Assembly: GCF_000427405.1 (NCBI RefSeq)
Contig: NZ_KE386491.1
Coordinates: forward strand, 3,476,790-3,540,789
DNA: 64,000 nt
Reading direction: 5' to 3'
From: Flectobacillus major DSM 103
GTDB taxonomy: Bacteria > Bacteroidota > Bacteroidia > Cytophagales > Spirosomataceae
Position 1 is the stretch's first letter, and each line of letters opens with the position of its first letter. The notes beneath the pieces are model-generated. The model was not told where the DNA came from, did no database searches, and saw only the letters and a list, made by a program, of their open reading frames with translations. The translations under genes were made by a program, and so were the position numbers. This document shows, one piece after another, positions 1-64,000 of this stretch.

Positions 1-515
1 ACGGTATGTACCAACATTACATCGGGCTTTAGGGCTTCTTCCAACGACACATTGGTGGTATAGGTGTCATATCCATAGCACATAATATGGGTAGCAGTTT
101 CTTTGGGCTGAACCAACGCTGCCAAGTCGAGTAGCCTTACGCCTTTCCAGGTCATATCGAGTTTTGACCATGTTGTTACACAGTGAAAATCAGATACGTC
201 TTCGGTTTGGGGCAATGCCAAAAAGTCTTCCCATTTTAATACAACAGGGTTTTCTACCTCGCCATCAATCACCAAACGCCATTTATCTAAGGGAATTTGT
301 GGATGATAGCCCAAGTCTAAAACAGGCCATTTTTTTGTTATTGTTTGCCCAACAGGTACTTGCGGCATCCCGTGTCGATTAATAGGGCCTTTTCCCATCG
401 GATTTGCATCGGCAACGGAAGGTGTGGCCTGTATTTTGTCTTCAAAACGAGCCTTCAATTTCATTCTCGCTTCAATGATTTTATCTAACTTTTCGGAGTT
501 TTGTTCACCTGCCAT
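1..515 (-). CDS. Molybdopterin-dependent oxidoreductase, sulfite oxidase-like (3' end missing)
   Basis: Reading the minus strand from an ATG at 515-513 gives an open frame to the window edge (171 codons, no stop), so the C-terminal part lies outside. The protein has no signal peptide and starts with a charged helix of about 25 residues, followed by RHGMPQVPVGQ and a stretch around WPVLDLGYHP typical of cytosolic sulfite oxidase-like proteins. The segment DFHCVTTWSKLDMTWKGV carries the cysteine that in this family (PF00174 fold) ligates the molybdenum of the cofactor. The substrate cannot be read from the sequence. Neighbouring eutB is on the other strand, so the two are transcribed divergently. 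The family call is firm; the physiological reaction is unknown. Confidence 0.85.
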   Translation of the reverse strand, partial: MAGEQNSEKLDKIIEARMKLKARFEDKIQATPSVADANPMGKGPINRHGMPQVPVGQTITKKWPVLDLGYHPQIPLDKWRLVIDGEVENPVVLKWEDFLALPQTEDVSDFHCVTTWSKLDMTWKGVRLLDLAALVQPKETATHIMCYGYDTYTTNVSLEEALKPDVMLVHT

Positions 516-999
516 TTGTATCAACCATTATTAAGGTTATATTATATCTGCTAAATTCAGAAATTTATTCTATTGAAAAACACATCCTAAGCCCAAAAGT
601 TCATAAATTAAGGTAATGACAGCTATATATCCTATAAATTAAGGAGAATAGGCTATCAATATTTACTGTTACAAATAATAGGTTTATATGTACAAACGGC
701 CTATTAGAGGATATTTTATGATATAGAATGAAGTAGAGGTAAGATATACTAAGCATTCGGTATTGATATTAAATATTTGACTATCAGTACATTAACAAAC
801 CTTCAATCTAAATTTAATAATCAACTATTTATTATCAAAAATCAGTACTCGTAATTCAGTAATCCTACTCATTTTGCTGAATCTCGTATATCTATTTTGC
901 AATACTATTTTTTCTGCAAATAAACACTTGTCTGTAGTAGCTCAATTCGCTTATTTATTACAGAAAGATAAATAATATTTTCAACAAAAATATTGAAAT
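516..999. other. Intergenic region between oxidoreductase and eutB
   Basis: About 480 bp of very AT-rich sequence between two divergent genes. It must hold both promoters, but I find no clean TAnnTTTG -7 box with a matching -33 TTG, no strong hairpin and no convincing small gene on either strand. Confidence 0.4.
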
Positions 1000-2373
1000 A
1001 TGTACCGTCAAAGCATTAAAAGCAAAACTTATACTTTTGCCGACCTTAAAACACTACTTGCCAAGGCTACTCCCAAGCGTTCGGGCGATGAACTGGCTGG
1101 TGTAGCAGCAAAAAGTGCCGAAGAGCGGGTAGCAGCTCAAATGATTTTGGCCGATTTGCCCCTAAAGGTCTTCCTTAATGAAGCCCTAGTGCCTTACGAA
1201 AAAGACGAAGTAACAAGGCTAATTATAGATACGCACGACAGCGAAGCCTTTAGCTCTATTAGTCATTTAACGGTAGGTGATTTTAGAAATTATTTACTCA
1301 ACGAAAGTACTCATTCGGGTACGTTACAAACCATACAGAAAGGTATTACCCCCGAAATGGCAGCGGCAGTCTCAAAAATTATGCGTATTCAGGATTTGAT
1401 TACGGTGTCGGCCAAGTGCGAGGTAGTTACCCAGTTTCGGAATACCATTGGACTAAAAGGGCGTTTTTCGACCCGCCTACAACCCAATCATCCTACCGAC
1501 GACTTTAGGGGAATCGCCGCCAGTATGATAGATGGCCTTTTTTATGGCAATGGCGATGCTGTTATCGGTATCAATCCGGCTACCGACAACGTCCCGACGG
1601 TTATTAATCTATTAACCATGTTAGACACCGTACGCCAAAGATTTGATATTCCTATGCAAAGCTGTATTTTGAGCCATATTACCACTACCATCAAGGCCAT
1701 AGAACGCAATGCTCCTGTAGACCTAGTATTTCAGTCTATTGGTGGCACAGAAGCTACAAACTCATCCTTTGGCATCAATCTTGGCATATTGCAAGAAGGC
1801 TATGAAGCGGGGTTATCGCTCAATCGTGGTACAGTTGGCAACAACCTAATGTATTTTGAAACAGGGCAAGGCTCGGCACTTTCGGCCAATGCTCATCATG
1901 GCCTAGATCAGCAAACCTGCGAAGTTCGTGCATATTCGGTAGCAAGACACTTTAACCCTTTGCTAGTAAATACCGTTGTTGGGTTTATTGGGCCAGAGTA
2001 TCTGTTTGATGGAAAACAGATTATCCGTGCTGGACTAGAAGACCATTTTTGTGGCAAACTATTAGGTTTGCCAATGGGAGTTGATGTATGTTATACCAAC
2101 CATGCCGAAGCCGACCAAGACGATATGGATACCCTACTGACACTCTTGGCAACAGCAGGATGCAATTTTATCATGGGTATTCCTGGTGCCGACGATGTAA
2201 TGTTGCATTACCAAAGTACCTCTTTTCATGATGCTCTCTATATACGGCATTTATTAGGGCTTCGGCCAGCTCCTGAGTTTGAAGAATGGCTATTACGTAT
2301 GAATATTTTAGATACAAAATTTCAACTAAAACCCATTCAAAATGAACACCTACTATTACAACCAATCTTGTAA
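1000..2373 (+). CDS. eutB: Ethanolamine ammonia-lyase large subunit EutB
   Basis: Catalytic subunit of the adenosylcobalamin-dependent lyase that splits ethanolamine into acetaldehyde and ammonia. The length (457 aa) matches the usual ~450 aa. The motif FSTRLQPNHPTDD near residues 156-168 contains the Arg and Gln (R159, Q161) equivalent to the substrate-binding R160/Q162 of the E. coli enzyme; N192 in GINPATDN and the Glu of FETGQGSALSA near 286 also match known active-site positions. No microcompartment shell genes, eutA reactivase or permease are visible nearby, so this is the short cytosolic eutBC type. The partner gene eutC is not directly downstream: a lipoprotein gene, a YitT gene and a repeat element lie between. 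Confidence 0.95.
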   Translation: MYRQSIKSKTYTFADLKTLLAKATPKRSGDELAGVAAKSAEERVAAQMILADLPLKVFLNEALVPYEKDEVTRLIIDTHDSEAFSSISHLTVGDFRNYLLNESTHSGTLQTIQKGITPEMAAAVSKIMRIQDLITVSAKCEVVTQFRNTIGLKGRFSTRLQPNHPTDDFRGIAASMIDGLFYGNGDAVIGINPATDNVPTVINLLTMLDTVRQRFDIPMQSCILSHITTTIKAIERNAPVDLVFQSIGGTEATNSSFGINLGILQEGYEAGLSLNRGTVGNNLMYFETGQGSALSANAHHGLDQQTCEVRAYSVARHFNPLLVNTVVGFIGPEYLFDGKQIIRAGLEDHFCGKLLGLPMGVDVCYTNHAEADQDDMDTLLTLLATAGCNFIMGIPGADDVMLHYQSTSFHDALYIRHLLGLRPAPEFEEWLLRMNILDTKFQLKPIQNEHLLLQPIL

Positions 2374-2524
2374 AAATTATATTCTAATATCTTTACACTC
2401 AAATAGCTCTACGGTATTTTATTAGAATTTTATTAGAATACCTTATTCAAGTAAACCATTTGGAGTAAAAATGAATATTATTGTGTTTGTTATATACGTA
2501 AAGCGTGTAACCTGATTAGTAATT

Positions 2525-2788
2525 ATGAAAAGAAAAACTATCCTATTCTTGCTTTTCGCTAGTTCATTATCATTTTTAGGCTGCTCAGAAGTACAAGAAC
2601 GTTCAGTAGAAAATGTTAAAAAAATGCGAGAAACCCCTCCTGACTATAACATCGTTATAATAGACGGATGCGAATATCTGCGACTAGAGCATACTCATGG
2701 TTATGCAAGCTTAACCCATAAAGGAAACTGTAAAAATCCAATTCACTGCTATAATGAAACAACTCATATTCAAAGCTCTCGACATTAA
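2525..2788 (+). CDS. Small putative lipoprotein (87 aa)
   Basis: The N-terminus MKRKTILFLLFASSLSFLGC is a lipoprotein signal with a Cys at residue 20 as lipidation site. The mature part is about 67 residues with the pattern DGCEYLR...GYASLTHKGNCKNPIHC, a Cys-containing ending shared by many short Bacteroidota and phage-related hypothetical proteins. No function is known to me. Its last 35 bases overlap the start of the yitT-like gene in another frame, which suggests translational coupling. Moderately sure it is a real gene. Confidence 0.6.
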   Translation: MKRKTILFLLFASSLSFLGCSEVQERSVENVKKMRETPPDYNIVIIDGCEYLRLEHTHGYASLTHKGNCKNPIHCYNETTHIQSSRH

Positions 2789-3650
2789 GGAAATCAATTT
2801 GGCACAAAGTGCTAAGAACATCTCGCTCATCATCGTCGGAATCATCTCGGCGGGTATTGGGCTAAAAGGTTTTTTATTACCGAATCATTTTCTTGATGGG
2901 GGTGTAATGGGGATTTCGCTACTTATTAGTATCACCAGCAATTTACCTCTACCTTATCTTATCGTTATTGTAAATGCCCCTTTTATCTTTTTGGGCTATC
3001 ACCAAGTTTCTAAATTTTTTGCCATAAAAACCCTTCTTGGTATTATTGGTTTGGCTATTTGTATTGCCTTTATCGAAATACCTCTGATTACTTCCGACAA
3101 ACTGCTTATTGCTGTTTTTGGTGGTTTTTTTCTTGGCGCAGGTATTGGACTTTCTATCCGAGGTGGTGGCGTACTCGATGGTACAGAAGTACTGGCACTT
3201 TATATTAGCCGTAAAACTGTTTTTACTGTAGGTGATGTCATTATTATTATCAACATTATTATATTCTCGATAGCAGCATTTTTGATTAGTATCGAAACAG
3301 CTCTTTATGCTATGCTAACTTACTTGTCAGCTTCCAAAACCATCGACTTTATTATTCATGGTATTGAGGAATATACAGGTGTAACCATTATTTCTGAAAA
3401 AAGTGAAGAAATACGCGTTATGATTATCGAAAAACTGGGGCGTGGTGTAACCATCTTCAAAGGCAAAAGAGGCTTTGGCAAAAGAGGGAAAAAAGATGAA
3501 GATTTGGACGTAATATATACCGTTCTTACTCGTCTCGAATTACAAAAACTCAACAATGAAATTGAAAATATAGATGCTACAGCCTTCGTTGTTCAACAAA
3601 GTATCAATGACGTAAAAGGCGGTATGATTAAAAAGTTGCCATTACATTAA
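2754..3650 (+). CDS. YitT family membrane protein with C-terminal DUF2179 domain
   Basis: Residues 20-190 form five to six hydrophobic helices with glycine-rich turns (IISAGIGLKGFLLPNHFLDGGVMGISLLI, GGGVLDGTEVLAL), the YitT membrane domain. Residues ~200-298 are a soluble DUF2179 module (GVTIISEKSEEIRVMII, GRGVTIFKGKRGFG). Members are integral inner-membrane proteins of unproven transport function. The ATG at 2754 overlaps the preceding lipoprotein gene by 35 nt. The gene ends just before repeat copy A, whose hairpin probably acts as its terminator. Confidence 0.9.
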   Translation: MKQLIFKALDIKEINLAQSAKNISLIIVGIISAGIGLKGFLLPNHFLDGGVMGISLLISITSNLPLPYLIVIVNAPFIFLGYHQVSKFFAIKTLLGIIGLAICIAFIEIPLITSDKLLIAVFGGFFLGAGIGLSIRGGGVLDGTEVLALYISRKTVFTVGDVIIIINIIIFSIAAFLISIETALYAMLTYLSASKTIDFIIHGIEEYTGVTIISEKSEEIRVMIIEKLGRGVTIFKGKRGFGKRGKKDEDLDVIYTVLTRLELQKLNNEIENIDATAFVVQQSINDVKGGMIKKLPLH

Positions 3651-3663
3651 TCTTTGGGGGCAA

Positions 3664-3968
3664 AAACATGAGTCAGCCCAAATTTTAGGTAATATTAAAA
3701 GCCCTCCCCTATTTGTGTTTGTTGGGATTCATAAGGTCGTCAAGCAAACTTTGATAAGGCTTATCAATTGCTCAAATGATAGAAAATTAGAGACTATCCA
3801 TGCAAAAGGCGTTCGAAATTAGTTTTCCGAACGCCTTTTGCATAGTAAATATCACAATGACTCATCTTTAGCCCCAAAGCATTGCGTCTTTACTGGTGAA
3901 AAGTATATTCAAAAATAATCACTCATTTGCACACTCACCATTCACTAAATTTGGGATGACTCATGTTT
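3664..3968 (+). repeat. MITE-like element, copy A (305 bp)
   Basis: The ends are near-perfect terminal inverted repeats of about 24 bp: left arm 3664-3688 starts AAACATGAGTCA, and the reverse complement of right arm 3944-3968 also starts AAACATGAGTCA; they differ by one substitution and a one-base indel. The interior aligns along its whole length, in inverted orientation, with 7144-7394 (copy B), with identical blocks such as TATCAATTGCTCAAATGAT and ATTCATAAGGTCGT. A perfect 16-bp hairpin sits near the middle. No open reading frame of note. This looks like a non-autonomous mobile element or a structured dispersed repeat. I do not recognise the family and see no obvious target duplication. Confidence 0.8.
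3800..3843 (+). terminator. Hairpin inside repeat copy A, likely terminator of the yitT-like gene
   Basis: Arms 3800-3815 and 3828-3843 are perfectly complementary over 16 bp (core GGCGTTCG / CGAACGCC) around a 12-base loop, with the T-run TTTT inside the 3' arm. It lies 150 bp after the yitT stop. The matching hairpin in copy B has a compensated base pair. Confidence 0.65.
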
Positions 3969-4030
3969 GATAGCTTTGATCTATACACTAAGTTATCTTT
4001 TTGCTTATATTTAGGCTAAAATATGGCATT

Positions 4031-4795
4031 ATGAGCAATCAGAAAGGTATTACAAGCCCTGTCCAAAAAGACATTTGGACTTTTCTTCAAGAATTTACGC
4101 CAGCACGTATTGCACGTGGACACGCAGGCCACAGCCTTCCAACCAAAGAATTACTGTTATTTCAGGCCGACCACGCTCAAGCTCGTGATGCTGTGTATTC
4201 GTCATTAGAACTTGCCACTTTTCAGAAAAAAATCTTACATCCTACGATTGTTTTAACAAGCCAGATTACAGAGCGGACTCAGTACTTACAACGACCCGAC
4301 TTGGGCCGAAAACTATCTGATTCTTCTAACAATACCCTTCAGGTACTGCCTCCTCAATCATACAATATCTGTATTGTTGTAGCCGACGGCCTATCGGCCA
4401 AGGCAATCAATCATCATGCTATTCCTGTTGTAAATGGGCTAATCAGTGTATTCCAAACGTATGGCTGGTCGGTTGCTCCAGTATGCTTGGTACAACAAGG
4501 CCGTGTAGCTATTGCCGACGAAATTGCGGTAGCCCTCCATGCCGAAATTGTTTTGATTTTGATTGGCGAACGCCCCGGACTGAGTTCGCCCGATAGTATG
4601 GGAGCTTATATTACCTATCAGCCCGAAATTGGTATTACCGACGAGCGTCGCAATTGTGTGTCAAATATTCGTCCAGAAGGATTAAATTATGAAATGGCGA
4701 TTGAAAAAATTGTGTATTTGCTTCGAGAAATGAGTGTACAAAAAATCAGTGGAGTAAATCTAAAAGATGAAATGCAAAACCGCCTTGAACAGTAA
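4031..4795 (+). CDS. eutC: Ethanolamine ammonia-lyase small subunit EutC
   Basis: Partner of EutB in the B12-dependent lyase. I place the start at the ATG at 4031 (254 aa); the frame is open from a TTG at 4001 but the added residues do not look like the family. Conserved EutC segments are visible: TPARIARGHAGHSLPTKELLLFQADHAQARDAV near the N-terminus, VADGLSAKAINHHA in the middle, LIGERPGLSSPDSMGAYITYQP, and the DERRNCVSNIRPEGL stretch near residue 205. The gene starts 62 bp after the right end of repeat copy A, so its promoter may lie inside or at the edge of that element. It is convergent with mntR. Confidence 0.95.
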   Translation: MSNQKGITSPVQKDIWTFLQEFTPARIARGHAGHSLPTKELLLFQADHAQARDAVYSSLELATFQKKILHPTIVLTSQITERTQYLQRPDLGRKLSDSSNNTLQVLPPQSYNICIVVADGLSAKAINHHAIPVVNGLISVFQTYGWSVAPVCLVQQGRVAIADEIAVALHAEIVLILIGERPGLSSPDSMGAYITYQPEIGITDERRNCVSNIRPEGLNYEMAIEKIVYLLREMSVQKISGVNLKDEMQNRLEQ

Positions 4796-4822
4796 ATCGT
4801 TATTACTTGTCTTTATACGGGC

Positions 4823-4857
4823 TTCTACCGATATACCACACGCTATTATCGGTAGAA
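4823..4857. terminator. Bidirectional hairpin between eutC and mntR
   Basis: TTCTACCGATA (4823-4833) pairs perfectly with TATCGGTAGAA (4847-4857) across a 13-base loop, in the 72-bp gap between two convergent genes. Confidence 0.6.
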
Positions 4858-4867
4858 ACGACTGAAC

Positions 4868-5536
4868 CTACTTTACCACTTTCACCAATAAATTTTTGGC
4901 TACCTCGTGGCTTAAAAACTGAGGAATATTTTGGGCAATCTGTACAGAAAGAGATTTATCAAAGTCGTTGATTTCTAGCACCTTGATTTCAGAACCCAGA
5001 TTAACCCCGCATTTGGCAAGGTATTGCAAAAATGCTGAAGAATGTTCAGAAACCCCCATCATCAATACCAACTCACCCTGTCGTATTTCGGCCAAATTTT
5101 GATACCGAAGCTCTGGCATTTGTCCGTGGTGGTCAGGAATAGGGTCGCCATGAGGGTCAAATTTAGGATATGCCAAAAACTCGTCTAGCTTTTCTACCAA
5201 TTCTTCCGAATCGATATGCTCTAACTGTTCGGCAATATCATGAACTTCGTCCCAATTAAACCCCAGTTTATCTACCAAAAACACTTCCCAAAGGCGGTGT
5301 TTACGAATTACCTTCAAAGCTACCTGCCTTCCCGACTCGGTAAGGCGTACCCCTTGATATTTTTGGTAATTAACTAATTGCTTTTCAGACAACTTCCTCA
5401 ACATATCCGATACCGAAGCTGCTTTGGTTTGGGTAAGTTCTGCTACGGCATTAGTACTAACCTCTGCATCGGTTTCGGCAGAAAGTTTATAAATTATTTT
5501 AAGGTAGTTTTCTTCGGTAAAGGAAGTGATTTGCAT
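4868..5536 (-). CDS. mntR: DtxR/MntR-family metal-dependent repressor
   Basis: Three-domain DtxR-type regulator (222 aa): winged helix at ~1-65 (TEENYLKIIYKLSAE, KAASVSDMLRKLSEK), metal-binding/dimerisation helices at ~66-140 with the HRLWEVFL...HDIAEQLEHIDSEEL pattern, and an FeoA/SH3-like domain at ~150-220 (RQGELVLMMGV...GSEIKVLEI). It is divergent from mntH, the classical MntR target, so a manganese-responsive repressor is the best reading; iron response is not excluded. Two palindromes lie in the intergenic region, one overlapping its own -7 box, suggesting autoregulation. Confidence 0.88.
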   Translation of the reverse strand: MQITSFTEENYLKIIYKLSAETDAEVSTNAVAELTQTKAASVSDMLRKLSEKQLVNYQKYQGVRLTESGRQVALKVIRKHRLWEVFLVDKLGFNWDEVHDIAEQLEHIDSEELVEKLDEFLAYPKFDPHGDPIPDHHGQMPELRYQNLAEIRQGELVLMMGVSEHSSAFLQYLAKCGVNLGSEIKVLEINDFDKSLSVQIAQNIPQFLSHEVAKNLLVKVVK

Positions 5537-5583
5537 GCAAAAAAAATTTAGTAACAGTCTATCTTATAAAACAGACAATAATA

Positions 5584-5591
5584 CAAAGGTA
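5584..5591 (-). promoter_or_regulatory. Putative -7 box of mntR
   Basis: On the minus strand this reads TACCTTTG, a perfect TAnnTTTG Bacteroidota -7 element, 48 bases upstream of the mntR ATG. I see no clear TTG at the expected -33 distance. It shares seven bases with the palindromic operator at 5585-5604. Confidence 0.5.
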
Positions 5592-5604
5592 ATTTTTTAC
5601 CTTT
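5585..5604. promoter_or_regulatory. Palindromic operator 1 between mntR and mntH
   Basis: AAAGGTAATTTTTTACCTTT is a perfect 8-bp inverted repeat around TTTT. It overlaps the putative mntR -7 box, a position expected for autorepression. Confidence 0.6.
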
Positions 5605-5615
5605 AGAAAAGTAAA

Positions 5616-5633
5616 TTTTAGACTAACCTAAAA
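5616..5633. promoter_or_regulatory. DtxR/MntR-like operator 2 upstream of mntH
   Basis: TTTTAGACTAACCTAAAA is a 14/18 symmetric palindrome resembling known DtxR/MntR boxes (TTAGG...CCTAA type). It ends eight bases before the TTG of the predicted mntH promoter. Confidence 0.6.
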
Positions 5634-5640
5634 AAATATT

Positions 5641-5670
5641 TTGAATTATAAAAAATACATTCTATGTTTG
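5641..5670 (+). promoter_or_regulatory. Predicted mntH promoter
   Basis: TTG at 5641-5643, a 19-bp spacer, and TATGTTTG at 5663-5670 match the Bacteroidota sigma-ABfr consensus. Transcription would start near 5677, leaving a leader of about 155 nt before the mntH ATG. Confidence 0.6.
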
Positions 5671-5832
5671 TTACACTAAATAATAAATGCTTAATACACA
5701 AAAGATAAAGAGAACGATAAGAAATCACGTAGCAAATTGACCGATACCTATATTGCTCAAAACTTATCATCATTGAATAGCCTACTAGATTAATTGATTA
5801 TATATTACAAAAACCTTGATTGTAAAGAACCA

Positions 5833-7143
5833 ATGACTTGGAAAAACAAAGAAATAACACCTTCATTGCCAGAAGTATATGCGTCTATCAATGTACCTAA
5901 AACAGGTTCGTTTTGGCGAAAACTTTGGGCTTTTACAGGCCCTGGCCTAATGGTAGCCGTTGGCTATATGGATCCAGGCAACTGGGCTACCGACATAGCT
6001 GGAGGAGCTAAGTTTGGCTATACCCTTCTTTCGGTTATCTTAATTTCCAACTTATTTGCTATGCTCTTGCAGCATCTTTCACTCAAGCTAGGTATTGCCA
6101 CTGGAAAAGACCTAGCCCAAGCCTGCCGAGATGCTTACTCAAAACCCACAGCTATAGCCTTATGGGTACTCTGCGAGGTGGCCATTGCTGCCTGCGACTT
6201 GGCAGAGGTGATTGGCTCGGCTATTGCCCTAAATTTATTGTTTGGCATGCCTTTATCGGTAGGAGTATTGGTTACAGTACTAGATGTATTGGTATTGCTT
6301 TACTTTCAGGGAAAAGGCTTTAGGATGCTCGAAAGTATTGTTGCGGGTCTTATTGTAATGATTTTTCTCTGTTTTGCGTACGAAATTGCGGTTTCTCAAC
6401 CTTCAATAAGGCTTATCATGGGGAATCTTTTACCAAAACCCGAAATCATTACCAACCCAGATATGCTGTATGTAGCAATTGGGATTTTGGGTGCAACAGT
6501 AATGCCTCATAATTTGTACTTGCACTCAAGTATTGTACAAACTCGAAATTTTGACAAAACAACTGAAGGCAAACGCTTGGCCATTAAATTTGCCACAATC
6601 GACTCAACGATTTCTTTGGCTTTTGCTTTTTTTATCAATGCTGCTATTCTTATTGTTTCGGCGGCCTCTTTTCATACTTCTGGCAACCAAAACGTAGCCG
6701 ATATTCATGATGCTTATCATTTGCTCGACCCTGTTTTAGGGGTAAAATTTGCAGGTATTTTCTTTGCTGTAGCCTTACTGGCTTCAGGACAAAACTCTAC
6801 TTTGACGGGTACTTTGGCAGGACAAATTGTAATGGAGGGTTTTCTAAACCTCAGGCTAAAGCCATGGATTCGTCGTCTTATTACACGTTTGTTGGCGGTA
6901 ATTCCTGCACTGATTGTAACACTTATTTATGGCGAAAAAGGTACAGGCGAGCTTCTTGTGCTTAGTCAGGTGATATTATCGCTTCAATTAAGTTTTGCGG
7001 TAGTACCTTTGGTAGTGTTTACGGGGTCTAAAAACAAAATGGGTGAGTTTGCCAATTCCAAAACTACTCAAATCATAGCTTGGGTTGTTTCGATAATTAT
7101 CATTGTTTTTAACCTTTATTTACTTTGGGATACCTTTAGATAG
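5833..7143 (+). CDS. mntH: Nramp-family manganese/iron transporter MntH
   Basis: Proton-coupled divalent metal importer of the inner membrane, 436 aa from the ATG at 5833; the frame is open from a TTG at 5794 but the first ATG fits the family better. The helix-1 metal-binding motif DPGN is at residues 47-50 and the helix-6 motif MPHNLYLHS near residue 235; both metal-coordinating regions (Asp, Asn, Met) are intact. About eleven hydrophobic helices follow the family layout. It is divergent from mntR with two operators between them. Its stop codon directly abuts repeat copy B. Confidence 0.95.
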   Translation: MTWKNKEITPSLPEVYASINVPKTGSFWRKLWAFTGPGLMVAVGYMDPGNWATDIAGGAKFGYTLLSVILISNLFAMLLQHLSLKLGIATGKDLAQACRDAYSKPTAIALWVLCEVAIAACDLAEVIGSAIALNLLFGMPLSVGVLVTVLDVLVLLYFQGKGFRMLESIVAGLIVMIFLCFAYEIAVSQPSIRLIMGNLLPKPEIITNPDMLYVAIGILGATVMPHNLYLHSSIVQTRNFDKTTEGKRLAIKFATIDSTISLAFAFFINAAILIVSAASFHTSGNQNVADIHDAYHLLDPVLGVKFAGIFFAVALLASGQNSTLTGTLAGQIVMEGFLNLRLKPWIRRLITRLLAVIPALIVTLIYGEKGTGELLVLSQVILSLQLSFAVVPLVVFTGSKNKMGEFANSKTTQIIAWVVSIIIIVFNLYLLWDTFR

Positions 7144-7394
7144 CCGAATTTAGTAAATGAGTGATTATTTTTGGATATGATTTTTACCACTAACGACACA
7201 ATACTTTGTGGCTAAAGATATATCATGCTGATATTTGATATGAAAAGGCGGTCGAAAAACAATTTCCGACCGCCTTTTTTATGAATAGCAAGTTTTTATC
7301 ATTTGAGCAATTGATAAGCCCACTTAACGACCTTATGAATCACAAACAGGAGGTCTCTTTTAATATTACCTAATATTTGGGGTAACTCATGTTT
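7144..7394 (-). repeat. MITE-like element, copy B (251 bp, inverted to copy A)
   Basis: The reverse complement aligns with 3664-3968: end AAACATGAGT (from 7394), then AGGTAATATTAAAAG, ATTCATAAGGTCGT, TATCAATTGCTCAAATGAT, the central hairpin, and CAAAAATAATCACTCATTT. Compared with copy A it lacks two internal segments of roughly 11 and 14 bp and part of the right end, where the terminal repeat is eroded to ACTAAATT next to the mntH stop. It exactly fills the space between the mntH stop and the crtB stop. The degree of divergence suggests two old copies rather than a recent duplication. Confidence 0.8.
7243..7278 (+). terminator. Hairpin inside repeat copy B, likely mntH terminator
   Basis: AAAAGGCGGTCG (7243-7254) pairs perfectly with CGACCGCCTTTT (7267-7278), followed by more T residues. 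Relative to copy A, the T-A pair in the stem is replaced by G-C on both arms. Confidence 0.7.
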
Positions 7395-7397
7395 TGT

Positions 7398-8234
7398 TTA
7401 CAATACATTCAATCTAAACTGAAAATATGTTTTAGCCAGCAATGCCAGCTTTTGAAAGTCAGGTACACGAATCCGTTCATTTTGAATTTTGGAAGCAGGA
7501 CAACCTTTTATTTTATCAAATAGCCTCAAATAATACTTATAGGCCAAATAAACCCCTGCTTTTGCCCCTTTGGGCAACTGCAATATACCTCGATAGCCCG
7601 CATCAAAGTCGGCCTGAATATCGGCCTCGATCAACTGCTTATCGGCAAGGGTAAAATTGCTAAAATCTACATTAGGAAAATACGTTCGACCTCGCTCCTG
7701 AAAATCAGATTTAATATCTCTCAAAAAATTTACCTTCTGAAAAGCCGAACCCAAACGACGAGCATCTTCTTTGAGGCTCTGGTATTGAGCTTCATTACCT
7801 TCACAAAAAACCCTTAGGCACATCAAACCTACCACTTCAGCCGAGCCATAAATATATTGTTCATAACCATCTTGACTGTAATCTGAATTATACAAATCCA
7901 TTTCCATCGAATACAAGAAAGCCTCAATCAGCTCGTGGTCGATATGGTATTCATTTACAACGGCCTGAAATGAATGTAATACAGGATTCAAGCTTATTTT
8001 ATCTTCAATAGCTTGGTAGGCATCGGCCTTGAAGGCCAACAACAATTTCTTTTTATCAAACCCATGAAATGTGTCTACTATTTCATCGGCATAACGTACA
8101 AACCCATAAATGGCATATATAGGAAAGTGAAAACGCTTGTGGAGCGTCTTAATTCCTAAAGTAAATGAAGTACTGTAATGCTCGGTAATGAGCTTACTAC
8201 ATTCAAATGTGGTGGTACTATACAAATCCATCAT
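7398..8234 (-). CDS. crtB: Phytoene synthase (squalene/phytoene synthase family)
   Basis: Head-to-head condensation of two geranylgeranyl diphosphates to phytoene, first committed step of carotenoid synthesis. 278 aa. The first Asp-rich motif is YADEIVDTF near residue 50 and the second is FLRDIKSDFQERGRTYFP near 170-188, both needed for Mg-diphosphate binding. It follows the desaturase gene on the same strand with an 85-bp gap, so the two are probably one operon. The start may be Met1 or Met2. Together they would make a red or orange C40 carotenoid precursor. Confidence 0.92.
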   Translation of the reverse strand: MMDLYSTTTFECSKLITEHYSTSFTLGIKTLHKRFHFPIYAIYGFVRYADEIVDTFHGFDKKKLLLAFKADAYQAIEDKISLNPVLHSFQAVVNEYHIDHELIEAFLYSMEMDLYNSDYSQDGYEQYIYGSAEVVGLMCLRVFCEGNEAQYQSLKEDARRLGSAFQKVNFLRDIKSDFQERGRTYFPNVDFSNFTLADKQLIEADIQADFDAGYRGILQLPKGAKAGVYLAYKYYLRLFDKIKGCPASKIQNERIRVPDFQKLALLAKTYFQFRLNVL

Positions 8235-8319
8235 ATTAATTGTGCGTCATAGCTTTTAAGGTTATTCTATCGGAATGCCATCGGCTATTGGCTTGAGGCG
8301 GTGGTTTATTATATCTTTA

Positions 8320-9792
8320 TCAACTATTCAATTCTTTATCTACTTCGCTGGCTACCAACAACCCCGAAATCAATGAAGGAGGTACACCTGGCCCTGGCAC
8401 AGTCAACTGACCTGTATAATAGAAATTGTCTATTTTTTTGCTTTTTAGGGTAGGCTTTAGCAAAGCAGTTTGCATTAGGGTATTGGCCAAGCCGTAGGCA
8501 TTACCTTTGAAGGCATGATAATCGCCCTTAAAATCATTGTGGGCATAACTTCTTTTATATACTACTGCGTCTCGAATAGACGTACCACAATATTGTTCGA
8601 GGCGTTCCATTATCATCTGGTAGTATTTCTCACGCATGGCCTCGGTATCTTCCAAATCAGGAGCAACAGGAATCAACAAAAACAGGTTTTCAGAGCCTTC
8701 TGGAGCTACACTATTGTCTGTTTTTGAAGGTGCTGAAGCATAAAATAACGGTTTTGAAGGCCATTTCGGCTCGGTATAAATTTCGTGAGCGTGCAATGAA
8801 AAATCTTCGTCGAAAAATAAATTATGATGCAACAACTTAGGAATCCGTTTGTTGACCCCCAAATAAAACAACAACGACGACGGAGCCATTACACGTTTAT
8901 CCCAATAGGCTTCGTCATAATTACGATATGAGTCTCCTAAAATTTGTTCTTCCACATGGTGATAATCGGCACTAGCCACTACGGCATCGGCCTCAAAAAC
9001 AGCTTTTTCAGTAATTACTTTTTGTACTTTATGTTGTTGAACCTCTATATTCTTTACTTCATGATTATACAAAATCTTAACCCCTTTTTCTTGGGCCAAG
9101 GCCACCATACCTTTTACAATTTGATACATACCTCCCATCGGATACCAAGTGCCTAATTGCATTTCAGCATAATTCATTAGGCTATACATAGCGGGTGTAT
9201 TTTCGGGTGTAGCTCCCAAAAACAAAATAGGGAACTCCATTAGTTTTAGGATTTTATCATTTTTGAAAAACTTTCTAATATGACTAGAAAAAGACTGAAA
9301 AACATCTAATCGTACCACATCATAAAGTAACTTCAAGCTCAAAAATTCAGTAATACTTCTCGAAGGCTTCCACACAAACTGATTAATTCCTACATCGTAC
9401 TTATAAGCTGCTTGGCTCAGAAAATCCCTGAACTTTTCGGCACTTCCTTGTTCCATACTCTCAAACAAATCGGCTAGATTGTCAACCCCTGCTGGCAAAT
9501 TAATAACTTCATTGCCTTTCAAAATAACCGCATAAGAAGGGTCTAAACGTACCAAGTTGTAATAATCGGAAGTCTTCTTATTAAATTTAGCAAAATAATT
9601 ATCAAAAATATCAGGCATCCAGTACCAGCTTGGCCCCATGTCGAAAGTAAAACCTTGTGTTTCAAAAACCCTTGCACGTCCACCAGCCATACTATTTTTT
9701 TCGAGAATGGTTACTTCATAACCTTTATCTGCCAAGCCCGTTGCTGCCGCCAAACCCGAAAACCCTGCACCAATTACAATTACTTTTTTCAT
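8320..9792 (-). CDS. crtI: Phytoene desaturase (FAD-dependent)
   Basis: 490-aa CrtI-type desaturase that converts phytoene to lycopene or a related polyene. The N-terminal FAD-binding Rossmann motif VIGAGFSGLAAATGLADKGYEVTILEKN and the GGRARVFETQGFTFDMGPSWYWMPD segment are intact; the C-terminal family signature is present as GQLTVPGPGVPPSLISGLLVASEV. First gene of the crtI-crtB unit. Product length (three or four desaturations) cannot be read from sequence. Confidence 0.93.
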   Translation of the reverse strand: MKKVIVIGAGFSGLAAATGLADKGYEVTILEKNSMAGGRARVFETQGFTFDMGPSWYWMPDIFDNYFAKFNKKTSDYYNLVRLDPSYAVILKGNEVINLPAGVDNLADLFESMEQGSAEKFRDFLSQAAYKYDVGINQFVWKPSRSITEFLSLKLLYDVVRLDVFQSFSSHIRKFFKNDKILKLMEFPILFLGATPENTPAMYSLMNYAEMQLGTWYPMGGMYQIVKGMVALAQEKGVKILYNHEVKNIEVQQHKVQKVITEKAVFEADAVVASADYHHVEEQILGDSYRNYDEAYWDKRVMAPSSLLFYLGVNKRIPKLLHHNLFFDEDFSLHAHEIYTEPKWPSKPLFYASAPSKTDNSVAPEGSENLFLLIPVAPDLEDTEAMREKYYQMIMERLEQYCGTSIRDAVVYKRSYAHNDFKGDYHAFKGNAYGLANTLMQTALLKPTLKSKKIDNFYYTGQLTVPGPGVPPSLISGLLVASEVDKELNS

Positions 9793-9992
9793 CTAAATGT
9801 ATTATCGTTATAATGGGTATGAAAATATGCTATTGTTTTCTGTAATAGAAAAATCGAAGTAATATAAAACTGGCTGTATACTTTGTTGTATTTACGCTCC
9901 ATTTTGCCAATAGTTTCTAGCTTCATTATTAGAATAACCAGATAACCGACAATTTGTTTTGTAAAACGTATAGTTTGTTAAAAGTTAAACAA

Positions 9993-10019
9993 AACAAAAA
10001 AGTCGAGCAAATGCTCGAC
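9993..10019 (-). terminator. Rho-independent terminator downstream of the ECF sigma gene
   Basis: On the minus strand GTCGAGCATTTGCTCGAC forms a 7-bp stem followed by a T-rich run (AGTCGAGC preceded by AAAAAAC on the plus strand). It lies 155 bp after the sigma gene stop. Confidence 0.7.
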
Positions 10020-10172
10020 CCTTTGCAACTTTCTTCTGTTAACCAAAAAACTAATCAATTATTTAACAATTGCCGTTTTTGGAGTCAATGCCTTTACAGT
10101 TGATGAAATGTAACTCCAAACAGAACGACTAGTCCTAATTAATTTTACTTGCCAAGATACTAGGTTTGGCTG

Positions 10173-10685
10173 TTAATTCCAATAAGCATACATGTGAAGC
10201 TTATCTTTTAATTCTTTACGGGCTATATGAATTCTGTTTTTTACTGTACCAATCGGAATATCTAATTTCTCTGCAATTTCATGGTATTTAAACCCTCTAA
10301 AATACATCATAAATGGCATTTTATAGGCTTCATCCAACGATTTTACGGCATTATCTATATCGTTCATCGCAAAAGTACTCATAGCGGTATTGTCGGTACT
10401 CGACTCCATAGAGTTGATATAGTGCAAATTGTCGGAAGTATCGATGAAGGTATTTTTTCTCACCATTCTTTGATAATTGGTGATAAATGTATTTTTCATG
10501 ATAGTGTATAACCATGCCTTTAGGTTGGTTCCTTCTGTATATTTATCACGATTGGTGAAAGCTTTCAACAATGTGTCTTGCAACAAATCATTGGCTTCTT
10601 CGTAATCTCTGGTCAACTTCATGGCAAAGGGTTTCAATGATTTAGAAACTTTTCCTATATGGAATGAAAATTCAACAGCTGTCAT
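10173..10685 (-). CDS. ECF-type RNA polymerase sigma factor
   Basis: 170 aa from the ATG at 10685; a longer frame opens at 10763 but its extra N-terminus is not family-like. Sigma region 2 is at ~15-85 (TRDYEEANDLLQDTLLKAFTNRD, LKAWLYTIMKNTFITNYQR) and region 4 at ~115-165 (LDEAYKMPFMMYFRGFKYHEIAEKLDIPIGTVKNRIHIARKEL). No anti-sigma gene is adjacent. The next 37 codons after the TAA stop are also open in the same frame (see findings). It is upstream of the carotenoid genes but a terminator separates them. Target regulon unknown. Confidence 0.92.
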   Translation of the reverse strand: MTAVEFSFHIGKVSKSLKPFAMKLTRDYEEANDLLQDTLLKAFTNRDKYTEGTNLKAWLYTIMKNTFITNYQRMVRKNTFIDTSDNLHYINSMESSTDNTAMSTFAMNDIDNAVKSLDEAYKMPFMMYFRGFKYHEIAEKLDIPIGTVKNRIHIARKELKDKLHMYAYWN

Positions 10686-11005
10686 AGTCGTTTTGCGTTT
10701 ATTTGTTGATTTGTTTAACAAACATAAGTAATGATTAAACAAAAACAAAATATATTTACTCATTTTTCACAAAAAATAAATTCAAATTCGTAACTATTAA
10801 AAGCAAAAAAGGGCTTTTTTATTAGAATAATTATATTCAATATAAAAAACAAGTTTGAAAACGTACAATAAAAACCGTTTAATATAAATAAAAAAACATT
10901 AAACATAATTCATCAAAACGTTTTGTTGAACTTATATACCCTAAAATGTTAAACAAAAAGCAGGTCTATTGTCTTGGAAAGATACAATTATCAAAAAAAT
11001 ACAAA
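10686..11005. other. Divergent intergenic region, sigma factor to TonB receptor
   Basis: Extremely A/T-rich spacer of ~320 bp. Near 10797-10822 there is a weak AAAAGC...GCTTTT hairpin. No gene-like frame. The functional sites recognised are the operator and promoter immediately to the right (11006-11048). Confidence 0.4.
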
Positions 11006-11020
11006 TGCAACATCATTGCA
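11006..11020. promoter_or_regulatory. Zur-like palindromic operator (TonB receptor)
   Basis: TGCAACATCATTGCA, identical over all 15 bases to the site at 21015-21029. Its right half supplies the TTG of the predicted -33 element. Confidence 0.75.
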
Positions 11021-11048
11021 CATTTAAACACAATTATACTTACCTTTG
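11016..11048 (+). promoter_or_regulatory. Promoter of the TonB receptor gene
   Basis: TTG at 11016-11018, 22-bp spacer, TACCTTTG at 11041-11048. The operator at 11006-11020 covers the TTG, so a bound repressor would block polymerase. Confidence 0.65.
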
Positions 11049-11074
11049 CTACACAGCTTTATTAATCAGCAAAC

Positions 11075-13399
11075 GTGAAAAAGATTCTATTGATACTTAC
11101 GGTAATCATGATAGTGTGGTTGCCTACATGGGCACAAAACAACAACTGTACTTGTGTTTTGAAAGGAGTGGTTCATGAAACCAACATTCATAATCCTATT
11201 CCTGGGGCGGTGGTGTACTTAAAGGGCACAAAATACGCCGAGTATACCAATGCTGAAGGAAAATACAACTTCAAAAACCTTTGTCAAGGCACATATACGC
11301 TAGTATGTCAGGCTGTTGGTTATCAAAAGGTTGAAGTAGTCATCAATTTGTCGAAAGAGCATTCAGAAGAACTAACCCTCAACAATTCCGACGAGCATTT
11401 GCAGGAGGTAATTGTGGCTGGCAAAAAACTCGAAAATAATACCCATACCAAAAATATTATTGAGGGTGATGCCCTTGAACAAAGCCGAGGGCAAAACCTT
11501 GCCGAATCGCTGAAGGCTGCTACGGGTGTTACTACTTTACAAACTGGTAGCAGTATTGCCAAACCCGTTATTCATGGGATGCACTCTAATCGTGTATTGA
11601 TTCTCAACAATGGTATTCGTCAAGAAGGCCAGCAATGGGGTAGCGAACACGCTCCTGAAATCGACCCATTTGTGGCCAAAAAATTAACGGTAGTAAAAGG
11701 TGCTGCGGGTGTTAGGTATGGCTCGGATGCTATTGCAGGTGTAATTATGGTAGAACCCAACCCTTTGCCCGATTCGGCTAAGATACATGGCGAAATCAAT
11801 ACTGTGGCTTTTTCTAATGGCCAACAAGGGGTTGTTTCGGGGATTGTAGAAGGTGGTATTTCTAGTATAAAAGGACTTGCTTGGCGGCTTCAGGGTACTT
11901 ACAAACGTGGCGGCGATATCAAAACAGCTCAATATTATTTGGCTAATACAGGGATTCAGGAGCGGAATTTCTCGGTTGCATTGGGCTATAATGCTATCCA
12001 TTGGGGTACAGAAGCATATTTTAGTTATTTCGACACCCAACTGGGTATTTTTGCTGGCTCGCATATTGGCAATATTACTGATTTGCTCAATGCTATTGAT
12101 AACCCTCGTCCTAGTAGCGATTATACACCTTCGTCGCCAAGTTATACAATCAATCGCCCCGACCAAGATTTAGCTCATAATTTGCTCAAAATAAAGTCAT
12201 TTTTTATTGCTGAAAACCTAGGAAAATGGACATTGACACTTTCAAGACAGTACGACTGGCGACTTGAATATGATATTCCTCGTGGCAATAGAACCTTAAA
12301 TACCCTCAATTTTAAGCTTACCAGTTATCAGGGTGAGCTTATTTTGGAACATAAACCTCTTTGGGGGATTTTGAGCGGTACTGTTGGGCTGAATGGCTTA
12401 TGGCAAGAAAACCTTTCATCGTCATATCAGTTAGAAAAGCCTTTGACTAATACCGTTCTAATTCCTAATTATCATACTAAAAGTGCGGGGTTGTTTTTGA
12501 TAGAGCGGTATGTAAAAAATAAATGGGAGATCGAAACGGGGCTTCGCTACGATATTCGCAATTCGGAGGCCTATGGTTTAAGTTTCAACAATACCATTTT
12601 TCACCATTCATTTACTTTCAATAATGCCTCTGCTACCGCAGGCTTGGCCTATAATGCTTCTAGCAAGCTTACTTACAAAGCCAATGCCGCAATTGCATGG
12701 CGTGCACCCAATATGAACGAGCTGTTTTCAAATGGCGTACACCATGGTGCAGCAGCTTATGAAAAAGGTAATATTGATTTAGTACCCGAAGTAGCTCATA
12801 ATATATCGGTATCGGCAGAGTATTCTGGCGATCGGTGGGCTTGGGAAGTTGCTCCGTATTTTAATTATATCAAAGATTTTATTTATCTAAAACCAAGAAT
12901 TGAAAATGGTGTTCTACAAACTGTTTTATCGGTACGTGGAGCATTTCCTGCTTTTGATTATACTCAGGTAGATGCTGTGTTTGCGGGGGTAGATGCTTCG
13001 CTGAAATACATGATTACGCAACAGTTGTCTATTTCAGAAAAATATTCGATGGTAAGAGCCAAAGATGTTCGCAACGATAGCTATATGGTCAATATTCCAG
13101 CCAACCGCCTCGAAAGTACCCTAAAATATACTTTCTCTAAAAAAGATGCATATATTAGTATTAGTAATTTATGGGTAGCTCGTCAAAGCCGTGTAGAAGC
13201 CAATAGCGACTTTTTAGCTCCTCCTGCTGGCTATAACTTATGGAATTTGTACGCAGGGTATCCAATCAAAAAAGTAACCTTAGGCTTGAGTGTAAGCAAT
13301 CTTTTGAATACCGCCTACCGTGACTATATGAACCGTTTTAGGTATTTTACAGATGAAATGGGCCGAAATATTTCCTTGAGACTACAATACAAATTTTAG
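11075..13399 (+). CDS. TonB-dependent outer-membrane receptor, probably for zinc
   Basis: 774 aa with a GTG start: the signal peptide MKKILLILTVIMIVWLPTWAQ begins exactly there. Residues ~26-105 are a carboxypeptidase-regulatory-like domain (GVVHETNIHNPIPGAVVYLKG, ADGxY-like NAEGKYNFKNL), ~120-225 the plug (LAESLKAATGVTTLQTG, VLILNNGIRQEGQQWGSEHAPEIDPF, VVKGAAGVRYGSDAIAGVI), and the rest a 22-strand-type barrel ending in Phe (LRLQYKF). The substrate is inferred from regulation: its promoter carries the same operator as the MerC-CobW operon. The plug sequence also resembles ZnuD-like receptors. Other metals or metallophores are possible. Confidence 0.88.
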   Translation: MKKILLILTVIMIVWLPTWAQNNNCTCVLKGVVHETNIHNPIPGAVVYLKGTKYAEYTNAEGKYNFKNLCQGTYTLVCQAVGYQKVEVVINLSKEHSEELTLNNSDEHLQEVIVAGKKLENNTHTKNIIEGDALEQSRGQNLAESLKAATGVTTLQTGSSIAKPVIHGMHSNRVLILNNGIRQEGQQWGSEHAPEIDPFVAKKLTVVKGAAGVRYGSDAIAGVIMVEPNPLPDSAKIHGEINTVAFSNGQQGVVSGIVEGGISSIKGLAWRLQGTYKRGGDIKTAQYYLANTGIQERNFSVALGYNAIHWGTEAYFSYFDTQLGIFAGSHIGNITDLLNAIDNPRPSSDYTPSSPSYTINRPDQDLAHNLLKIKSFFIAENLGKWTLTLSRQYDWRLEYDIPRGNRTLNTLNFKLTSYQGELILEHKPLWGILSGTVGLNGLWQENLSSSYQLEKPLTNTVLIPNYHTKSAGLFLIERYVKNKWEIETGLRYDIRNSEAYGLSFNNTIFHHSFTFNNASATAGLAYNASSKLTYKANAAIAWRAPNMNELFSNGVHHGAAAYEKGNIDLVPEVAHNISVSAEYSGDRWAWEVAPYFNYIKDFIYLKPRIENGVLQTVLSVRGAFPAFDYTQVDAVFAGVDASLKYMITQQLSISEKYSMVRAKDVRNDSYMVNIPANRLESTLKYTFSKKDAYISISNLWVARQSRVEANSDFLAPPAGYNLWNLYAGYPIKKVTLGLSVSNLLNTAYRDYMNRFRYFTDEMGRNISLRLQYKF

Positions 13400-13514
13400 G
13401 TTGAATATTATCATGGATTGGAGATTGCTACTTTGGGGGTTTAGATAAGATGGCTGTGTTGTTCATAAAATATATGTAGAAAGCATTTCATTTACCCAAT
13501 AATGTTCTATTAGT

Positions 13515-13589
13515 AAGAGTACTGAATCATGAATAAAAAGTACCAGAAAACCATCTGGTTATCACTTTCTTTCATTATTCAGTACTCTT
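13515..13589. terminator. Long inverted repeat between TonB receptor and glpD
   Basis: AAGAGTACTGAAT (13515-13527) pairs perfectly with ATTCAGTACTCTT (13577-13589); inside it a second stem ACCAG/CTGGT (13542-13558). It sits between convergent genes and ends in TTTTT, so it can serve both. Confidence 0.55.
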
Positions 13590-13595
13590 TTTGAG

Positions 13596-15170
13596 CTAGG
13601 CATTTTGTAACACCTCCTCCACAAATGAAAGAGCTTTTAGGGCCGCTTTTTCATCCCGCAGTTTTAGTCCTAATCTTCTTTCCAATATATCGTCGGCAGT
13701 ACAAGCCATCTCGTATTTTACAGCATATACCACTTCGGCTTTGATAAAGGGATGCTCGGCAACCAATAGCGATTTTAGCGAGCTGTCGTCGATGGTGAGT
13801 TCCAGTACTTTTGAAGCATAACTACCATATTTTTTCATCAAATGCTGAGCTACATAATCGGGAATAGTGTATTTAGCTACCAGTTTTTTCCAATCATCAA
13901 ATTGATAATTTTCAGCTCCATACAACAATTGATGGTCGGTAGTACAAGCCGAAACCGCTTGTTTGAGTACATTTTCTTGTACCATATCTACTGTATCTTT
14001 GGCCATTAAACGATAAGTAGTCCACTTGCCCCCCATAATACTTACTAGTTTTGACCGCTTATCTATTTCGACCTCGTGGTCACGTACCAACGACTTGGTA
14101 TCTGAATCTAAAGCCGAATGTAGTTGAGCTTCCAGCAAAGGCCTCAAGCCCGCAAAGCCCGAAGTAATATCGGCTTCGCTCACTGGCTTTTCCAAATACC
14201 GATTTACGTAGTCTATTAAATAGCCTTTTTCATGCTGTTCTAGCTTAGGCACTTCCGAAAGGTTATCCTCTTCGTCGGTAGTACCTACCAAAAGCTGATC
14301 TTGCCAAGGAATCATAAAGATTACACGTCCGTCGTCGGTTTTAGGAACTAAAATAGCGGTTTCGCCTTGTAGAAAAGTTTTGGGCAATACAATATGAGCC
14401 CCTCTACTTACTTTGATTCGTGATTTGAGTTTGGGATTAGCCAATTTCCGAAGGTGGTCGGCAAATGGCCCAGTAGCATTAATAAATGCTTTGGCACTAA
14501 TATGTAGCTCGGTATTATTCAACAAATCTTTTGCCCAAAGCGATTTTAGCCTACCAGTATCTTCATTTTTGCTAAATTTCAATGCCTGTGTATAATTTAA
14601 GGCCAAAGCCCCTTTGTCTACAGCTGTTTGGATTAGGGCTAAACAATACCGTGCATCGTCCAATTGTCCGTCATAATATAATACTGCCGAATTGAGGTGC
14701 TTCTTTTTGAGTTCAGGAATTAGCTCCAAAGCTTCTTGTTTTGAAAGCCGCTCACTTTTAGCAATATTTTGAGAACCTGCAATCCATTCATACATTTTAA
14801 GCCCAATCGTGTAATAAATACTTTCGATAAAGCTAAAACAAGGTGTTAAAAGGGCAAGCGGTCGAGAAAGATGTGGAGCATTTTTGAGTAATATTTCCCG
14901 TTCTTTCAAAGCTTTTCTTACCATTTTGTACTGTTCCCAATCCAACTTTTTAACGGCTTGTTCAAGATACCGAACACCTCCATGAATCAATTTGGTAGAT
15001 TTAGACGACGTTTGAGCAGCAAAATCATACTTATCGATTATTATAACTTTTAGGCCTCTGAGGGTAGCATCCAAGGCAATACCTGCACCTGTAGCCCCTC
15101 CTCCAATAATACAAATATCAAATTGTGGCGTGTCATGAAGTTTGCGGAGTTGTTCGTTACGATTCATCAT
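13596..15170 (-). CDS. glpD: FAD-dependent glycerol-3-phosphate dehydrogenase
   Basis: Oxidises sn-glycerol-3-phosphate to dihydroxyacetone phosphate, feeding electrons to quinone at the membrane surface. 524 aa, normal for bacterial GlpD. FAD-binding motif ICIIGGGATGAGIALDATLRGLKVIIIDKYDFA at ~19-52, followed by the family signature SSKSTKLIHGGVRYLEQ; MIPWQDQLLVGTTDEED, SGFAGLRPLL and MGGKWTTYRLMA are the typical later blocks, and a C-terminal domain ends with DILERRLGLKL. The glpF/glpK partners are not in view. It is an unrelated gene lying inside the metal-acquisition region. Confidence 0.94.
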   Translation of the reverse strand: MMNRNEQLRKLHDTPQFDICIIGGGATGAGIALDATLRGLKVIIIDKYDFAAQTSSKSTKLIHGGVRYLEQAVKKLDWEQYKMVRKALKEREILLKNAPHLSRPLALLTPCFSFIESIYYTIGLKMYEWIAGSQNIAKSERLSKQEALELIPELKKKHLNSAVLYYDGQLDDARYCLALIQTAVDKGALALNYTQALKFSKNEDTGRLKSLWAKDLLNNTELHISAKAFINATGPFADHLRKLANPKLKSRIKVSRGAHIVLPKTFLQGETAILVPKTDDGRVIFMIPWQDQLLVGTTDEEDNLSEVPKLEQHEKGYLIDYVNRYLEKPVSEADITSGFAGLRPLLEAQLHSALDSDTKSLVRDHEVEIDKRSKLVSIMGGKWTTYRLMAKDTVDMVQENVLKQAVSACTTDHQLLYGAENYQFDDWKKLVAKYTIPDYVAQHLMKKYGSYASKVLELTIDDSSLKSLLVAEHPFIKAEVVYAVKYEMACTADDILERRLGLKLRDEKAALKALSFVEEVLQNA

Positions 15171-15248
15171 AAAACTAACATTAAAGCTATTTAAGTGGGA
15201 TTGGACAATGTTTATAAAAAGGATGTATAAAGAATTGGATAGTGTATT

Positions 15249-15283
15249 AAAAAAGGTCTCGCTAAACTAACGAGACCCTTTTT
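15249..15283 (-). terminator. Terminator of the DUF3299/ABC operon
   Basis: GGTCTCG (15255-15261) pairs with CGAGACC (15271-15277), with A-run and T-run on either side, making it symmetric. It lies directly downstream of the DUF3299 gene and upstream of glpD. Confidence 0.7.
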
Positions 15284-15320
15284 AAAATGCAACATAAAGT
15301 TATTAAAATCCAGTTGATAT

Positions 15321-15800
15321 TTATTCAATTACTTCAGCTTCTTCCAGAATATAATTCATTTCATAAATATCGTCGGCATTCAACTTTAATTTGCCAGTGA
15401 AAGTGTGCATTTCATCGGTCTTGTATTTCTTTGAAGCTCCTTTTTTAGGTTTCAACGACATAACTGATTCGGGGCCTGCACCACCACAAAAAAAGCATTG
15501 GCTATAAGGAAAAGCCGACAATACATATACATTGGTAGCGGCATCGACAGGTATTACGTACCCTTTGATTGTCACTTCTTTGTTTTCTAATTTTTTTACA
15601 CCAGGCCCAAAAGTAGGGTACAACATATAAATAGATTCTTGAGGATACCATTTTTTCTTAAAGGTAACGTCTTTGAGCATATCCCAAGTAAGTTTATCAC
15701 TTGGCAAAGCCATCGTTTTGCGGTTGGCAGGGTCTATAGCCAATGCCGACTGACTCAATAACACAATCAGGGCAAGAAAGCTAAATATTTTTTGTTTCAT
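15321..15800 (-). CDS. Secreted DUF3299-like protein of a metal ABC-transporter operon
   Basis: 159 aa with signal peptide MKQKIFSFLALIVLLSQSALA. The segment ITIKGYVIPVDAATNVYVLSAFPYSQCFFCGGAGPESVM, with a CxxCGGAGPES motif, is the hallmark of the DUF3299 family; the cysteines may bind metal. In Pseudomonas aeruginosa the cluster PA4064-PA4066 (ATPase, permease, DUF3299) has the same composition and is zinc-regulated, so I infer a role in zinc uptake. The gene is 54 bp after the permease and is last in the operon before a terminator. Confidence 0.8.
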   Translation of the reverse strand: MKQKIFSFLALIVLLSQSALAIDPANRKTMALPSDKLTWDMLKDVTFKKKWYPQESIYMLYPTFGPGVKKLENKEVTIKGYVIPVDAATNVYVLSAFPYSQCFFCGGAGPESVMSLKPKKGASKKYKTDEMHTFTGKLKLNADDIYEMNYILEEAEVIE

Positions 15801-15854
15801 AACTGTTGATGTTTGGTAGTTTGTGTACAGGGTTTTTTATTTCAAGTAAATTTC

Positions 15855-17102
15855 TTAATCGTCGGCTAATGTTCTGGAAATATCTATTTTATAAATACCT
15901 ATCGACGGAATTGCAGCGGCCAATAAACCTATAATAAGAGCCCCCAACAAAAGCCAGAATTCTTCGGTAAGCAAAGATAGAACGTTGAAATCATAATGAA
16001 AATTTTGTTCGACATTCTGTGCCATTACCCATACGCCCAATCTACTTAGCAAAACGCCAACAACATAACCTATTATACTGATTATCAATCCTTCTGACAA
16101 CAAAAGAAAAAACAATTTTGTTCTGCTAGCTCCCATCGAAAGCATCAAGGCCATTTCATATTTTCGCTCTTTCAACGAATTATACAGCGATACAAACACA
16201 CTAATACCCGATACCACTATAATAACAAGGGCTATTAGTTGTAGGGTTTCGATACCCAAACCCATCAAAGCAAACAAACGGTTCATTTCAATAGCTGGCG
16301 TAGCTGTTTGCATGGTCGAGTTTTGATTAATACTTCTCGAAATCATCATACCCATTGCTGGATTCCTGAACTTGACCAGCATGGCGGTAATTTCTTTTTC
16401 TTCCTCGTGGTGTTCATCCTCGTGGTGTTCATCTTCTGTTAATAACTTCAAGGCATTTGCTCCTTTGCCTGCCTCCTCTTCTTCATGATGCTCGTGCAAT
16501 GCCCATACGCTTTCGAGTGGCGTAATCAACAATTGGTCTAGCACCGAATTGGTGGTTTTTAGAATACCTACCACCTTAAATTTATTATTGTCGTGATGAT
16601 GCCCTTCGCCATCGTAACCATGCTGGCTGGCAAAGGTATCTCCTACTTTTAAGCCCAGATTTTTAGCAACTTTTGCCCCTAATACCATGTCGAGAGATTT
16701 TTCAAAAATTCTACCTTGCTCAAATTCGCCTTGAAAATGGCTGATATACTTTTCATTTGTACCTACAATTCTATAGCCCTGATAGCTGTCGCCCATAGAA
16801 AGCGGAATAGCCGATTGTACCATAGGGTTTCGGGTAAACTGGGAGGCTTCGGCCAAACTGATATTGCCTGTCGGGGCATCGATTTGATAAATACTTGCCA
16901 AAATCAATTGTAAAGGACTCCCTTTTGCTCCTAGCACCATATCAATACCTTGTACATTGCGGGTAAACTTCTCTTCGAGCTGCTTACCTACCAACAACAA
17001 TAACGATATAATGGCAATACCCAACGCCATAAGCAAAATACTCAGGAAGCTAGTAAGGGGTTTATCTTTAATATTTTTCCAAGAAATATTGAGTAAATTC
17101 AT
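15855..17102 (-). CDS. ABC transporter permease (MacB/FtsX type) with His/Glu-rich loop
   Basis: 415 aa from the ATG at 17102; an ATG at 17147 also opens the frame but the family start fits MNLLNISWKNIKDKPLTSFLS. One N-terminal helix, a large extracytoplasmic domain at ~45-280, then three C-terminal helices with the FtsX signature (SLKERKYEMALMLSMGASRTKLFFLLLSEG). The extracytoplasmic domain carries two His-rich stretches, HGYDGEGHHHDNN near ~165 and a longer HEHHEEEE...EDEHHEDEHHEEEKE region near ~205-240, which suggest zinc binding. Forms a transporter with the ATPase 51 bp upstream. Direction of transport and substrate are inference. Confidence 0.85.
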   Translation of the reverse strand: MNLLNISWKNIKDKPLTSFLSILLMALGIAIISLLLLVGKQLEEKFTRNVQGIDMVLGAKGSPLQLILASIYQIDAPTGNISLAEASQFTRNPMVQSAIPLSMGDSYQGYRIVGTNEKYISHFQGEFEQGRIFEKSLDMVLGAKVAKNLGLKVGDTFASQHGYDGEGHHHDNNKFKVVGILKTTNSVLDQLLITPLESVWALHEHHEEEEAGKGANALKLLTEDEHHEDEHHEEEKEITAMLVKFRNPAMGMMISRSINQNSTMQTATPAIEMNRLFALMGLGIETLQLIALVIIVVSGISVFVSLYNSLKERKYEMALMLSMGASRTKLFFLLLSEGLIISIIGYVVGVLLSRLGVWVMAQNVEQNFHYDFNVLSLLTEEFWLLLGALIIGLLAAAIPSIGIYKIDISRTLADD

Positions 17103-17153
17103 TTGTGTATTTAGTGCTATATAAAGTGCTTTCGCACCAATGGTCATGATTAA

Positions 17154-17795
17154 TTAAAGAGAAAGTTGATGCTCAAATACATCTTTCAATCGTTGGTCGT
17201 GGGTTACTACGACTAAACTTGCTCCTATTTCTTGTGTCTGACGTTTTAGTAAATCAATCACTTTAAGGCAGTTATCATCGTCGAGATTGGAAGTAGGCTC
17301 ATCGGCCAAAATCAGCGAAGGGTTGTTCATCAAAGCCCTAGCAATACTTACTCGCTGTTGTTCACCTTGCGACAGCTGCGTAGTTTTTTTGTTGAGGTGG
17401 TCGGCAAAACCCAAACTTTCGGCCAAATGAATAGCATTTTGCTTAGCAAGTGTTTTTCCTGCCAAATAATTGGCCAACAACAGATTGTCTAATACCGAAA
17501 GAGCGTGTACAAAATGAGGTTTTTGGTAAACAATTCCTACATGGGCAGCACGAAAGCTAGCAGCTTCAGAGGCCGACAATCGGCTGATTTCTTGGTGATT
17601 AATTTGAATATTTCCGCCTGTTGGTTTTAGCAATAAGGCCATCAAATGAAGAAATGTAGTTTTTCCTCGACCCGATTTACCCAAAATCAGCATGGTTTCG
17701 TGGTCGGCACAGGAAAAATCAGGGAAAACGAATTGTTTTGTAGGAACTCCTGGTTGAGCTGGATACGCAAAAGTTAGTTGTTGTGTCGAAATCAC
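17154..17795 (-). CDS. ABC transporter ATP-binding protein (LolD/MacB-like)
   Basis: 213-aa stand-alone nucleotide-binding protein. Walker A is GKSGRGKTT near residues 37-45, the signature is [16 protein letters not shown], Walker B is [13 protein letters not shown] and the H-loop is VVVTHDQ. First gene of a three-gene unit with the FtsX-like permease and the DUF3299 protein. Confidence 0.9.
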
Positions 17796-17904
17796 AGTTG
17801 ATGAGTGTTATGTTGCTAAAACTTTTTTTCGTTAAACATTGTTAGGTATTTACGCTTAATATTTCATTATCAAGTACTTAACACTAAGTTATTCAATCAT
17901 TATA

Positions 17905-17939
17905 CAAATATACGCATTAGCTATTGAAGAAATTGGCAA
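17905..17939 (-). promoter_or_regulatory. Possible promoter of the ABC/DUF3299 operon
   Basis: On the minus strand TTG (17939-17937), 24-bp spacer, TATATTTG (17912-17905); the start would lie about 100 nt before the ATPase ATG. Unlike the other metal genes here, no TGCAACAT-type operator overlaps it. Confidence 0.4.
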
Positions 17940-18112
17940 AAATGTGAATTTGAAAATTTGATAACTTAGGAACAACAATTTACAAAAATTGTCTTTATTT
18001 TTTGTTATATCCTATCTGGTTGACGAATATGGCTGTAGCCTCTCTATCAGATAAAATGCTAATTTATTATATAAGTTTTTCAAAATAGAATAGTACAGAA
18101 CAGCTAATTTGC

Positions 18113-18120
18113 TAAATTTG
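18113..18120 (+). promoter_or_regulatory. Possible -7 box of the esterase gene
   Basis: TAAATTTG, a perfect TAnnTTTG match 40 bases before the ATG at 18160. No TTG at the usual distance upstream. The rest of 17796-18159 shows nothing else beyond the promoter on the other strand. Confidence 0.4.
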
Positions 18121-18159
18121 CGTCCACTTTTGAGAAACAGACGTTTATGTGTTGAAATT

Positions 18160-19236
18160 ATGAGTAATAATATTTTGTATTTTGAACTAACCACTCCAGT
18201 TGAAGACGACCGACCAATATATATATCTGGTAATTTTAACGGTTGGCTTCCTGACAAAGAAGACTTTCAGCTTAAAAAAGTTGAAGAAGGTAAATATGTA
18301 TTAAAATTCCCTACAAGCCACCCAGTACCCGAAACTATCGAGTATAAATATACTAAAGGAGGCTGGAACCAAGTAGAACTTGATGAGTTTGGTAATCCTA
18401 CCAAAAACAGAACGGTTCAACGAAAATTAGGGGTATTGCATGATTTTGTCCCTCACTGGCGACTCGATGGTGCTAACCTCAACAACAATTTGATGCCCAA
18501 CATCAGATTGATTTCGGACTCGTTTGAAATGCCGCAATTTGACACCAAACGTGCCGTTTATATTTTGTTGCCTCATAATTATGAGCAAAGCGATAAAAAA
18601 TACCCTGTTTTGTATCTACAAGATGCCCAAAACCTTTTCTTAGAAGGTTCGGAGTTTGGCAACTGGGGTATCGACAAACAATTGGCGGTATTGGCCTCAC
18701 GAGGGCATGGCGATGTGATTATCGTAGCAATTGCTCATGGTGGCGAAAATCGTTTTAAGGAATATTCTCCGTACCATAACCCCAAAATGGGTAAAGGCGA
18801 AGGGCGTAAATATGTACAATTTATTAGTAGAACCCTCAAACCCTATATCGACGCTAATTTTCGAACCCTCCCCGACCGTGAACATACAGGTATTGGCGGA
18901 AGTTCTTTGGGCGGTTTGGTGAGTATTTATGCTGGCTTGATGTACCCCGAAGTATTTGGGCGGCTCATGCTATTTTCGCCATCGTTATGGGTTTCACCTA
19001 ATATTTACTTCGATGCTATCGACTTCTTGAGTCATTTACCTGCCAAAATTTATGTATACGCAGGCGGAGGCGAAAGCTCAACGATGATTCCTAATGTAGA
19101 AAAGCTCAAGCAAACTTTACAGCGACAAGGCAATAAAAAGATAGATATTCATTTGTCGCTCGACCCCGACGGTAAACACAGCGAAGTACAATGGGGCAAG
19201 GAGTTTCCGAAGGCTGTAGAATGGCTATTCTTCTAA
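18160..19236 (+). CDS. Alpha/beta-hydrolase esterase with N-terminal carbohydrate-binding-like domain
   Basis: 358 aa starting at the ATG at 18160 (the frame is open from 18109 by an alternative start). Residues ~1-95 are an E-set/CBM48-like domain (DRPIYISGNFNGWLPDKEDFQLKK, EYKYTKGGWNQVELDEFGNP). Residues ~115-355 are the esterase D/PF00756 fold: YPVLYLQDAQNLF, nucleophile elbow GIGGSSLGGLVSIYAG, and a C-terminal GKHSEVQWGKEFP with the candidate catalytic His. No signal peptide, so cytoplasmic; related proteins act on feruloyl or enterobactin-type esters, but the substrate here is unknown. Confidence 0.85.
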   Translation: MSNNILYFELTTPVEDDRPIYISGNFNGWLPDKEDFQLKKVEEGKYVLKFPTSHPVPETIEYKYTKGGWNQVELDEFGNPTKNRTVQRKLGVLHDFVPHWRLDGANLNNNLMPNIRLISDSFEMPQFDTKRAVYILLPHNYEQSDKKYPVLYLQDAQNLFLEGSEFGNWGIDKQLAVLASRGHGDVIIVAIAHGGENRFKEYSPYHNPKMGKGEGRKYVQFISRTLKPYIDANFRTLPDREHTGIGGSSLGGLVSIYAGLMYPEVFGRLMLFSPSLWVSPNIYFDAIDFLSHLPAKIYVYAGGGESSTMIPNVEKLKQTLQRQGNKKIDIHLSLDPDGKHSEVQWGKEFPKAVEWLFF

Positions 19237-19242
19237 ATGATA

Positions 19243-19272
19243 AAAACCCATACTCCAAAAGAATATGGGTTT
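19243..19272 (+). terminator. Terminator after the esterase gene
   Basis: AAAACCCATA and TATGGGTTT form a 9-bp stem just seven bases after the stop codon. Confidence 0.6.
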
Positions 19273-19347
19273 CTGCATCACACTACCTTTATTGTAAAAA
19301 AATTGACCTGTTCATTGTCAACGGAGTTAGTGACTAACTCCGTTATA

Positions 19348-20556
19348 CTAGCCTAATACTGGGAATGGGTCTGCAAATTTTTTCTTAGCATTCATCCATA
19401 CTATTTCCTCCTCAGTACATAAACACGACCGTAACTCATCCAAGATAAGGCTTTGGTCCAAATCTTGACCAATAATAACCAATTCGTTGATTCGGTCGCC
19501 AAAACGTTTATCCCATCGTTGCATAATTGTTTTTTTAGCTTCTTGCCAAGCTGGGTAAAACGGTCGTTCCCAATCGGGTACACCTGCCCACCATGTACCT
19601 GCGGCATCAGCCCGCAACGATCCCCCCGCTTGCCCCCAATTAAGGGCATCTTTGGGCCGAGAAGCCAACCAGAATAACCCTTTAGAGCGAATAATACCCG
19701 CTGGCCAGTTTTGATTGATATATTGCCAAAAACGTTCTGGATGAAATGGCCGTGCATCTCTAAAAACAAAAGAAGTAATACCGTATTCTTCTGTTTCGGG
19801 GGTATGATTACCCTTTTCTAGCTCTTTGAGCCAACCTGCCGACTGTGAAGATTGCTCAAAGTCAAACAAACCAGTATTGAGGATTGCCTTAGGACTGACC
19901 TTTCCAAAAGTGGATTCTACAACCTGAGCATCGGGATTGAGCTTTTTGATAATAGCTTTTAACTCACCCAAACGATTGGCCGACAATAAGTCGGTTTTAT
20001 TAAGAATAATTACATTGGCAAACTCAATTTGGTCAGTCAATAAATTCACGATTGTCCGAGTGTCGTTAGGGTCATCATCGTTTAGCCCACGAGACCAAAC
20101 GGTATCTATCGAACCAAAATCACTTGGAAAATTAAAGCAATCTACTACTGTAACCATTGTATCTAAATGAGCAAATTTGGATAAATCAATACCACTAGCT
20201 TCGTCAACATAAGAAAACGTTTGAGCCACAGGCAAAGGCTCGGAAATACCCGTTGATTCAATAATCAAGTAATCAAAGCGATTTTCTTTAGCTAGTTTTT
20301 CTACTTCTACCATCAAATCCTCTCGTAGTGTACAACAAATACAGCCATTCGACATTTCGACAAGCCGTTCTTCAGTTCGTGACAAAACATTTTCTTGCTG
20401 TACCAACTGAGCATCTACATTGATTTCGCTCATATCGTTGACAATAACCGCCACCCGTAGGTTTTCTTTATTATGTAAGATATGATTAAGTAAAGAGGTT
20501 TTTCCTGCTCCCAAAAAACCACTAAGTACCGTTACTGGAAGTTTTTTATTTGACAT
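19348..20556 (-). CDS. CobW/COG0523-family GTPase, probable zinc metallochaperone
   Basis: 402 aa. Walker [14 protein letters not shown] begins near residue 13, the metal-binding motif GCICCTL is at 71-77, the G4 motif is ILNKTDLL, and the C-terminal CobW_C domain runs from ~255 ([21 protein letters not shown]). COG0523 members with CxCC bind zinc and deliver it to client proteins during starvation. It overlaps the merC-like gene by 25 bp, indicating one transcription unit, and that unit has the palindromic operators at its promoter. This supports zinc rather than cobalamin. Confidence 0.9.
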
Positions 20557-20930
20557 TTTTTACAGAATCTAATATTGAAAAAATGAATAACAATCAAAGC
20601 CAACGAGGCTATATACCCAACATACTGTAGAAACGGAAGGTCATCTTCAAAAATAATAGCCACCGCAAAAGCCAAAAAAGCTAACCAAAACGCTCGTACA
20701 ATACGAATAGATACACAAGACCGAGTTGTAGAAAACACAGCAATAAAGCAAAGTAAAACAAATACATAATCCCAGCAATCGTGGGCTTCGTCGAGGGCTA
20801 CCTGTGTTTGAGAATACTGATAATATGCTTTCAAAAACATTATTATCGGTGTAGCCAAACAATGTACCAGGCATATTGCCGAACTGAATATGCCTAAATA
20901 ATCGTACCAAAAGTTGAGTTTCTTTTCCAT
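20532..20930 (-). CDS. MerC-domain membrane protein
   Basis: 132 aa, about four hydrophobic helices. The MerC-type motif [13 protein letters not shown] (Cys-x-x-x-Cys plus His) occupies helix 1 near residues 16-28, and a second Cys pair CKKC is at the C-terminus. MerC proteins import Hg(II) in mercury resistance, but the chromosomal Bacteroidota versions next to CobW GTPases are more plausibly part of metal starvation responses. The ATG abuts the right operator arm directly, giving a leader of only ~10 nt. Confidence 0.85.
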
Positions 20931-20951
20931 ATTTGCAACATTGTTGCAAAT
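20931..20951. promoter_or_regulatory. Zur-like operator site 1 (over the merC -7 box)
   Basis: A perfect 21-bp palindrome, arms ATTTGCAACA / TGTTGCAAAT around one central base. It covers most of the minus-strand -7 box TATATTTG. Confidence 0.8.
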
Positions 20952-20978
20952 ATAAATATTCTATTTTCATTTTTGCAA
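20947..20978 (-). promoter_or_regulatory. Promoter of the merC-cobW operon
   Basis: On the minus strand TTG (20978-20976), 21-bp spacer, TATATTTG (20954-20947). The -33 is inside operator site 2 and the -7 overlaps site 1. Confidence 0.7.
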
Positions 20979-20988
20979 CATTATTGCG
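20973..20988. promoter_or_regulatory. Zur-like operator site 2 (shared central site)
   Basis: TTGCAACATTATTGCG, one deviating base in the right arm. Its left half contains the -33 TTG of the minus-strand promoter and its right half the -33 TTG of the plus-strand promoter. Centre-to-centre spacing is 40 bp to site 1 and 41 bp to site 3. Confidence 0.75.
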
Positions 20989-21016
20989 TAATATTCAAAA
21001 AGAAATACTAAATTTG
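20984..21016 (+). promoter_or_regulatory. Promoter of the metal-responsive lipoprotein gene
   Basis: TTG at 20984-20986, 22-bp spacer, TAAATTTG at 21009-21016; start expected near 21023, 28 nt before the ATG. Same 22-bp spacing as the TonB receptor promoter. Confidence 0.7.
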
Positions 21017-21029
21017 CAACATCATTGCA
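21014..21029. promoter_or_regulatory. Zur-like operator site 3 (over the lipoprotein -7 box)
   Basis: TTGCAACATCATTGCA; shares its 15-base core exactly with the site at 11006-11020. Overlaps the end of the -7 box and the predicted start of transcription. Confidence 0.75.
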
Positions 21030-21050
21030 TTAATAAACTTATCATAAAAT

Positions 21051-21602
21051 ATGAAACTCGTACGTAATAGAATTTGGGTAATGGCATTGTTGGCCACATC
21101 GTTGTTGGCTGGCTGTAAAAAAGATGAGCCTTCGCCTGTAGAAGACAGTGAAAACCTTACTACTTTAAAATTGATATTTACCAATGGTGGGGTTTCAACA
21201 ACTTATGCGTTCAAAGACCTTGACGGTATTGGTGGCAATGCCCCTGTTATTGATAAAATCAACCTAGATGCCAACAAAACTTACACAGTAGCAGTAGAGG
21301 TTTGGGATGAAAGTAAAACGCCTGCAGAAAATACCACAACAGAAATAGAAGAGGAAAGCTTTGAACATTTATTTGTGTACACTCCTACTCCTAGTAATTT
21401 ATTGACCGTTACACGTACCGATAAAGACAACCGTAATTTGGAAGTAGGCTTAAAGGCAAGTGTACAAACTAACGCCGCAGGAACAGGAAAGTTGAAGGTG
21501 GTTTTGTATCATCAGCCTCCTCAAAATGGCACGCCAATCAAAGATGGTACAGCCAAAGGAAGTACCGACTTTGAAGCAGAATTTGATGTAACAGTAAAAT
21601 AG
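21051..21602 (+). CDS. Putative metal-responsive lipoprotein (183 aa)
   Basis: Signal peptide MKLVRNRIWVMALLATSLLAGC with lipidation at the Cys in LLAGCKK. The mature part looks like one beta-sandwich domain (LTTLKLIFTNGGVSTTYAFKD, KTYTVAVEVWDESK, KLKVVLYHQPPQNG, ending in FEAEFDVTVK). I know no biochemical function; similar short lipoproteins accompany TonB receptors and MerC/CobW genes in Bacteroidota. Three palindromic operators at its promoter put it in the same regulon as the TonB receptor, perhaps as a surface or periplasmic metal-binding helper. Confidence 0.8.
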   Translation: MKLVRNRIWVMALLATSLLAGCKKDEPSPVEDSENLTTLKLIFTNGGVSTTYAFKDLDGIGGNAPVIDKINLDANKTYTVAVEVWDESKTPAENTTTEIEEESFEHLFVYTPTPSNLLTVTRTDKDNRNLEVGLKASVQTNAAGTGKLKVVLYHQPPQNGTPIKDGTAKGSTDFEAEFDVTVK

Positions 21603-21619
21603 GAATACCAAACTATGAC

Positions 21620-21661
21620 AAATGCCCCATTCTTTCCTATTCGGAAGGCAATGGGGCATTT
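21620..21661. terminator. Bidirectional terminator, lipoprotein / ATP-grasp gene
   Basis: AAATGCCCCATT (21620-21631) pairs with AATGGGGCATTT (21650-21661), with additional TTCC/GGAA pairing inside and a T-run after it. Lies between convergent genes. Confidence 0.75.
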
Positions 21662-21681
21662 TATTGAAGTACCAAAATTCA

Positions 21682-22896
21682 TTAATTGGCTGGCTTGTCA
21701 GGAACTGGTGCCGAAGCGTGAAAATCACTATAAACCACTTTGGCATATTTTTCTAGCAGCTCAATTACCCTTTCTCGATTATCAGCCTTAACGATTACCC
21801 CAATGTGATACTCTTCATCCATCCGCCAATAAATTTCGGGGTCATCAAAAGCCATTACATTGGGATACTGCTGGCGAGTTAATGAAATCAGAATACCTGA
21901 ATAATGATTTTGAACCTCTGGCAGTACATATTTTGTCCCTTTGGCCATAGCTGTTTCTATATTGGCCCACTCACGCCATAGATTAATACCCGAAGAAGCC
22001 TCAACCATTTCGGCCAAATGAGCCCCCCCTACACGCGAAGCCGTTTCCAAAAAGATAAAATCTCCTGTTTCGTGGTCACGGATATATTCAGAATGGCTAG
22101 CACTATAGTTCATCCCAAAGGCTTTCATTACTTGTGAATTAATCTCCTGCAAGGCTTTGTCATCTTCCGAACCAATAGGCACAGTTACCGAGCGAAAAAT
22201 ACCGCCGCCATGTGCTACGTCCATTGGTGTAGAGAGGTATTGGCTCGAACGTGTAAAGATAATTTCGCCTCCTATCGAAAGCGAGTCAACATGAAATACA
22301 TCGCCAGGGCGAAATTGTTCAACTAAGTATTCTGGCCGACGGTCGCCCAAATGATGTACCACTTCCCAAAGCTGTTCAGCATTATACACTTTTCTGATAC
22401 CTGTAGCCGAAGCCTCTGAGCGAGGTTTTACAACACAAGGGAAAGTTACTTTTTGAGTAAATTCAAAGATTTCATTATCGTTGAACAATGCCGAGAACAT
22501 AGGCACATGAATACACGCTTCGGCGGCTTTCATTCGCATAGCCAGTTTGTCACGAAAATGTCGGCTTGTGGTTTGTCCCATTCCCGAAATCCGAAAATGT
22601 TCACGCAGATAAGCCGCTTTTTCAACGTCAAAGTCGTCTAACGCCACTATTCGGTCTATTTTACGAGAACGCATTACATAAGCTAAGCCCAATGTAATTT
22701 CATTAATATCAAAACTTCCATCGTAGCGTTCTTCTACATAAAATATCTCGTCTATCGACTCCCTTGCCCATGGACGATGTTCTAGTTTTTTGTTGGTTAA
22801 AAGGTACACTTTATTACCTGCTTGTTTACAAGCACGTAAAAATTCATTGCCTTTAAAATAGGTAGATATACAAAGGAAAGATAGTTCTGCCGACAT
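21682..22896 (-). CDS. ATP-grasp carboxylate-amine/thiol ligase family protein
   Basis: 404 aa cytoplasmic enzyme. N-terminal Rossmann-like part (~1-105), then an ATP-grasp domain: FPCVVKPRSEASATGIRKV near 150-168 (ATP-binding lysine), YLVEQFRPGDVFHVDSL near 198-214, and FLETASRVGGAHLAEMVEASSGINLW near 287-312 with Mg-binding Glu and the R-x-GGAH motif. ATP-grasp proteins of this shape join a carboxylate to an amine via an acyl phosphate. Substrates cannot be deduced. Stands alone. Confidence 0.85.
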   Translation of the reverse strand: MSAELSFLCISTYFKGNEFLRACKQAGNKVYLLTNKKLEHRPWARESIDEIFYVEERYDGSFDINEITLGLAYVMRSRKIDRIVALDDFDVEKAAYLREHFRISGMGQTTSRHFRDKLAMRMKAAEACIHVPMFSALFNDNEIFEFTQKVTFPCVVKPRSEASATGIRKVYNAEQLWEVVHHLGDRRPEYLVEQFRPGDVFHVDSLSIGGEIIFTRSSQYLSTPMDVAHGGGIFRSVTVPIGSEDDKALQEINSQVMKAFGMNYSASHSEYIRDHETGDFIFLETASRVGGAHLAEMVEASSGINLWREWANIETAMAKGTKYVLPEVQNHYSGILISLTRQQYPNVMAFDDPEIYWRMDEEYHIGVIVKADNRERVIELLEKYAKVVYSDFHASAPVPDKPAN

Positions 22897-23244
22897 AGTA
22901 ACTGAGTTTTATAATCAAGAGTCTAAACTAAATTTAAGGATAAATCCCAAAATTTGAAACAATGATATAGTAAAACTATTAAAAAACTATCGGAAATATT
23001 TCTAAAAGGAGCTGTTCAAAATGAGTAGGTATATAATAAAGCTGCTTCAACTTATTTCAAGTTGGGTTGATTGTATGAGTCTGCAATCGCTAAAATACTA
23101 CTTGGTATCAAGATTTTTCAGGTAAAACAATTTTACTTGAACATACACTAACTTCTTTTACAAAAGTTGAAACAGCCTTTATATCAATCAGTAATTGAGC
23201 AAATTAGAGTACCTTTACAGGCTCGCTAATTCGCCCAATGAGTA
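22897..23244. other. Intergenic region with possible degraded insertion-element ends
   Basis: Near 23010 the sequence reads GGAGCTGTTCAAAATGAG, and the reverse complement of ~23159-23180 reads AAAGGCTGTTTCAACTTTTG; a third similar stretch GCTGCTTCAACTT is at 23041. Such GCTGTTTCAA-type ends occur on some IS elements, so 23010-23180 could be a small remnant. The match is short and imperfect and no transposase fragment is visible. Confidence 0.25.
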
Positions 23245-24705
23245 CTATGATAATGTACTTAAAAAGTTAATTAACAAACGTATTCCATACGCTGTACCTG
23301 CACGTTGCGAAGCAAAATCAGCATCGCCATAGGCAGTACCTGCAATATCGAGGTGAGCCCATTTGGGGTGTTTTTCGGTAAATGCTTCCAAGAATTTAGC
23401 AGCCGTAATAGCCCCAGCCAAAGGTTTTCCTGAATAATTGCGTAAATCAGCAATATCCGAGCTGAGGTCTTCATTGTAGACATCCCACAAAGGTAAACGC
23501 CATAAACGCTCGCCAGTAGTATCGCCCGCCTGCACCAATTGAAGAGCCAATGTATCGTTATTGGTAAACAACCCTGCAGCATGATACCCCAACGTAGCAA
23601 TACAACTCCCTGTTAGAGTTGCCAAATCTATCAGAACATCGGGAGTATAGTTTTTCACCATATAACCCAACCCATCGGCCAATATAACCCTACCTTCGGC
23701 ATCGGTGTCGATAATTTCGATGGTTTTCCCCAAATACGAGCCAATAACATCGCTAGGTTTAAATGACTTAGCATCTACAGCATTTTCACAGGTAGGTACA
23801 ATCCCAACAAGGTGAACAGGCAATTGAAGTTTGGCCGCTAATTCTACCGTACCCAATACAGCTGCTGCCCCTCCCATATCAGATTTCATCAAGTGCATAT
23901 TGCTCGACGATTTGATAGAAATCCCTCCTGTATCGAAAGTAACTCCTTTGCCTACCAAACCAACCGTTTTTCCTGCATTCTGACCTCTGTATTCTACAAT
24001 AATCAGGGCCGAATCATGCTCACTTCCTTGCCCTACAGCCAACAAAGCCTCTAAGCCTTGTTCTTGTAAGTCTTTTTGGTACAAAATTTTGGTATCATAT
24101 CCATATTTTTTTGCCGATTCAATAGCCCAATCTACCAATACTTGTGGTGTTTTTTTGTTGGCAGGAGCATTCATCAAGTCAAATATCTGAATTTGCGTTT
24201 CGGCAGTTGCTTGTCCTTTTTGAACAAAATGCTGTACAACATCAAGTTGTGCTGGCTCAACCAATAGCTTTACCAGAGCGTCCTCGCCATATATTGCAGG
24301 CACACTCTTTTCATCGGTTTTATAAAGCTTAATGTCATAGCCCCCCAAAACAATACCATTGACTATCCATTCGATTTGTTGGGTTGGCAAGTGATTTGCC
24401 ACAACGGTTACTTCGTTGGGGAATTTGCTTTTTTGTTGTGCAAACAATGTTCTTACGGCACGAATCACTTGTCCAGAATCGCTATTTTTCCCCAAACCTA
24501 ACAAGATGATTTTGGTAGCATTAGGAGTATAAAAAGATAGGATTTCTTTCCAGTCGGCTTTGAAATCATTTTGAAGTAATTCAACCTCTACTTGGTTTTG
24601 TGAAGCAATGGTTGTCAATTGCTGGGCAAGGTTTTCGTTTTGCCAAAGCAAATAAATAGCCACCTTATTGGTTTGCGATATTTCGGAGAAAAGCTGTATT
24701 TGCAT
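23245..24705 (-). CDS. pepA: M17-family leucyl aminopeptidase
   Basis: 486 aa; removes N-terminal residues from peptides using two Zn/Mn ions in a cytosolic hexamer. The C-terminal catalytic domain has the metal ligands in GKGVTFDTGGISIKSSSNMHLMKSDMGGAAAV (Lys, Asp, catalytic Lys) and the signature DTDAEGRVILADGL. The N-terminal ~150 residues are the less conserved macro-like domain. Called by family; it may differ in specificity from E. coli PepA. Confidence 0.93.
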   Translation of the reverse strand: MQIQLFSEISQTNKVAIYLLWQNENLAQQLTTIASQNQVEVELLQNDFKADWKEILSFYTPNATKIILLGLGKNSDSGQVIRAVRTLFAQQKSKFPNEVTVVANHLPTQQIEWIVNGIVLGGYDIKLYKTDEKSVPAIYGEDALVKLLVEPAQLDVVQHFVQKGQATAETQIQIFDLMNAPANKKTPQVLVDWAIESAKKYGYDTKILYQKDLQEQGLEALLAVGQGSEHDSALIIVEYRGQNAGKTVGLVGKGVTFDTGGISIKSSSNMHLMKSDMGGAAAVLGTVELAAKLQLPVHLVGIVPTCENAVDAKSFKPSDVIGSYLGKTIEIIDTDAEGRVILADGLGYMVKNYTPDVLIDLATLTGSCIATLGYHAAGLFTNNDTLALQLVQAGDTTGERLWRLPLWDVYNEDLSSDIADLRNYSGKPLAGAITAAKFLEAFTEKHPKWAHLDIAGTAYGDADFASQRAGTAYGIRLLINFLSTLS

Positions 24706-24727
24706 AAAAGTATTGTGTTATGAACAA

Positions 24728-24754
24728 AAAATGCCACCTGATAGGTGGCATTTA
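24728..24754 (-). terminator. Terminator of the DUF2795 gene
   Basis: AAATGCCACC / GGTGGCATTT form a near-perfect stem; on the minus strand it is followed by TTTTTTG. It lies between the DUF2795 stop and the pepA start. Confidence 0.75.
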
Positions 24755-24793
24755 GGGTTTGGATGGACTATTAAATCCTTCCATGAATGTCAA

Positions 24794-25015
24794 TCAATAT
24801 TCATCTTCATTAAAGAAGAAATCGTCTTTAGTCGGATAATCTGGCCAAATTTCTTCGATACTTTCATAAGGCTGACCGTCATCTTCTAATTCTTGTAAGT
24901 TTTCGACCACTTCCAAAGGCGAACCTGTACGGATAGCATAGTCAATTAATTCATCTTTTGTTGCAGGCCATGGGGCATCTTCTAAATATGATGCAAGTTC
25001 GAGTGTCCAATACAT
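24794..25015 (-). CDS. DUF2795 domain protein (73 aa)
   Basis: Short acidic protein, MYWTLELASYLEDAPWPATKDELIDYAIRTGSPLEVVENLQEL..., with the helical DUF2795 pattern (PATKDELIDYA, GSPLEVVENLQELEDDG, YESIEEIWPDYPTKDDFFF). It is very widely conserved in Bacteroidota; the function is unknown. Stand-alone gene with its own terminator. Confidence 0.9.
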   Translation of the reverse strand: MYWTLELASYLEDAPWPATKDELIDYAIRTGSPLEVVENLQELEDDGQPYESIEEIWPDYPTKDDFFFNEDEY

Positions 25016-25232
25016 ATTCTTTCTCTAAATTTGGTTACTGTTTAAGATTAAGGTAATAGCACAAAGTATTGAAAATAAATACATTATGGCTTTATATAAT
25101 GCTTTTTCTAAAAAAATACTGTACCCCACCCAATAGGATTGCAAAAGTACAAGTTTTTTGAAATTACAAAACAATTATGTTTTAAATTTCTCATGCGTAA
25201 TTAACTAATTTTTCTATAAAAAAGTACATTTT

Positions 25233-25442
25233 TTAAACTCTTTTTTTCAAATCCAACAGAGTATAATCTTCAAAGAGTAAGTTATTACTGATAACAGGTT
25301 GATAGTGAAGGCCTCCAGATGAGGACACTCGCTTCCTTGTTTTTTTCTTGATTTGCGACTGGTCTATCTGAAAAAAGTAATTAAATTTGATGATTTGGCC
25401 ATTTTTTTCTATTTTGTGATATACAGACCCAAAGCAATTCAT
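25233..25442 (-). CDS. Possible small hypothetical protein (69 aa)
   Basis: Open frame from the ATG at 25442 (an alternative TTG lies at 25475). MNCFGSVYHKIEKNGQIIKFNYFFQID... followed by a basic segment KKKTRKR and no recognisable domain, signal or membrane helix. It is in a 600-bp gap otherwise free of genes. Could be real or chance; no support beyond being open. Confidence 0.25.
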   Translation of the reverse strand: MNCFGSVYHKIEKNGQIIKFNYFFQIDQSQIKKKTRKRVSSSGGLHYQPVISNNLLFEDYTLLDLKKRV

Positions 25443-25619
25443 TGTAATATTGGGGGACAACGATTGTAAACCCAAAATATTGTTGATGTTTTGGCTGTTA
25501 CTCTGTTATTTATTAAAATACGCCTCTATGACTTTTGTTGGTAGAGGTATAAGGTTTGAAAGTACCTTTACGCTAAAATTCACTCAATTTTACTTATAAA
25601 TATATTTATCAACACTCTT

Positions 25620-26360
25620 ATGAAAGTAGAAGTTTGTGCTTACTCCTTTGAGTCTTGCTTGGCAGCAGAACAAGGAGGAGCCAACCGTGTAGAGCTATGT
25701 GCTTCGCCATACGAAGGCGGAACAACCCCTTCAGCAGGACTCATCCAACTTGTAAAAAAAAATCTTTCGATAGAAGTTCATGTGATGATTAGGCCAAGAG
25801 GTGGCGATTTTTGTTATTCAGACCACGAAATTCTTGTAATGGAACAGGATATTCTTATGGCAAAACAACTAGAAGCCAATGGAATTGTTTTGGGTATTCT
25901 TCAAAAAAATGGGCAAGTCAATATTCAACAAACAGCTCATTTGGTACAATTAGCTCATCCCATGACAGTTACCTTCCACCGAGCTATAGATATGACTCCC
26001 GATTACTTTCAGGCACTCGAAGATATTATTGAAGCAGGCTGCCACCGAGTACTAACCTCGGGACAGGCAAATTTAGCTATTGAAGGTATCAAAAACCTAA
26101 AAAAACTAACACAACAAGCCGCAGGCCGTATCCAAATCATGATTGGTAGTGGCGTAAATACCCGAAATGCCTTACAACTGGCTTCATTACAACCCGATGC
26201 CCTACATTTTACAGGGAAATCAACACGTGATTCTGTCATGGAATTCAGGAAAGAGGGTATTGCTATGGGTGGCCTTTCTGAAGTGCCTGAATACGAAATT
26301 ATGTATTCCGACGTTCAGAAAATCAAAGCTATGGTAAACTTGCTACACGAGGCTGTGTAA
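25620..26360 (+). CDS. cutC: CutC-family protein
   Basis: 246-aa TIM-barrel protein. Family blocks are clear: VEVCAYSFESCLAAEQGGANRVELCASPYEGGTTPSAGLI at the N-terminus, EVHVMIRPRGGDFCYSDHE near 55-72, VTFHRAIDM near 118 and GRIQIMIGSGVNTRNA near 165. Historically linked to copper homeostasis, but a direct copper role is doubtful for many members. No copper genes are adjacent. Confidence 0.92.
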   Translation: MKVEVCAYSFESCLAAEQGGANRVELCASPYEGGTTPSAGLIQLVKKNLSIEVHVMIRPRGGDFCYSDHEILVMEQDILMAKQLEANGIVLGILQKNGQVNIQQTAHLVQLAHPMTVTFHRAIDMTPDYFQALEDIIEAGCHRVLTSGQANLAIEGIKNLKKLTQQAAGRIQIMIGSGVNTRNALQLASLQPDALHFTGKSTRDSVMEFRKEGIAMGGLSEVPEYEIMYSDVQKIKAMVNLLHEAV

Positions 26361-26572
26361 TAGAACTGGCTTGATTTTGAAAATGATACTGTCGGGGCTA
26401 ACGCCCAAGGAAATATAGTATGCTATTTTCTTACCTTAACAGAAAAGCTGAATACTCTGGAGAATTATTTTTTAGTCTCAAAACTCAGCACTAAGTATTG
26501 CTATTAACAACCCAATTTAATAATTAGTATATTTTCACAGATATTCAATTAGTCTATAAAAACTACCATTTT

Positions 26573-27532
26573 ATGAAACGTCGTACCTTTATACAACAAA
26601 CTTCGGCTTTGGCTGGTATTTCGGCATTAGCTAGTAATCAATCTGTTGCATCGAATAATACTGCTGCTGAATTCCCTGTCGTTATTTCGACTTGGAAAAA
26701 TGAAAAAGCCAACCAAGCAGCTTGGGCTTCACTTCAAAAAACAGGTCGTGCATTAGATGCCGTAGAGGCTGGAGCACGAATCCCAGAAGCCGACCCTAAC
26801 GATACTTCGGTAGGCTATGGTGGGTTTCCAGACCGTGATGGTAATGTAACCCTCGATGCCTGTATCATGGACGAAAAAGGCAATGCAGGTTCTGTAACCT
26901 TTCTTCAGCATATTATGCACCCGATTTCGGTAGCAAGAGCCGTAATGGAAAAAACCCCTCACGTAATGCTTTCGGGCGAGGGAGCTCTGCAATTTGCCCT
27001 TTCGCAAGGTTTTAAAAAAGAAAACCTTTTGACTGAAACAGCCAAAAAGGCTTGGATTGAATGGAAAAAAGAATCAAAATACGAGCCTAAAATCAATATT
27101 GAACGCCACGATACAATTGGCTTGTTGGCATTAGGAACAAAAGGCGAAATCTCTGGAGCTTGTACAACAAGTGGATTGGCCTTTAAAATGCACGGTCGTG
27201 TTGGCGATTCGCCAGTAATTGGTGCTGCAGTATTTTGCGATGATGAAGTGGGCGGAGCTTGTGCTACTGGCTTAGGCGAATTTGTTTTAAAAACCCTTGG
27301 CTCTTTCCTTATTGTAGAATTAATGAGAAATGGTCGTACACCACAACAAGCATGTGAAGAAGCTATTATGCGTATTGTAAAAAGATACAATTATAAAGAG
27401 TTTCAGATTGGATATTTGGCAATGAACAAAAAGGGCGAATATGGTGCTTATGCTATCCAGAAGGGTTTTAATTATACCCTCACAAAAGCTGGTATTACTA
27501 AGGTTTATGAATCAGATTATTATATGAAATAA
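26573..27532 (+). CDS. N4-(beta-N-acetylglucosaminyl)-L-asparaginase (Ntn hydrolase)
   Basis: 319-aa glycosylasparaginase that cleaves the GlcNAc-Asn bond of glycopeptides. It is made as a precursor that cuts itself before the catalytic Thr: the motif RHDTIGLLAL is present with Thr at residue 181, the new N-terminus of the beta chain. GRVGDSPVIGAAVFCDDEVGGACATGLGE follows as expected. The N-terminus MKRRTFIQQTSALAGISALAS is a Tat/Sec-like signal, so export to the periplasm is likely. Confidence 0.93.
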   Translation: MKRRTFIQQTSALAGISALASNQSVASNNTAAEFPVVISTWKNEKANQAAWASLQKTGRALDAVEAGARIPEADPNDTSVGYGGFPDRDGNVTLDACIMDEKGNAGSVTFLQHIMHPISVARAVMEKTPHVMLSGEGALQFALSQGFKKENLLTETAKKAWIEWKKESKYEPKINIERHDTIGLLALGTKGEISGACTTSGLAFKMHGRVGDSPVIGAAVFCDDEVGGACATGLGEFVLKTLGSFLIVELMRNGRTPQQACEEAIMRIVKRYNYKEFQIGYLAMNKKGEYGAYAIQKGFNYTLTKAGITKVYESDYYMK

Positions 27533-27574
27533 GATAAGTAATAGTATAAAATTCGTTTGGGTTTCTGTACTAGT

Positions 27575-27645
27575 AAATAGGTAGGGGTAACTTTTGTAAT
27601 TAGCCATACTCTAATGGCAGCCGCAAGAGTTACCCCTGCCTATTT
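27575..27645. repeat. 18-bp inverted repeat in the convergent gap
   Basis: Left arm 27575-27592 (AAATAGGTAGGGGTAACT) pairs with right arm 27628-27645 with one G-T wobble, across a 35-base spacer. It may be a terminator for the glycosylasparaginase gene, though the loop is long. Confidence 0.5.
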
Positions 27646-27751
27646 TTAAGGTATTTATAAAAAATCGCTACCCTTATCATCCAGATATATTTAGCTTTCT
27701 GTTTTGACAACCTACTGGATACTTTGATCTTATAAACATTATTCAAAAAAT

Positions 27752-27780
27752 AAACGCCACAATGAAGCATTGTGACGTTT
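27752..27780 (-). terminator. Terminator of the 1224-residue mosaic protein gene
   Basis: AAACGCCACAATG and CATTGTGACGTTT form a 13-bp stem with one mismatch around AAG; T-rich on the minus-strand exit side (TTTATTTTTTG). Confidence 0.65.
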
Positions 27781-27806
27781 CTATTACTATCCAAAAAAAT
27801 TAATTA

Positions 27807-30800
27807 TTATTTCACAACTTTCATTACCCCAGCCATAATACGCCAGTGGCCTGGGAAGGTACAAATATAAGGGTAGTCACCTACTTGTGCTGGAGCTGTA
27901 AATTTAAGTTTATAGCTTTCGTCAGGATTCACGAGTGGCGTAGCGGCTAATATCTGAGGAATAGATGGCACATAGTTTTTCTCTGCTCCATCTTTTGCTG
28001 TAATCATTTTGTCGGCTGCTTTACCAATAATCTCTACGGTTTTGGGTTTGCCTATTACCAAGTTGTGCTGCATAGCATCGGGGTTCTCAAACACAATCTC
28101 AACAGGCTGTCCAGCTTTTACGGTAAATGTTTTTTTGTCGTATTGCATGGCTTCTCTAACGGCCTTAATCACTATTCTTTGAGTATTTGGGGCGGCCTCC
28201 TCGGTTTTGATAGCCCAACCTTGCAACAACTTCTTCAGTCGGTCGTCGGTACTATAATTTTTGCTTAGACTTACCAAAAATTGCTTATCGTTTTCGCTAA
28301 GTGCTACGCTACGTTTGTAGTTCCAGCCTTCCGACAGCCCCTTTATCAATGCTCTGCTATCGGTTGCATCCATATTTGGTATTAGCTTGAGAATAGCGAT
28401 TACCGAATCTAATGGGGCGTTATAAGCATAACTTCTTACGGCTCTTTCTACTGCATAACTAGCCAAGCTAAGAGGAGCTTGATAAGTAAGCTTATAAGTA
28501 AAAGTATTGTTATTTTTGGTTTCGTCTTTTAGGACATTCTCTTTATCTATTTCTACAGTAATCTTATAATCGCCCGCTACATCCGACACAAAGTTCATAC
28601 CTCCTACCCAAGGGCCATTATTGTATTTGTCGATAGTAACTGTTTCGTTAGGGGCAATACCCGCATCAAAGTTTTTGCTTATCCAGTTGATAAGACGACC
28701 CTGACCTTCCAAACGGATAGTTACTGGTACAACTGTTCCTTTAGCAATGGCTTTTCCTCCTTGATTTTTTATATCAAATGATACCTGAATCGGCTCTCTA
28801 ACCGAAGGCGAAGCTGGGTTTGTACGTACATTAGTCACTACTAAATCGGCTGTCTGGCTATTGGTAGAAGTATTCTTTGTTACTGTAGTAGCCGCCGCTA
28901 CCATTGCACTGTGGTCGTGGTGTGCCATTTCGCTGTGGTCGTGTGTTGCTTGCTTTTGTTTTTTACCTAAACGGTTCAATTCTTCTTTCAGCAACACTCG
29001 GTTGTGGCTTGTTAAAGCACTAGCAAAGGCATCGGGTAACCAGCGGTCGTTTACATCTGAGCTAGTTTCTAATTTAGCCAGAATCGCACTTTTCGACTCG
29101 TTAGTCAATGGCATCTCTGACAAGGCCAATACTGTATTCATCACTACCAAAGGTTCTTGGTCGTCGAGGGCTTTATTATTGAGTAAAGCCGTTACAGATG
29201 CTTGCGTTCTTGGTAATACTTGTACTACTGTTTTGCGGACACCATGACAAGGGTGCTTTAAGCAAGCCGTAACAGCACTGAGTACCTGTGGGTCGGTCAA
29301 AGCCCCCAACCCTTCGAGCGTTCTGATAGCATGAATAACCGTTGGATTAATGCCAGTTTCGTCTAAAGATTGGTCTTTTAACAAAGCCACAAGCTGTGGC
29401 ACAACGTCTTTTTGTCCACGTTCTACCAACAAACGCTGTGCTTGCAAACGCCAAAACATATTGGTACTACTTAGGGCTTTGATTAGTTCTTGAGGATTAT
29501 TTCTGGACAAAGCTATAGCCTGATAGTTAGGAGCATCTTTCCAGCTTACTCGATAAATACGCCCATGAGTATAGTCTCTCAGAGGAGTTTCGTAAGCATT
29601 TCCTGCACCATTAGAAAAGCCTTTGGGAGTTGGATTATGTTGAATAATATAGCTATACCAATCGGCAATCCAAACGGCTCCGTCGGGGCCTACTTCTGCA
29701 AATACAGGCGACACCCATTCGTCGGCACCAGCCAATAAATTAAAAGCCTCTGCATCTACATAATCTGTCCCTTTTTTGACCATATTGTTTTGGTGAACTA
29801 CGTGGCCTGTAGGCTCACATACAAAGGCTATTTTGTTCCAGTATTTTTTGGGAAAAGCCCTTGCTGTATAAAAATTATGCCCAGCAGCAGCAGTAAACCC
29901 GCCAAAAACATCTACCTGACGAATTTTGGGCGTAATAGGCTTCATATCTTTATGAGTATCGGTAGCTTTGCCACCATTGTCGATAGCTGGTGCTGACAAG
30001 AAATTACGGTGTGGAATAGCCATATACCAGCCGTGTGCATTATTGGCTGTTGAACCAAATACATCACCCGTTTCGTTGAAGGCAAAACCCCAAGTATTAT
30101 TAGATGTCGATGTCATGTGCTCAAAAGCTGAACCATCGGGCTTGAAACGGAAAAAGCCTTGTGCAAATTTTACCGAATCAGCTCCAGGAAATTTGCCTTT
30201 AAAGCCAGCATATCCCACACAACCCCAAATCCAGTTATCAAAACCATAGTGCAAGTTTGAAGGCCCTGCGTGTGTGTCGAATGTGCCAAAACCCGAGAAA
30301 AGGATTTTCTTTTCGTCTACCTTATCATCGCCGTCGGTATCCTTCAAAAACAGCATGTGAGGAGCTTGCGAAACAATTAGGCCACCATTGGCAAATACCA
30401 TACCTGTCGGAATACTCAGACCATCGGCATATTTGGTAAATTTATCAGCCTTGCCGTCGTTGTTGGTGTCTTCGCAAAGCAAAATATAGTCGCTACCTCC
30501 TGTTTCTTTTCGTTCATTGGGATAATCTTTAGTTACCAGCACAAACAAACGACCACGCTCATCCCAAGTCATTGCAATAGGGTGCATTACGTTAGGTTCA
30601 TGAGCAAATATTTCGAAGTTGAAATCAACGGGTACTTGAATATGCTTTTTTGATTCTTCTGGCGAAAGTGGTGCTTGACGCAACTGTGGGTCGGGGCGTT
30701 TTTCGTAGTTAGGCAACTGAGCTTCGTTGTAAGTAAAAGCCTGAAACTGCAACGCTTCATGTGCTTTTCGGGCATTGTCATCTACAGCCCACAGAATACC

Positions 30801-31481
30801 TTTGTACAACAACTCTAAGAAATCTGGGTTGTCCCAAGTACGTTCGTCGTGTCCATAAGCTGTATAAAAAACACGCCCTTTTCCATAGCTACGAGTCCAA
30901 GTATAAGGCTCGGTAGCAGTATTCGGCTTATCTTTTGCTTGGTCGCTTTTGATTTCACGAGTCATCAACACATTATTGTCGGGCTGTAATTGCGAGTGCA
31001 AATACGTTTCGTCGAAAGCCTTAATACCTTTTATTCCTTTTACGGCTGGGTGATTAGGCTGAGTAATAGCCACCTGAATAGTGTCCATGCGGTGTCGCCA
31101 AAACTGCCCTCCTACCATTTTCACATATTCTGGCGAGTTTCTAAAACAAAAAGAAGCACAGTGAATAGGTAAAATACCCTTGCCCGAAGCCACATACTGC
31201 AACAATGCTTTTTCGGCTTCTGGGGTGATTTCGTCCCAATTGGCATAAATCATCAGGGCATCAAATTTATTGAGGTAATTGGTATTGAGGTCTTCTAGCT
31301 TGTCGGTATAGGTAAAGTTGACACCTTTTGTACCAAGTGCCGACATCACCGAAGGAATTCTTTCAATGGGTTTATGGTGTCCATTATCACCTAGAAACAG
31401 AATTTCTAAACGTCTTGAATTTTGAGAGGAAACGGTCGTCCATGAAAACAATAGCATGACAACCAAAATTAAATTTTTCAT
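27807..31481 (-). CDS. Secreted mosaic protein: ThuA, PVC-type propeller, HEAT, CARDB, cupredoxin
   Basis: 1224 aa with signal peptide MKNLILVVMLLFSWTTVSSQ. In order: ThuA-like domain ~22-236 (LEILFLGDNGHHKPIER, GILPIHCASFCFRN, FDETYLHSQL); beta-propeller of the 'putative membrane-bound dehydrogenase' type ~280-645 (MTWDERGRLFVLVTKDYPNE, GPDGAVWIADWYSYIIQHNP); HEAT-like helices ~655-840; a His-rich linker HDHSEMAHHDHSAM near 850; CARDB domain ~875-995; and a C-terminal type-1 copper domain ~1102-1224 whose ligands are visible (MQHN, then CTFPGHWRIMAG). No CxxCH heme motif, unlike many relatives. Probably acts on carbohydrate in the periplasm or outside; the reaction is unknown. Confidence 0.88.
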   Translation of the reverse strand: MKNLILVVMLLFSWTTVSSQNSRRLEILFLGDNGHHKPIERIPSVMSALGTKGVNFTYTDKLEDLNTNYLNKFDALMIYANWDEITPEAEKALLQYVASGKGILPIHCASFCFRNSPEYVKMVGGQFWRHRMDTIQVAITQPNHPAVKGIKGIKAFDETYLHSQLQPDNNVLMTREIKSDQAKDKPNTATEPYTWTRSYGKGRVFYTAYGHDERTWDNPDFLELLYKGILWAVDDNARKAHEALQFQAFTYNEAQLPNYEKRPDPQLRQAPLSPEESKKHIQVPVDFNFEIFAHEPNVMHPIAMTWDERGRLFVLVTKDYPNERKETGGSDYILLCEDTNNDGKADKFTKYADGLSIPTGMVFANGGLIVSQAPHMLFLKDTDGDDKVDEKKILFSGFGTFDTHAGPSNLHYGFDNWIWGCVGYAGFKGKFPGADSVKFAQGFFRFKPDGSAFEHMTSTSNNTWGFAFNETGDVFGSTANNAHGWYMAIPHRNFLSAPAIDNGGKATDTHKDMKPITPKIRQVDVFGGFTAAAGHNFYTARAFPKKYWNKIAFVCEPTGHVVHQNNMVKKGTDYVDAEAFNLLAGADEWVSPVFAEVGPDGAVWIADWYSYIIQHNPTPKGFSNGAGNAYETPLRDYTHGRIYRVSWKDAPNYQAIALSRNNPQELIKALSSTNMFWRLQAQRLLVERGQKDVVPQLVALLKDQSLDETGINPTVIHAIRTLEGLGALTDPQVLSAVTACLKHPCHGVRKTVVQVLPRTQASVTALLNNKALDDQEPLVVMNTVLALSEMPLTNESKSAILAKLETSSDVNDRWLPDAFASALTSHNRVLLKEELNRLGKKQKQATHDHSEMAHHDHSAMVAAATTVTKNTSTNSQTADLVVTNVRTNPASPSVREPIQVSFDIKNQGGKAIAKGTVVPVTIRLEGQGRLINWISKNFDAGIAPNETVTIDKYNNGPWVGGMNFVSDVAGDYKITVEIDKENVLKDETKNNNTFTYKLTYQAPLSLASYAVERAVRSYAYNAPLDSVIAILKLIPNMDATDSRALIKGLSEGWNYKRSVALSENDKQFLVSLSKNYSTDDRLKKLLQGWAIKTEEAAPNTQRIVIKAVREAMQYDKKTFTVKAGQPVEIVFENPDAMQHNLVIGKPKTVEIIGKAADKMITAKDGAEKNYVPSIPQILAATPLVNPDESYKLKFTAPAQVGDYPYICTFPGHWRIMAGVMKVVK

Positions 31482-31597
31482 GGAATATTTTTTTAAAAGA
31501 AAATGGAGATAAAACGGGAATTTTATTCAATAGAAATATTTATCTGGGCGAGTTGTCGCTGACAATCAGCCCAAATACAGGCATTCTTTTATGAGAA

Positions 31598-31699
31598 GTG
31601 TACGAAAGTTTGGATTTTGAAATATCGCCCAAAATGGAATAAGGCTAATAAATCCCCGAACGACTGTTCAACCTCTAAAATTTTCAACCTTTCGTACAC
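31598..31699. repeat. Inverted repeat upstream of the mosaic gene
   Basis: GTGTACGAAAG (31598-31608) and CTTTCGTACAC (31689-31699) are perfect inverted copies 80 bases apart, in the 233-bp gap between the oxidoreductase stop and the mosaic protein start. Spacing is too long for a simple terminator; possible regulator sites. Confidence 0.4.
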
Positions 31700-31714
31700 G
31701 ACTAACTCAGATTG

Positions 31715-32830
31715 TTAAAAATCTGGCAAATACATGATTTCGCCACCTTTGAGGGCCGATTCATGAGCCAATATACCCACACAAGTCCAGTTGGCAGACT
31801 GTTCGGCATTTGGGAAAGGTTCACGGTTTTTGATGATAGCATCGACAAACTCATGTACCAAATGTGGATGCGAGCCACCATGACCCGACCCCTGCACAAA
31901 CGACAAATGTTGGTTTTCGTCTATATCATACACCCCTTGTGTCGTAAATCGTTGGATTTCTTCGGGCAAATAATGAGCATAATCGGGTACTTCTACTTTT
32001 TCTGGGATTTCGTGTTCGGGCTTTTTAGCGGTATGAATTACATGCTCTTCGCCTTCTATCAACGACCATTCAAAAGATTTTTTTGAGCCATATACCTCAA
32101 AACTTTCACGGTACTGACGAGCCACATCAAATAACGAACGATATACCAAGGCACTCAAATCAGAACCCTTAAACTTGATATGAGCCGACTCAATAGCAAA
32201 TGGTGAATTATAATATTGGTGTAACTCTTCACGAATTGTTCCCGACCCAAAGCACGATACATATTCGGCTTGTAGCTGTAATAAACCCGCCACTGGCCCC
32301 ACACAGTGCGTAGCATAGTGCATCGGTGGCAAACCTGGCCAATACCCTGGCCATCCGTCCATATCTTGTTGATGACTTGCTTTCAAAAATTGAACTTTTC
32401 CTAACTCTCCTTTTTCGTATAGTTCTTTCACAAACAAAAACTCACGGCTATATACCACCGTTTCCATCATCATATACTTTTTGCCTGTACGACGAGTAGC
32501 CTCCACAATAGCCTTGCATTCTTCTACCGATGTAGCCATTGGTACTGTACAAGCCACATGTTTGCCTGCATTCAAGGCTTTTAGGCTTTGTTCGGCATGG
32601 TTATGAATCGGTGAGTTGATATGCACAATATCTACTTGCTCGTCTTTCAGCAATTCATCAAAATCGGTATAACGTTTTTCTACCCCAAAAGCATCACCAA
32701 TGGCATTGAGCTTTTCGGGTGTACGCTGACAAATAGCGTACATATTGGTGTTGGGGTGGCGTTGGTAAATTGGAATAAATTCAGCTCCAAAACCTAAGCC
32801 AACAATGGCAACATTTAATTTCTGGGTCAT
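31715..32830 (-). CDS. Gfo/Idh/MocA-family oxidoreductase
   Basis: 371-aa NAD(P)-dependent sugar or inositol dehydrogenase-like protein. Rossmann motif VAIVGLGFGAEFIPIYQRHP at the N-terminus, AGKHVACTVPMATSVEECKAIV near 88-108 (the usual CEKP lysine block is replaced by CTVP, so the catalytic lysine is missing or displaced), and a long C-terminal beta-sheet domain with HCVGPVAGLL. It follows the isomerase-like gene by 42 bp. Substrate unknown. Confidence 0.9.
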   Translation of the reverse strand: MTQKLNVAIVGLGFGAEFIPIYQRHPNTNMYAICQRTPEKLNAIGDAFGVEKRYTDFDELLKDEQVDIVHINSPIHNHAEQSLKALNAGKHVACTVPMATSVEECKAIVEATRRTGKKYMMMETVVYSREFLFVKELYEKGELGKVQFLKASHQQDMDGWPGYWPGLPPMHYATHCVGPVAGLLQLQAEYVSCFGSGTIREELHQYYNSPFAIESAHIKFKGSDLSALVYRSLFDVARQYRESFEVYGSKKSFEWSLIEGEEHVIHTAKKPEHEIPEKVEVPDYAHYLPEEIQRFTTQGVYDIDENQHLSFVQGSGHGGSHPHLVHEFVDAIIKNREPFPNAEQSANWTCVGILAHESALKGGEIMYLPDF

Positions 32831-32872
32831 GTTTATGTCTAGGGATAAGTAATATAAAAATTGTATCGAGGT

Positions 32873-33700
32873 TTAGGCTTTATCTTTCAAAAAAGCCAAG
32901 CTATCTGTCATAAGCTGGGTTTCACTATCAAACATCGGCCTCCAGATATTGGCTACAGCTAATTTTGGGCTAAAAGCCTCCACCGACAACCAACCTTGGT
33001 ACTGCACTTGGTTGAGGGCTTCAAATATCTGAGGCCAATTAACATTGCCTTTGCCTACTGTACTTCTGTCATTTTCCGAAACTTGTACATGTACCAAATG
33101 CTTGCTCAAAAGCCTGATGGCATCGCCCAAGTTTTTCTCCTCGATGTTAGCATGAAACGTATCAAACATAATTTTACAAGCTGGATGATTAATATCTTCG
33201 ACCAAGCGAAAAAGCTCGTCGGCACAAGACACCAAATAGCTTTCAAAACGATTGAGGTATTCTAAACCCAATACTATATCTTTCAACTGAGCATATTCGG
33301 CCAATTCCCGAAGGTTGTCGACCGCCCAATTCCATTCCTCTGCTGTGGCGGGCTTACCCGAAAAAACGCCCAATGCCGAGTGATATGGCCCATTGAGCAA
33401 CTTAGCTCCTAATACTTCGGCACAGTCTATTGCCTGTTTGTTACGTTCGAGAGTAGCTTTTCGCATAGCGGGGTCGGCACTAATCTGATGAAAGTCTGAA
33501 CCGCATATCGTTACAGCAATACGAGCCAATCCTAATTCGTCGAGCTTATTGCGCCATACCTTCCAATAGTCGGGATTAGTGTCAAAAATGGGTACTTCTA
33601 CCCCATCATATCCCAATTCTTTGATTTGCTCCAACACAGGAAAAAGATTTTCATCAATGGCATTCCCCCAGAGCAGGAGATTCATTCCCAATTTTCTCAT
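32873..33700 (-). CDS. Sugar phosphate isomerase/epimerase (xylose isomerase-like TIM barrel)
   Basis: 275 aa, AP-endonuclease-2-type barrel. MRKLGMNLLLWGNAIDENLFPVLEQIKELGYDGVEVPIFD at the N-terminus; VLGLEYLNRFESYLVSCADELFRLV carries the conserved Glu, KIMFDTFHANIEEK the Asp/His metal ligands, HVQVSENDRSTVGKGNVNWPQIF and LSVEAFSP the final His/Glu. Resembles D-tagatose/D-psicose 3-epimerase-like enzymes. Likely in an operon with the oxidoreductase, divergent from the AraC regulator. Confidence 0.9.
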   Translation of the reverse strand: MRKLGMNLLLWGNAIDENLFPVLEQIKELGYDGVEVPIFDTNPDYWKVWRNKLDELGLARIAVTICGSDFHQISADPAMRKATLERNKQAIDCAEVLGAKLLNGPYHSALGVFSGKPATAEEWNWAVDNLRELAEYAQLKDIVLGLEYLNRFESYLVSCADELFRLVEDINHPACKIMFDTFHANIEEKNLGDAIRLLSKHLVHVQVSENDRSTVGKGNVNWPQIFEALNQVQYQGWLSVEAFSPKLAVANIWRPMFDSETQLMTDSLAFLKDKA

Positions 33701-33968
33701 TTACTTTGTTTTAAAATTGTTTGATGGTACAAGACCCCTAGGTTTTTTGTTTTTTCAGCCAAAATCTTCTCCTTCTCCACTCCATTTTTCCTGAATCAAC
33801 TTGGTAATTAGTTTGTCGGAAGACAGGCTCACAACAGACCACTTATTTTAAGTACAAATTAATCTTTGTTTTTTCACAAAAATTTCTTTTAATTTGACCA
33901 GTTATAACTGTATTTTGACCATATTTGTCAAATAGTAAAATATTATAAGTAAAAATAAGCTATAAGTT

Positions 33969-34853
33969 ATGCGAGCACCCTTAAATAAGAGTATCGGGTC
34001 GCCCAATCACTCATATACGATTCTTGAGCTAAAAGCACCGTACTTTGACCCCAACTGGCACTTTCATCCACATTACCAGCTTTTTATTGTTTTGGAAGGC
34101 TCTGGTACACGATTTATTGGCGACAACATTGCTCATTTTGAAGCAGGCGACATGGTTTTTTTGGGCCCTGATGTACCACACCTTTGGCGAAACGACGATT
34201 TATATTTTAGCGAAAACAGCCAAGGTACACACGGTATTGTGATTTATTTTACGGAAGAGTTTTTGGGGAAAGATTTTTTTGAGAAACACGAGATGGCTAA
34301 GCTGAAAAAACTTTTGTATAATTCGAGAAGTGGCCTAGAAATTTTTGGGAATACTCGTCAGCAACTAATAACAATGATGCAGCGGCTCATCGAACTTCAG
34401 GGGTTTGAGGGTATCCTGGCATTGCTAGAGATACTCCATACTTTATCGGTATCGAACGAATACCATACCATTACAAGCATTGGGTATTCAAATCCCTACA
34501 AGCTTTCAGAAACCGAGCGAATGCGTAAAGTTCATGAATACGTTTTGGCCAATTATCGCAGTTCGTTGAGCCTCGAAGAAGTAGCCTCCTTAGCAGGAAT
34601 GGCCCCGGCGGCATTTTGTCGATATTTCAAAACACGAACCAATAAAACCTTTTCAGATTTTGTTAGCGAGCTACGCATTGGCTATGCCTGCAAGCTACTC
34701 ATGAGCGACCAATACAATATTACTCAGATTTGCTACGAAAGTGGCTTTAATACGCTATCAAATTTTAATAAACAATTCAAAGAAATAATTGGACAAACCC
34801 CACGTCAATATAAATCTGCTTATACAAAGCCATTTAGCCAAAATAGTAAATAA
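33969..34853 (+). CDS. AraC-family transcriptional regulator with cupin sensor
   Basis: 294 aa. Cupin-like effector domain at ~20-105 (HFHPHYQLFIVLEGSGTRFIGDNIAHFEAGDMVFLGPDVPHLW) and a double helix-turn-helix at ~190-288 (RSSLSLEEVASLAGMAPAAFCRYFKTRTNKTFSDFVSELRIGYACKLLM, NITQICYESGFNTLSNFNKQFKEIIGQTPRQYK). Its position, divergent from the isomerase-oxidoreductase genes over a 268-bp gap, suggests it controls them in response to a sugar. No clear operators recognised in the gap. Confidence 0.92.
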   Translation: MRAPLNKSIGSPNHSYTILELKAPYFDPNWHFHPHYQLFIVLEGSGTRFIGDNIAHFEAGDMVFLGPDVPHLWRNDDLYFSENSQGTHGIVIYFTEEFLGKDFFEKHEMAKLKKLLYNSRSGLEIFGNTRQQLITMMQRLIELQGFEGILALLEILHTLSVSNEYHTITSIGYSNPYKLSETERMRKVHEYVLANYRSSLSLEEVASLAGMAPAAFCRYFKTRTNKTFSDFVSELRIGYACKLLMSDQYNITQICYESGFNTLSNFNKQFKEIIGQTPRQYKSAYTKPFSQNSK

Positions 34854-35131
34854 TAAAGGTTGACAACTTTAAATAAAATGGTAAATTATGCCAATGATTT
34901 GACAGACAAGTTGTTAAAGCCCAAGCAATCTACAATTGGTATTGTATTTAGTTGATTTGAAGGACTTTGTACAAATTTGGGCGTTATTAGATTTTATTGA
35001 GAAAACCCCTAAATGGGCTATTTTTCGCAAAAACAGAAATTTCGCAGTAAGTTTCTTATTAACTGAATATCATCCTATATTAGCAATCAATTAGCTTGGT
35101 ACAAGCAGCCAAACCTTATAACTAAGAGCCG

Positions 35132-36955
35132 ATGGAAATACAAAATCCTTTACAATCTGCTACCCAAAAACAAAAAATATTAATAGAAATTGCTTGGGAA
35201 ACTTGCAACCAAGTAGGGGGAATTTACACAGTAATACGCACCAAAGTACCTTCAATGGTAGAAAAATGGGGCGATGATTACTTTTTATTAGGCCCCTATT
35301 TCCCACAGACTGCTTCTGCCGAGTTTGAGCCTATTCATGATTTGGATGATTCTGTGTTAGGCAAAACCATTCAGAAAATGCGTTCTATGGGCTATGGTGT
35401 TCATTATGGATACTGGCTCGTTACTGGCAAACCTCGTATTGTTTTATTTGATTTCTGGTCTATCTATGAAAATGTAAATGCCCTCAAAGCTGGGCTTTGG
35501 GAGCGTCATCAGGTATCAACCCTGAATGCTGAAGAACTTGTTGGCCATGTTATTGCCTTTGGCGAAATGGTGAGAGTTTTTCTGACTGAACTGGCAAAAG
35601 AACAACAAAACAAAACTGATATTATTGCCCACTTCCACGAATGGATGGCCGCTTCGGCAGTTCCAGACCTAAGAAAAGACCAAGTAAAAGTTGCTACCGT
35701 ATTTACGACTCATGCTACAATGCTTGGACGCTATTTGGCTGGTAATGTGCCTAATTTTTACGAAAAACTTAGCACATTCGACTGGCTCAAAGAAGCCAAA
35801 CATTATGGAATAGAGGCTCAGGCGAGTATTGAACGGCTTGCGGCTCAAAATGCCCATTCAATGACCACCGTAAGCGATGTAACGGCTCGTGAATGCGAAT
35901 TCTTGTTGGGTAAAGTACCCGACCTGATTTTGCCCAATGGCCTCAATATTACTCGCTTTTCGGCGATGCACGAACACCAGAATTTGCATACCAAATACAA
36001 AGACCGAATCAATGAGTTTGTGATGGGGCATTTTTTCCAAAGCCAACCTTTCAACCTCGAAAAAACTTTGTATTTCTTTACCTCTGGGCGTTATGAATAT
36101 AGCAACAAAGGCTACGATTTGACCTTAGAAGCTCTGGCTCGTTTGAACTGGAAAATGAAACAGGCCAAAATTGATAAAACGGTGGTTATGTTTTTTATTA
36201 CCAAACAGCCTTATCATTCTATAGACCCCGAAGTGTTGCACTCTCGTGCTGTAATGGACGAAATTCGGGAAACTTGTAATGCCATTGAAAAACAAGTGGG
36301 CGACCAGCTCTTTAGAGCTTCGGCATCGTCGAGCGATTTGAAAATGCCCGACCTCAATAGCTTTGTGGATGAATACTGGCGTTTGCGTTTGAGAAGAACA
36401 ATCCAAACTTGGAAAAACAATAAACGCCCTAAAGTAGTAACGCACTTGCTTAAACAAAATGATGGTATTACCGACTTTGTACAGAAGGCCAATTTGATGA
36501 ACAACCCCGACGACAAAGTAAAAATTGTTTATCATCCCGACTTTGTGGTTTCGTCAAATCCATTGTTTGGACTTGACTACGGGCAGTTTGTACGAGGCTG
36601 TAACCTTGGCGTATTTCCTAGTTATTACGAACCTTGGGGCTATACACCTCTCGAATGTATTGCTCGTGGTGTGCCTACTATTACATCCGACCTTTCGGGC
36701 TTTGGCGATTATATGATGCAAATCATGCGTGATTATGAACATTGGGGCGTTATGGTTGTCAACCGTAAAACCCAGGATTTTTATAAAGCAGCCGAACAGC
36801 TTTCGGAAATGTTATTGAAATTTGTCAAACAAGGTCTCAGAGAACGAATCACCCAAAGAAACCGTGTTGAAAGTATTTCGGATACCTTCGACTGGTCTAA
36901 TCTAAGAACTTATTATGACACGGCTCATGATTTGGCCTTGAAAAGACGTAAATAA
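35132..36955 (+). CDS. Glycogen synthase, GT3 (eukaryote-like) family
   Basis: 607 aa; transfers glucose to a growing alpha-1,4-glucan. Conserved GT3 blocks: LIEIAWETCNQVGGIYTVIRTKVPSM at ~20-45 (donor-binding loop), HFHEWMAASAVPDL near 165, TVSDVTARECEFLLGKVPDLILPNGLNITRF near 245, and the catalytic YYEPWGYTPLECIARGVPTITSDLSGFGDYM near 495-525 with the conserved Glu. Unlike GT5 GlgA, GT3 enzymes in animals and fungi use UDP-glucose; that donor is inferred here. No other glycogen genes are adjacent. Confidence 0.93.
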   Translation: MEIQNPLQSATQKQKILIEIAWETCNQVGGIYTVIRTKVPSMVEKWGDDYFLLGPYFPQTASAEFEPIHDLDDSVLGKTIQKMRSMGYGVHYGYWLVTGKPRIVLFDFWSIYENVNALKAGLWERHQVSTLNAEELVGHVIAFGEMVRVFLTELAKEQQNKTDIIAHFHEWMAASAVPDLRKDQVKVATVFTTHATMLGRYLAGNVPNFYEKLSTFDWLKEAKHYGIEAQASIERLAAQNAHSMTTVSDVTARECEFLLGKVPDLILPNGLNITRFSAMHEHQNLHTKYKDRINEFVMGHFFQSQPFNLEKTLYFFTSGRYEYSNKGYDLTLEALARLNWKMKQAKIDKTVVMFFITKQPYHSIDPEVLHSRAVMDEIRETCNAIEKQVGDQLFRASASSSDLKMPDLNSFVDEYWRLRLRRTIQTWKNNKRPKVVTHLLKQNDGITDFVQKANLMNNPDDKVKIVYHPDFVVSSNPLFGLDYGQFVRGCNLGVFPSYYEPWGYTPLECIARGVPTITSDLSGFGDYMMQIMRDYEHWGVMVVNRKTQDFYKAAEQLSEMLLKFVKQGLRERITQRNRVESISDTFDWSNLRTYYDTAHDLALKRRK

Positions 36956-37112
36956 GAAAAGAGGAATAACGAAGTAAGTCATTTATTTTTCAATAGATTT
37001 ACAACCTGCAATTTCCTCAAAATACTTGCATTGTTATTATTGACAAAATACTGACATACAAACTATTAACTTCGTACCTATACGCTTCTCTTGATATTTC
37101 TAAGATAAAAAA

Positions 37113-37153
37113 TACCCACACAAAGCTTGAAGTGTTCAAAATTTGTGTGGGTA
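37113..37153 (+). terminator. Hairpin between glycogen synthase and GH3 genes
   Basis: TACCCACACAAA (37113-37124) pairs perfectly with TTTGTGTGGGTA (37142-37153). The remaining sequence of the 305-bp gap (36956-37260) holds nothing else I recognise. Confidence 0.6.
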
Positions 37154-37260
37154 CTTAATCAATTTCAATCTAATAGCTGGCATTCATTATCAAGTAATAT
37201 TGACACAGTCAATTTATTCTGTTAAGTTTGCTAACAACAAACACCATTAAATATTGAAGA

Positions 37261-38799
37261 ATGGATCTTCTCAATGAAACACTTGTTTGGCTAATGAAAA
37301 GGCGGCTTCCCCGTATTCAGGCGTTTATGAATCGTCCAATGGATACCCAAGAAGTTGTTTTTTGGCAATTGATACAGTCAGCCAAAGGAACTGAGTGGGG
37401 GAAGAAATATGACTATCGGAGTATTGCTTCTATTCGTGATTTTCAGCAAAGAGTTCCTATTTCAGCTTACGAAGACTTATTTCCCTACATTGACCGTATC
37501 ATGAAGGGAGAACAGAATATCCTTTGGCATTCAAACATTCAGTTTTTCTCCAAATCTTCTGGTACTACCAACGCTCGTAGTAAGTTTATTCCAGTATCGA
37601 AAGAATCACTAGAGGATTGTCACTTTATGGGAGGCAAAGACATGATGACTTTGCTAGTAGAAAACAAACCCGACACCGAGGTTTTTAGTGGAAAAGGGTT
37701 ATCTATTGGAGGTAGCTTATCGTCTAATCAATTGAACTCTCGAAGCCTCATGGGCGATGTTTCGGCGGTTGTTATGAAGAATTTGCCCGTTTGGGCACAG
37801 CTTATCCGCACGCCCTCTTTGGATGTGGCATTGATGGATATTTGGGAAGAAAAAATCCAGAAAATGGCCGAGGTTACTTCACAAGAAAACGTAACCAGTA
37901 TTTTGGGGGTACCTACATGGACTTTGGTTCTGATTGATAAAATCTTAGAAATTACAGGAAAAAGCAATATTCTTGAGGTTTGGCCTAACTTTGAGTTTTT
38001 TATTCATGGAGCTGTCGCTTTTCAGCCCTATCGAGAAATGTTCCACAACAAGGTATTTCCTTCTAGTAGCGTCAATTACCTTGAAATTTATAATGCGTCG
38101 GAGGGTTTTTTTGGAGTACAAGACGACATTAGCCGCCACGACGAAATGATGCTGATGCTCGACTATGGTATTTTCTATGAGTTTATTGCCATAGAAGACC
38201 TCGACAACGAGCAGCCCAAGGCTGTTACTTTGGGCGAAGTAGAATTAGGCAAAAACTACGCTATTGTGATTTCGACCAACGCAGGGCTATGGCGTTACAA
38301 AATTGGTGATACCATTAAATTCACTACCAAAAATCCTTATCGTTTTAAGATTTCGGGACGAACCAAACAGTTTATCAATGCCTTTGGCGAAGAAGTTATT
38401 GTCGAGAATGCCGATTCGGCAATTACCAAAGCCTGCGAAGCTACAGGGGCAATTATCAATGATTACACCGCTGGGCCTGTGTATATGGACGATGGCCAAA
38501 GTGGCTGTCATGAATGGATTATTGAGTTTGATAGAGAACCCGACAACCAAGCTACTTTTAATCAAGTACTCGACGAAACCTTGCGGGCTATCAATTCAGA
38601 CTACGATGCCAAACGTTATAAAGATATGGTACTAACACCCCCAAAAATCAATATTGTACCTCGTGAAACCTTTTATGCTTGGATGCGGAGCAAAGGAAAA
38701 TTGGGAGGCCAACACAAAGTACCAAGACTAAGCAATTCGAGAGAATACCTTGATAGTGTTTTGTCGATGACCCCACAAAAACATATTTTTTCGATTTAA
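37261..38799 (+). CDS. GH3 auxin-responsive promoter-family adenylating enzyme
   Basis: 512 aa, plant GH3-like acyl-adenylate/thioester-superfamily fold. The ATP-binding P-loop FFSKSSGTTNARSKFIPVS is near residues 99-117; YNASEGFFGVQ near 280 and YRFKISGRTKQFINAFGEEVIVENAD near 360-385 are the expected later motifs. Plant GH3 proteins conjugate amino acids to jasmonate or auxin; the bacterial substrate is not known. Stand-alone gene. Confidence 0.92.
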   Translation: MDLLNETLVWLMKRRLPRIQAFMNRPMDTQEVVFWQLIQSAKGTEWGKKYDYRSIASIRDFQQRVPISAYEDLFPYIDRIMKGEQNILWHSNIQFFSKSSGTTNARSKFIPVSKESLEDCHFMGGKDMMTLLVENKPDTEVFSGKGLSIGGSLSSNQLNSRSLMGDVSAVVMKNLPVWAQLIRTPSLDVALMDIWEEKIQKMAEVTSQENVTSILGVPTWTLVLIDKILEITGKSNILEVWPNFEFFIHGAVAFQPYREMFHNKVFPSSSVNYLEIYNASEGFFGVQDDISRHDEMMLMLDYGIFYEFIAIEDLDNEQPKAVTLGEVELGKNYAIVISTNAGLWRYKIGDTIKFTTKNPYRFKISGRTKQFINAFGEEVIVENADSAITKACEATGAIINDYTAGPVYMDDGQSGCHEWIIEFDREPDNQATFNQVLDETLRAINSDYDAKRYKDMVLTPPKINIVPRETFYAWMRSKGKLGGQHKVPRLSNSREYLDSVLSMTPQKHIFSI

Positions 38800-38888
38800 G
38801 CAATCGTAGAAATAATCTGAAAACTCATTGATAGCCTGAATATTATCAAAAAAACAACAATCTTAGCTTAATAAAAAAATAGCATTCA

Positions 38889-39665
38889 TTAAAACTTTAT
38901 TCCAAAATCAATCACCAGCTGACCCGTTTTGGTAGCCAAATTATCAAAGGCATTACCCCGATTGATTTCGCCCAGGCCTCTTTGGTATTGTAGCCCAAAG
39001 AAAAGGGCATCTGTTCCTTGTCCGAAGGGCTTTTCAAATCCTATACCTAAAAGCAAATTGGCACTCCCAAAACCATATATACTTGAGTTGGCATCTACTC
39101 TGTCACGGTAATGCACCAAAGCATTTTTCACAGGGTTAATTGCTTTCTCGGCTATTTTCACATCGAGTGTTCCTCCAAACTGAATAAACATAGGCATATC
39201 AGGAATAACCTGCCCACTAAACATTTTAATGGTAAGAGGTACTTGCAAGTATTGTAAATTAAATTCTGCCGACGAAGCTTTGATTTCATCGGAAGTGAGT
39301 GGTTTTTGCACAAATACCTGCGAGTCATAAAAGCCATTATACACATTATACGAAAGCCCTTTCACGGTATACCAAAGTCCTGTACTGAAGGCATATTTTT
39401 CGGCAAAATAAAAATCAGCAATAGGGCCGACAGTCATACGTAATTGTGCCGAACCCGACGACATATTTTTGAAATCCTTGGATGCGTCGAGCGAATTAAA
39501 GGTAATAGATGGTGAAAATTTAAACCCCAACGACATATTACTAAACCGCCCACCCCAAAACTCCTTGGTCATAGCTTGATACGACGAACCTATCAGATAA
39601 TTCTGGGCATTTGCCTTTGCTATTATCAATAGAATAAAAAGGACTAAAAATGCGTTTTTCTTCAT
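38889..39665 (-). CDS. Outer-membrane beta-barrel protein (porin-like)
   Basis: 258 aa with signal peptide MKKNAFLVLFILLIIAKANAQ, alternating strands and a C-terminus ending in aromatic-rich LVIDFGIKF, consistent with an eight-strand OmpA/PorT-type barrel. Strand pairs such as IADFYFAEKYAFSTGLWYTVKGLSY and LFFGLQYQRGLGEI are visible. No specific function can be assigned; divergent from gldB. Confidence 0.8.
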   Translation of the reverse strand: MKKNAFLVLFILLIIAKANAQNYLIGSSYQAMTKEFWGGRFSNMSLGFKFSPSITFNSLDASKDFKNMSSGSAQLRMTVGPIADFYFAEKYAFSTGLWYTVKGLSYNVYNGFYDSQVFVQKPLTSDEIKASSAEFNLQYLQVPLTIKMFSGQVIPDMPMFIQFGGTLDVKIAEKAINPVKNALVHYRDRVDANSSIYGFGSANLLLGIGFEKPFGQGTDALFFGLQYQRGLGEINRGNAFDNLATKTGQLVIDFGIKF

Positions 39666-39752
39666 AATTTTGTATTTCAGTGTTTAAAGCACTTAGATTT
39701 AAAAATAAATTAATGTATAACTCAGCTTATTGCCTAGAGCATATCCAACAGC

Positions 39753-40778
39753 ATGAAAATTATCACAAAAATAGGGTTTCTGTTGCTTATTTCTGTATTT
39801 GTTTGGTCGTGTAAGCAAGAAGAAGCAAGCGACCCCGATGTAAGTAACGTACAAGTTCAGGTAAATATTCAACGATTAGATCAAGAATTATTTGCTTGTA
39901 AAACCAAAAATGACCTTTTAGCTTTTCTCCAAAAAAACCAATCGTTTGTCAATACCTACTTCCAAGCCCCGCCCGAGGCATTTGAATCGCTAGCCCAAAA
40001 GTTACTTGTGCTAGTAACCAATCCAAATTTAAGAGCCTTCTACGAACAATCGCAACAAGCCAATTTTTATGGCAATCAGGTTTTGGAAACGGATTTTAAA
40101 GAAGCCTTTCAGCACCTCAAATACTATTATCCTTCCTTCAAAGAGCCTAAGATATATACCATCTTCACAGGTTTTTTGGGACAAGGAGCATTGCCCAATC
40201 CCGAATTACAGGTTTCTGATTCTACCATTATTATTGGCTTGGATTATTTTATGGGTAAAAAGGGCAAGTATTTACCCGATGTATATGATTATCAGATTAA
40301 AAAGGTTTCTCCTCAAGCCATTGTTCCTCAGGCTATTTTACAGTTATCGAGCCGTTATAATGCCACCAACCCACAAGACAAATCGCTGTTGGCCGAGATG
40401 ATATGGTACGGCAAAAGCTATGTTTTTGGCAAAACCATGCTTCCTTCAAAATCAGATAGCCTTTTTCTGGGCTATACAGGCGAACAATTAGCCGCCACCT
40501 ACGACAACCAGTCGGTAGTATGGGCTTATTTTATCGACAATAAACTTTTGTATTCTACCCAAGACCCCGTTAAAGGTAAATATATTGGCGAACGCCCTTC
40601 TACCCCCGAAATCGGAGCAGCGTGTCCGGGCGGTATTGGTCGTTGGCTGGGCTTTAGGATTGTTTCTAAGTATTATTATGAAGACGAAAAGCTGACCATT
40701 CAAGACCTCATGAAGAACCCCGATGCCCAAAAAGTATTTGAAGCATCTAAATACAAAGGTTTACCCGACGACGAATAG
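39753..40778 (+). CDS. gldB: Gliding motility lipoprotein GldB
   Basis: 341 aa. Lipoprotein signal MKIITKIGFLLLISVFVWSC with lipidation Cys at residue 20. Matches the GldB family through VNIQRLDQELFACKTKNDLLAFLQKN, FTGFLGQGALPNPELQVSDSTIIIGLDYFMGKKGKYLPD and GERPSTPEIGAACPGGIGRWLGFRIVSKYY. In Flavobacterium GldB is needed for gliding; here other gld genes are absent from the window and homologues occur also in non-gliding species. Confidence 0.9.
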   Translation: MKIITKIGFLLLISVFVWSCKQEEASDPDVSNVQVQVNIQRLDQELFACKTKNDLLAFLQKNQSFVNTYFQAPPEAFESLAQKLLVLVTNPNLRAFYEQSQQANFYGNQVLETDFKEAFQHLKYYYPSFKEPKIYTIFTGFLGQGALPNPELQVSDSTIIIGLDYFMGKKGKYLPDVYDYQIKKVSPQAIVPQAILQLSSRYNATNPQDKSLLAEMIWYGKSYVFGKTMLPSKSDSLFLGYTGEQLAATYDNQSVVWAYFIDNKLLYSTQDPVKGKYIGERPSTPEIGAACPGGIGRWLGFRIVSKYYYEDEKLTIQDLMKNPDAQKVFEASKYKGLPDDE

Positions 40779-40861
40779 CAATTTCATGGCACAAAAGCCA
40801 ACCAAACCATTCAATATTACGTTAGATATACAGCAATATATTAAATAGATAAAACCATCAA

Positions 40862-40869
40862 TAGCTTTG
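40862..40869 (+). promoter_or_regulatory. Possible -7 box of the ABC exporter gene
   Basis: TAGCTTTG, 28 bases before the ATG; no TTG at the usual -33 distance. Weak call. Confidence 0.35.
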
Positions 40870-40897
40870 TGGTTAAAAGCTATATCCGAATTCAATC

Positions 40898-42793
40898 ATG
40901 GCCAAACGAAGTGAAAAATTTGGAGCAGACGTTGCTCCTGCCGATAAGAAAAAAATCAACAAAGAAGGTCTTAAAAAAGCTATTTCTATTTTTAAGTTTA
41001 CAGCTCCTTACAAAGGCACATTTGCCATTGGTTTTATATTCTTGATATTATCGCAGATAACCTCCATGAGTATTCCTTTGCTAATGGGACAAATGGTATC
41101 TTCGATTTTGTCGCCAAGCGAACAAAGTACCAATCCAATGGCCAATATGAGCCAAATGAGTCCGATTGGTCAACAAATGCAGGGGTCTATTATGGGGCTA
41201 CCCAAGCTGTCGCTCGACCAAATGACCTTGTTATTTTTGGTTATTTTGGCAGCACAAGCCTTGTTTTCTTTTTTCAGAGTATATACTTTCTCTAGGGTTT
41301 CTGAAAAGTCGATGCGCGATGTCAGAAAAACATTGTATTCAAAAATGATTTCATTACCTACTACTTTTTTTGAGAAAAATCGTGTGGGCGAACTAATGAG
41401 CCGAATTACCTCCGACGTCACCCAACTCCAAGATGTATTATCAATTACATTGGCCGAGTTCTTCCGTCAGATTTTTACGCTTATTGGTGGGATTTGTTTG
41501 ATTATTTATTTCTCAGGAAAGCTCACTTTATTTATGCTTTCTACATTTCCATTTTTAGTAGTTGCGGCTTTTTTCTTTGGTAAGTTTATTCGCAAAAACT
41601 CAAAAAAGGTACAAGAAGAACTAGCTCAAACCAATGTTATTGTAGAAGAAACCCTGCAGTCGGTCAATGTAGTAAAAGCCTTTACCAACGAAACCCTCGA
41701 AGTAAAACGTTATACCACTTCGCTTGAAAAAGTACTTTCATGGGCTTTAAAAACAGCTACCTATCGTGGTTCGTTTATCTCGTTCATCATTTTTGTGCTA
41801 TTTGGTGCTATTGTGGGTGTAGTTTGGTACGGTGGGCATTTGGTACAAAACCATGAATTATCATTCGACAAACTTCTTACCTTTATCATTTATACGGGTT
41901 TTATTGGTGGCTCGGTGGGTGGCTTGGGCGATATGTATGCCCAAATTCAAAAAACCATTGGAGCTTCTGAGCGTATTTTAGAAATCTTGGGCGAAGAAAG
42001 CGAAGTAGAAATTACCGACCACACGAAGTCTGTTGACCTTAAAGGCGAGATTACTTATAAAAATGTGGCTTTTGCCTATCCGTCTCGTAAAGATATGGAG
42101 GTATTGAAAAATATATCTTTTGAGGTAAAAGCAGGCGAAAAAATTGCTTTAGTTGGCTATTCGGGCGGTGGCAAGTCAACGATTGTATCTTTGCTTATGC
42201 GATATTACAAACTATCGGGTGGACAAATTTTGGTAGATGGCAAAGACATCACCGACTATGATATTACAGCGTTGCGTCAAAATATAGCCATTGTACCACA
42301 AGAAGTAATGCTTTTTGGCGGTACAATCAAAGAGAATATTGCTTATGGTAATCCGAACGCCAGCGATACCGAAATCAGGGAAGCTGCACGTAAGGCAAAT
42401 GCCCTCGACTTTATTGAGTCGTTTCCAGAACAATTAGAAACCATCGTGGGCGAGCGTGGCGTAAAACTATCGGGTGGACAACGCCAACGTATTGCAATTG
42501 CACGTGCTATTTTGAAAGACCCAGCTATCTTGATATTGGACGAAGCCACCAGTGCCCTCGACTCTGAATCGGAAAAGCTAGTACAAGATGCCCTCGATGC
42601 CCTTATGCAAAACCGCACAACCATTATTATTGCTCACCGATTGGCTACTATTAGAAATGTAGATACGATTTATGTTTTGAAAGAAGGCGAAATAGCCGAA
42701 TCGGGCAAACACGAAAATTTACTTTTGGTCGAGGATGGAATTTATGCTAACTTGGTCAAGTTACAGTACGAGACAAGCTTAATAAGCGAGTAA
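40898..42793 (+). CDS. ABC exporter, fused membrane and ATPase domains (MsbA-like)
   Basis: 631-aa half-transporter that would act as a dimer. Six hydrophobic helices at ~35-340, with a Met/Ser-rich insertion (NPMANMSQMSPIGQQMQG) between helices 1 and 2. ATPase domain ~375-625: Walker A GYSGGGKST, Q-loop IVPQEVMLFGG, signature LSGGQRQRIAIARAIL, Walker B ILILDEATSALD, H-loop IAHRLATI. Substrate (lipid, peptide or drug) unknown. Only 4 bp separate its stop from the Fur-family gene, so the two form an operon. Confidence 0.92.
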   Translation: MAKRSEKFGADVAPADKKKINKEGLKKAISIFKFTAPYKGTFAIGFIFLILSQITSMSIPLLMGQMVSSILSPSEQSTNPMANMSQMSPIGQQMQGSIMGLPKLSLDQMTLLFLVILAAQALFSFFRVYTFSRVSEKSMRDVRKTLYSKMISLPTTFFEKNRVGELMSRITSDVTQLQDVLSITLAEFFRQIFTLIGGICLIIYFSGKLTLFMLSTFPFLVVAAFFFGKFIRKNSKKVQEELAQTNVIVEETLQSVNVVKAFTNETLEVKRYTTSLEKVLSWALKTATYRGSFISFIIFVLFGAIVGVVWYGGHLVQNHELSFDKLLTFIIYTGFIGGSVGGLGDMYAQIQKTIGASERILEILGEESEVEITDHTKSVDLKGEITYKNVAFAYPSRKDMEVLKNISFEVKAGEKIALVGYSGGGKSTIVSLLMRYYKLSGGQILVDGKDITDYDITALRQNIAIVPQEVMLFGGTIKENIAYGNPNASDTEIREAARKANALDFIESFPEQLETIVGERGVKLSGGQRQRIAIARAILKDPAILILDEATSALDSESEKLVQDALDALMQNRTTIIIAHRLATIRNVDTIYVLKEGEIAESGKHENLLLVEDGIYANLVKLQYETSLISE

Positions 42794-42797
42794 AACG

Positions 42798-43232
42798 ATG
42801 AATACTACCACCATAAAAAATACATTGAAGGCTTATAGCCTCCGACAAACTGAATGCCGAGAAGAAATTTTAGATATATTTCTTACAAAAGCATACGCTT
42901 TGGCTCATGCCGATGTCGAAACTCAAATGTCAGAAAAATTTGACCGTGTTACTGTTTATAGAACACTCAAAACTTTTTTGGACAAAGGCTTAATTCACAA
43001 AGTACTCGACGACGAAGGAGGTATCAAATACGCCCTTTGTAAAGACGATTGCCATACTTCCGACCATAAGCATCACCACGACCACGTGCATTTTAAATGT
43101 ACTAACTGTGGGCTTACAACCTGCCTCGATCACGTTGTGATTCCTACTATAGCCCTGCCAGAAGGCTATAAACGCCAAGAAACAAACTTGTTGGTACAGG
43201 GTGTTTGTAAAGACTGTAGTAAGACGGCTTAG
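42798..43232 (+). CDS. Fur-family metalloregulator (possibly Zur)
   Basis: 144 aa. Winged helix at ~1-80 (RQTECREEILDIFLTKAYALAHADVETQM, FDRVTVYRTLKTFLDKGLIHKV), dimer/metal domain at ~85-144 with a His-rich stretch HTSDHKHHHDHVHF and two Cys pairs (CTNCG and CKDC) forming the structural zinc site. The family can be Fur, Zur or PerR; a Zur role is attractive because a zinc-type regulon is in this window, but it is not adjacent to those genes. Co-transcribed with the ABC exporter. Confidence 0.88.
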   Translation: MNTTTIKNTLKAYSLRQTECREEILDIFLTKAYALAHADVETQMSEKFDRVTVYRTLKTFLDKGLIHKVLDDEGGIKYALCKDDCHTSDHKHHHDHVHFKCTNCGLTTCLDHVVIPTIALPEGYKRQETNLLVQGVCKDCSKTA

Positions 43233-43275
43233 GCACTGTTAAGAAACTTTAACAGGCCAGCTTACCAATATCCAG

Positions 43276-43307
43276 AAACCTCTCCTAGTAAAGAGAGGTT
43301 TTTTATT
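43276..43307 (+). terminator. Terminator after the Fur-family gene
   Basis: AACCTCTC pairs with GAGAGGTT across an 8-base loop and is followed by TTTTTT; 45 bp after the stop. Confidence 0.8.
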
Positions 43308-43309
43308 TG

Positions 43310-43317
43310 TAGCTTTG
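43310..43317 (+). promoter_or_regulatory. Possible -7 box for the LptF/G-like gene
   Basis: TAGCTTTG 71 bases before the ATG, directly after the terminator. No TTG at the standard spacing. Confidence 0.35.
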
Positions 43318-43387
43318 TAAAAAATTAGTTGTATTGAAAGCTGACCCAGTCACGTTTATCTAGCTTATAAACATAGCATTATCCGAA

Positions 43388-44467
43388 ATGAAGATTCTGG
43401 ATTTATATATTCTCAAGAAGTTTCTGAAAACTTATGTTTTCGCTGTACTCATTATTGTAGCCATCATTGTAGTCATTGATTATACCGAAAAGGTAGATGA
43501 TTTTATCAATAAAAAAGCCCCAACTTCGGCTATTCTTTTCGACTATTACCTCAACTTTATTCCTTACTGGGCTAATTATATTAGTCCGTTAATGGTATTT
43601 ATTTCTACGGTATTTTTTACGGCCAACTTGGCGGCCCGTACCGAAATCATTGCTATTCTGAGTACTGGGGTAAGCTTTTTACGCCTGATGCGTCCTTACT
43701 TGATTGGTTCTACATTGGTGGCTATTATTACCTTTTTTATGGTAGCATGGATTATCCCGATTGCCAACAAAACCCGTATTACTTTTGAGCGGAAGTATGT
43801 AAAAGATACTTATTATTTCAGCGGTAGAGATGTTCATATCAAAATTGCTCCAGATGTGTATTCGTACATGGAAACCTACGACAACAACTCGAATGTTGGC
43901 TACCGATTTACCCTTGAAAAAATCAGCGACAACCAAATCAAAAGTAAATTATTGGCCGAGCGTATTACTTGGGACTCTACTCGTAGCAAATGGACAGTTC
44001 ATGATTATCGTATCAGAACATTTTTGCCCGATGGCAAAGAAACCCTCAGCTACGGTACAAAGATTGACACGACGATTAATTTATCGCCTAAAGATTTTGA
44101 TAGTAATTATCAGCTTCACGAAACCTTTACACTACCCGAGCTGAATCGCTATATTGACAAACTCAATTCGAGAGGGGCTGATGGCATAGAAATTTATATT
44201 GTTGAAAAATATATCCGCTTTGCCAATCCTTTTTCGATTATTATTCTTACCATGATTGGCTTGATTGTATCTGCCCGTAAATCGCGTGGTGGAGTCGGGT
44301 TTCAAATTGCCTTGGGCTTTATGTTGGCTTTTGTGTATATCATGTTTTTTATGATGAGTAAAGGCATGGCCGAGTCAGGAACAATGCCGCCACTACTGGC
44401 AGTTTGGCTTCCTAATATTATTTTTGGTGGTATTGGGGTTATCTTGTATTATACGATTCCGAGGTAA
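43388..44467 (+). CDS. LptF/LptG (YjgP/YjgQ)-family permease
   Basis: 359 aa. Three N-terminal helices (LDLYILKKFLKTYVFAVLIIVAIIVV, ...), a periplasmic beta-jellyroll-like region at ~130-260, and three C-terminal helices (ANPFSIIILTMIGLIVSARKSRGGVGFQIALGFMLAFVYIMFF). This layout matches the membrane subunits that, with LptB, extract lipopolysaccharide for transport to the outer membrane. Whether it is LptF or LptG cannot be decided; LptB is not in the window. Confidence 0.9.
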   Translation: MKILDLYILKKFLKTYVFAVLIIVAIIVVIDYTEKVDDFINKKAPTSAILFDYYLNFIPYWANYISPLMVFISTVFFTANLAARTEIIAILSTGVSFLRLMRPYLIGSTLVAIITFFMVAWIIPIANKTRITFERKYVKDTYYFSGRDVHIKIAPDVYSYMETYDNNSNVGYRFTLEKISDNQIKSKLLAERITWDSTRSKWTVHDYRIRTFLPDGKETLSYGTKIDTTINLSPKDFDSNYQLHETFTLPELNRYIDKLNSRGADGIEIYIVEKYIRFANPFSIIILTMIGLIVSARKSRGGVGFQIALGFMLAFVYIMFFMMSKGMAESGTMPPLLAVWLPNIIFGGIGVILYYTIPR

Positions 44468-44686
44468 AACGAGTGTCAGGTAGATATTTGTTTTGATACC
44501 CACAAGAGGTTTTCTAAAAAACGATATGGCATTTCGCCAGTATTTTTTATGGTATATTTTCCAAAACAGTGCTGCTGCACAGCCTTATAGCATATAAGCT
44601 GTTTAATCGTTTGTCACTGGCAAATGTATTCGCTAGCTGATACGAAGATACTTATTATAGAAACTAGCGTATTTTCAGAAAGCTTA

Positions 44687-44720
44687 AAAACCCTGATTCC
44701 GAGCAACGTATCGGGGTTTT
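44687..44720 (+). terminator. Terminator after the LptF/G-like gene
   Basis: AAAACCCTGAT pairs with ATCGGGGTTTT with one wobble, 220 bp after the stop. The rest of 44468-44765 holds nothing recognisable. Confidence 0.6.
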
Positions 44721-44765
44721 CATCAGCCTAACCAACAATAAGTTTAAACAGCTTCAATATTTATC

Positions 44766-45659
44766 ATGCAACGACCACTAAAAGACTACCTTCAGTTACA
44801 TTTCATTATCCTTATTTTAGGATTTACAGCCATATTAGGCACGCTTATTTCTATCCATTCTGTAAGTACCGTATTTTTCAGAACGTCGATTGCTACCATT
44901 GGCATTTATTTTTTTCTAAAAGCCCGCAAAGTCGATTTGAGTATTACCAGTACAGCCAAAGTCAAATTACTAGCAGTAGGATTTTTGATTTCGTTGCATT
45001 GGTTTTTGTTCTTTTTTGCTGCCAAAATTTCTACAGTAGCCATTTGTTTGGCGGGTTTTTCTACTGGTTCGTTATGGACAAGCTTTATCGAGCCATTTTG
45101 GTACAAAAGGAAAATTCGTATTTACGAGGTAATTCTTGGCTTGGTCGTTATAGGTGGATTGTATCTTATTTTTCTTTCCGAAGTCAACCATATTTGGGGC
45201 TTATTACTAGGAATGTTGGCGGCAATGCTTAGTGCCTTATTTTCGGTTATCAACTCAACCCTTACCCAGCGTTATCCATCTTCGCTAATTACTTTTTATG
45301 AAATGATGGGAGCAGCCATTACCTCTTTTGTTCCGTTGGTAATATTAGCACTCAACCACACCCTCAGCCTTGACATGATTATACCTCAAGGGTTAGACTG
45401 GCTATGGCTGGCTATTTTATCGTTGGTGTGTACGGTATACGCATTTACCGCAACAGTAGATTTATTATATAAATTTTCGGCATTTACCTTTAACCTTGCC
45501 CTCAACCTTGAGCCTATTTATGGAATAATATTTGCCTATTGTATTTTTGGCGAGAAAGAACAAATGACACAAGGATTTTATTGGGGTGCTACTATTATTT
45601 TGGCTTCTGTGTTGGTATATCCTTTGTTTAGTCGCCTCAGTCAGAAAAAGATAGCCTAA
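44766..45659 (+). CDS. EamA/DMT-family transporter
   Basis: 297 aa with about ten hydrophobic helices in two EamA repeats (residues ~8-140 and ~150-290), e.g. LHFIILILGFTAILGTLISIHSVSTVFFR and NLEPIYGIIFAYCIFGEKEQMTQGFYWGATIIL, the latter the conserved end-of-repeat motif. Family members export metabolites such as amino acids. Substrate unknown. Stand-alone gene. Confidence 0.9.
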   Translation: MQRPLKDYLQLHFIILILGFTAILGTLISIHSVSTVFFRTSIATIGIYFFLKARKVDLSITSTAKVKLLAVGFLISLHWFLFFFAAKISTVAICLAGFSTGSLWTSFIEPFWYKRKIRIYEVILGLVVIGGLYLIFLSEVNHIWGLLLGMLAAMLSALFSVINSTLTQRYPSSLITFYEMMGAAITSFVPLVILALNHTLSLDMIIPQGLDWLWLAILSLVCTVYAFTATVDLLYKFSAFTFNLALNLEPIYGIIFAYCIFGEKEQMTQGFYWGATIILASVLVYPLFSRLSQKKIA

Positions 45660-45876
45660 GTTTATAAATAGCCCAATCCTCAAATCATTTAGCATATTTA
45701 TTAAACGGCTAGCCATATAATATATTAAATAGGGTAAATTTGTTGCATATTTGGCATCTTGAATCCAGTCAGGATACATTCCTTTTTTTGTTCAATGGCA
45801 CTTGGACTCCTAGTTGTTTTTATCATTTGCCGTATTTTTTTGGTTTTAGCAATCTTATAAATATCGTTTATTTATT

Positions 45877-47274
45877 TTGAAACTCATACAAAGTAAAAGT
45901 TTTTCGCACTCTATCATTTGGGTCATTTTTTTGTTTACGGCTGTACCTATAGGTATCTTGGCCTTATACAATCATCCTTCAGTAGCCGACGACTATTGTT
46001 TTGCCTACATGACCCGTGATTATGGTTTTTGGGAAGGCCAAAAACTCTATTATGAAGGCTGGTCGGGACGGTATATTTCCAACATGCTTTTCCATGCAAC
46101 GCCCTTAGCATTTGGTTATTTTGGCTTTGTCAAAGTAATGCCCTTTCTTATTTTGGCACTTCTTTTTCATTCGTTGTATGTTCTTTTGGGAGAATTGATT
46201 CCTACGAGTCGGCAAAATAGGCTTTTACTAACCCTTGTCTTTCTTAGCTTATATATATCGCAGTCGGCGAGTGTTCTTGACAACTTTTTTTGGTACACTT
46301 CGGTTTTTATTTTTCCTATTTCCATTTGTTATTGGCTGTATCTTATGGCGGTACTTATCCGATATTATCAGCCACAGTACAAGCATTTACAATGGGGTAT
46401 CGGCAGCCTATGTGCTACTTTGGTATTTTTTATTGTAGGCTCCAATGAACTCATGATGCTATTTATTGTAGGTTTGTTGGCCAGTATTTGGGGGTATTGG
46501 CTAATATTTGAAAAGCGAATAGACAAACTTCTAACTATATTATTGATTATTGGAGCATTTTGTGCCTATTTCTTGGTAATCAAAGCACCCGGTAATCAAA
46601 TCCGCATGCAAGGGAGTGTCCTTGGCGGTAATATTGTAGAGTCGTTGACAGATGCCCTGAAATCGGTTATAAAAGATGGCATAAAATGGACATTCCTTTC
46701 GCCACTGATTCCGCTGAGTATTTTGTTTATAGCTTGGTATCAAAAATTTGTGCCTCCAAGCAAATCTTACTTATTCCGTGCCAATCCTATTATTACTTTG
46801 TTAGTCCTATTTGGGTTGTTACTGGTCATGTTCTTTTCGATACATTATGGCAATCGTGATGGCGTACCTGACAGGGTCAAAAACGCCATATTTGCATTCT
46901 TTCTTTTTGGCTGGTTTTATCATCTTTTAGCTTTGATGACCCAGTTTCCACGCTTTTTTGCTTGGCCACTCAATAGCCAACTTATTGGTTTTGGGCTTAT
47001 ACTTTGGAGTATTTTTTTCTGGTATAAAAGTAGTAATATTCAAACTATGTATACCGACATTGTGTCGGGAACAGCCAAAGGGTATAGCCAAGAAATGGAT
47101 GCCCGCTACCAGCTAATCCAAGCGACAAAGCGTGATACGGTGTATGTACAGCCTTTGAAAAATAGCCCAAAATCACTGTATTTTGATGAAATCAAAGACT
47201 CGCCCGACCACCTTTGGAACAAGTGCTATGCAACGTATTTTAATAAAAAGACTATTATTCTAAAAAATAAATAG
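45877..47274 (+). CDS. Polytopic membrane protein, DUF6056/glycosyltransferase-like
   Basis: 465 aa from a TTG start at 45877, chosen because the N-terminal charged residues precede helix 1 directly. About 11 to 12 hydrophobic helices; the first extracytoplasmic loop has VADDYCFAYMTRDYGFWEGQKLYYEGWSGRYISNM, with an acidic DD near residue 37 like GT-C-type membrane glycosyltransferases that use polyprenyl-phosphate sugars. Located 27 bp before a DPM1/GtrB-type GT2 gene, which makes such sugar donors, so the two probably modify a surface glycan together. Function inferred. Confidence 0.75.
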   Translation: MKLIQSKSFSHSIIWVIFLFTAVPIGILALYNHPSVADDYCFAYMTRDYGFWEGQKLYYEGWSGRYISNMLFHATPLAFGYFGFVKVMPFLILALLFHSLYVLLGELIPTSRQNRLLLTLVFLSLYISQSASVLDNFFWYTSVFIFPISICYWLYLMAVLIRYYQPQYKHLQWGIGSLCATLVFFIVGSNELMMLFIVGLLASIWGYWLIFEKRIDKLLTILLIIGAFCAYFLVIKAPGNQIRMQGSVLGGNIVESLTDALKSVIKDGIKWTFLSPLIPLSILFIAWYQKFVPPSKSYLFRANPIITLLVLFGLLLVMFFSIHYGNRDGVPDRVKNAIFAFFLFGWFYHLLALMTQFPRFFAWPLNSQLIGFGLILWSIFFWYKSSNIQTMYTDIVSGTAKGYSQEMDARYQLIQATKRDTVYVQPLKNSPKSLYFDEIKDSPDHLWNKCYATYFNKKTIILKNK

Positions 47275-47301
47275 ATTATAGCCCATATAAAGCTCTTATC
47301 A

Positions 47302-48264
47302 ATGCCTGAACAACACAATTTATTTATTTCAATCATTATTCCTTGTTTCAACGAGGAACAGGTTATTCGTCATACCTATCAACGAGTAACCCAAGCTATG
47401 AATAGCTTTACTCATGGAGGTTATGAATTGGTATTTATTAATGATGGTAGCCGAGACAGCACGTTGCTGATTTTGAAAGAACTTGCCCAAAACGATATAC
47501 ATGTAAAGATTCTGGGTTTTTCACGCAACTTTGGTCATCAGCCCGCTGTTACGGCAGGAATTCAGGCTTGTACTGGCGATGTTGCTATTATTATTGATGC
47601 CGATTTGCAAGACCCCCCTGAGCTTTTTCCTGCAATGGTACAAAAGCATATCGACGAAAAAGCCAATGTGGTATATGGTATGAGGGAAAAACGCAAAGGC
47701 GAAACATTCTTCAAGAAAATCACGGCTAGGGCTTTTTATAGAACTATCAATTTCTTGTCTGATACTCCCCTCCCTGTTGATACAGGTGATTTTAGGCTTA
47801 TCGACAAACATGTGATTGAGGCATTCAAAAGCCTTCCCGAAAAGAACAAATACATTAGAGGCTTAATTACTTGGGTTGGTTTTAAGCAAGTACCTATAAT
47901 GTATGTGCGAGAAGAGCGTTTTGCTGGCGAAACCAAATATCCACTTTCTAAAATGATAAAGTTTGCTTCTACAAGCTTACTATATTTTAGCAAAAAACCG
48001 CTCAAATTAGCTCTTGGCTTAGGCTCGCTTAGTATATTAGTGGGTATTTTATTGGCTATTTGGGTAATTTCAGGACTTATTTACCGCCCCAACACAATTG
48101 TACCGGGCTGGTCGTCGACGGTTATTGCGGTTATCTTTTTTGGAGGAGTTCAATTACTGACTATCGGTGTATTAGGAGAATATTTGGGCAATATGTTTGA
48201 AGAAATCAAAAATAGACCTGAGTATATTATTCATGAAAAAATCAATTTCACGAATTTGCCATAG
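47302..48264 (+). CDS. GT2 glycosyltransferase, polyprenyl-phosphate sugar synthase type
   Basis: 320 aa. Catalytic domain ~8-230: SIIIPCFNEEQVIRHTYQRV, FINDGSRDSTLLIL, the DxD region VAIIIDADLQDPPELFPAMV, and FAGETKYPLSKMIKFA before two C-terminal membrane helices (~232-255 and ~270-292). This is the DPM1/GtrB layout: transfer of a sugar from a nucleotide to undecaprenyl phosphate. Probably co-transcribed with the membrane protein before it. Confidence 0.92.
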   Translation: MPEQHNLFISIIIPCFNEEQVIRHTYQRVTQAMNSFTHGGYELVFINDGSRDSTLLILKELAQNDIHVKILGFSRNFGHQPAVTAGIQACTGDVAIIIDADLQDPPELFPAMVQKHIDEKANVVYGMREKRKGETFFKKITARAFYRTINFLSDTPLPVDTGDFRLIDKHVIEAFKSLPEKNKYIRGLITWVGFKQVPIMYVREERFAGETKYPLSKMIKFASTSLLYFSKKPLKLALGLGSLSILVGILLAIWVISGLIYRPNTIVPGWSSTVIAVIFFGGVQLLTIGVLGEYLGNMFEEIKNRPEYIIHEKINFTNLP

Positions 48265-48266
48265 GT

Positions 48267-48305
48267 TTTGTATTGAGTGTGGCGGCCTGTCACACTCAAT
48301 ACAAA
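48267..48305. terminator. Bidirectional terminator, GT2 / moxR
   Basis: TTTGTATTGAGTGTG (48267-48281) pairs perfectly with CACACTCAATACAAA (48291-48305), starting three bases after the GT2 stop codon, between convergent genes. Confidence 0.75.
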
Positions 48306-48311
48306 CTAACA

Positions 48312-49271
48312 TTAGCGACCAATAGCCACTCTTCTCAAAATTGTATCAATTACCTGCATAGTAGTAATACCATCAGCTTCGGCTTCGTAGTTGAGCATAA
48401 TACGGTGATTTAGCACATCTGGAGCAATTTCCTTGATATCTTCGGGCAATACATAGTCACGTTCGTCCAAATAAGCCAATACTTTTGAGGCCAAGTTCAG
48501 GTTGATAGTAGCCCTTGGCGATGCCCCAAACTGCACGTATCGGGCTTCGTCACGCAAACCATAATCACCGGGCTTTCGGGTCGCAAATATCAGTTCAATA
48601 ATATAGCGTTCGAGGGTTTCGGAAATGGTTATTTTGTTGATTTCATTTCGAATTTCGGCAATATCTTCCTTGGTCAAAATTACCTTGGGTTTATAATTAA
48701 AATTCATGTTGGACATTTTTTGCATTACCTCCAGCTCTTGCTCTTTGTTGAGATACCCCATAAATACTTTGAGCATAAAACGGTCTACCTGAGCCTCGGG
48801 TAATGGGAAAGTCCCTTCTTGTTCTACGGGGTTTTGAGTAGCCAAAACCAAGAAAGGTTTGTCCAAAATATAGCTTTCATCGCCAATCGTTACTTGCTTT
48901 TCCTGCATGGCCTCCAAAAGTGCCGACTGCACTTTGGCGGGGGCACGGTTGATTTCATCAGCAAGGATAATATTAGCAAAAATAGGCCCTTTCCTTACCT
49001 CAAAGTCATCTAACTTACGGTTATAAATCATAGTACCGATAAGGTCGGCAGGAAGTAAGTCGGGTGTAAATTGGATTCGATGAAAGTTTAAATCCAAAAT
49101 TTTGGCAAGGGTATTGATTGATAACGTTTTGGCAAGCCCGGGTACGCCTTCCAGCAAGACATGCCCTCCTGTGAATAGCCCAATAAGCAATCGGTTGGTC
49201 AAACGCTCATGACCAACTACGATTTTACCCATCTCTTCAAAAACTTGCTTTATTTTTGTCCGTGGAGTCAT
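48312..49271 (-). CDS. MoxR-family AAA+ ATPase
   Basis: 319 aa from the ATG at 49271 (an upstream ATG at 49307 is also in frame but gives an atypical N-terminus). Walker A LLEGVPGLAKT, Walker B ILADEINRAPAKVQSALLEAMQE, sensor FLVLATQNPVEQEGTFPLPEAQVDRF, and the AAA lid domain after ~230. MoxR ATPases act with DUF58 and VWA proteins as chaperones or activators; the DUF58 partner here is transcribed divergently, 233 bp away. Confidence 0.93.
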   Translation of the reverse strand: MTPRTKIKQVFEEMGKIVVGHERLTNRLLIGLFTGGHVLLEGVPGLAKTLSINTLAKILDLNFHRIQFTPDLLPADLIGTMIYNRKLDDFEVRKGPIFANIILADEINRAPAKVQSALLEAMQEKQVTIGDESYILDKPFLVLATQNPVEQEGTFPLPEAQVDRFMLKVFMGYLNKEQELEVMQKMSNMNFNYKPKVILTKEDIAEIRNEINKITISETLERYIIELIFATRKPGDYGLRDEARYVQFGASPRATINLNLASKVLAYLDERDYVLPEDIKEIAPDVLNHRIMLNYEAEADGITTMQVIDTILRRVAIGR

Positions 49272-49504
49272 TATTCTATAAATAGTTGAAATATTAAAAG
49301 AAAGCAAGATAGCTTTGCCAGATAAAAATACCCAAAGGGCATGCTTCTTGACAATTTTACGAAAAAAAAGGCAAACCGCAAATCCTTCCTTACTTTATAG
49401 CAAGCCCTAGCCCAACAACAATTCATGAAACAATCCTTGAATTTGTCATTTGAAAGTGCAAATTTGGTAGAAAGTAATTAGTTTGCAGTAAAAAAAATAA
49501 AAAA

Positions 49505-50836
49505 GTGAAAACCATAAAGTCTATCTACCTCGCACCACTGGTATATTACAGCCTTGTAATATTGATATTACTATTTATTTTGGCTTTTGTTTTTCCTTTT
49601 GTATTCAACTTCGCCTTGCTATTTACCAGTATTTTTGGCCTATTATTGGTTACAGATATTTTTATTTTATATGGCACTCCTAAGGGTATTTTTGCTCGCA
49701 GGGCCGTTCCCGAACGCCTTTCCAATGGCGATACCAATGCTATATCTATTTATTTAGAAAACCATTACGCTTTGGGTATGAGCCTTGAGGTTATTGATGA
49801 AATTCCTTTTCAGTTTCAAAAAAGAGACTTATTGTTTCTTACCCAATTAGCTTCTGAAACAACCCAGATTATACAATATACCCTTCGCCCTACCAAACGT
49901 GGCGAATATAGCTTTGGGGCGGTTAATATTTTTGTAAAAAGTCCGTTGGGATTACTCAAAAAACGTTATCAGTTTTCTCAGGAAAAAACAGTAGCTGTAT
50001 ATCCGTCTTTTCTACAAATGCGTGAATACGAACTAAAAGCCCTTTCTAACCGACTCACCGAAACAGGTATCAAAAAAATTAGAAGAATAGGACATAGCCA
50101 AGAATTTGAGCAAATTCGACAATACGTCCAAGGCGACGATATTCGTACTATAAACTGGCAAGCTACAGCCCGCCGTAGCGAACTTATGGTTAATACTTTT
50201 CAAGACGAAAAATCTCAGAATATTTATTGCCTAATCGACAAAGGAAGAGTTATGAAAATGCCTTTTGAGGGGTTGTCGCTATTGGATTATGCGATTAATT
50301 CGACTTTGGTATTGGCCAATATTGCTTTACAAAAGCAAGATAAAGCTGGCGTTATTACTTTCTCTAATAAAATCGACCAAACCCTTTTGGCCGACCGCAA
50401 AGCTGGGCAACTTGTCAAGATTTTGGATTTGCTCTACAAACAAAAAACACTATACAGCGAAACCGACTATGAGGCTGTTTATATTCATACCAAAAAATAC
50501 CTCAAACAGCGAAGTTTATTGATTTGTTATACCAATTTTGACACCTTATCGTCGATGAAACGTCAGCTTCCTTTTTTCCGAAAGTTGGCCAAAGAGCATT
50601 TGGTATTGGTTGTATTTTTTGAAAATACTAGCCTAAAAACTTTGTTACAAACTCAACCCACTACTACCGAAGAAATTTATCAAAAAACAATTGCAGAAAA
50701 GTATTTCTACGAAAAACAATTGATTGTAAAAGAGTTAGAGAAATTTGGGATTCAGGCACTCCTAACAACGCCTCAAAATCTTTCTATCAATACAATTAAT
50801 AAATACTTGATGTTAAAAGCCCGAGGTGCTATTTAG
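49505..50836 (+). CDS. DUF58 domain protein
   Basis: 443 aa with a GTG start. Two hydrophobic N-terminal helices (~10-55), then a beta domain, and the DUF58 signature EFEQIRQYVQGDDIRTINWQATARRSELMVNTFQDEKSQNIYCLIDKG near ~195-245, followed by a VWA-like fold (ALLDYAINSTLVLAN-type segment, KQDKAGVITFSNKIDQ). Partner of MoxR ATPases; molecular role poorly known. Confidence 0.9.
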   Translation: MKTIKSIYLAPLVYYSLVILILLFILAFVFPFVFNFALLFTSIFGLLLVTDIFILYGTPKGIFARRAVPERLSNGDTNAISIYLENHYALGMSLEVIDEIPFQFQKRDLLFLTQLASETTQIIQYTLRPTKRGEYSFGAVNIFVKSPLGLLKKRYQFSQEKTVAVYPSFLQMREYELKALSNRLTETGIKKIRRIGHSQEFEQIRQYVQGDDIRTINWQATARRSELMVNTFQDEKSQNIYCLIDKGRVMKMPFEGLSLLDYAINSTLVLANIALQKQDKAGVITFSNKIDQTLLADRKAGQLVKILDLLYKQKTLYSETDYEAVYIHTKKYLKQRSLLICYTNFDTLSSMKRQLPFFRKLAKEHLVLVVFFENTSLKTLLQTQPTTTEEIYQKTIAEKYFYEKQLIVKELEKFGIQALLTTPQNLSINTINKYLMLKARGAI

Positions 50837-51252
50837 CCTCAAATAATTTTGAAAGTTTAATTTCAGTAATTTACCGATAAGCTAATTATCACATTGAAGC
50901 TCAGGAGGCTAGTTAGCCATTTCTTTTCCTACGATATACCATGTATATCCTTCACTCATGGTATTCTGGAAGTTTACTACCGTAAAAACGCCCTTTTTTT
51001 TTGTTTTTTTTACCACTTACTAATCAGTCTTATCACGATTGCGTATATACTCATGAAAAGAATATATTTGTAATAGCAAACAACCAAATAGCATTGTCGT
51101 AACAAGTGCTTTTTATGAGGTTAATACCCCCCGATTTTCAAACAAATTATTCTATAAAAATATACTCGGTACATCCTTCAAATAATGATAAATTTTATAC
51201 TTAGTTAAAAGTGTATAAACGATAATTGTTTACGATACACCCTACTTTGGGT
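50837..51252. other. Intergenic region before the LuxR remnant
   Basis: AT-rich sequence with no open frame of note. Degraded material is likely, as the following segment is a gene remnant. Confidence 0.35.
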
Positions 51253-51463
51253 TTGAATGAACGATTGATAGCAAGACTGGGGATGCACCTTTATGGTATT
51301 ACTGAAGCACAAACTGACATAAAAACACACAGTCAGCTTTTTGTTACTGAACCCAAGACAATACAAACTCCTGATTAAGGGTATGACCGACAAACAGATT
51401 ACTGCTAGGCTTGTATTGGCTTATAAAATGGCATCAGATCATAAGAAAAGTATTGTGGGCTAG
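51253..51463 (+). pseudogene. Decayed LuxR-type HTH regulator gene
   Basis: Frame 51323-51463 translates to a clear LuxR-type helix-turn-helix: LLLNPRQYKLLIKGMTDKQ followed by ITARLVLAYKMASDHKKSIV and a stop. It has no start codon and is preceded by an in-frame TAA (51320-51322). The frame from 51253 gives LNERLIARLGMHLYGITEAQ and ends at 51379, and could be the upstream part after a frameshift. The upstream receiver or sensor domain is missing. Confidence 0.6.
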
Positions 51464-51696
51464 CGTACAAACGGGTATCTCGATTATTTATTTTTATAAA
51501 TTCTACTCCTCAAAATACCGCAAATATGGTATTTCCTCGACCCCTAAGTTTGTAAGGAATAATCCATAAAATACCATTCAAAGATTTTGCCTTGATTATT
51601 TTCTCTTATATCGAAAACGTACTATTGGTCTGTATCGAAAAAAGTTATTTGGTTTCTGACACGATTTTGCTTTATAAAACTCTATCCAATACAAGA

Positions 51697-52050
51697 ATGA
51701 ACTTACAATTCACACTACAACACGAACCTATATTGGGAAAAAACAGAATCCCAATCCGTCAGATTGTTTTACTGGAAGGTGATATTAATTACACCTACTG
51801 CTACTTGGGAAATGGACGCAAACTAGTATTTTCTACCACCCTCAAACATTTTGAATCCTTACTTTGTCCTTATGGTTTTTTAAGAATACACCGAGCCTAT
51901 ATCATCAATCCCCATTATTTACTTCATTGTGATATTGCTTTAAAATCAGTACACCTTGTCAATGGTATGACAGCTACTATTTCACGCAGAAAATGTAAGA
52001 TACTGTCAAGTTTTACCAAAAAAAAGGCCTCATTAATGAATAAACAATAA
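51697..52050 (+). CDS. LytTR-family DNA-binding protein (117 aa)
   Basis: From the ATG at 51697 the protein is essentially one LytTR domain: IPIRQIVLLEGDINYTYCYLGNGRKLVFSTTLKHFESLL, then GFLRIHRAYIINPHYLL and VHLVNGMTATISRRK. No receiver domain; the frame is open from 51592 but the extra residues are not domain-like. Stand-alone LytTR proteins bind DNA directly. Target unknown; it follows the decayed LuxR gene. Confidence 0.85.
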   Translation: MNLQFTLQHEPILGKNRIPIRQIVLLEGDINYTYCYLGNGRKLVFSTTLKHFESLLCPYGFLRIHRAYIINPHYLLHCDIALKSVHLVNGMTATISRRKCKILSSFTKKKASLMNKQ

Positions 52051-52059
52051 TGAGACCTT
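52024..52059. terminator. Terminator of the LytTR gene
   Basis: AAGGCCTCATTA (52024-52035) pairs with TAATGAGACCTT (52048-52059) with one mismatch; it overlaps the last codons of the gene and can serve glutamate dehydrogenase from the other side. Confidence 0.6.
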
Positions 52060-52136
52060 CTATTATCAAGCCAGTAAGTAGTTCTATACTTTATTAAATT
52101 CGTACAAAAGCGAGCCGAATGTAAACCCCATGTGGC

Positions 52137-53411
52137 TTAATATCCTCCTCTAAATTTGTAAGTATCAGCCACCTTTTTGATTGCTACAATATAAGCAGCA
52201 ATACGCATTGGTACATTGAACTGCTGAGAGGTCAAAAAGACTTTATCGAAAGCGTCCTTCATAATTCTGTCAGAACGGCGGTTGATTCTATCAAGATTCC
52301 ATTTATAGCCCATACGATTCTGTACCCACTCAAAATAAGATACAGTTACACCACCCGCATTAGCCAAAATATCGGGAACTACCAAGATACCCTTGTCATT
52401 GATAATATCATCGGCCGAGGCAGAAGTAGGGCCATTAGCTCCTTCTACAATCATTTTTGCCTGAATATAAGGTGCATTATCATGTGTAATCACATCTTCT
52501 TTGGCAGCAGGTACAAGTACGTCTACTTGTAGGGTTAATAAATCTTCGTTGGTAATTTTGCCAGCACCAGGGAAATTCTCTAAAGTACCTTTATTCAAAT
52601 CTCTGTATTTAATTGCCCCGTCGATATCAATACCATTTTCGTTGTAGTATGCCCCCGATATATCAGAAATAGCCACAACCTTAACCCCTCTTTCGTGCAG
52701 CAATACTGCCGCATGCGAGCCAACATTACCAAATCCCTGTACAGCCGCAGTAGCCTTATAAGGATTGATTTTCAGTTTGTCCATACCAGCCAAAGCCGAT
52801 ACCATAACACCACGGCCAGTAGCCTCAGTACGCCCCAGCGAACCACCCAACACCAATGGCTTTCCTGTCACTACGGCATTGACAGTCATACCTTTAGCCT
52901 TTGAGTATTCATCCATTAGCCATGCCATTTCACGAGGGCCTGTTCCCATATCAGGGGCAGGTATATCACGGTCGGGGCCAAAAACATCTAACATTGCTAC
53001 CGTATAGGCACGCATCAAACGCTCCATTTCGCCAGCCGACATCTCTCGTGGGTTACAAGCAATACCACCTTTTGCACCTCCATAAGGAATATCTACTACG
53101 GCACACTTCCAAGTCATCCAAGCAGCCAATGCACGTACCTCGTCAATATTTACGGCAGGGTCAAAACGTATACCCCCTTTGGCTGGCCCAAGGATATTTG
53201 AATGTATAACTCTGTGACCCTCAAATACTTTAATACGCCCATCATCCATTGTAATAGGTAAGCCAACCGTTACCTGACGAGCAGGTACTTTCAAGATATA
53301 ATACATTTCTTCAGAGATCCCAAGTAGCTCGACAGCCTTGTCAAATCTCTGCATCATCGACTCAAGTGGGTTCTCTTTGTCTTTAATTGGAGCAGGTTCT
53401 ATGTATGTCAT
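52137..53411 (-). CDS. gdhA: Glutamate dehydrogenase (Glu/Leu/Phe/Val family)
   Basis: 424 aa; oxidative deamination of glutamate to 2-oxoglutarate or the reverse. N-terminal substrate domain with GPAKGGIRFDPAVNIDEVRALAAWMTWKCAVVDIPYGGAKGGIACNPREMS (catalytic Lys) and the coenzyme domain with AAVQGFGNVGSHAAVLLHERGVKVVAISD. The length (~420) fits the hexameric small GDH. Acidic or polar residues after the nucleotide fold (ISDISG) suggest NAD preference, but this is inference. Confidence 0.93.
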   Translation of the reverse strand: MTYIEPAPIKDKENPLESMMQRFDKAVELLGISEEMYYILKVPARQVTVGLPITMDDGRIKVFEGHRVIHSNILGPAKGGIRFDPAVNIDEVRALAAWMTWKCAVVDIPYGGAKGGIACNPREMSAGEMERLMRAYTVAMLDVFGPDRDIPAPDMGTGPREMAWLMDEYSKAKGMTVNAVVTGKPLVLGGSLGRTEATGRGVMVSALAGMDKLKINPYKATAAVQGFGNVGSHAAVLLHERGVKVVAISDISGAYYNENGIDIDGAIKYRDLNKGTLENFPGAGKITNEDLLTLQVDVLVPAAKEDVITHDNAPYIQAKMIVEGANGPTSASADDIINDKGILVVPDILANAGGVTVSYFEWVQNRMGYKWNLDRINRRSDRIMKDAFDKVFLTSQQFNVPMRIAAYIVAIKKVADTYKFRGGY

Positions 53412-53782
53412 GTTTTGTTCCTGTTTGTGGAAATTTAAGCTGGAGTCTAGGAATATTTACGGTTTTTATTAAAAAAATCACCATTTTTTTATTCTTGATA
53501 AAATCCAAATTAAACACCTAAAAAATCAATTTGTTAATGAAATATTCACAATATTGCATACCTTAAATGACAAAGTCAAGTGTTTTGTTTTTGAGTAGAA
53601 ATACCTGATTTTAAGGCAAAAAGCACATTTTTACACTTTTTTTGATTTTTGCTTTTTAACTTTATGGATAATACTATCTTTTACCAAATAAGTATTGGCA
53701 AATTGCTAAAATTACGAAATTGTTATTTTTGAGAAAAATTTTATTATTTCTTGAAATATTTCAATCCAAGCAAAAACACACG
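53412..53782. other. Divergent AT-rich intergenic region, gdhA to DksA-like gene
   Basis: About 370 bp with no gene-like frame. The only recognised element is the -7 box at its right edge. Confidence 0.35.
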
Positions 53783-53790
53783 TATATTTG
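53783..53790 (+). promoter_or_regulatory. -7 box of the DksA-like gene
   Basis: TATATTTG, perfect TAnnTTTG, 62 bases upstream of the start; the nearest upstream TTG is 29 bp away, longer than usual. Confidence 0.45.
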
Positions 53791-53852
53791 CACAATTTTA
53801 AGGAAGTTCCCTTATCTTGGGATATTGACTAACTAAACTCATTGGTCCTATT

Positions 53853-54251
53853 ATGATGAACACAGCATCGGCAGAAGAAAGAACCCGCTATTCTGAAGAA
53901 GAATTGAAAGAATTCGAGGAGTTAATCACTAAGAAATTAGAAGATACCCGTGGCGAATTAAATTACATTCGTGAGGCATTACACAAACGCAACGACCCTG
54001 GAACCGATGTAACTTCTGGTAGTTCAAAGCTTATGGAAGATGGTGCCGATACTTCTGAAAAAGAAAGTATGAGCCAATTGGCTGCTCGTTTGCAGAAATT
54101 TGCTACTCAGCTTGAAAATGCGTTGATTCGTATCAAAAATGGTACTTATGGCGTATGTATCGACACTGGAAAGCTGATTCCGAAAGAACGCTTGAGAGCA
54201 GTACCTCACACACAACAAACCATTGAGGCTAAGTTGATGAAACAACGTTAG
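53853..54251 (+). CDS. TraR/DksA-family protein with degenerate zinc finger
   Basis: 132 aa; the initiator may be Met1 or Met2. Long coiled-coil helices at ~10-85 (YSEEELKEFEELITKKLEDTRGELNYIREAL, MSQLAARLQKFATQLENALIRIKNGTYG) and a C-terminal block YGVCIDTGKLIPKERLRAVPHTQQTIEAK where the DksA zinc finger normally lies; only one of four Cys remains. DksA proteins act in the secondary channel of RNA polymerase with ppGpp; the acidic tip here is not obvious, so the function is uncertain. Confidence 0.88.
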   Translation: MMNTASAEERTRYSEEELKEFEELITKKLEDTRGELNYIREALHKRNDPGTDVTSGSSKLMEDGADTSEKESMSQLAARLQKFATQLENALIRIKNGTYGVCIDTGKLIPKERLRAVPHTQQTIEAKLMKQR

Positions 54252-54356
54252 GCCGTTTGTTGCTTTTTTGTATTTACCTGATAATTGTTGTGCTACTTGT
54301 GTAGTACAGTGTCCTTTTATCGTCTTTTCTTTATCAACCAACTTATCATTTAATTT

Positions 54357-56939
54357 ATGAATTATCGCTACTCAAAAGGTATTAGCAATATAAAGCGGGC
54401 AACCGCTTTTTTGCTTTTTATGATTGTCCACTGTAGTTTTGGACAAGTCCCAAACAGTTATTATCTCCCTCAAAATGTTAGCTACGACCCTGCTATTCCA
54501 ACGCCCCAACAATACTTTGGCTTTCAGGTAGGCGACTGGCATATTCAGCACGAGCAGTTGGTGGGTTATATGAAAAAAATTGCGGAGGTTTCTAACCGTG
54601 TCAAGATTACTGAATATGGCAGAACTTACGAAAACCGCCCTCTTCTTTTATTGACTATTTCATCACCCAAAAATCTGGCGAATATCGACCAAATCAAAGC
54701 TGAACACCACAAGATTGTTGAACCCGACAAAGCAAATAGCCTCAAAACTGAGAATATGCCTGTGGTAGTATGGATGGGCTATTCGGTACATGGCAACGAA
54801 GCCAGTGGTACAAATGCCGCCCCTTTGGCGGTATATTATTTGGCAGCCGCACAAGGTGCTGAAATAGATTCGCTTCTGAATGAGTCGGTTATTTTGGTTG
54901 ACCCTCGTATCAATCCCGATGGTGGCGAGCGTTTTTCGAGTTGGGTAAATGCCAACAAAAGTATGAATTTGGTGAGCGATGGCAATAGCCGTGAACTCAA
55001 CGAAGCTTGGCCAGGTGGACGTTATAACCACTACTGGTTTGACCTAAACCGTGACTGGCTTTATACACAACACCCAGAAAGTAAGGGGAGAATCCAGAAA
55101 TATCACGAATGGAAACCAAACATTTTGACCGACCACCACGAAATGGGTAGTGCTTCGTCATTCTTCTTCCAGCCTGGTATTCCTGCTCGTACACACCCGC
55201 TAACGCCTAAAAAGAATATCGACCTTACCGAAAAAATCGGAACATTTCATGCTGCCGCACTAGACAAAATTGGTTCGCTATATTTTACCAAAGAAGGATA
55301 CGATGATTTCTATTATGGAAAAGGCTCTACCTTTCCCGATGTACAGGGCTGTATTGGTATTTTGTTTGAACAAGCTAGCTCAAGAGGCCATTTGCAAGAC
55401 ACACCTAATGGCCCAATGAGTTTTGCGTTTACGATTCGTAACCAATTTACAACAACACTTTCTACATTAAGAGCAGCCAAAGCTATGCGTCAGGAATTGT
55501 TGGATTATCAGCGGGCTTTCTATCAAGAAAAATCTACTTCTGCTACTAAAGCATACGTTTTTGGGAATACCACCGACCGCGTAAAAACATGGGAAATGGT
55601 AAAAATACTTCGTCAACACGAAATTGATGTGTATAACTTAGCCAAAGATGAAACCCTAGAAGGCAAAACTTTCAAAAAAGAAAATGCTTATGTTGTTCCG
55701 TTGAGCCAACCTCAATATCGTTTGATTCAAGGAATTTTTGAAAAGCGTACAACATTTGAAGATTCTCTTTTTTATGATATTTCGGCATGGTCAATGCCTC
55801 ATTGTTTCAATGTGCCTTATGCAGAAGCCAAAGTTCCTGTAGCTCTGGGCGAAAAACTTAATAAAAATGATTTTCCCAAAGGCCAAGTTATCGGAAAAAG
55901 CAGTTACGGTTATATTTTTGAATGGGACGCTTATTTTGCTCCAAAGGCGGCTTATGAACTCCAAAAAAGAGGTTATAAATTAAAAGTAGCTACCGAACCA
56001 TTTACGGCCATAATAGCAGGTGGTACAAAATACTTTGATTATGGCACTGTCGAGATAACCGCAGGTGGTAATCAACTGGGCAACCTTGATGCCCTGCATA
56101 CTTTGTTACAAACCCTAGCCGAACGTGACGGTGTCGATTTCTATGCAGCACCTACAGGCCTAACCCCTTCGGGAATTGACTTAGGAAGTAGCTATTTTGC
56201 TCCGCTCAAAATGCCTAAGCCATTGATGATTACAGGAGCAGGGGTTAATCCAAACGATGCAGGTGAAATTTGGCACTTACTAGACACTCGTGTCAATGTT
56301 CCTTTAACGATGTCTGATATTGCCCAAGTAAACCGTATCAACCTCGACCGCTACAATACCCTCATTTTGTCGAGCGGTGACTATACTAGCTTGAACGACG
56401 AGAAAATCAAAGCTTGGGTACGTAATGGCGGTACACTAATTGCCCTTACCGATGCCGTACAATGGGCTTCGGGCAAGGGTTTGTCGCCTGTAAAAATCAA
56501 AAATATTCCAGCAGATACAACGGGGGCAAAACCTTATGCTTTGGCCGAAAGATACAAAGGGGCTCAGCAAATTGGAGGGGCTATTTTCCAAGTGAAGCTC
56601 GACCCTACTCACCCAATTGGCTATGGTTATAAAGACCAAACTTTGAGTGTTTTCAGAGATAATACTATTTTCTTAGAAAAAATAAAAGACCCGTACAATG
56701 CCCCATTGATTTATACCAACGAACCTCTCGTAAGTGGCTATATCACAGAACGTAACAAGAAGCTTCTAAGAAACACTCCAGCGGTAGTTGCTACGGCTTA
56801 TGGAGCAGGAAAAGTTATCGTTATGACAGATAATCCTAACTTTAGGGCTTTTTGGTATGGAACTAATAAGTTATTTTTGAATGCTATTTTCTTTGGAAGC
56901 ACTATTCTCTCAGGAGTTAGAGGTGGCGAAGAAGATTAA
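54357..56939 (+). CDS. M14-family zinc carboxypeptidase, secreted
   Basis: 860 aa with an N-terminal signal (hydrophobic ~16-30, ending HCSFGQ). Catalytic domain ~50-370: zinc ligands in YSVHGNEASGTNAA (HxxE) and ILTDHHEMGSASSFFF, substrate-binding DPRINPDGGERF and FDLNRDW. Residues ~560-860 form a second Rossmann-like module (DLGSSYFAPLKMPKPLMITGAG, GGTLIALTDAVQW) similar to class-1 glutamine amidotransferase folds seen in related proteins. Likely periplasmic or surface peptidase. Confidence 0.9.
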   Translation: MNYRYSKGISNIKRATAFLLFMIVHCSFGQVPNSYYLPQNVSYDPAIPTPQQYFGFQVGDWHIQHEQLVGYMKKIAEVSNRVKITEYGRTYENRPLLLLTISSPKNLANIDQIKAEHHKIVEPDKANSLKTENMPVVVWMGYSVHGNEASGTNAAPLAVYYLAAAQGAEIDSLLNESVILVDPRINPDGGERFSSWVNANKSMNLVSDGNSRELNEAWPGGRYNHYWFDLNRDWLYTQHPESKGRIQKYHEWKPNILTDHHEMGSASSFFFQPGIPARTHPLTPKKNIDLTEKIGTFHAAALDKIGSLYFTKEGYDDFYYGKGSTFPDVQGCIGILFEQASSRGHLQDTPNGPMSFAFTIRNQFTTTLSTLRAAKAMRQELLDYQRAFYQEKSTSATKAYVFGNTTDRVKTWEMVKILRQHEIDVYNLAKDETLEGKTFKKENAYVVPLSQPQYRLIQGIFEKRTTFEDSLFYDISAWSMPHCFNVPYAEAKVPVALGEKLNKNDFPKGQVIGKSSYGYIFEWDAYFAPKAAYELQKRGYKLKVATEPFTAIIAGGTKYFDYGTVEITAGGNQLGNLDALHTLLQTLAERDGVDFYAAPTGLTPSGIDLGSSYFAPLKMPKPLMITGAGVNPNDAGEIWHLLDTRVNVPLTMSDIAQVNRINLDRYNTLILSSGDYTSLNDEKIKAWVRNGGTLIALTDAVQWASGKGLSPVKIKNIPADTTGAKPYALAERYKGAQQIGGAIFQVKLDPTHPIGYGYKDQTLSVFRDNTIFLEKIKDPYNAPLIYTNEPLVSGYITERNKKLLRNTPAVVATAYGAGKVIVMTDNPNFRAFWYGTNKLFLNAIFFGSTILSGVRGGEED

Positions 56940-56943
56940 TTAA

Positions 56944-56998
56944 TAGCCCGAACCAACGTTCGGAGTTCGTACAAACCTCCGAACATTGGTTCGGGCTA
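56944..56998. terminator. Strong 22-bp hairpin after the peptidase gene
   Basis: Arms 56944-56965 and 56977-56998 pair over 22 bp with one G-T wobble (outer part TAGCCCGAACCAA / TTGGTTCGGGCTA), only five bases after the stop. Unusually long for a terminator and without a clear T-run; could also be a short repeat. Confidence 0.6.
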
Positions 56999-57008
56999 AT
57001 TCAAAAAT

Positions 57009-57356
57009 ATGAAACTTTTAGAACCAAACGGCTTAGTCGATAACTTGTACAGATATGTACAAACCCAAATAGAACTCACACAAATTGAGGTTCAAGAACG
57101 TATTGAGGCGGCAATCAAAAAACTTGTTCTGCTATTTGTTCTTGGTATTATCAGTGCTATTTTTCTTGTATTTGTTTTTATTACCCTCTCGTTATTTCTG
57201 AATCATATCACTCATAGCTCTTATTGGGGCTTCCTGATTGTTACCTTTCTACTAGGCATTATTACAGCATTGGTATTTTACGCTGTTAAAAAACCCCTAG
57301 AAAAAGAAGATATCCCCAAGCCTCAAGAGGCCATTGCCGAGGATATAGAAGTATAG
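57009..57356 (+). CDS. Phage holin family (DUF1469-like) membrane protein
   Basis: 115 aa; an amphipathic N-terminal part (VQTQIELTQIEVQERIEAAIKKL), two hydrophobic helices at ~37-62 and ~72-97, and an acidic tail. Despite the family name it is a housekeeping inner-membrane protein in Bacteroidota of unknown function. Followed by another small membrane protein gene. Confidence 0.85.
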   Translation: MKLLEPNGLVDNLYRYVQTQIELTQIEVQERIEAAIKKLVLLFVLGIISAIFLVFVFITLSLFLNHITHSSYWGFLIVTFLLGIITALVFYAVKKPLEKEDIPKPQEAIAEDIEV

Positions 57357-57466
57357 CCATTCAATCATTTCTGTCGATAGCCTAACAATAAATAGGCTTT
57401 TTTCGCTACTTTTGAGCTATTATATCAACGCAAATCAAGCTCTTTATAAAGCATTATTGCGTATTC

Positions 57467-57501
57467 TTGCTCTTTAGGCATATCGTATTTTTGTATCTTT
57501 G
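57467..57501 (+). promoter_or_regulatory. Promoter of the 135-residue membrane protein gene
   Basis: TTG at 57467-57469, 24-bp spacer, TATCTTTG at 57494-57501. Start expected near 57508, 33 nt before the ATG. Confidence 0.55.
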
Positions 57502-57540
57502 CATGATAGTCTCATTTAGTACTACATAAAATCTAACGTT

Positions 57541-57948
57541 ATGTTACCAGTAATAAGCACTCAAAATACGGCTGCTCGGAAGGAACAACTCCAACAAGAA
57601 GCACAACAATACAAAAACAATATAGACACACAGGTAACTCAGCTCAAAACCGACGCTACTAAAATCGGAACAACCACCTTGATTATTGGCGGGGTATTGG
57701 CGAGTGCCTATTTGTTATTTCGACTCTTTACTTCGTCGGATTCAAAAAAGAAAAAGAAAGATGAAGAAGCCTACTCTTCACTTCCTGTCGAAAAAAATAC
57801 AGATTCAGATAAAGAATCATGGATTGTAAGTTCTATCAAAGGATATATTTTGTCCTTTTTAATAGCTATTGCCAAAGACAAACTACTGGAAGCAATATCG
57901 ATGATGAAAGAAACTAATGCAACAGAAGAAGAAAGTACTAATCAATAA
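57541..57948 (+). CDS. Small membrane protein, unknown function (135 aa)
   Basis: N-terminal coiled-coil-like helix (ARKEQLQQEAQQYKNNIDTQVTQLKTDA, ~13-40), one membrane helix TTLIIGGVLASAYLLFRLF at ~45-63, a Lys-rich stretch, and a second hydrophobic segment (IKGYILSFLIAIAKD). No family assigned. The 3' end overlaps the GGGP synthase-like gene by 32 bp, so the two are translationally linked. Confidence 0.75.
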   Translation: MLPVISTQNTAARKEQLQQEAQQYKNNIDTQVTQLKTDATKIGTTTLIIGGVLASAYLLFRLFTSSDSKKKKKDEEAYSSLPVEKNTDSDKESWIVSSIKGYILSFLIAIAKDKLLEAISMMKETNATEEESTNQ

Positions 57949-58678
57949 AATAAGTGCCTTAAAGGCTACCAACAAAAAGGCTATTGCTGTTTTGATAGAC
58001 CCCGACAAAGTGGTTTTGGAGCAGTTTACTCGCCTGCTAAATCTTAGTATAGAACACCAAGTAGATTTTTTCTTCGTGGGAGGAAGCCTTATTACTACCC
58101 CAAATATCCATGAGATTATTAGTCAAATCAAAAAACATACATCTATTCCTGTAATACTATTCCCTGGCAATAGTATGCATATAGATACCTCGGCCGATGG
58201 TATATTGTTCCTTTCTTTAATTTCTGGTCGTAATCCTGATTTTTTGATTGGACAACACGTTGTGGCGGCTCCGTTGCTTAGGCAGAGCAACCTCGAAATT
58301 ATATCTACGGGCTATATGATTATCGAAAGTGGGCGTCCTACAACGGTTTCGTATATTTCTAATACAACGCCTATTCCTCATAACAAGCCCGACATAGCAG
58401 CTTGTACAGCTATGGCAGGCGAAATGCTGGGAATGCAACTTATGTACTTAGATGCTGGAAGTGGGGCTCAATACCCCGTTACGGGCGAAATGATAAAAGC
58501 TGTACGTAAGTCGGTAGATACACCTTTGATTGTGGGTGGAGGTATTAATTCGGGCGAAAAAGCCCAAATTGCATTTGAGGCTGGTGCCGATATTATTATT
58601 ATAGGTAATGGTATTGAGAAAAACGTAGATTTACTTACCGAAATAGCCCAAATCACTACAAAGTTTAACCAAAGATAA
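57917..58678 (+). CDS. Geranylgeranylglyceryl/heptaprenylglyceryl phosphate synthase family
   Basis: 253-aa TIM barrel that joins a polyprenyl diphosphate to sn-glycerol-1-phosphate with an ether bond. Family motifs: KKAIAVLIDPDKV at the start, VDFFFVGGSLIT, FPGNSMHIDTSADGILFLSLISGRNPDFLIGQHV, and phosphate-binding LYLDAGSGAQYPV, VGGGINSGEKA and GADIIIIGNGIEKN. Bacterial homologues exist in Bacteroidota; a sn-glycerol-1-phosphate source is not encoded nearby. Product chain length is unknown. Confidence 0.92.
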   Translation: MQQKKKVLINKISALKATNKKAIAVLIDPDKVVLEQFTRLLNLSIEHQVDFFFVGGSLITTPNIHEIISQIKKHTSIPVILFPGNSMHIDTSADGILFLSLISGRNPDFLIGQHVVAAPLLRQSNLEIISTGYMIIESGRPTTVSYISNTTPIPHNKPDIAACTAMAGEMLGMQLMYLDAGSGAQYPVTGEMIKAVRKSVDTPLIVGGGINSGEKAQIAFEAGADIIIIGNGIEKNVDLLTEIAQITTKFNQR

Positions 58679-58682
58679 GTAG

Positions 58683-61600
58683 CTAGGACTTCAATGATTT
58701 ATAAACTACATCCATGATTTTTCTTCTTATTTTGAGGGTATTTATTTTCGTATTATTTGCAGAAGGGTGTACTCGGTTAGATAAAAAGACAAACACCAAT
58801 TCTTTTACTGGGTCGACCCACACCAACGTTCCTGTATAACCAGAGTGCCCATACGAGGCAGGCGATACCATCGACGAAATATAATTGCTATCGCCATCGC
58901 TTGGCAGTTTGTCCCAGCCCAATGTACGATGGCTTCTTGGTGATTTTGTTTGTGAAAAATATTGAATCGTACTTTCCTCTAAATACTTTTTGCCTGCATA
59001 CGTTCCTTTTAGCAAATTCATTTGCATCAATACAGCCAAGTCGCTAGCTGAACTAAACAAACCTGCATGTCCCGAAACACCACCCAGCATAGCTGCTGTT
59101 TGGTCTTGTACTGTACCTTGTAATAGTTTTCCACGAAAAGCCATATCTTGCTCGGTAGGTGCAATTTGATTTTTAGGAAAACTTTGTAGAGGATTAAAAC
59201 CCGTTGTTGCAATACCTAATGGTTTATAGAATGTATTTTTCACAAAAACATCTAAGGGCTGAGCTGTTACCTTTTCAACCAAATGATGTAGCATAATTAA
59301 TCCTAAATCGCTATAAACAAACCCGAATTGTCCTTCTTTACTTTTCTTTTGGCTTAGTGGCGACTTAATAACCCATTGCCACACAGAATCTCGAATAGCA
59401 GGCTTGGCATACATTCCATCGGCTACTAACAACGAATATTCGGTAGAGGCTTGCTGACTATAGTATTCGGTTTTCCAACCCAAAGGAACACGGGTTCTTT
59501 CCCAAAAAGGAATATATGCCACCAAGCCAGCTTGATGCCAAAGAATATCTTTGATAAGCATATTTTCTTTATTTGTACCTTTTAGCTCAGGCAGGTAAGT
59601 GCCTATGGTTTCGTTTAGGTTAATTTGCTTGCGGTCGTACAAATACATAATTGCCTGTAATGTGGCCGATACTTTGGTTACAGAGGCCAAATCATAAATT
59701 GTTTTGGTGTCGACAGCGGCACTATTAGCTTCATAACTCAAATTACCAAAATTTTTGTTATAAACAATCTGGCCTTTACGTGCTACTACAATCTGGCACC
59801 CAGGAAACGCCTTTTGTTCAATAGCACTTTTTACGATGGGGTCGATGTCGGCAAAGCCTACAGCATTAAAGCCTACACTTTCGGGGTTGCCATTGAACAA
59901 TAGCCCAGTTTGGTTTGTCATAATACCATCGCCTGCTTTATAAAGCCCTTCTACCGAAACAGGCAATTTGCCTCGTGCGGGCAATGTTCCAAACAATACA
60001 TTGGCAACAGCCTTGTGAGCAGCCTCGACATCTTCATAGCCACATACTACCGCCGACGATTCGGCAAAATATTTGAGGCTATATGGATTACCAAATACAC
60101 ATAAAATCACATTGGTTTTTTTTTCTAGTTTTTTTACAAACTCCTGCAGGCCTACACTTATACCATAACGAGCATACGGGCTATTTCGGAGGTCATGAAT
60201 TCCCAATATTACGGTTTTGGTAGAGTCTACATTTCGTAAAACTTCGTTGAAAAATGCTTCTGTGGGTTTTCCTGTAAAATGCTGAAATGTACCAAAACGA
60301 TTAAGAGCCTGCTGAAAAGTATTGTCATGGCCAATGTCTATTCCTACCGACACAAATTTGCGGTCGATATTACTTAATGGAATTTGATTTTGGGTATCTT
60401 TCACCAAGGTTACGGCATTATTAAATAACTCTTGACGTACCAAAATCGCCTCTGGTGAATGAAGGTCTTGATAAAGGTTTTCGGTTTCTACGTATTTGAA
60501 TTTATGTAACCCTACCCAATATTTAGCTCTTAGAATTTTCTTCACCCGGGCATCTACCTCAGCTTGTGATATAGTACCATTAGTGACAGCCTCTTTGATT
60601 TTTTTGATACCTTCTGGGATATTTTCAGAATAAAGCAAAATATCGTTACCCGCCAAAAATGCCTGTAGGTCTATTCCTCCTGGTACATACGCCCCTGTGC
60701 GAACACCCCGCATATTGAGGGCATCGGTAATCACTAAGCCTTTGAATCCCATTTCATTTTTGAGCAGATTAGTAACAATGGTAGGCGAAAGGGTAGCGGG
60801 CTTCCAGTCATAAATAGGAACTTGCAAATGTCCAACGATAACCGATTTGATAGAGTCGTCGATAAGACGCTGAAAAGGATATAATTCTACATCGTGTAGA
60901 CGGTCGGCATTATAAGCCAGTTGTGGTAATGTATGGTGCGAGTCGCCATGAGTGTCGCCATGCCCAGGAAAATGCTTGGCACAAGCCAATAGCTGTTGGT
61001 CTTGCATACCTCGCATATAGGCACTGCTTTTGGCTGCTACGTTTTCACGAAGCTCGCCAAATGAGCGATGCCCAATAATAGGATTATTGGGATTGCTATT
61101 TATATCGACTACCGGGGCAAAGTTGAGATGCACCCCAAGGCGTTTGCATTGACGGGCAATTTCTTGTCCCATTCTATAAATCAAACCATTGTCTTGAATC
61201 GCCCCTAAGGTTATTTGCTTTGGAAAAGCCATGGTATAATTCATACGCATAGCCAATCCCCACTCGCCATCAATAGAAACCAACAAAGGTATTCGAGCTG
61301 TTGACTGCAAGCGGTTATTGATTTGAGCCTGCAAATGTGGCTCACCTTTAAAGAAAATAATTCCACCTACCCCATTATTACTTACCAAAGATTCTACCTT
61401 TCTGAAGTGCCCTTCACCATTGTTGGGGTGTACAGCTACCATAAAAAACTGCCCAATTTTTTGTTCGTCGCTGAGCGTAGCAAATACACTATCTACCCAC
61501 TGATTTTCTTCTAGGAGGCTATTTTGCGAAAATAAGGGAGATGAAAGTGGCGGAAAAGCCATACGGGCAATCGGTGCCAGAATGGCGATTTTTCTGGCCT

Positions 61601-61748
61601 TATATTTACGATGTTTTTTAACAGTATGTCTTTTTTTTCGACCTCTGTCTTGGTCAAAAAAACCTGTAGAAAATCCATCTGTAGCGATAGACAATACTCC
61701 TAAAAACCATAAAATGGTGCAAATACAATATATGACTCTTTTGAACAT
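58683..61748 (-). CDS. Fusion of GH3 beta-N-acetylglucosaminidase and serine beta-lactamase-like domain
   Basis: 1021 aa. N-terminal hydrophobic segment as signal, then a GH3 domain ~90-440 with the NagZ-type motif CAKHFPGHGDTHGDSHHTLP (acid/base His-Asp dyad) and nucleophile VITDALNMRG; a GH3 C-terminal alpha/beta domain ~450-610; and a class-C beta-lactamase/PBP-like domain ~640-1015 with SVTKVSATLQA (SxxK nucleophile), VYSDLGLIMLH and HSGYTGTLVWVDP. Bacteroidota carry this fusion commonly; it is expected to recycle or trim peptidoglycan in the periplasm. Confidence 0.93.
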   Translation of the reverse strand: MFKRVIYCICTILWFLGVLSIATDGFSTGFFDQDRGRKKRHTVKKHRKYKARKIAILAPIARMAFPPLSSPLFSQNSLLEENQWVDSVFATLSDEQKIGQFFMVAVHPNNGEGHFRKVESLVSNNGVGGIIFFKGEPHLQAQINNRLQSTARIPLLVSIDGEWGLAMRMNYTMAFPKQITLGAIQDNGLIYRMGQEIARQCKRLGVHLNFAPVVDINSNPNNPIIGHRSFGELRENVAAKSSAYMRGMQDQQLLACAKHFPGHGDTHGDSHHTLPQLAYNADRLHDVELYPFQRLIDDSIKSVIVGHLQVPIYDWKPATLSPTIVTNLLKNEMGFKGLVITDALNMRGVRTGAYVPGGIDLQAFLAGNDILLYSENIPEGIKKIKEAVTNGTISQAEVDARVKKILRAKYWVGLHKFKYVETENLYQDLHSPEAILVRQELFNNAVTLVKDTQNQIPLSNIDRKFVSVGIDIGHDNTFQQALNRFGTFQHFTGKPTEAFFNEVLRNVDSTKTVILGIHDLRNSPYARYGISVGLQEFVKKLEKKTNVILCVFGNPYSLKYFAESSAVVCGYEDVEAAHKAVANVLFGTLPARGKLPVSVEGLYKAGDGIMTNQTGLLFNGNPESVGFNAVGFADIDPIVKSAIEQKAFPGCQIVVARKGQIVYNKNFGNLSYEANSAAVDTKTIYDLASVTKVSATLQAIMYLYDRKQINLNETIGTYLPELKGTNKENMLIKDILWHQAGLVAYIPFWERTRVPLGWKTEYYSQQASTEYSLLVADGMYAKPAIRDSVWQWVIKSPLSQKKSKEGQFGFVYSDLGLIMLHHLVEKVTAQPLDVFVKNTFYKPLGIATTGFNPLQSFPKNQIAPTEQDMAFRGKLLQGTVQDQTAAMLGGVSGHAGLFSSASDLAVLMQMNLLKGTYAGKKYLEESTIQYFSQTKSPRSHRTLGWDKLPSDGDSNYISSMVSPASYGHSGYTGTLVWVDPVKELVFVFLSNRVHPSANNTKINTLKIRRKIMDVVYKSLKS

Positions 61749-62019
61749 GATAAATATCTAGGGTTATTAGCACTAGGCGGTCCTAAAGCTAAAGTAAATC
61801 AATGGTTAGGTTATCTTTTTTTGTATGTATTGTACATCCAATTAAGCGTCTCAGTAGGTCTATTTCACAGAATAATCTTACCACAAGACCACAAAATTAC
61901 CATAATTTGTTTGGCATAAAAAACCTCCTACCCAAGTTCTTAATTTTATGTTTTGAATTCTTGTGGCAAAGCATCGTGTACAATGCTCTTATAATACAGC
62001 TGATATTAGTTATAAAACG

Positions 62020-62057
62020 AAAAAAGGCTATGACCTATATGATAGGATAGCCTTTTT
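62020..62057 (-). terminator. prfB terminator
   Basis: AAAAAAGGCTAT pairs with ATAGCCTTTTTT, with additional CCTAT/ATAGG pairing inside; T-run on the minus-strand exit side, 20 bp after the prfB stop. Confidence 0.75.
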
Positions 62058-62076
62058 TATCAATGTGGTATTTTGT

Positions 62077-63151
62077 TTACTGTTCCATCAAATATGCTTT
62101 GATAAAGTCGTTGATTTCACCATTCAACACGGCATCGGTATTGGAGGTTTGATGATTGGTACGATGGTCTTTTACACGACGGTCGTCCAATACATAACTT
62201 CTGATTTGTGACCCCCATTCGATTTTCTTTTTGCCTGCTTCAACTTCGGCACGAGCAGCGTTACGTTTTTCGATTTCTATTTGATACAATTTTGATTTCA
62301 ATAATCGTAGAGCCACCTCTTTGTTTTGCAACTGTGAGCGTTCTTGTTGGCAAGCAATAATAATACCCGAAGGCTTGTGGGTTAAACGAACGGCCGTTTC
62401 TACCTTATTAACATTCTGGCCACCAGCCCCACCCGAGCGAAAAGTATCCCATTCAATATCGGCGGGGTTAACATCAATTTCGATGGTGTCGTCGGCCAAG
62501 GGATACACATACACCGAAGCAAATGATGTATGACGACGGGCGTTGGAATCGAAAGGCGAAATACGTACCAAACGGTGAACTCCATTTTCTGATTTCAGAT
62601 TACCGTAGGCAAATGCACCATCTATTTCGAGCGTAACAGACTTTATTCCAGCTACATCACCATCGTTATGGTCGACTTCACGAACCTTGAAGCCATTTTT
62701 TTCGCCCCACATAATATACATACGCATCAGCATAGAAGCCCAATCCTGTGATTCTGTACCACCAGCCCCTGCGTTTATTTCGAGTACAGCCGACATATTG
62801 TCGCCTTCGTCAGACATCATCTTACGAAACTCCAATTCAGCCAGTTGGTCTTCCAGTTTTTGTCCTTCGACATCCACTTCGGCTTCAGTAGCTTCGCCTA
62901 TGTCATAAAACTCAAATATGGTTTCGAGGTCGCCCAAAAAACCATTAGCTTTATCAAAACCACCCGTCCAAAACTTCAGCTCACGCATTTGACGCATGGT
63001 TGATTCTGCTTTTTTAGGGTCATTCCAAAAATTAGGGTCGAGCGTAACCGTTTCTAATTCTGATATTTGGTACTTTTTGTTATCGTAGTCAAAGATACCT
63101 CCTCAAAGCCTCTACTCTGGCTTTCAGGTCATTGAACCTGTCTCTTGTCAT
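62077..63151 (-). CDS. prfB: Peptide chain release factor 2 with programmed +1 frameshift
   Basis: RF2, which reads UGA and UAA stops. Translation begins at the ATG at 63151 and runs [20 protein letters not shown] to an in-frame UGA (63091-63089). The frame continues after a +1 shift as [31 protein letters not shown] into the main frame. The shift site has the classic parts: AGGAGG (63103-63098), TAT, CTT, TGA, C. Downstream the RF2-specific SPF tripeptide is in [18 protein letters not shown] and the catalytic GGQ in [19 protein letters not shown]-dependent frameshifting gives autoregulation by RF2 levels. It must not be annotated as starting at 62997. Confidence 0.93.
63089..63103 (-). promoter_or_regulatory. 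prfB frameshift site
   Basis: Minus strand AGGAGGTATCTTTGA: the internal Shine-Dalgarno-like AGGAGG, slippery CTT codon and UGA stop in the spacing known from E. coli (AGGGGGTATCTTTGA). Confidence 0.9.
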
Positions 63152-63445
63152 GTTTTTGTGTTTTTTAAAGATAGACTACAAAGATAGGATATTTTTTGGC
63201 ATGAAACGTACACTTCACTCAGGGCAATCGGTTAGCAATACCCCCAAGACACCCTCACACAATCATGTGACAAGCCCATTTGGGTATTTTCTAAAAAACC
63301 CCTATTATCTATATTTTTCTTCATTTGTCATCACATCATTGTGTTATATACACATCTATTTAGCTTTTTTTCTCGTTTATCATATACCAAAGTATACAAA
63401 ACTTGGCTTTATAATCCTTACTTTATTTCCTTAAAATCAATCAGT

Positions 63446-64000
63446 ATGAAAACTAACAAAATCCTTACTTATGCTTTCTTATTATTGGGAGCAAGCTTAT
63501 TTCAATGGTCATGCAGCAAAGAAAGTGATTCGCTAGAACCTGTTCCACAAGACCCCAACGCCCCCAAAGGTCAGGTACGAATAGGTATTACCGATGCTCC
63601 GATTGACAACGCCGAAATCAAAGGAGCTTTTGTCACAATTACAGAAGTACGACTTGATGGTAAAAAATTTGAAGCATTTCAAGGCCCCAAAACCATCAAT
63701 ATTGCCGAACTAAACAATGGAAACTTTTTGACATTAGGCGAAGGCCAATTACAAACAGGAACTTATAGCAAGCTTACCCTTATTTTTGATTACGAAAAAG
63801 ACCAAACGGGCAATGCCCCTGGCTCGTATTTATTGAAGGCCGATGGTACCAAAAGTAAACTCGTTATTTCGGGCAATAGCCGCAACTCGTTGGATGTAAA
63901 TACAAAATCATTTACTATTAACCAAGATGGCACAACCGATTTAATGATTGACTTTGACCTGAGAAAAGCCATCAAAACATTCAACGAAAATGCTAAAAAG
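63446..64000 (+). CDS. DUF4382 lipoprotein (3' end missing)
   Basis: 185 codons from the ATG at 63446 to the window edge without a stop. Lipoprotein signal MKTNKILTYAFLLLGASLFQ, lipid-attachment Cys in WSCSKE. The DUF4382 domain starts after a Pro-rich linker: GQVRIGITDAPIDNAEIKGAFVTITEVRLDG, then LAELNNG-like NIAELNNGNFLTLGEGQLQTGTYSKLTLIFDY. Surface or periplasmic beta-sandwich of unknown function. The 294-bp region before it contains no other recognisable element. Confidence 0.85.
   Translation, partial: MKTNKILTYAFLLLGASLFQWSCSKESDSLEPVPQDPNAPKGQVRIGITDAPIDNAEIKGAFVTITEVRLDGKKFEAFQGPKTINIAELNNGNFLTLGEGQLQTGTYSKLTLIFDYEKDQTGNAPGSYLLKADGTKSKLVISGNSRNSLDVNTKSFTINQDGTTDLMIDFDLRKAIKTFNENAKK

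Follow-up and report, generated by a model that had tools for sequence, protein, structure and literature searches.

Gene organization of the merC/lipoprotein locus

The window, i.e., the whole stretch of 64,000 nucleotides from Flectobacillus major DSM 103 that was analysed, includes a divergent gene pair encoding a MerC-domain membrane protein and a lipoprotein. The genes of the locus are:

19348-20556, minus strand: COG0523/CobW GTPase (cobW), ZigA-like, 402 aa (PF02492, PF07683)
20532-20930, minus strand: MerC-domain membrane protein (merC), 132 aa (PF03203, 61.6 bits, cut-off 27.6)
21051-21602, plus strand: lipoprotein, 183 aa, with no Pfam or NCBIfam family

The cobW gene overlaps merC, and the two likely form one operon. 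The COG0523 protein scores under the cut-off of the ZigA model NF038288 (562.9 bits, cut-off 600).

Three palindromes overlap two outward-facing promoters

The intergenic stretch between merC and the lipoprotein gene carries three copies of a 17-bp palindrome (centres at 20941, 20981 and 21022), such that operators 1 and 2 are 40 bp apart and operators 2 and 3 are 41 bp apart, centre to centre. The operators and the associated promoter elements are:

20933-20949: putative operator 1, TTGCAACATTGTTGCAA, a perfect 17-bp palindrome overlapping the -7 box and the predicted start of merC
20973-20989: putative operator 2, TTGCAACATTATTGCGT, central, containing both -33 TTGs
21014-21030: putative operator 3, TTGCAACATCATTGCAT, overlapping the -7 box and the predicted start of the lipoprotein gene
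20954-20947, minus strand: merC -7 box, TATATTTG, running into operator 1, with a 21-bp spacer from the -33 TTG
20978-20976, minus strand: merC -33 TTG, within operator 2, a weak element inherent in the operator
21009-21016, plus strand: lipoprotein -7 box, TAAATTTG, running into operator 3, with a 22-bp spacer from the -33 TTG
20984-20986, plus strand: lipoprotein -33 TTG, within operator 2, a weak element inherent in the operator

The right half of operators 2 and 3 deviates from the perfect palindrome. A sequence-only reading of this DNA had reported three palindromes with centres 40 and 41 bp apart; the coordinates confirm this, and the range of 20931-21029 given for the region is correct to 1-2 bp. 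Site 1 was placed on the merC -7 box and site 3 on the lipoprotein -7 box, and both assignments hold in exact register. Both promoters match, facing outward, the TAnnTTTG consensus of the -7 box of the Bacteroidota primary sigma factor, as given in the extracts of PMC6847099 and PMC9723704. In Flavobacterium johnsoniae, 4 or 5 nt separate the -7 element from the start point (PMC6847099, extract); thus, the predicted starts of the two genes fall no more than 1 nt from the centres of operators 1 and 3. The two -33 TTGs that the same reading assigned to site 2 are present, but the match is weak evidence because the operator motif itself contains TTG and because, in F. johnsoniae, a -33 element is reported to be much less evident (PMC6847099, extract).

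Motif statistics

The motif was scored by a 17-position weight matrix built from 17 seed sites, each used in both orientations; 13 of the 17 come from these same loci. The three sites score 27.3, 22.5 and 22.2, and the next best match in the 64-kb window scores 16.7. In 100 dinucleotide shuffles, a score of at least 12 is reached by a mean of 1.04 matches per shuffled window, and at a lax cut-off of 8 one cluster of three matches within 100 bp appears across all shuffles. When 260 bp around the gene start were scored at each of 139 lipoprotein loci of the family, 164 matches of at least 12 were found versus 1.2 in shuffles, a count that is partly circular given the origin of the seed sites; the gene-body stretches of equal length at these loci, which are free of this circularity, have no such match, and the register described below is likewise independent of the seeding. 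The 8-mer TTGCAACA is not significantly enriched in the window (7 copies found versus 4.8 expected; 17 of 100 shuffles reach 7), and four of its seven copies fall in the merC/lipoprotein promoter stretch.

Conservation of the three-site layout

Of 150 family genomes, 142 have a match to the lipoprotein, and these matches cover 35 of 36 genera. The 139 loci examined represent one lipoprotein copy per genome, with G022, G055, G068 and second copies left out. Three sites are present at 17 of these loci, two at 48, one at 19 and none at 55. At the merC/lipoprotein gene pair, the three-site layout occurs in all five genomes of the genus, F. major included, with spacings of 40/41, 40/40, 40/40, 40/40 and 40/41 bp. 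Outside the genus, the same gene pair has this layout in G008 (g5; 40/40) and in one g36 genome, G039 (41/41). The spacing of 40 and 40-41 bp, for which phylogenetic footprinting had been suggested as a check, is thus conserved in seven loci of three genera. Pattern searches, with slightly different patterns for family and order, find the array in eight of 222 family genomes (seven at this gene pair and G174 elsewhere) and in four of 390 order genomes, one of which (G297) is a tandem repeat. A scan of contigs from all bacteria returns at least 120 stretches, including L238 and L288 with merC and the lipoprotein; most of the 35 stretches inspected by eye look like tandem repeats.

On a lipoprotein tree of 67 of the 139 proteins (a maximum of three per genus except for g1 and g36), the three-site label requires three changes. 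One clear origin of the layout is not supported by this tree, and the three changes may also be compatible with one gain followed by losses.

Many of the loci that lack sites have a gene upstream. A same-strand frame of more than 200 aa lies directly upstream in 49 of the 55 zero-site loci versus 28 of the 84 loci with sites. The six zero-site loci without a same-strand upstream gene are four of g12, L106 and L127 (which has little upstream DNA). For thirteen zero-site loci, about 5 kb of flanking DNA was inspected: a same-strand gene lies directly upstream at 11, and in all 11 the sites precede the first gene of the run; the other two (L093 and L106) have neither upstream gene nor sites.

Register of -7 boxes with operators

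A -7 box is considered in register when the TTG of TAnnTTTG is the start of the downstream operator. By this definition, the outward -7 box is in exact register at both outer sites of all seven three-site loci, and, for each direction, one of the seven also has such a box at its central site. Among 32 two-site relatives with a spacing of 36-41 bp, 27 show an in-register box on the lipoprotein side and none shows an outward one on the opposite side; inward boxes, for which the two-operator reading has no use, indicate the background (forward at the upstream site in 5/32, reverse at the lipoprotein-side site in 6/32) and, like those at the central site, count against this reading. Counted by lineage, the contrast of 7/7 to 0/32 represents at most three lineages versus eight genera (Fisher p 0.006), and g36 appears on both sides of it, with three sites in its divergent-merC genome and two in the other five genomes examined. 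Across 50 neighbouring pairs of sites 36-41 bp apart, TAnnTTTG is exactly in register in 37, and the 40 other offsets tried on these pairs yield two matches in total. A TTG at -33 is present in 46 of the 50 pairs and, being built into the motif, carries little weight.

Two promoters with one operator in common

The merC-cobW genes are also found apart from the lipoprotein gene. A MerC search of 12 chosen genomes identifies six loci in five genomes: two with three sites, one of a second kind of MerC (sites 28 bp apart) and three of merC-cobW away from the lipoprotein, all of g36 (one in G066 and two in G077). Each of these three separate copies has its own pair of sites (36, 39 and 35 bp apart) and an in-register merC-side -7 box, and another gene is divergent at two of them. 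In G066, a pair 39 bp apart is found at the lipoprotein gene and a separate pair 36 bp apart at merC. Since separate merC copies keep their own pair and, in G066, each of the two genes has one, the three-site promoter can be counted as two plus two minus one, and the layout reads as two ordinary two-operator promoters (one operator at -7 and one at -33) placed back to back with the upstream operator in common.

Other divergent layouts exist. Of 25 divergent merC/lipoprotein loci, 18 differ from the three-site layout, all 18 with a pair of sites 22-23 bp apart (genera g8, g16, g18, g26 and g29); thus, a general rule by which divergent merC entails three sites is rejected. Examples of divergent merC/lipoprotein promoters with sites 22-23 bp apart in other genera include L081, L094, L142 and L087. 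As MerC was recognized solely by BLAST to the proteins of the window, divergent MerC proteins may have been missed in these counts.

Spacing of the operators

Site pairs in relatives are 36-41 bp apart, corresponding to 3.4-3.9 helical turns. At 10.5 bp per turn, a 36-bp spacing corresponds to a helical phase of 154 degrees and a 41-bp spacing to one of -34 degrees, about half a turn apart. The spacing of two sites equals the promoter spacer plus 19, so pairs 36-41 bp apart mean spacers of 17-22 bp. Because the ends of the range differ by about half a turn, promoter geometry is favoured over a fixed helical face as the basis of the spacing, and same-face phasing as its cause is unsupported. 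The earlier proposal that the sites lie four helical turns apart on one DNA face, possibly with cooperative binding, finds no backing in the 36-41 bp range or in the 18 of 25 divergent loci without a 40/41 triple. The spacing data provide no support for cooperativity between the sites.

Candidate regulator

The motif on both promoters very probably serves as the binding site of a metal-responsive repressor of the Fur family. Four Fur-family genes are present in the F. major genome, two of which are considered here:

42798-43232, plus strand: FURw, Fur-family protein (PF01475, 35.7 bits, cut-off 23.1)
C6:287854-288261: FUR2, second Fur-like protein, beside a cation-efflux gene

FURw lies about 22 kb from the promoter and does not adjoin merC or the lipoprotein gene. 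Its homologues (at least 57% identity) are found in 36 of 36 genus representatives, and an additional, FUR2-like protein (30-43% to FURw) occurs in six of the 36. At 19 loci of six genera, a Fur gene is located beside the lipoprotein gene; all 19 encode proteins nearer to FURw (54-63%) than to FUR2 (37-40%), and all 19 have the motif (score of at least 10) between the Fur gene and a MerC gene. In nine of the 19 the motif reaches into the longest possible MerC frame, and in 14 the sites form a pair 37-39 bp apart. FURw, which had been put forward as the protein to footprint on this promoter, is thus the best candidate and likely the regulator of the merC/lipoprotein promoter.

The closest solved relative of FURw is FurB of Mycobacterium tuberculosis (2o03, E 2.3e-6), whose structure entry names it as a probable regulator of zinc uptake, but PerR (2fe3, 5.3e-6) and Fur (9ire, 4.2e-5) are close behind, and E. 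coli Zur scores 2.2e-4 (4mtd). FURw is below the cut-offs of the NCBIfam Zur model NF008646 (31.2 bits, cut-off 167) and of a Fur model (33.0 bits, cut-off 220). With a score far under the Zur cut-off and slightly higher for the Fur model, the term Zur as applied to FURw denotes an inferred function and not a model-based name.

Proposed mechanism

The positions of the three sites, their register with the -7 boxes, their conservation and their links to FURw and to TonB, MerC and COG0523 genes are observed in the DNA. The intergenic stretch is probably a bidirectional zinc-starvation promoter on which FURw would act as a Zur-type repressor at up to three operators. Zinc-loaded FURw would occupy these operators. 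A dimer on each outer operator would cover a -7 box together with the start point, that of merC-cobW on one side and that of the lipoprotein gene on the other, and a dimer on the central operator would cover the upstream promoter region of both genes. When zinc is plentiful, both genes would be off; when zinc is short, the repressor would leave and both genes would be on. In this mechanism, we infer the binding of FURw, zinc as the signal, repression and the action of the central site on both promoters.

A more specific and tentative proposal is that operators and core promoters are fused in a near-symmetric repressor module, in which the central site is the upstream element of both promoters. 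Each outer operator would hold the end of a -7 box and be centred at the predicted start point. If so, occupancy of one central site would set both genes together, and such a module would arise wherever two two-operator promoters meet back to back, perhaps repeatedly. The promoter provides a natural case in which to ask whether one operator can gate two promoters.

Alternative explanations

A likeness that arose by chance in AT-rich, low-complexity intergenic DNA would fit the absence of significant enrichment of TTGCAACA in the window, but it is contradicted by the conservation of the sites, by the 164 upstream matches compared to 1.2 in shuffles and by the exact register of the -7 boxes, such that this explanation can practically be dismissed. 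Of far greater weight is the view that the three sites are separate operators, the central one serving a single promoter or acting as a mere backup, in which case the sharing would be one of geometry only. Paired Zur boxes are judged most likely independent in the extract of PMC6103462, and several loci whose sites lie 23 or 29 bp apart retain the -7 overlap (every g16 locus of this 23/29-bp class and the three g32 loci have a forward box at the lipoprotein-side site), which makes a position at 40 bp dispensable elsewhere. The opposing observation is that the central site lies 40-41 bp from both outer sites in all seven three-site loci, as 21-22-bp spacers require. Separate operators are therefore a plausible, if less than even, prospect.

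The identity of the repressor and of its metal may also differ from those proposed. FUR2 could read the sites, alone or with FURw, and the promoter would then answer to two paralogues. FUR2 has DRITLYRTL where FURw has DRVTVYRTL, a very similar stretch at what we take to be the expected position of the recognition helix, and an operator-like site lies between FUR2 and the efflux gene. The restriction of second copies to six of 36 representatives, compared to 36 of 36 for FURw homologues, and the closer identity of all 19 lipoprotein-adjacent Fur proteins to FURw make a role of FUR2 unlikely. Sensing of another metal, such as nickel, cobalt or manganese, in place of zinc is consistent with the MerC, TonB and COG0523 families, which are not restricted to zinc, and with the Fur-family models, which leave the metal undecided. 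Zinc is indicated by the COG0523 protein, whose best-scoring model is that of the zinc chaperone ZigA (562.9 bits, compared to 176.7 for the runner-up), by the match of FURw to M. tuberculosis FurB as its best solved relative and by the zinc-transporter dimerization domain encoded by the efflux gene near FUR2; a different metal is accordingly quite improbable.

Comparison to known systems

Zur boxes that cover both the -35 and -10 elements are described for Bacillus subtilis yciC and Streptomyces coelicolor znuA in PMC6103462 (extract), which regards the significance of such double boxes as unclear; yciC is a COG0523 gene (PMC2770081, extract). As in these systems, each promoter here has one putative operator per core element, i.e., two operators of one zinc repressor on both core elements; those of yciC and znuA, however, serve one direction only and are associated with other sigma-factor elements. 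The Zur operator sequence of yciC and znuA also differs from this motif.

Divergent znuA/znuC promoters with one common Zur box are reported in extracts of PMC2706843 and, for Synechococcus, PMC9337993; in the former, two footprints are seen and a Zur box is in only one of these. The geometry of the F. major locus fits this type, in which one Zur operator serves two divergent zinc genes, but the extracts describe one box where a central box plus one per promoter is found here. A divergent promoter region with three operators of a Fur-family protein is also already published; these operators are interleaved with NikR sites, and a fixed spacing and double core-promoter register are not described in the extract available. 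Three operators between two divergent promoters are likewise known from the lambda right operator, which has closer spacing, proven cooperativity and opposite effects on its two promoters.

The statement that no description of this arrangement was known is thus partly upheld: the exact layout was not found among the best-ranked literature matches, but double Zur boxes, divergently shared boxes and a three-operator Fur region are in print. Each ingredient is already known elsewhere, and the combination is a variant on known promoter types. No Bacteroidota Zur box or regulon was found among the best-ranked matches of long lists from the open-licence literature (RegPrecise being outside this scope) or in the extracts of PMC2770081, PMC9976891, PMC11960050, PMC6613475 and PMC9723704.

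Probable regulon

The motif, about TTGCAAYANNRTTGCAA, provides a candidate zinc-repressor box and a likely regulon for a Bacteroidota family. Elsewhere in the window, it is associated with a TonB receptor gene:

11005-11021: additional operator-like site, scoring 16.7 and overlapping the -33 region of the TonB receptor gene
11016-11018: TTG of the TonB receptor promoter, with a 22-bp spacer
11041-11048: TACCTTTG of the TonB receptor promoter
11075-13399, plus strand: TonB-dependent receptor (PF00593, PF07715)

A homologue of this receptor (30-57% identity) is encoded within 4.5 kb of the lipoprotein gene at 76 of the 139 loci, in 20 genera. The receptor and the lipoprotein thus resemble an outer-membrane pair for metal uptake whose members are encoded apart in this genome.

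In the remainder of the F. major genome, the motif is found upstream of an ABC-transporter/TonB-receptor operon (two sites 39 bp apart) and of a second MerC gene (two sites 27 bp apart), and it also precedes the cation-efflux gene. The ABC transporter/TonB receptor/permease operon (L031:1923-8794) has a further motif copy about 860 bp beyond its upstream pair. At L035:3863-5265, FUR2 is followed by the cation-efflux gene with a single motif copy between the two; a Fur-family protein might control this exporter, either as activator or as repressor.

Within the window, the run at 15321-17795 encodes a small CxxC protein, a histidine-rich FtsX-type permease and an ABC ATPase and looks metal-related; no motif copy scoring at least 6 lies upstream of it before the merC promoter. 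The lipoprotein of 21051-21602 is linked to MerC, TonB receptor, COG0523 and FURw genes; this unnamed protein, tied to a TonB receptor and metal genes across the family, is worth naming as a protein family.
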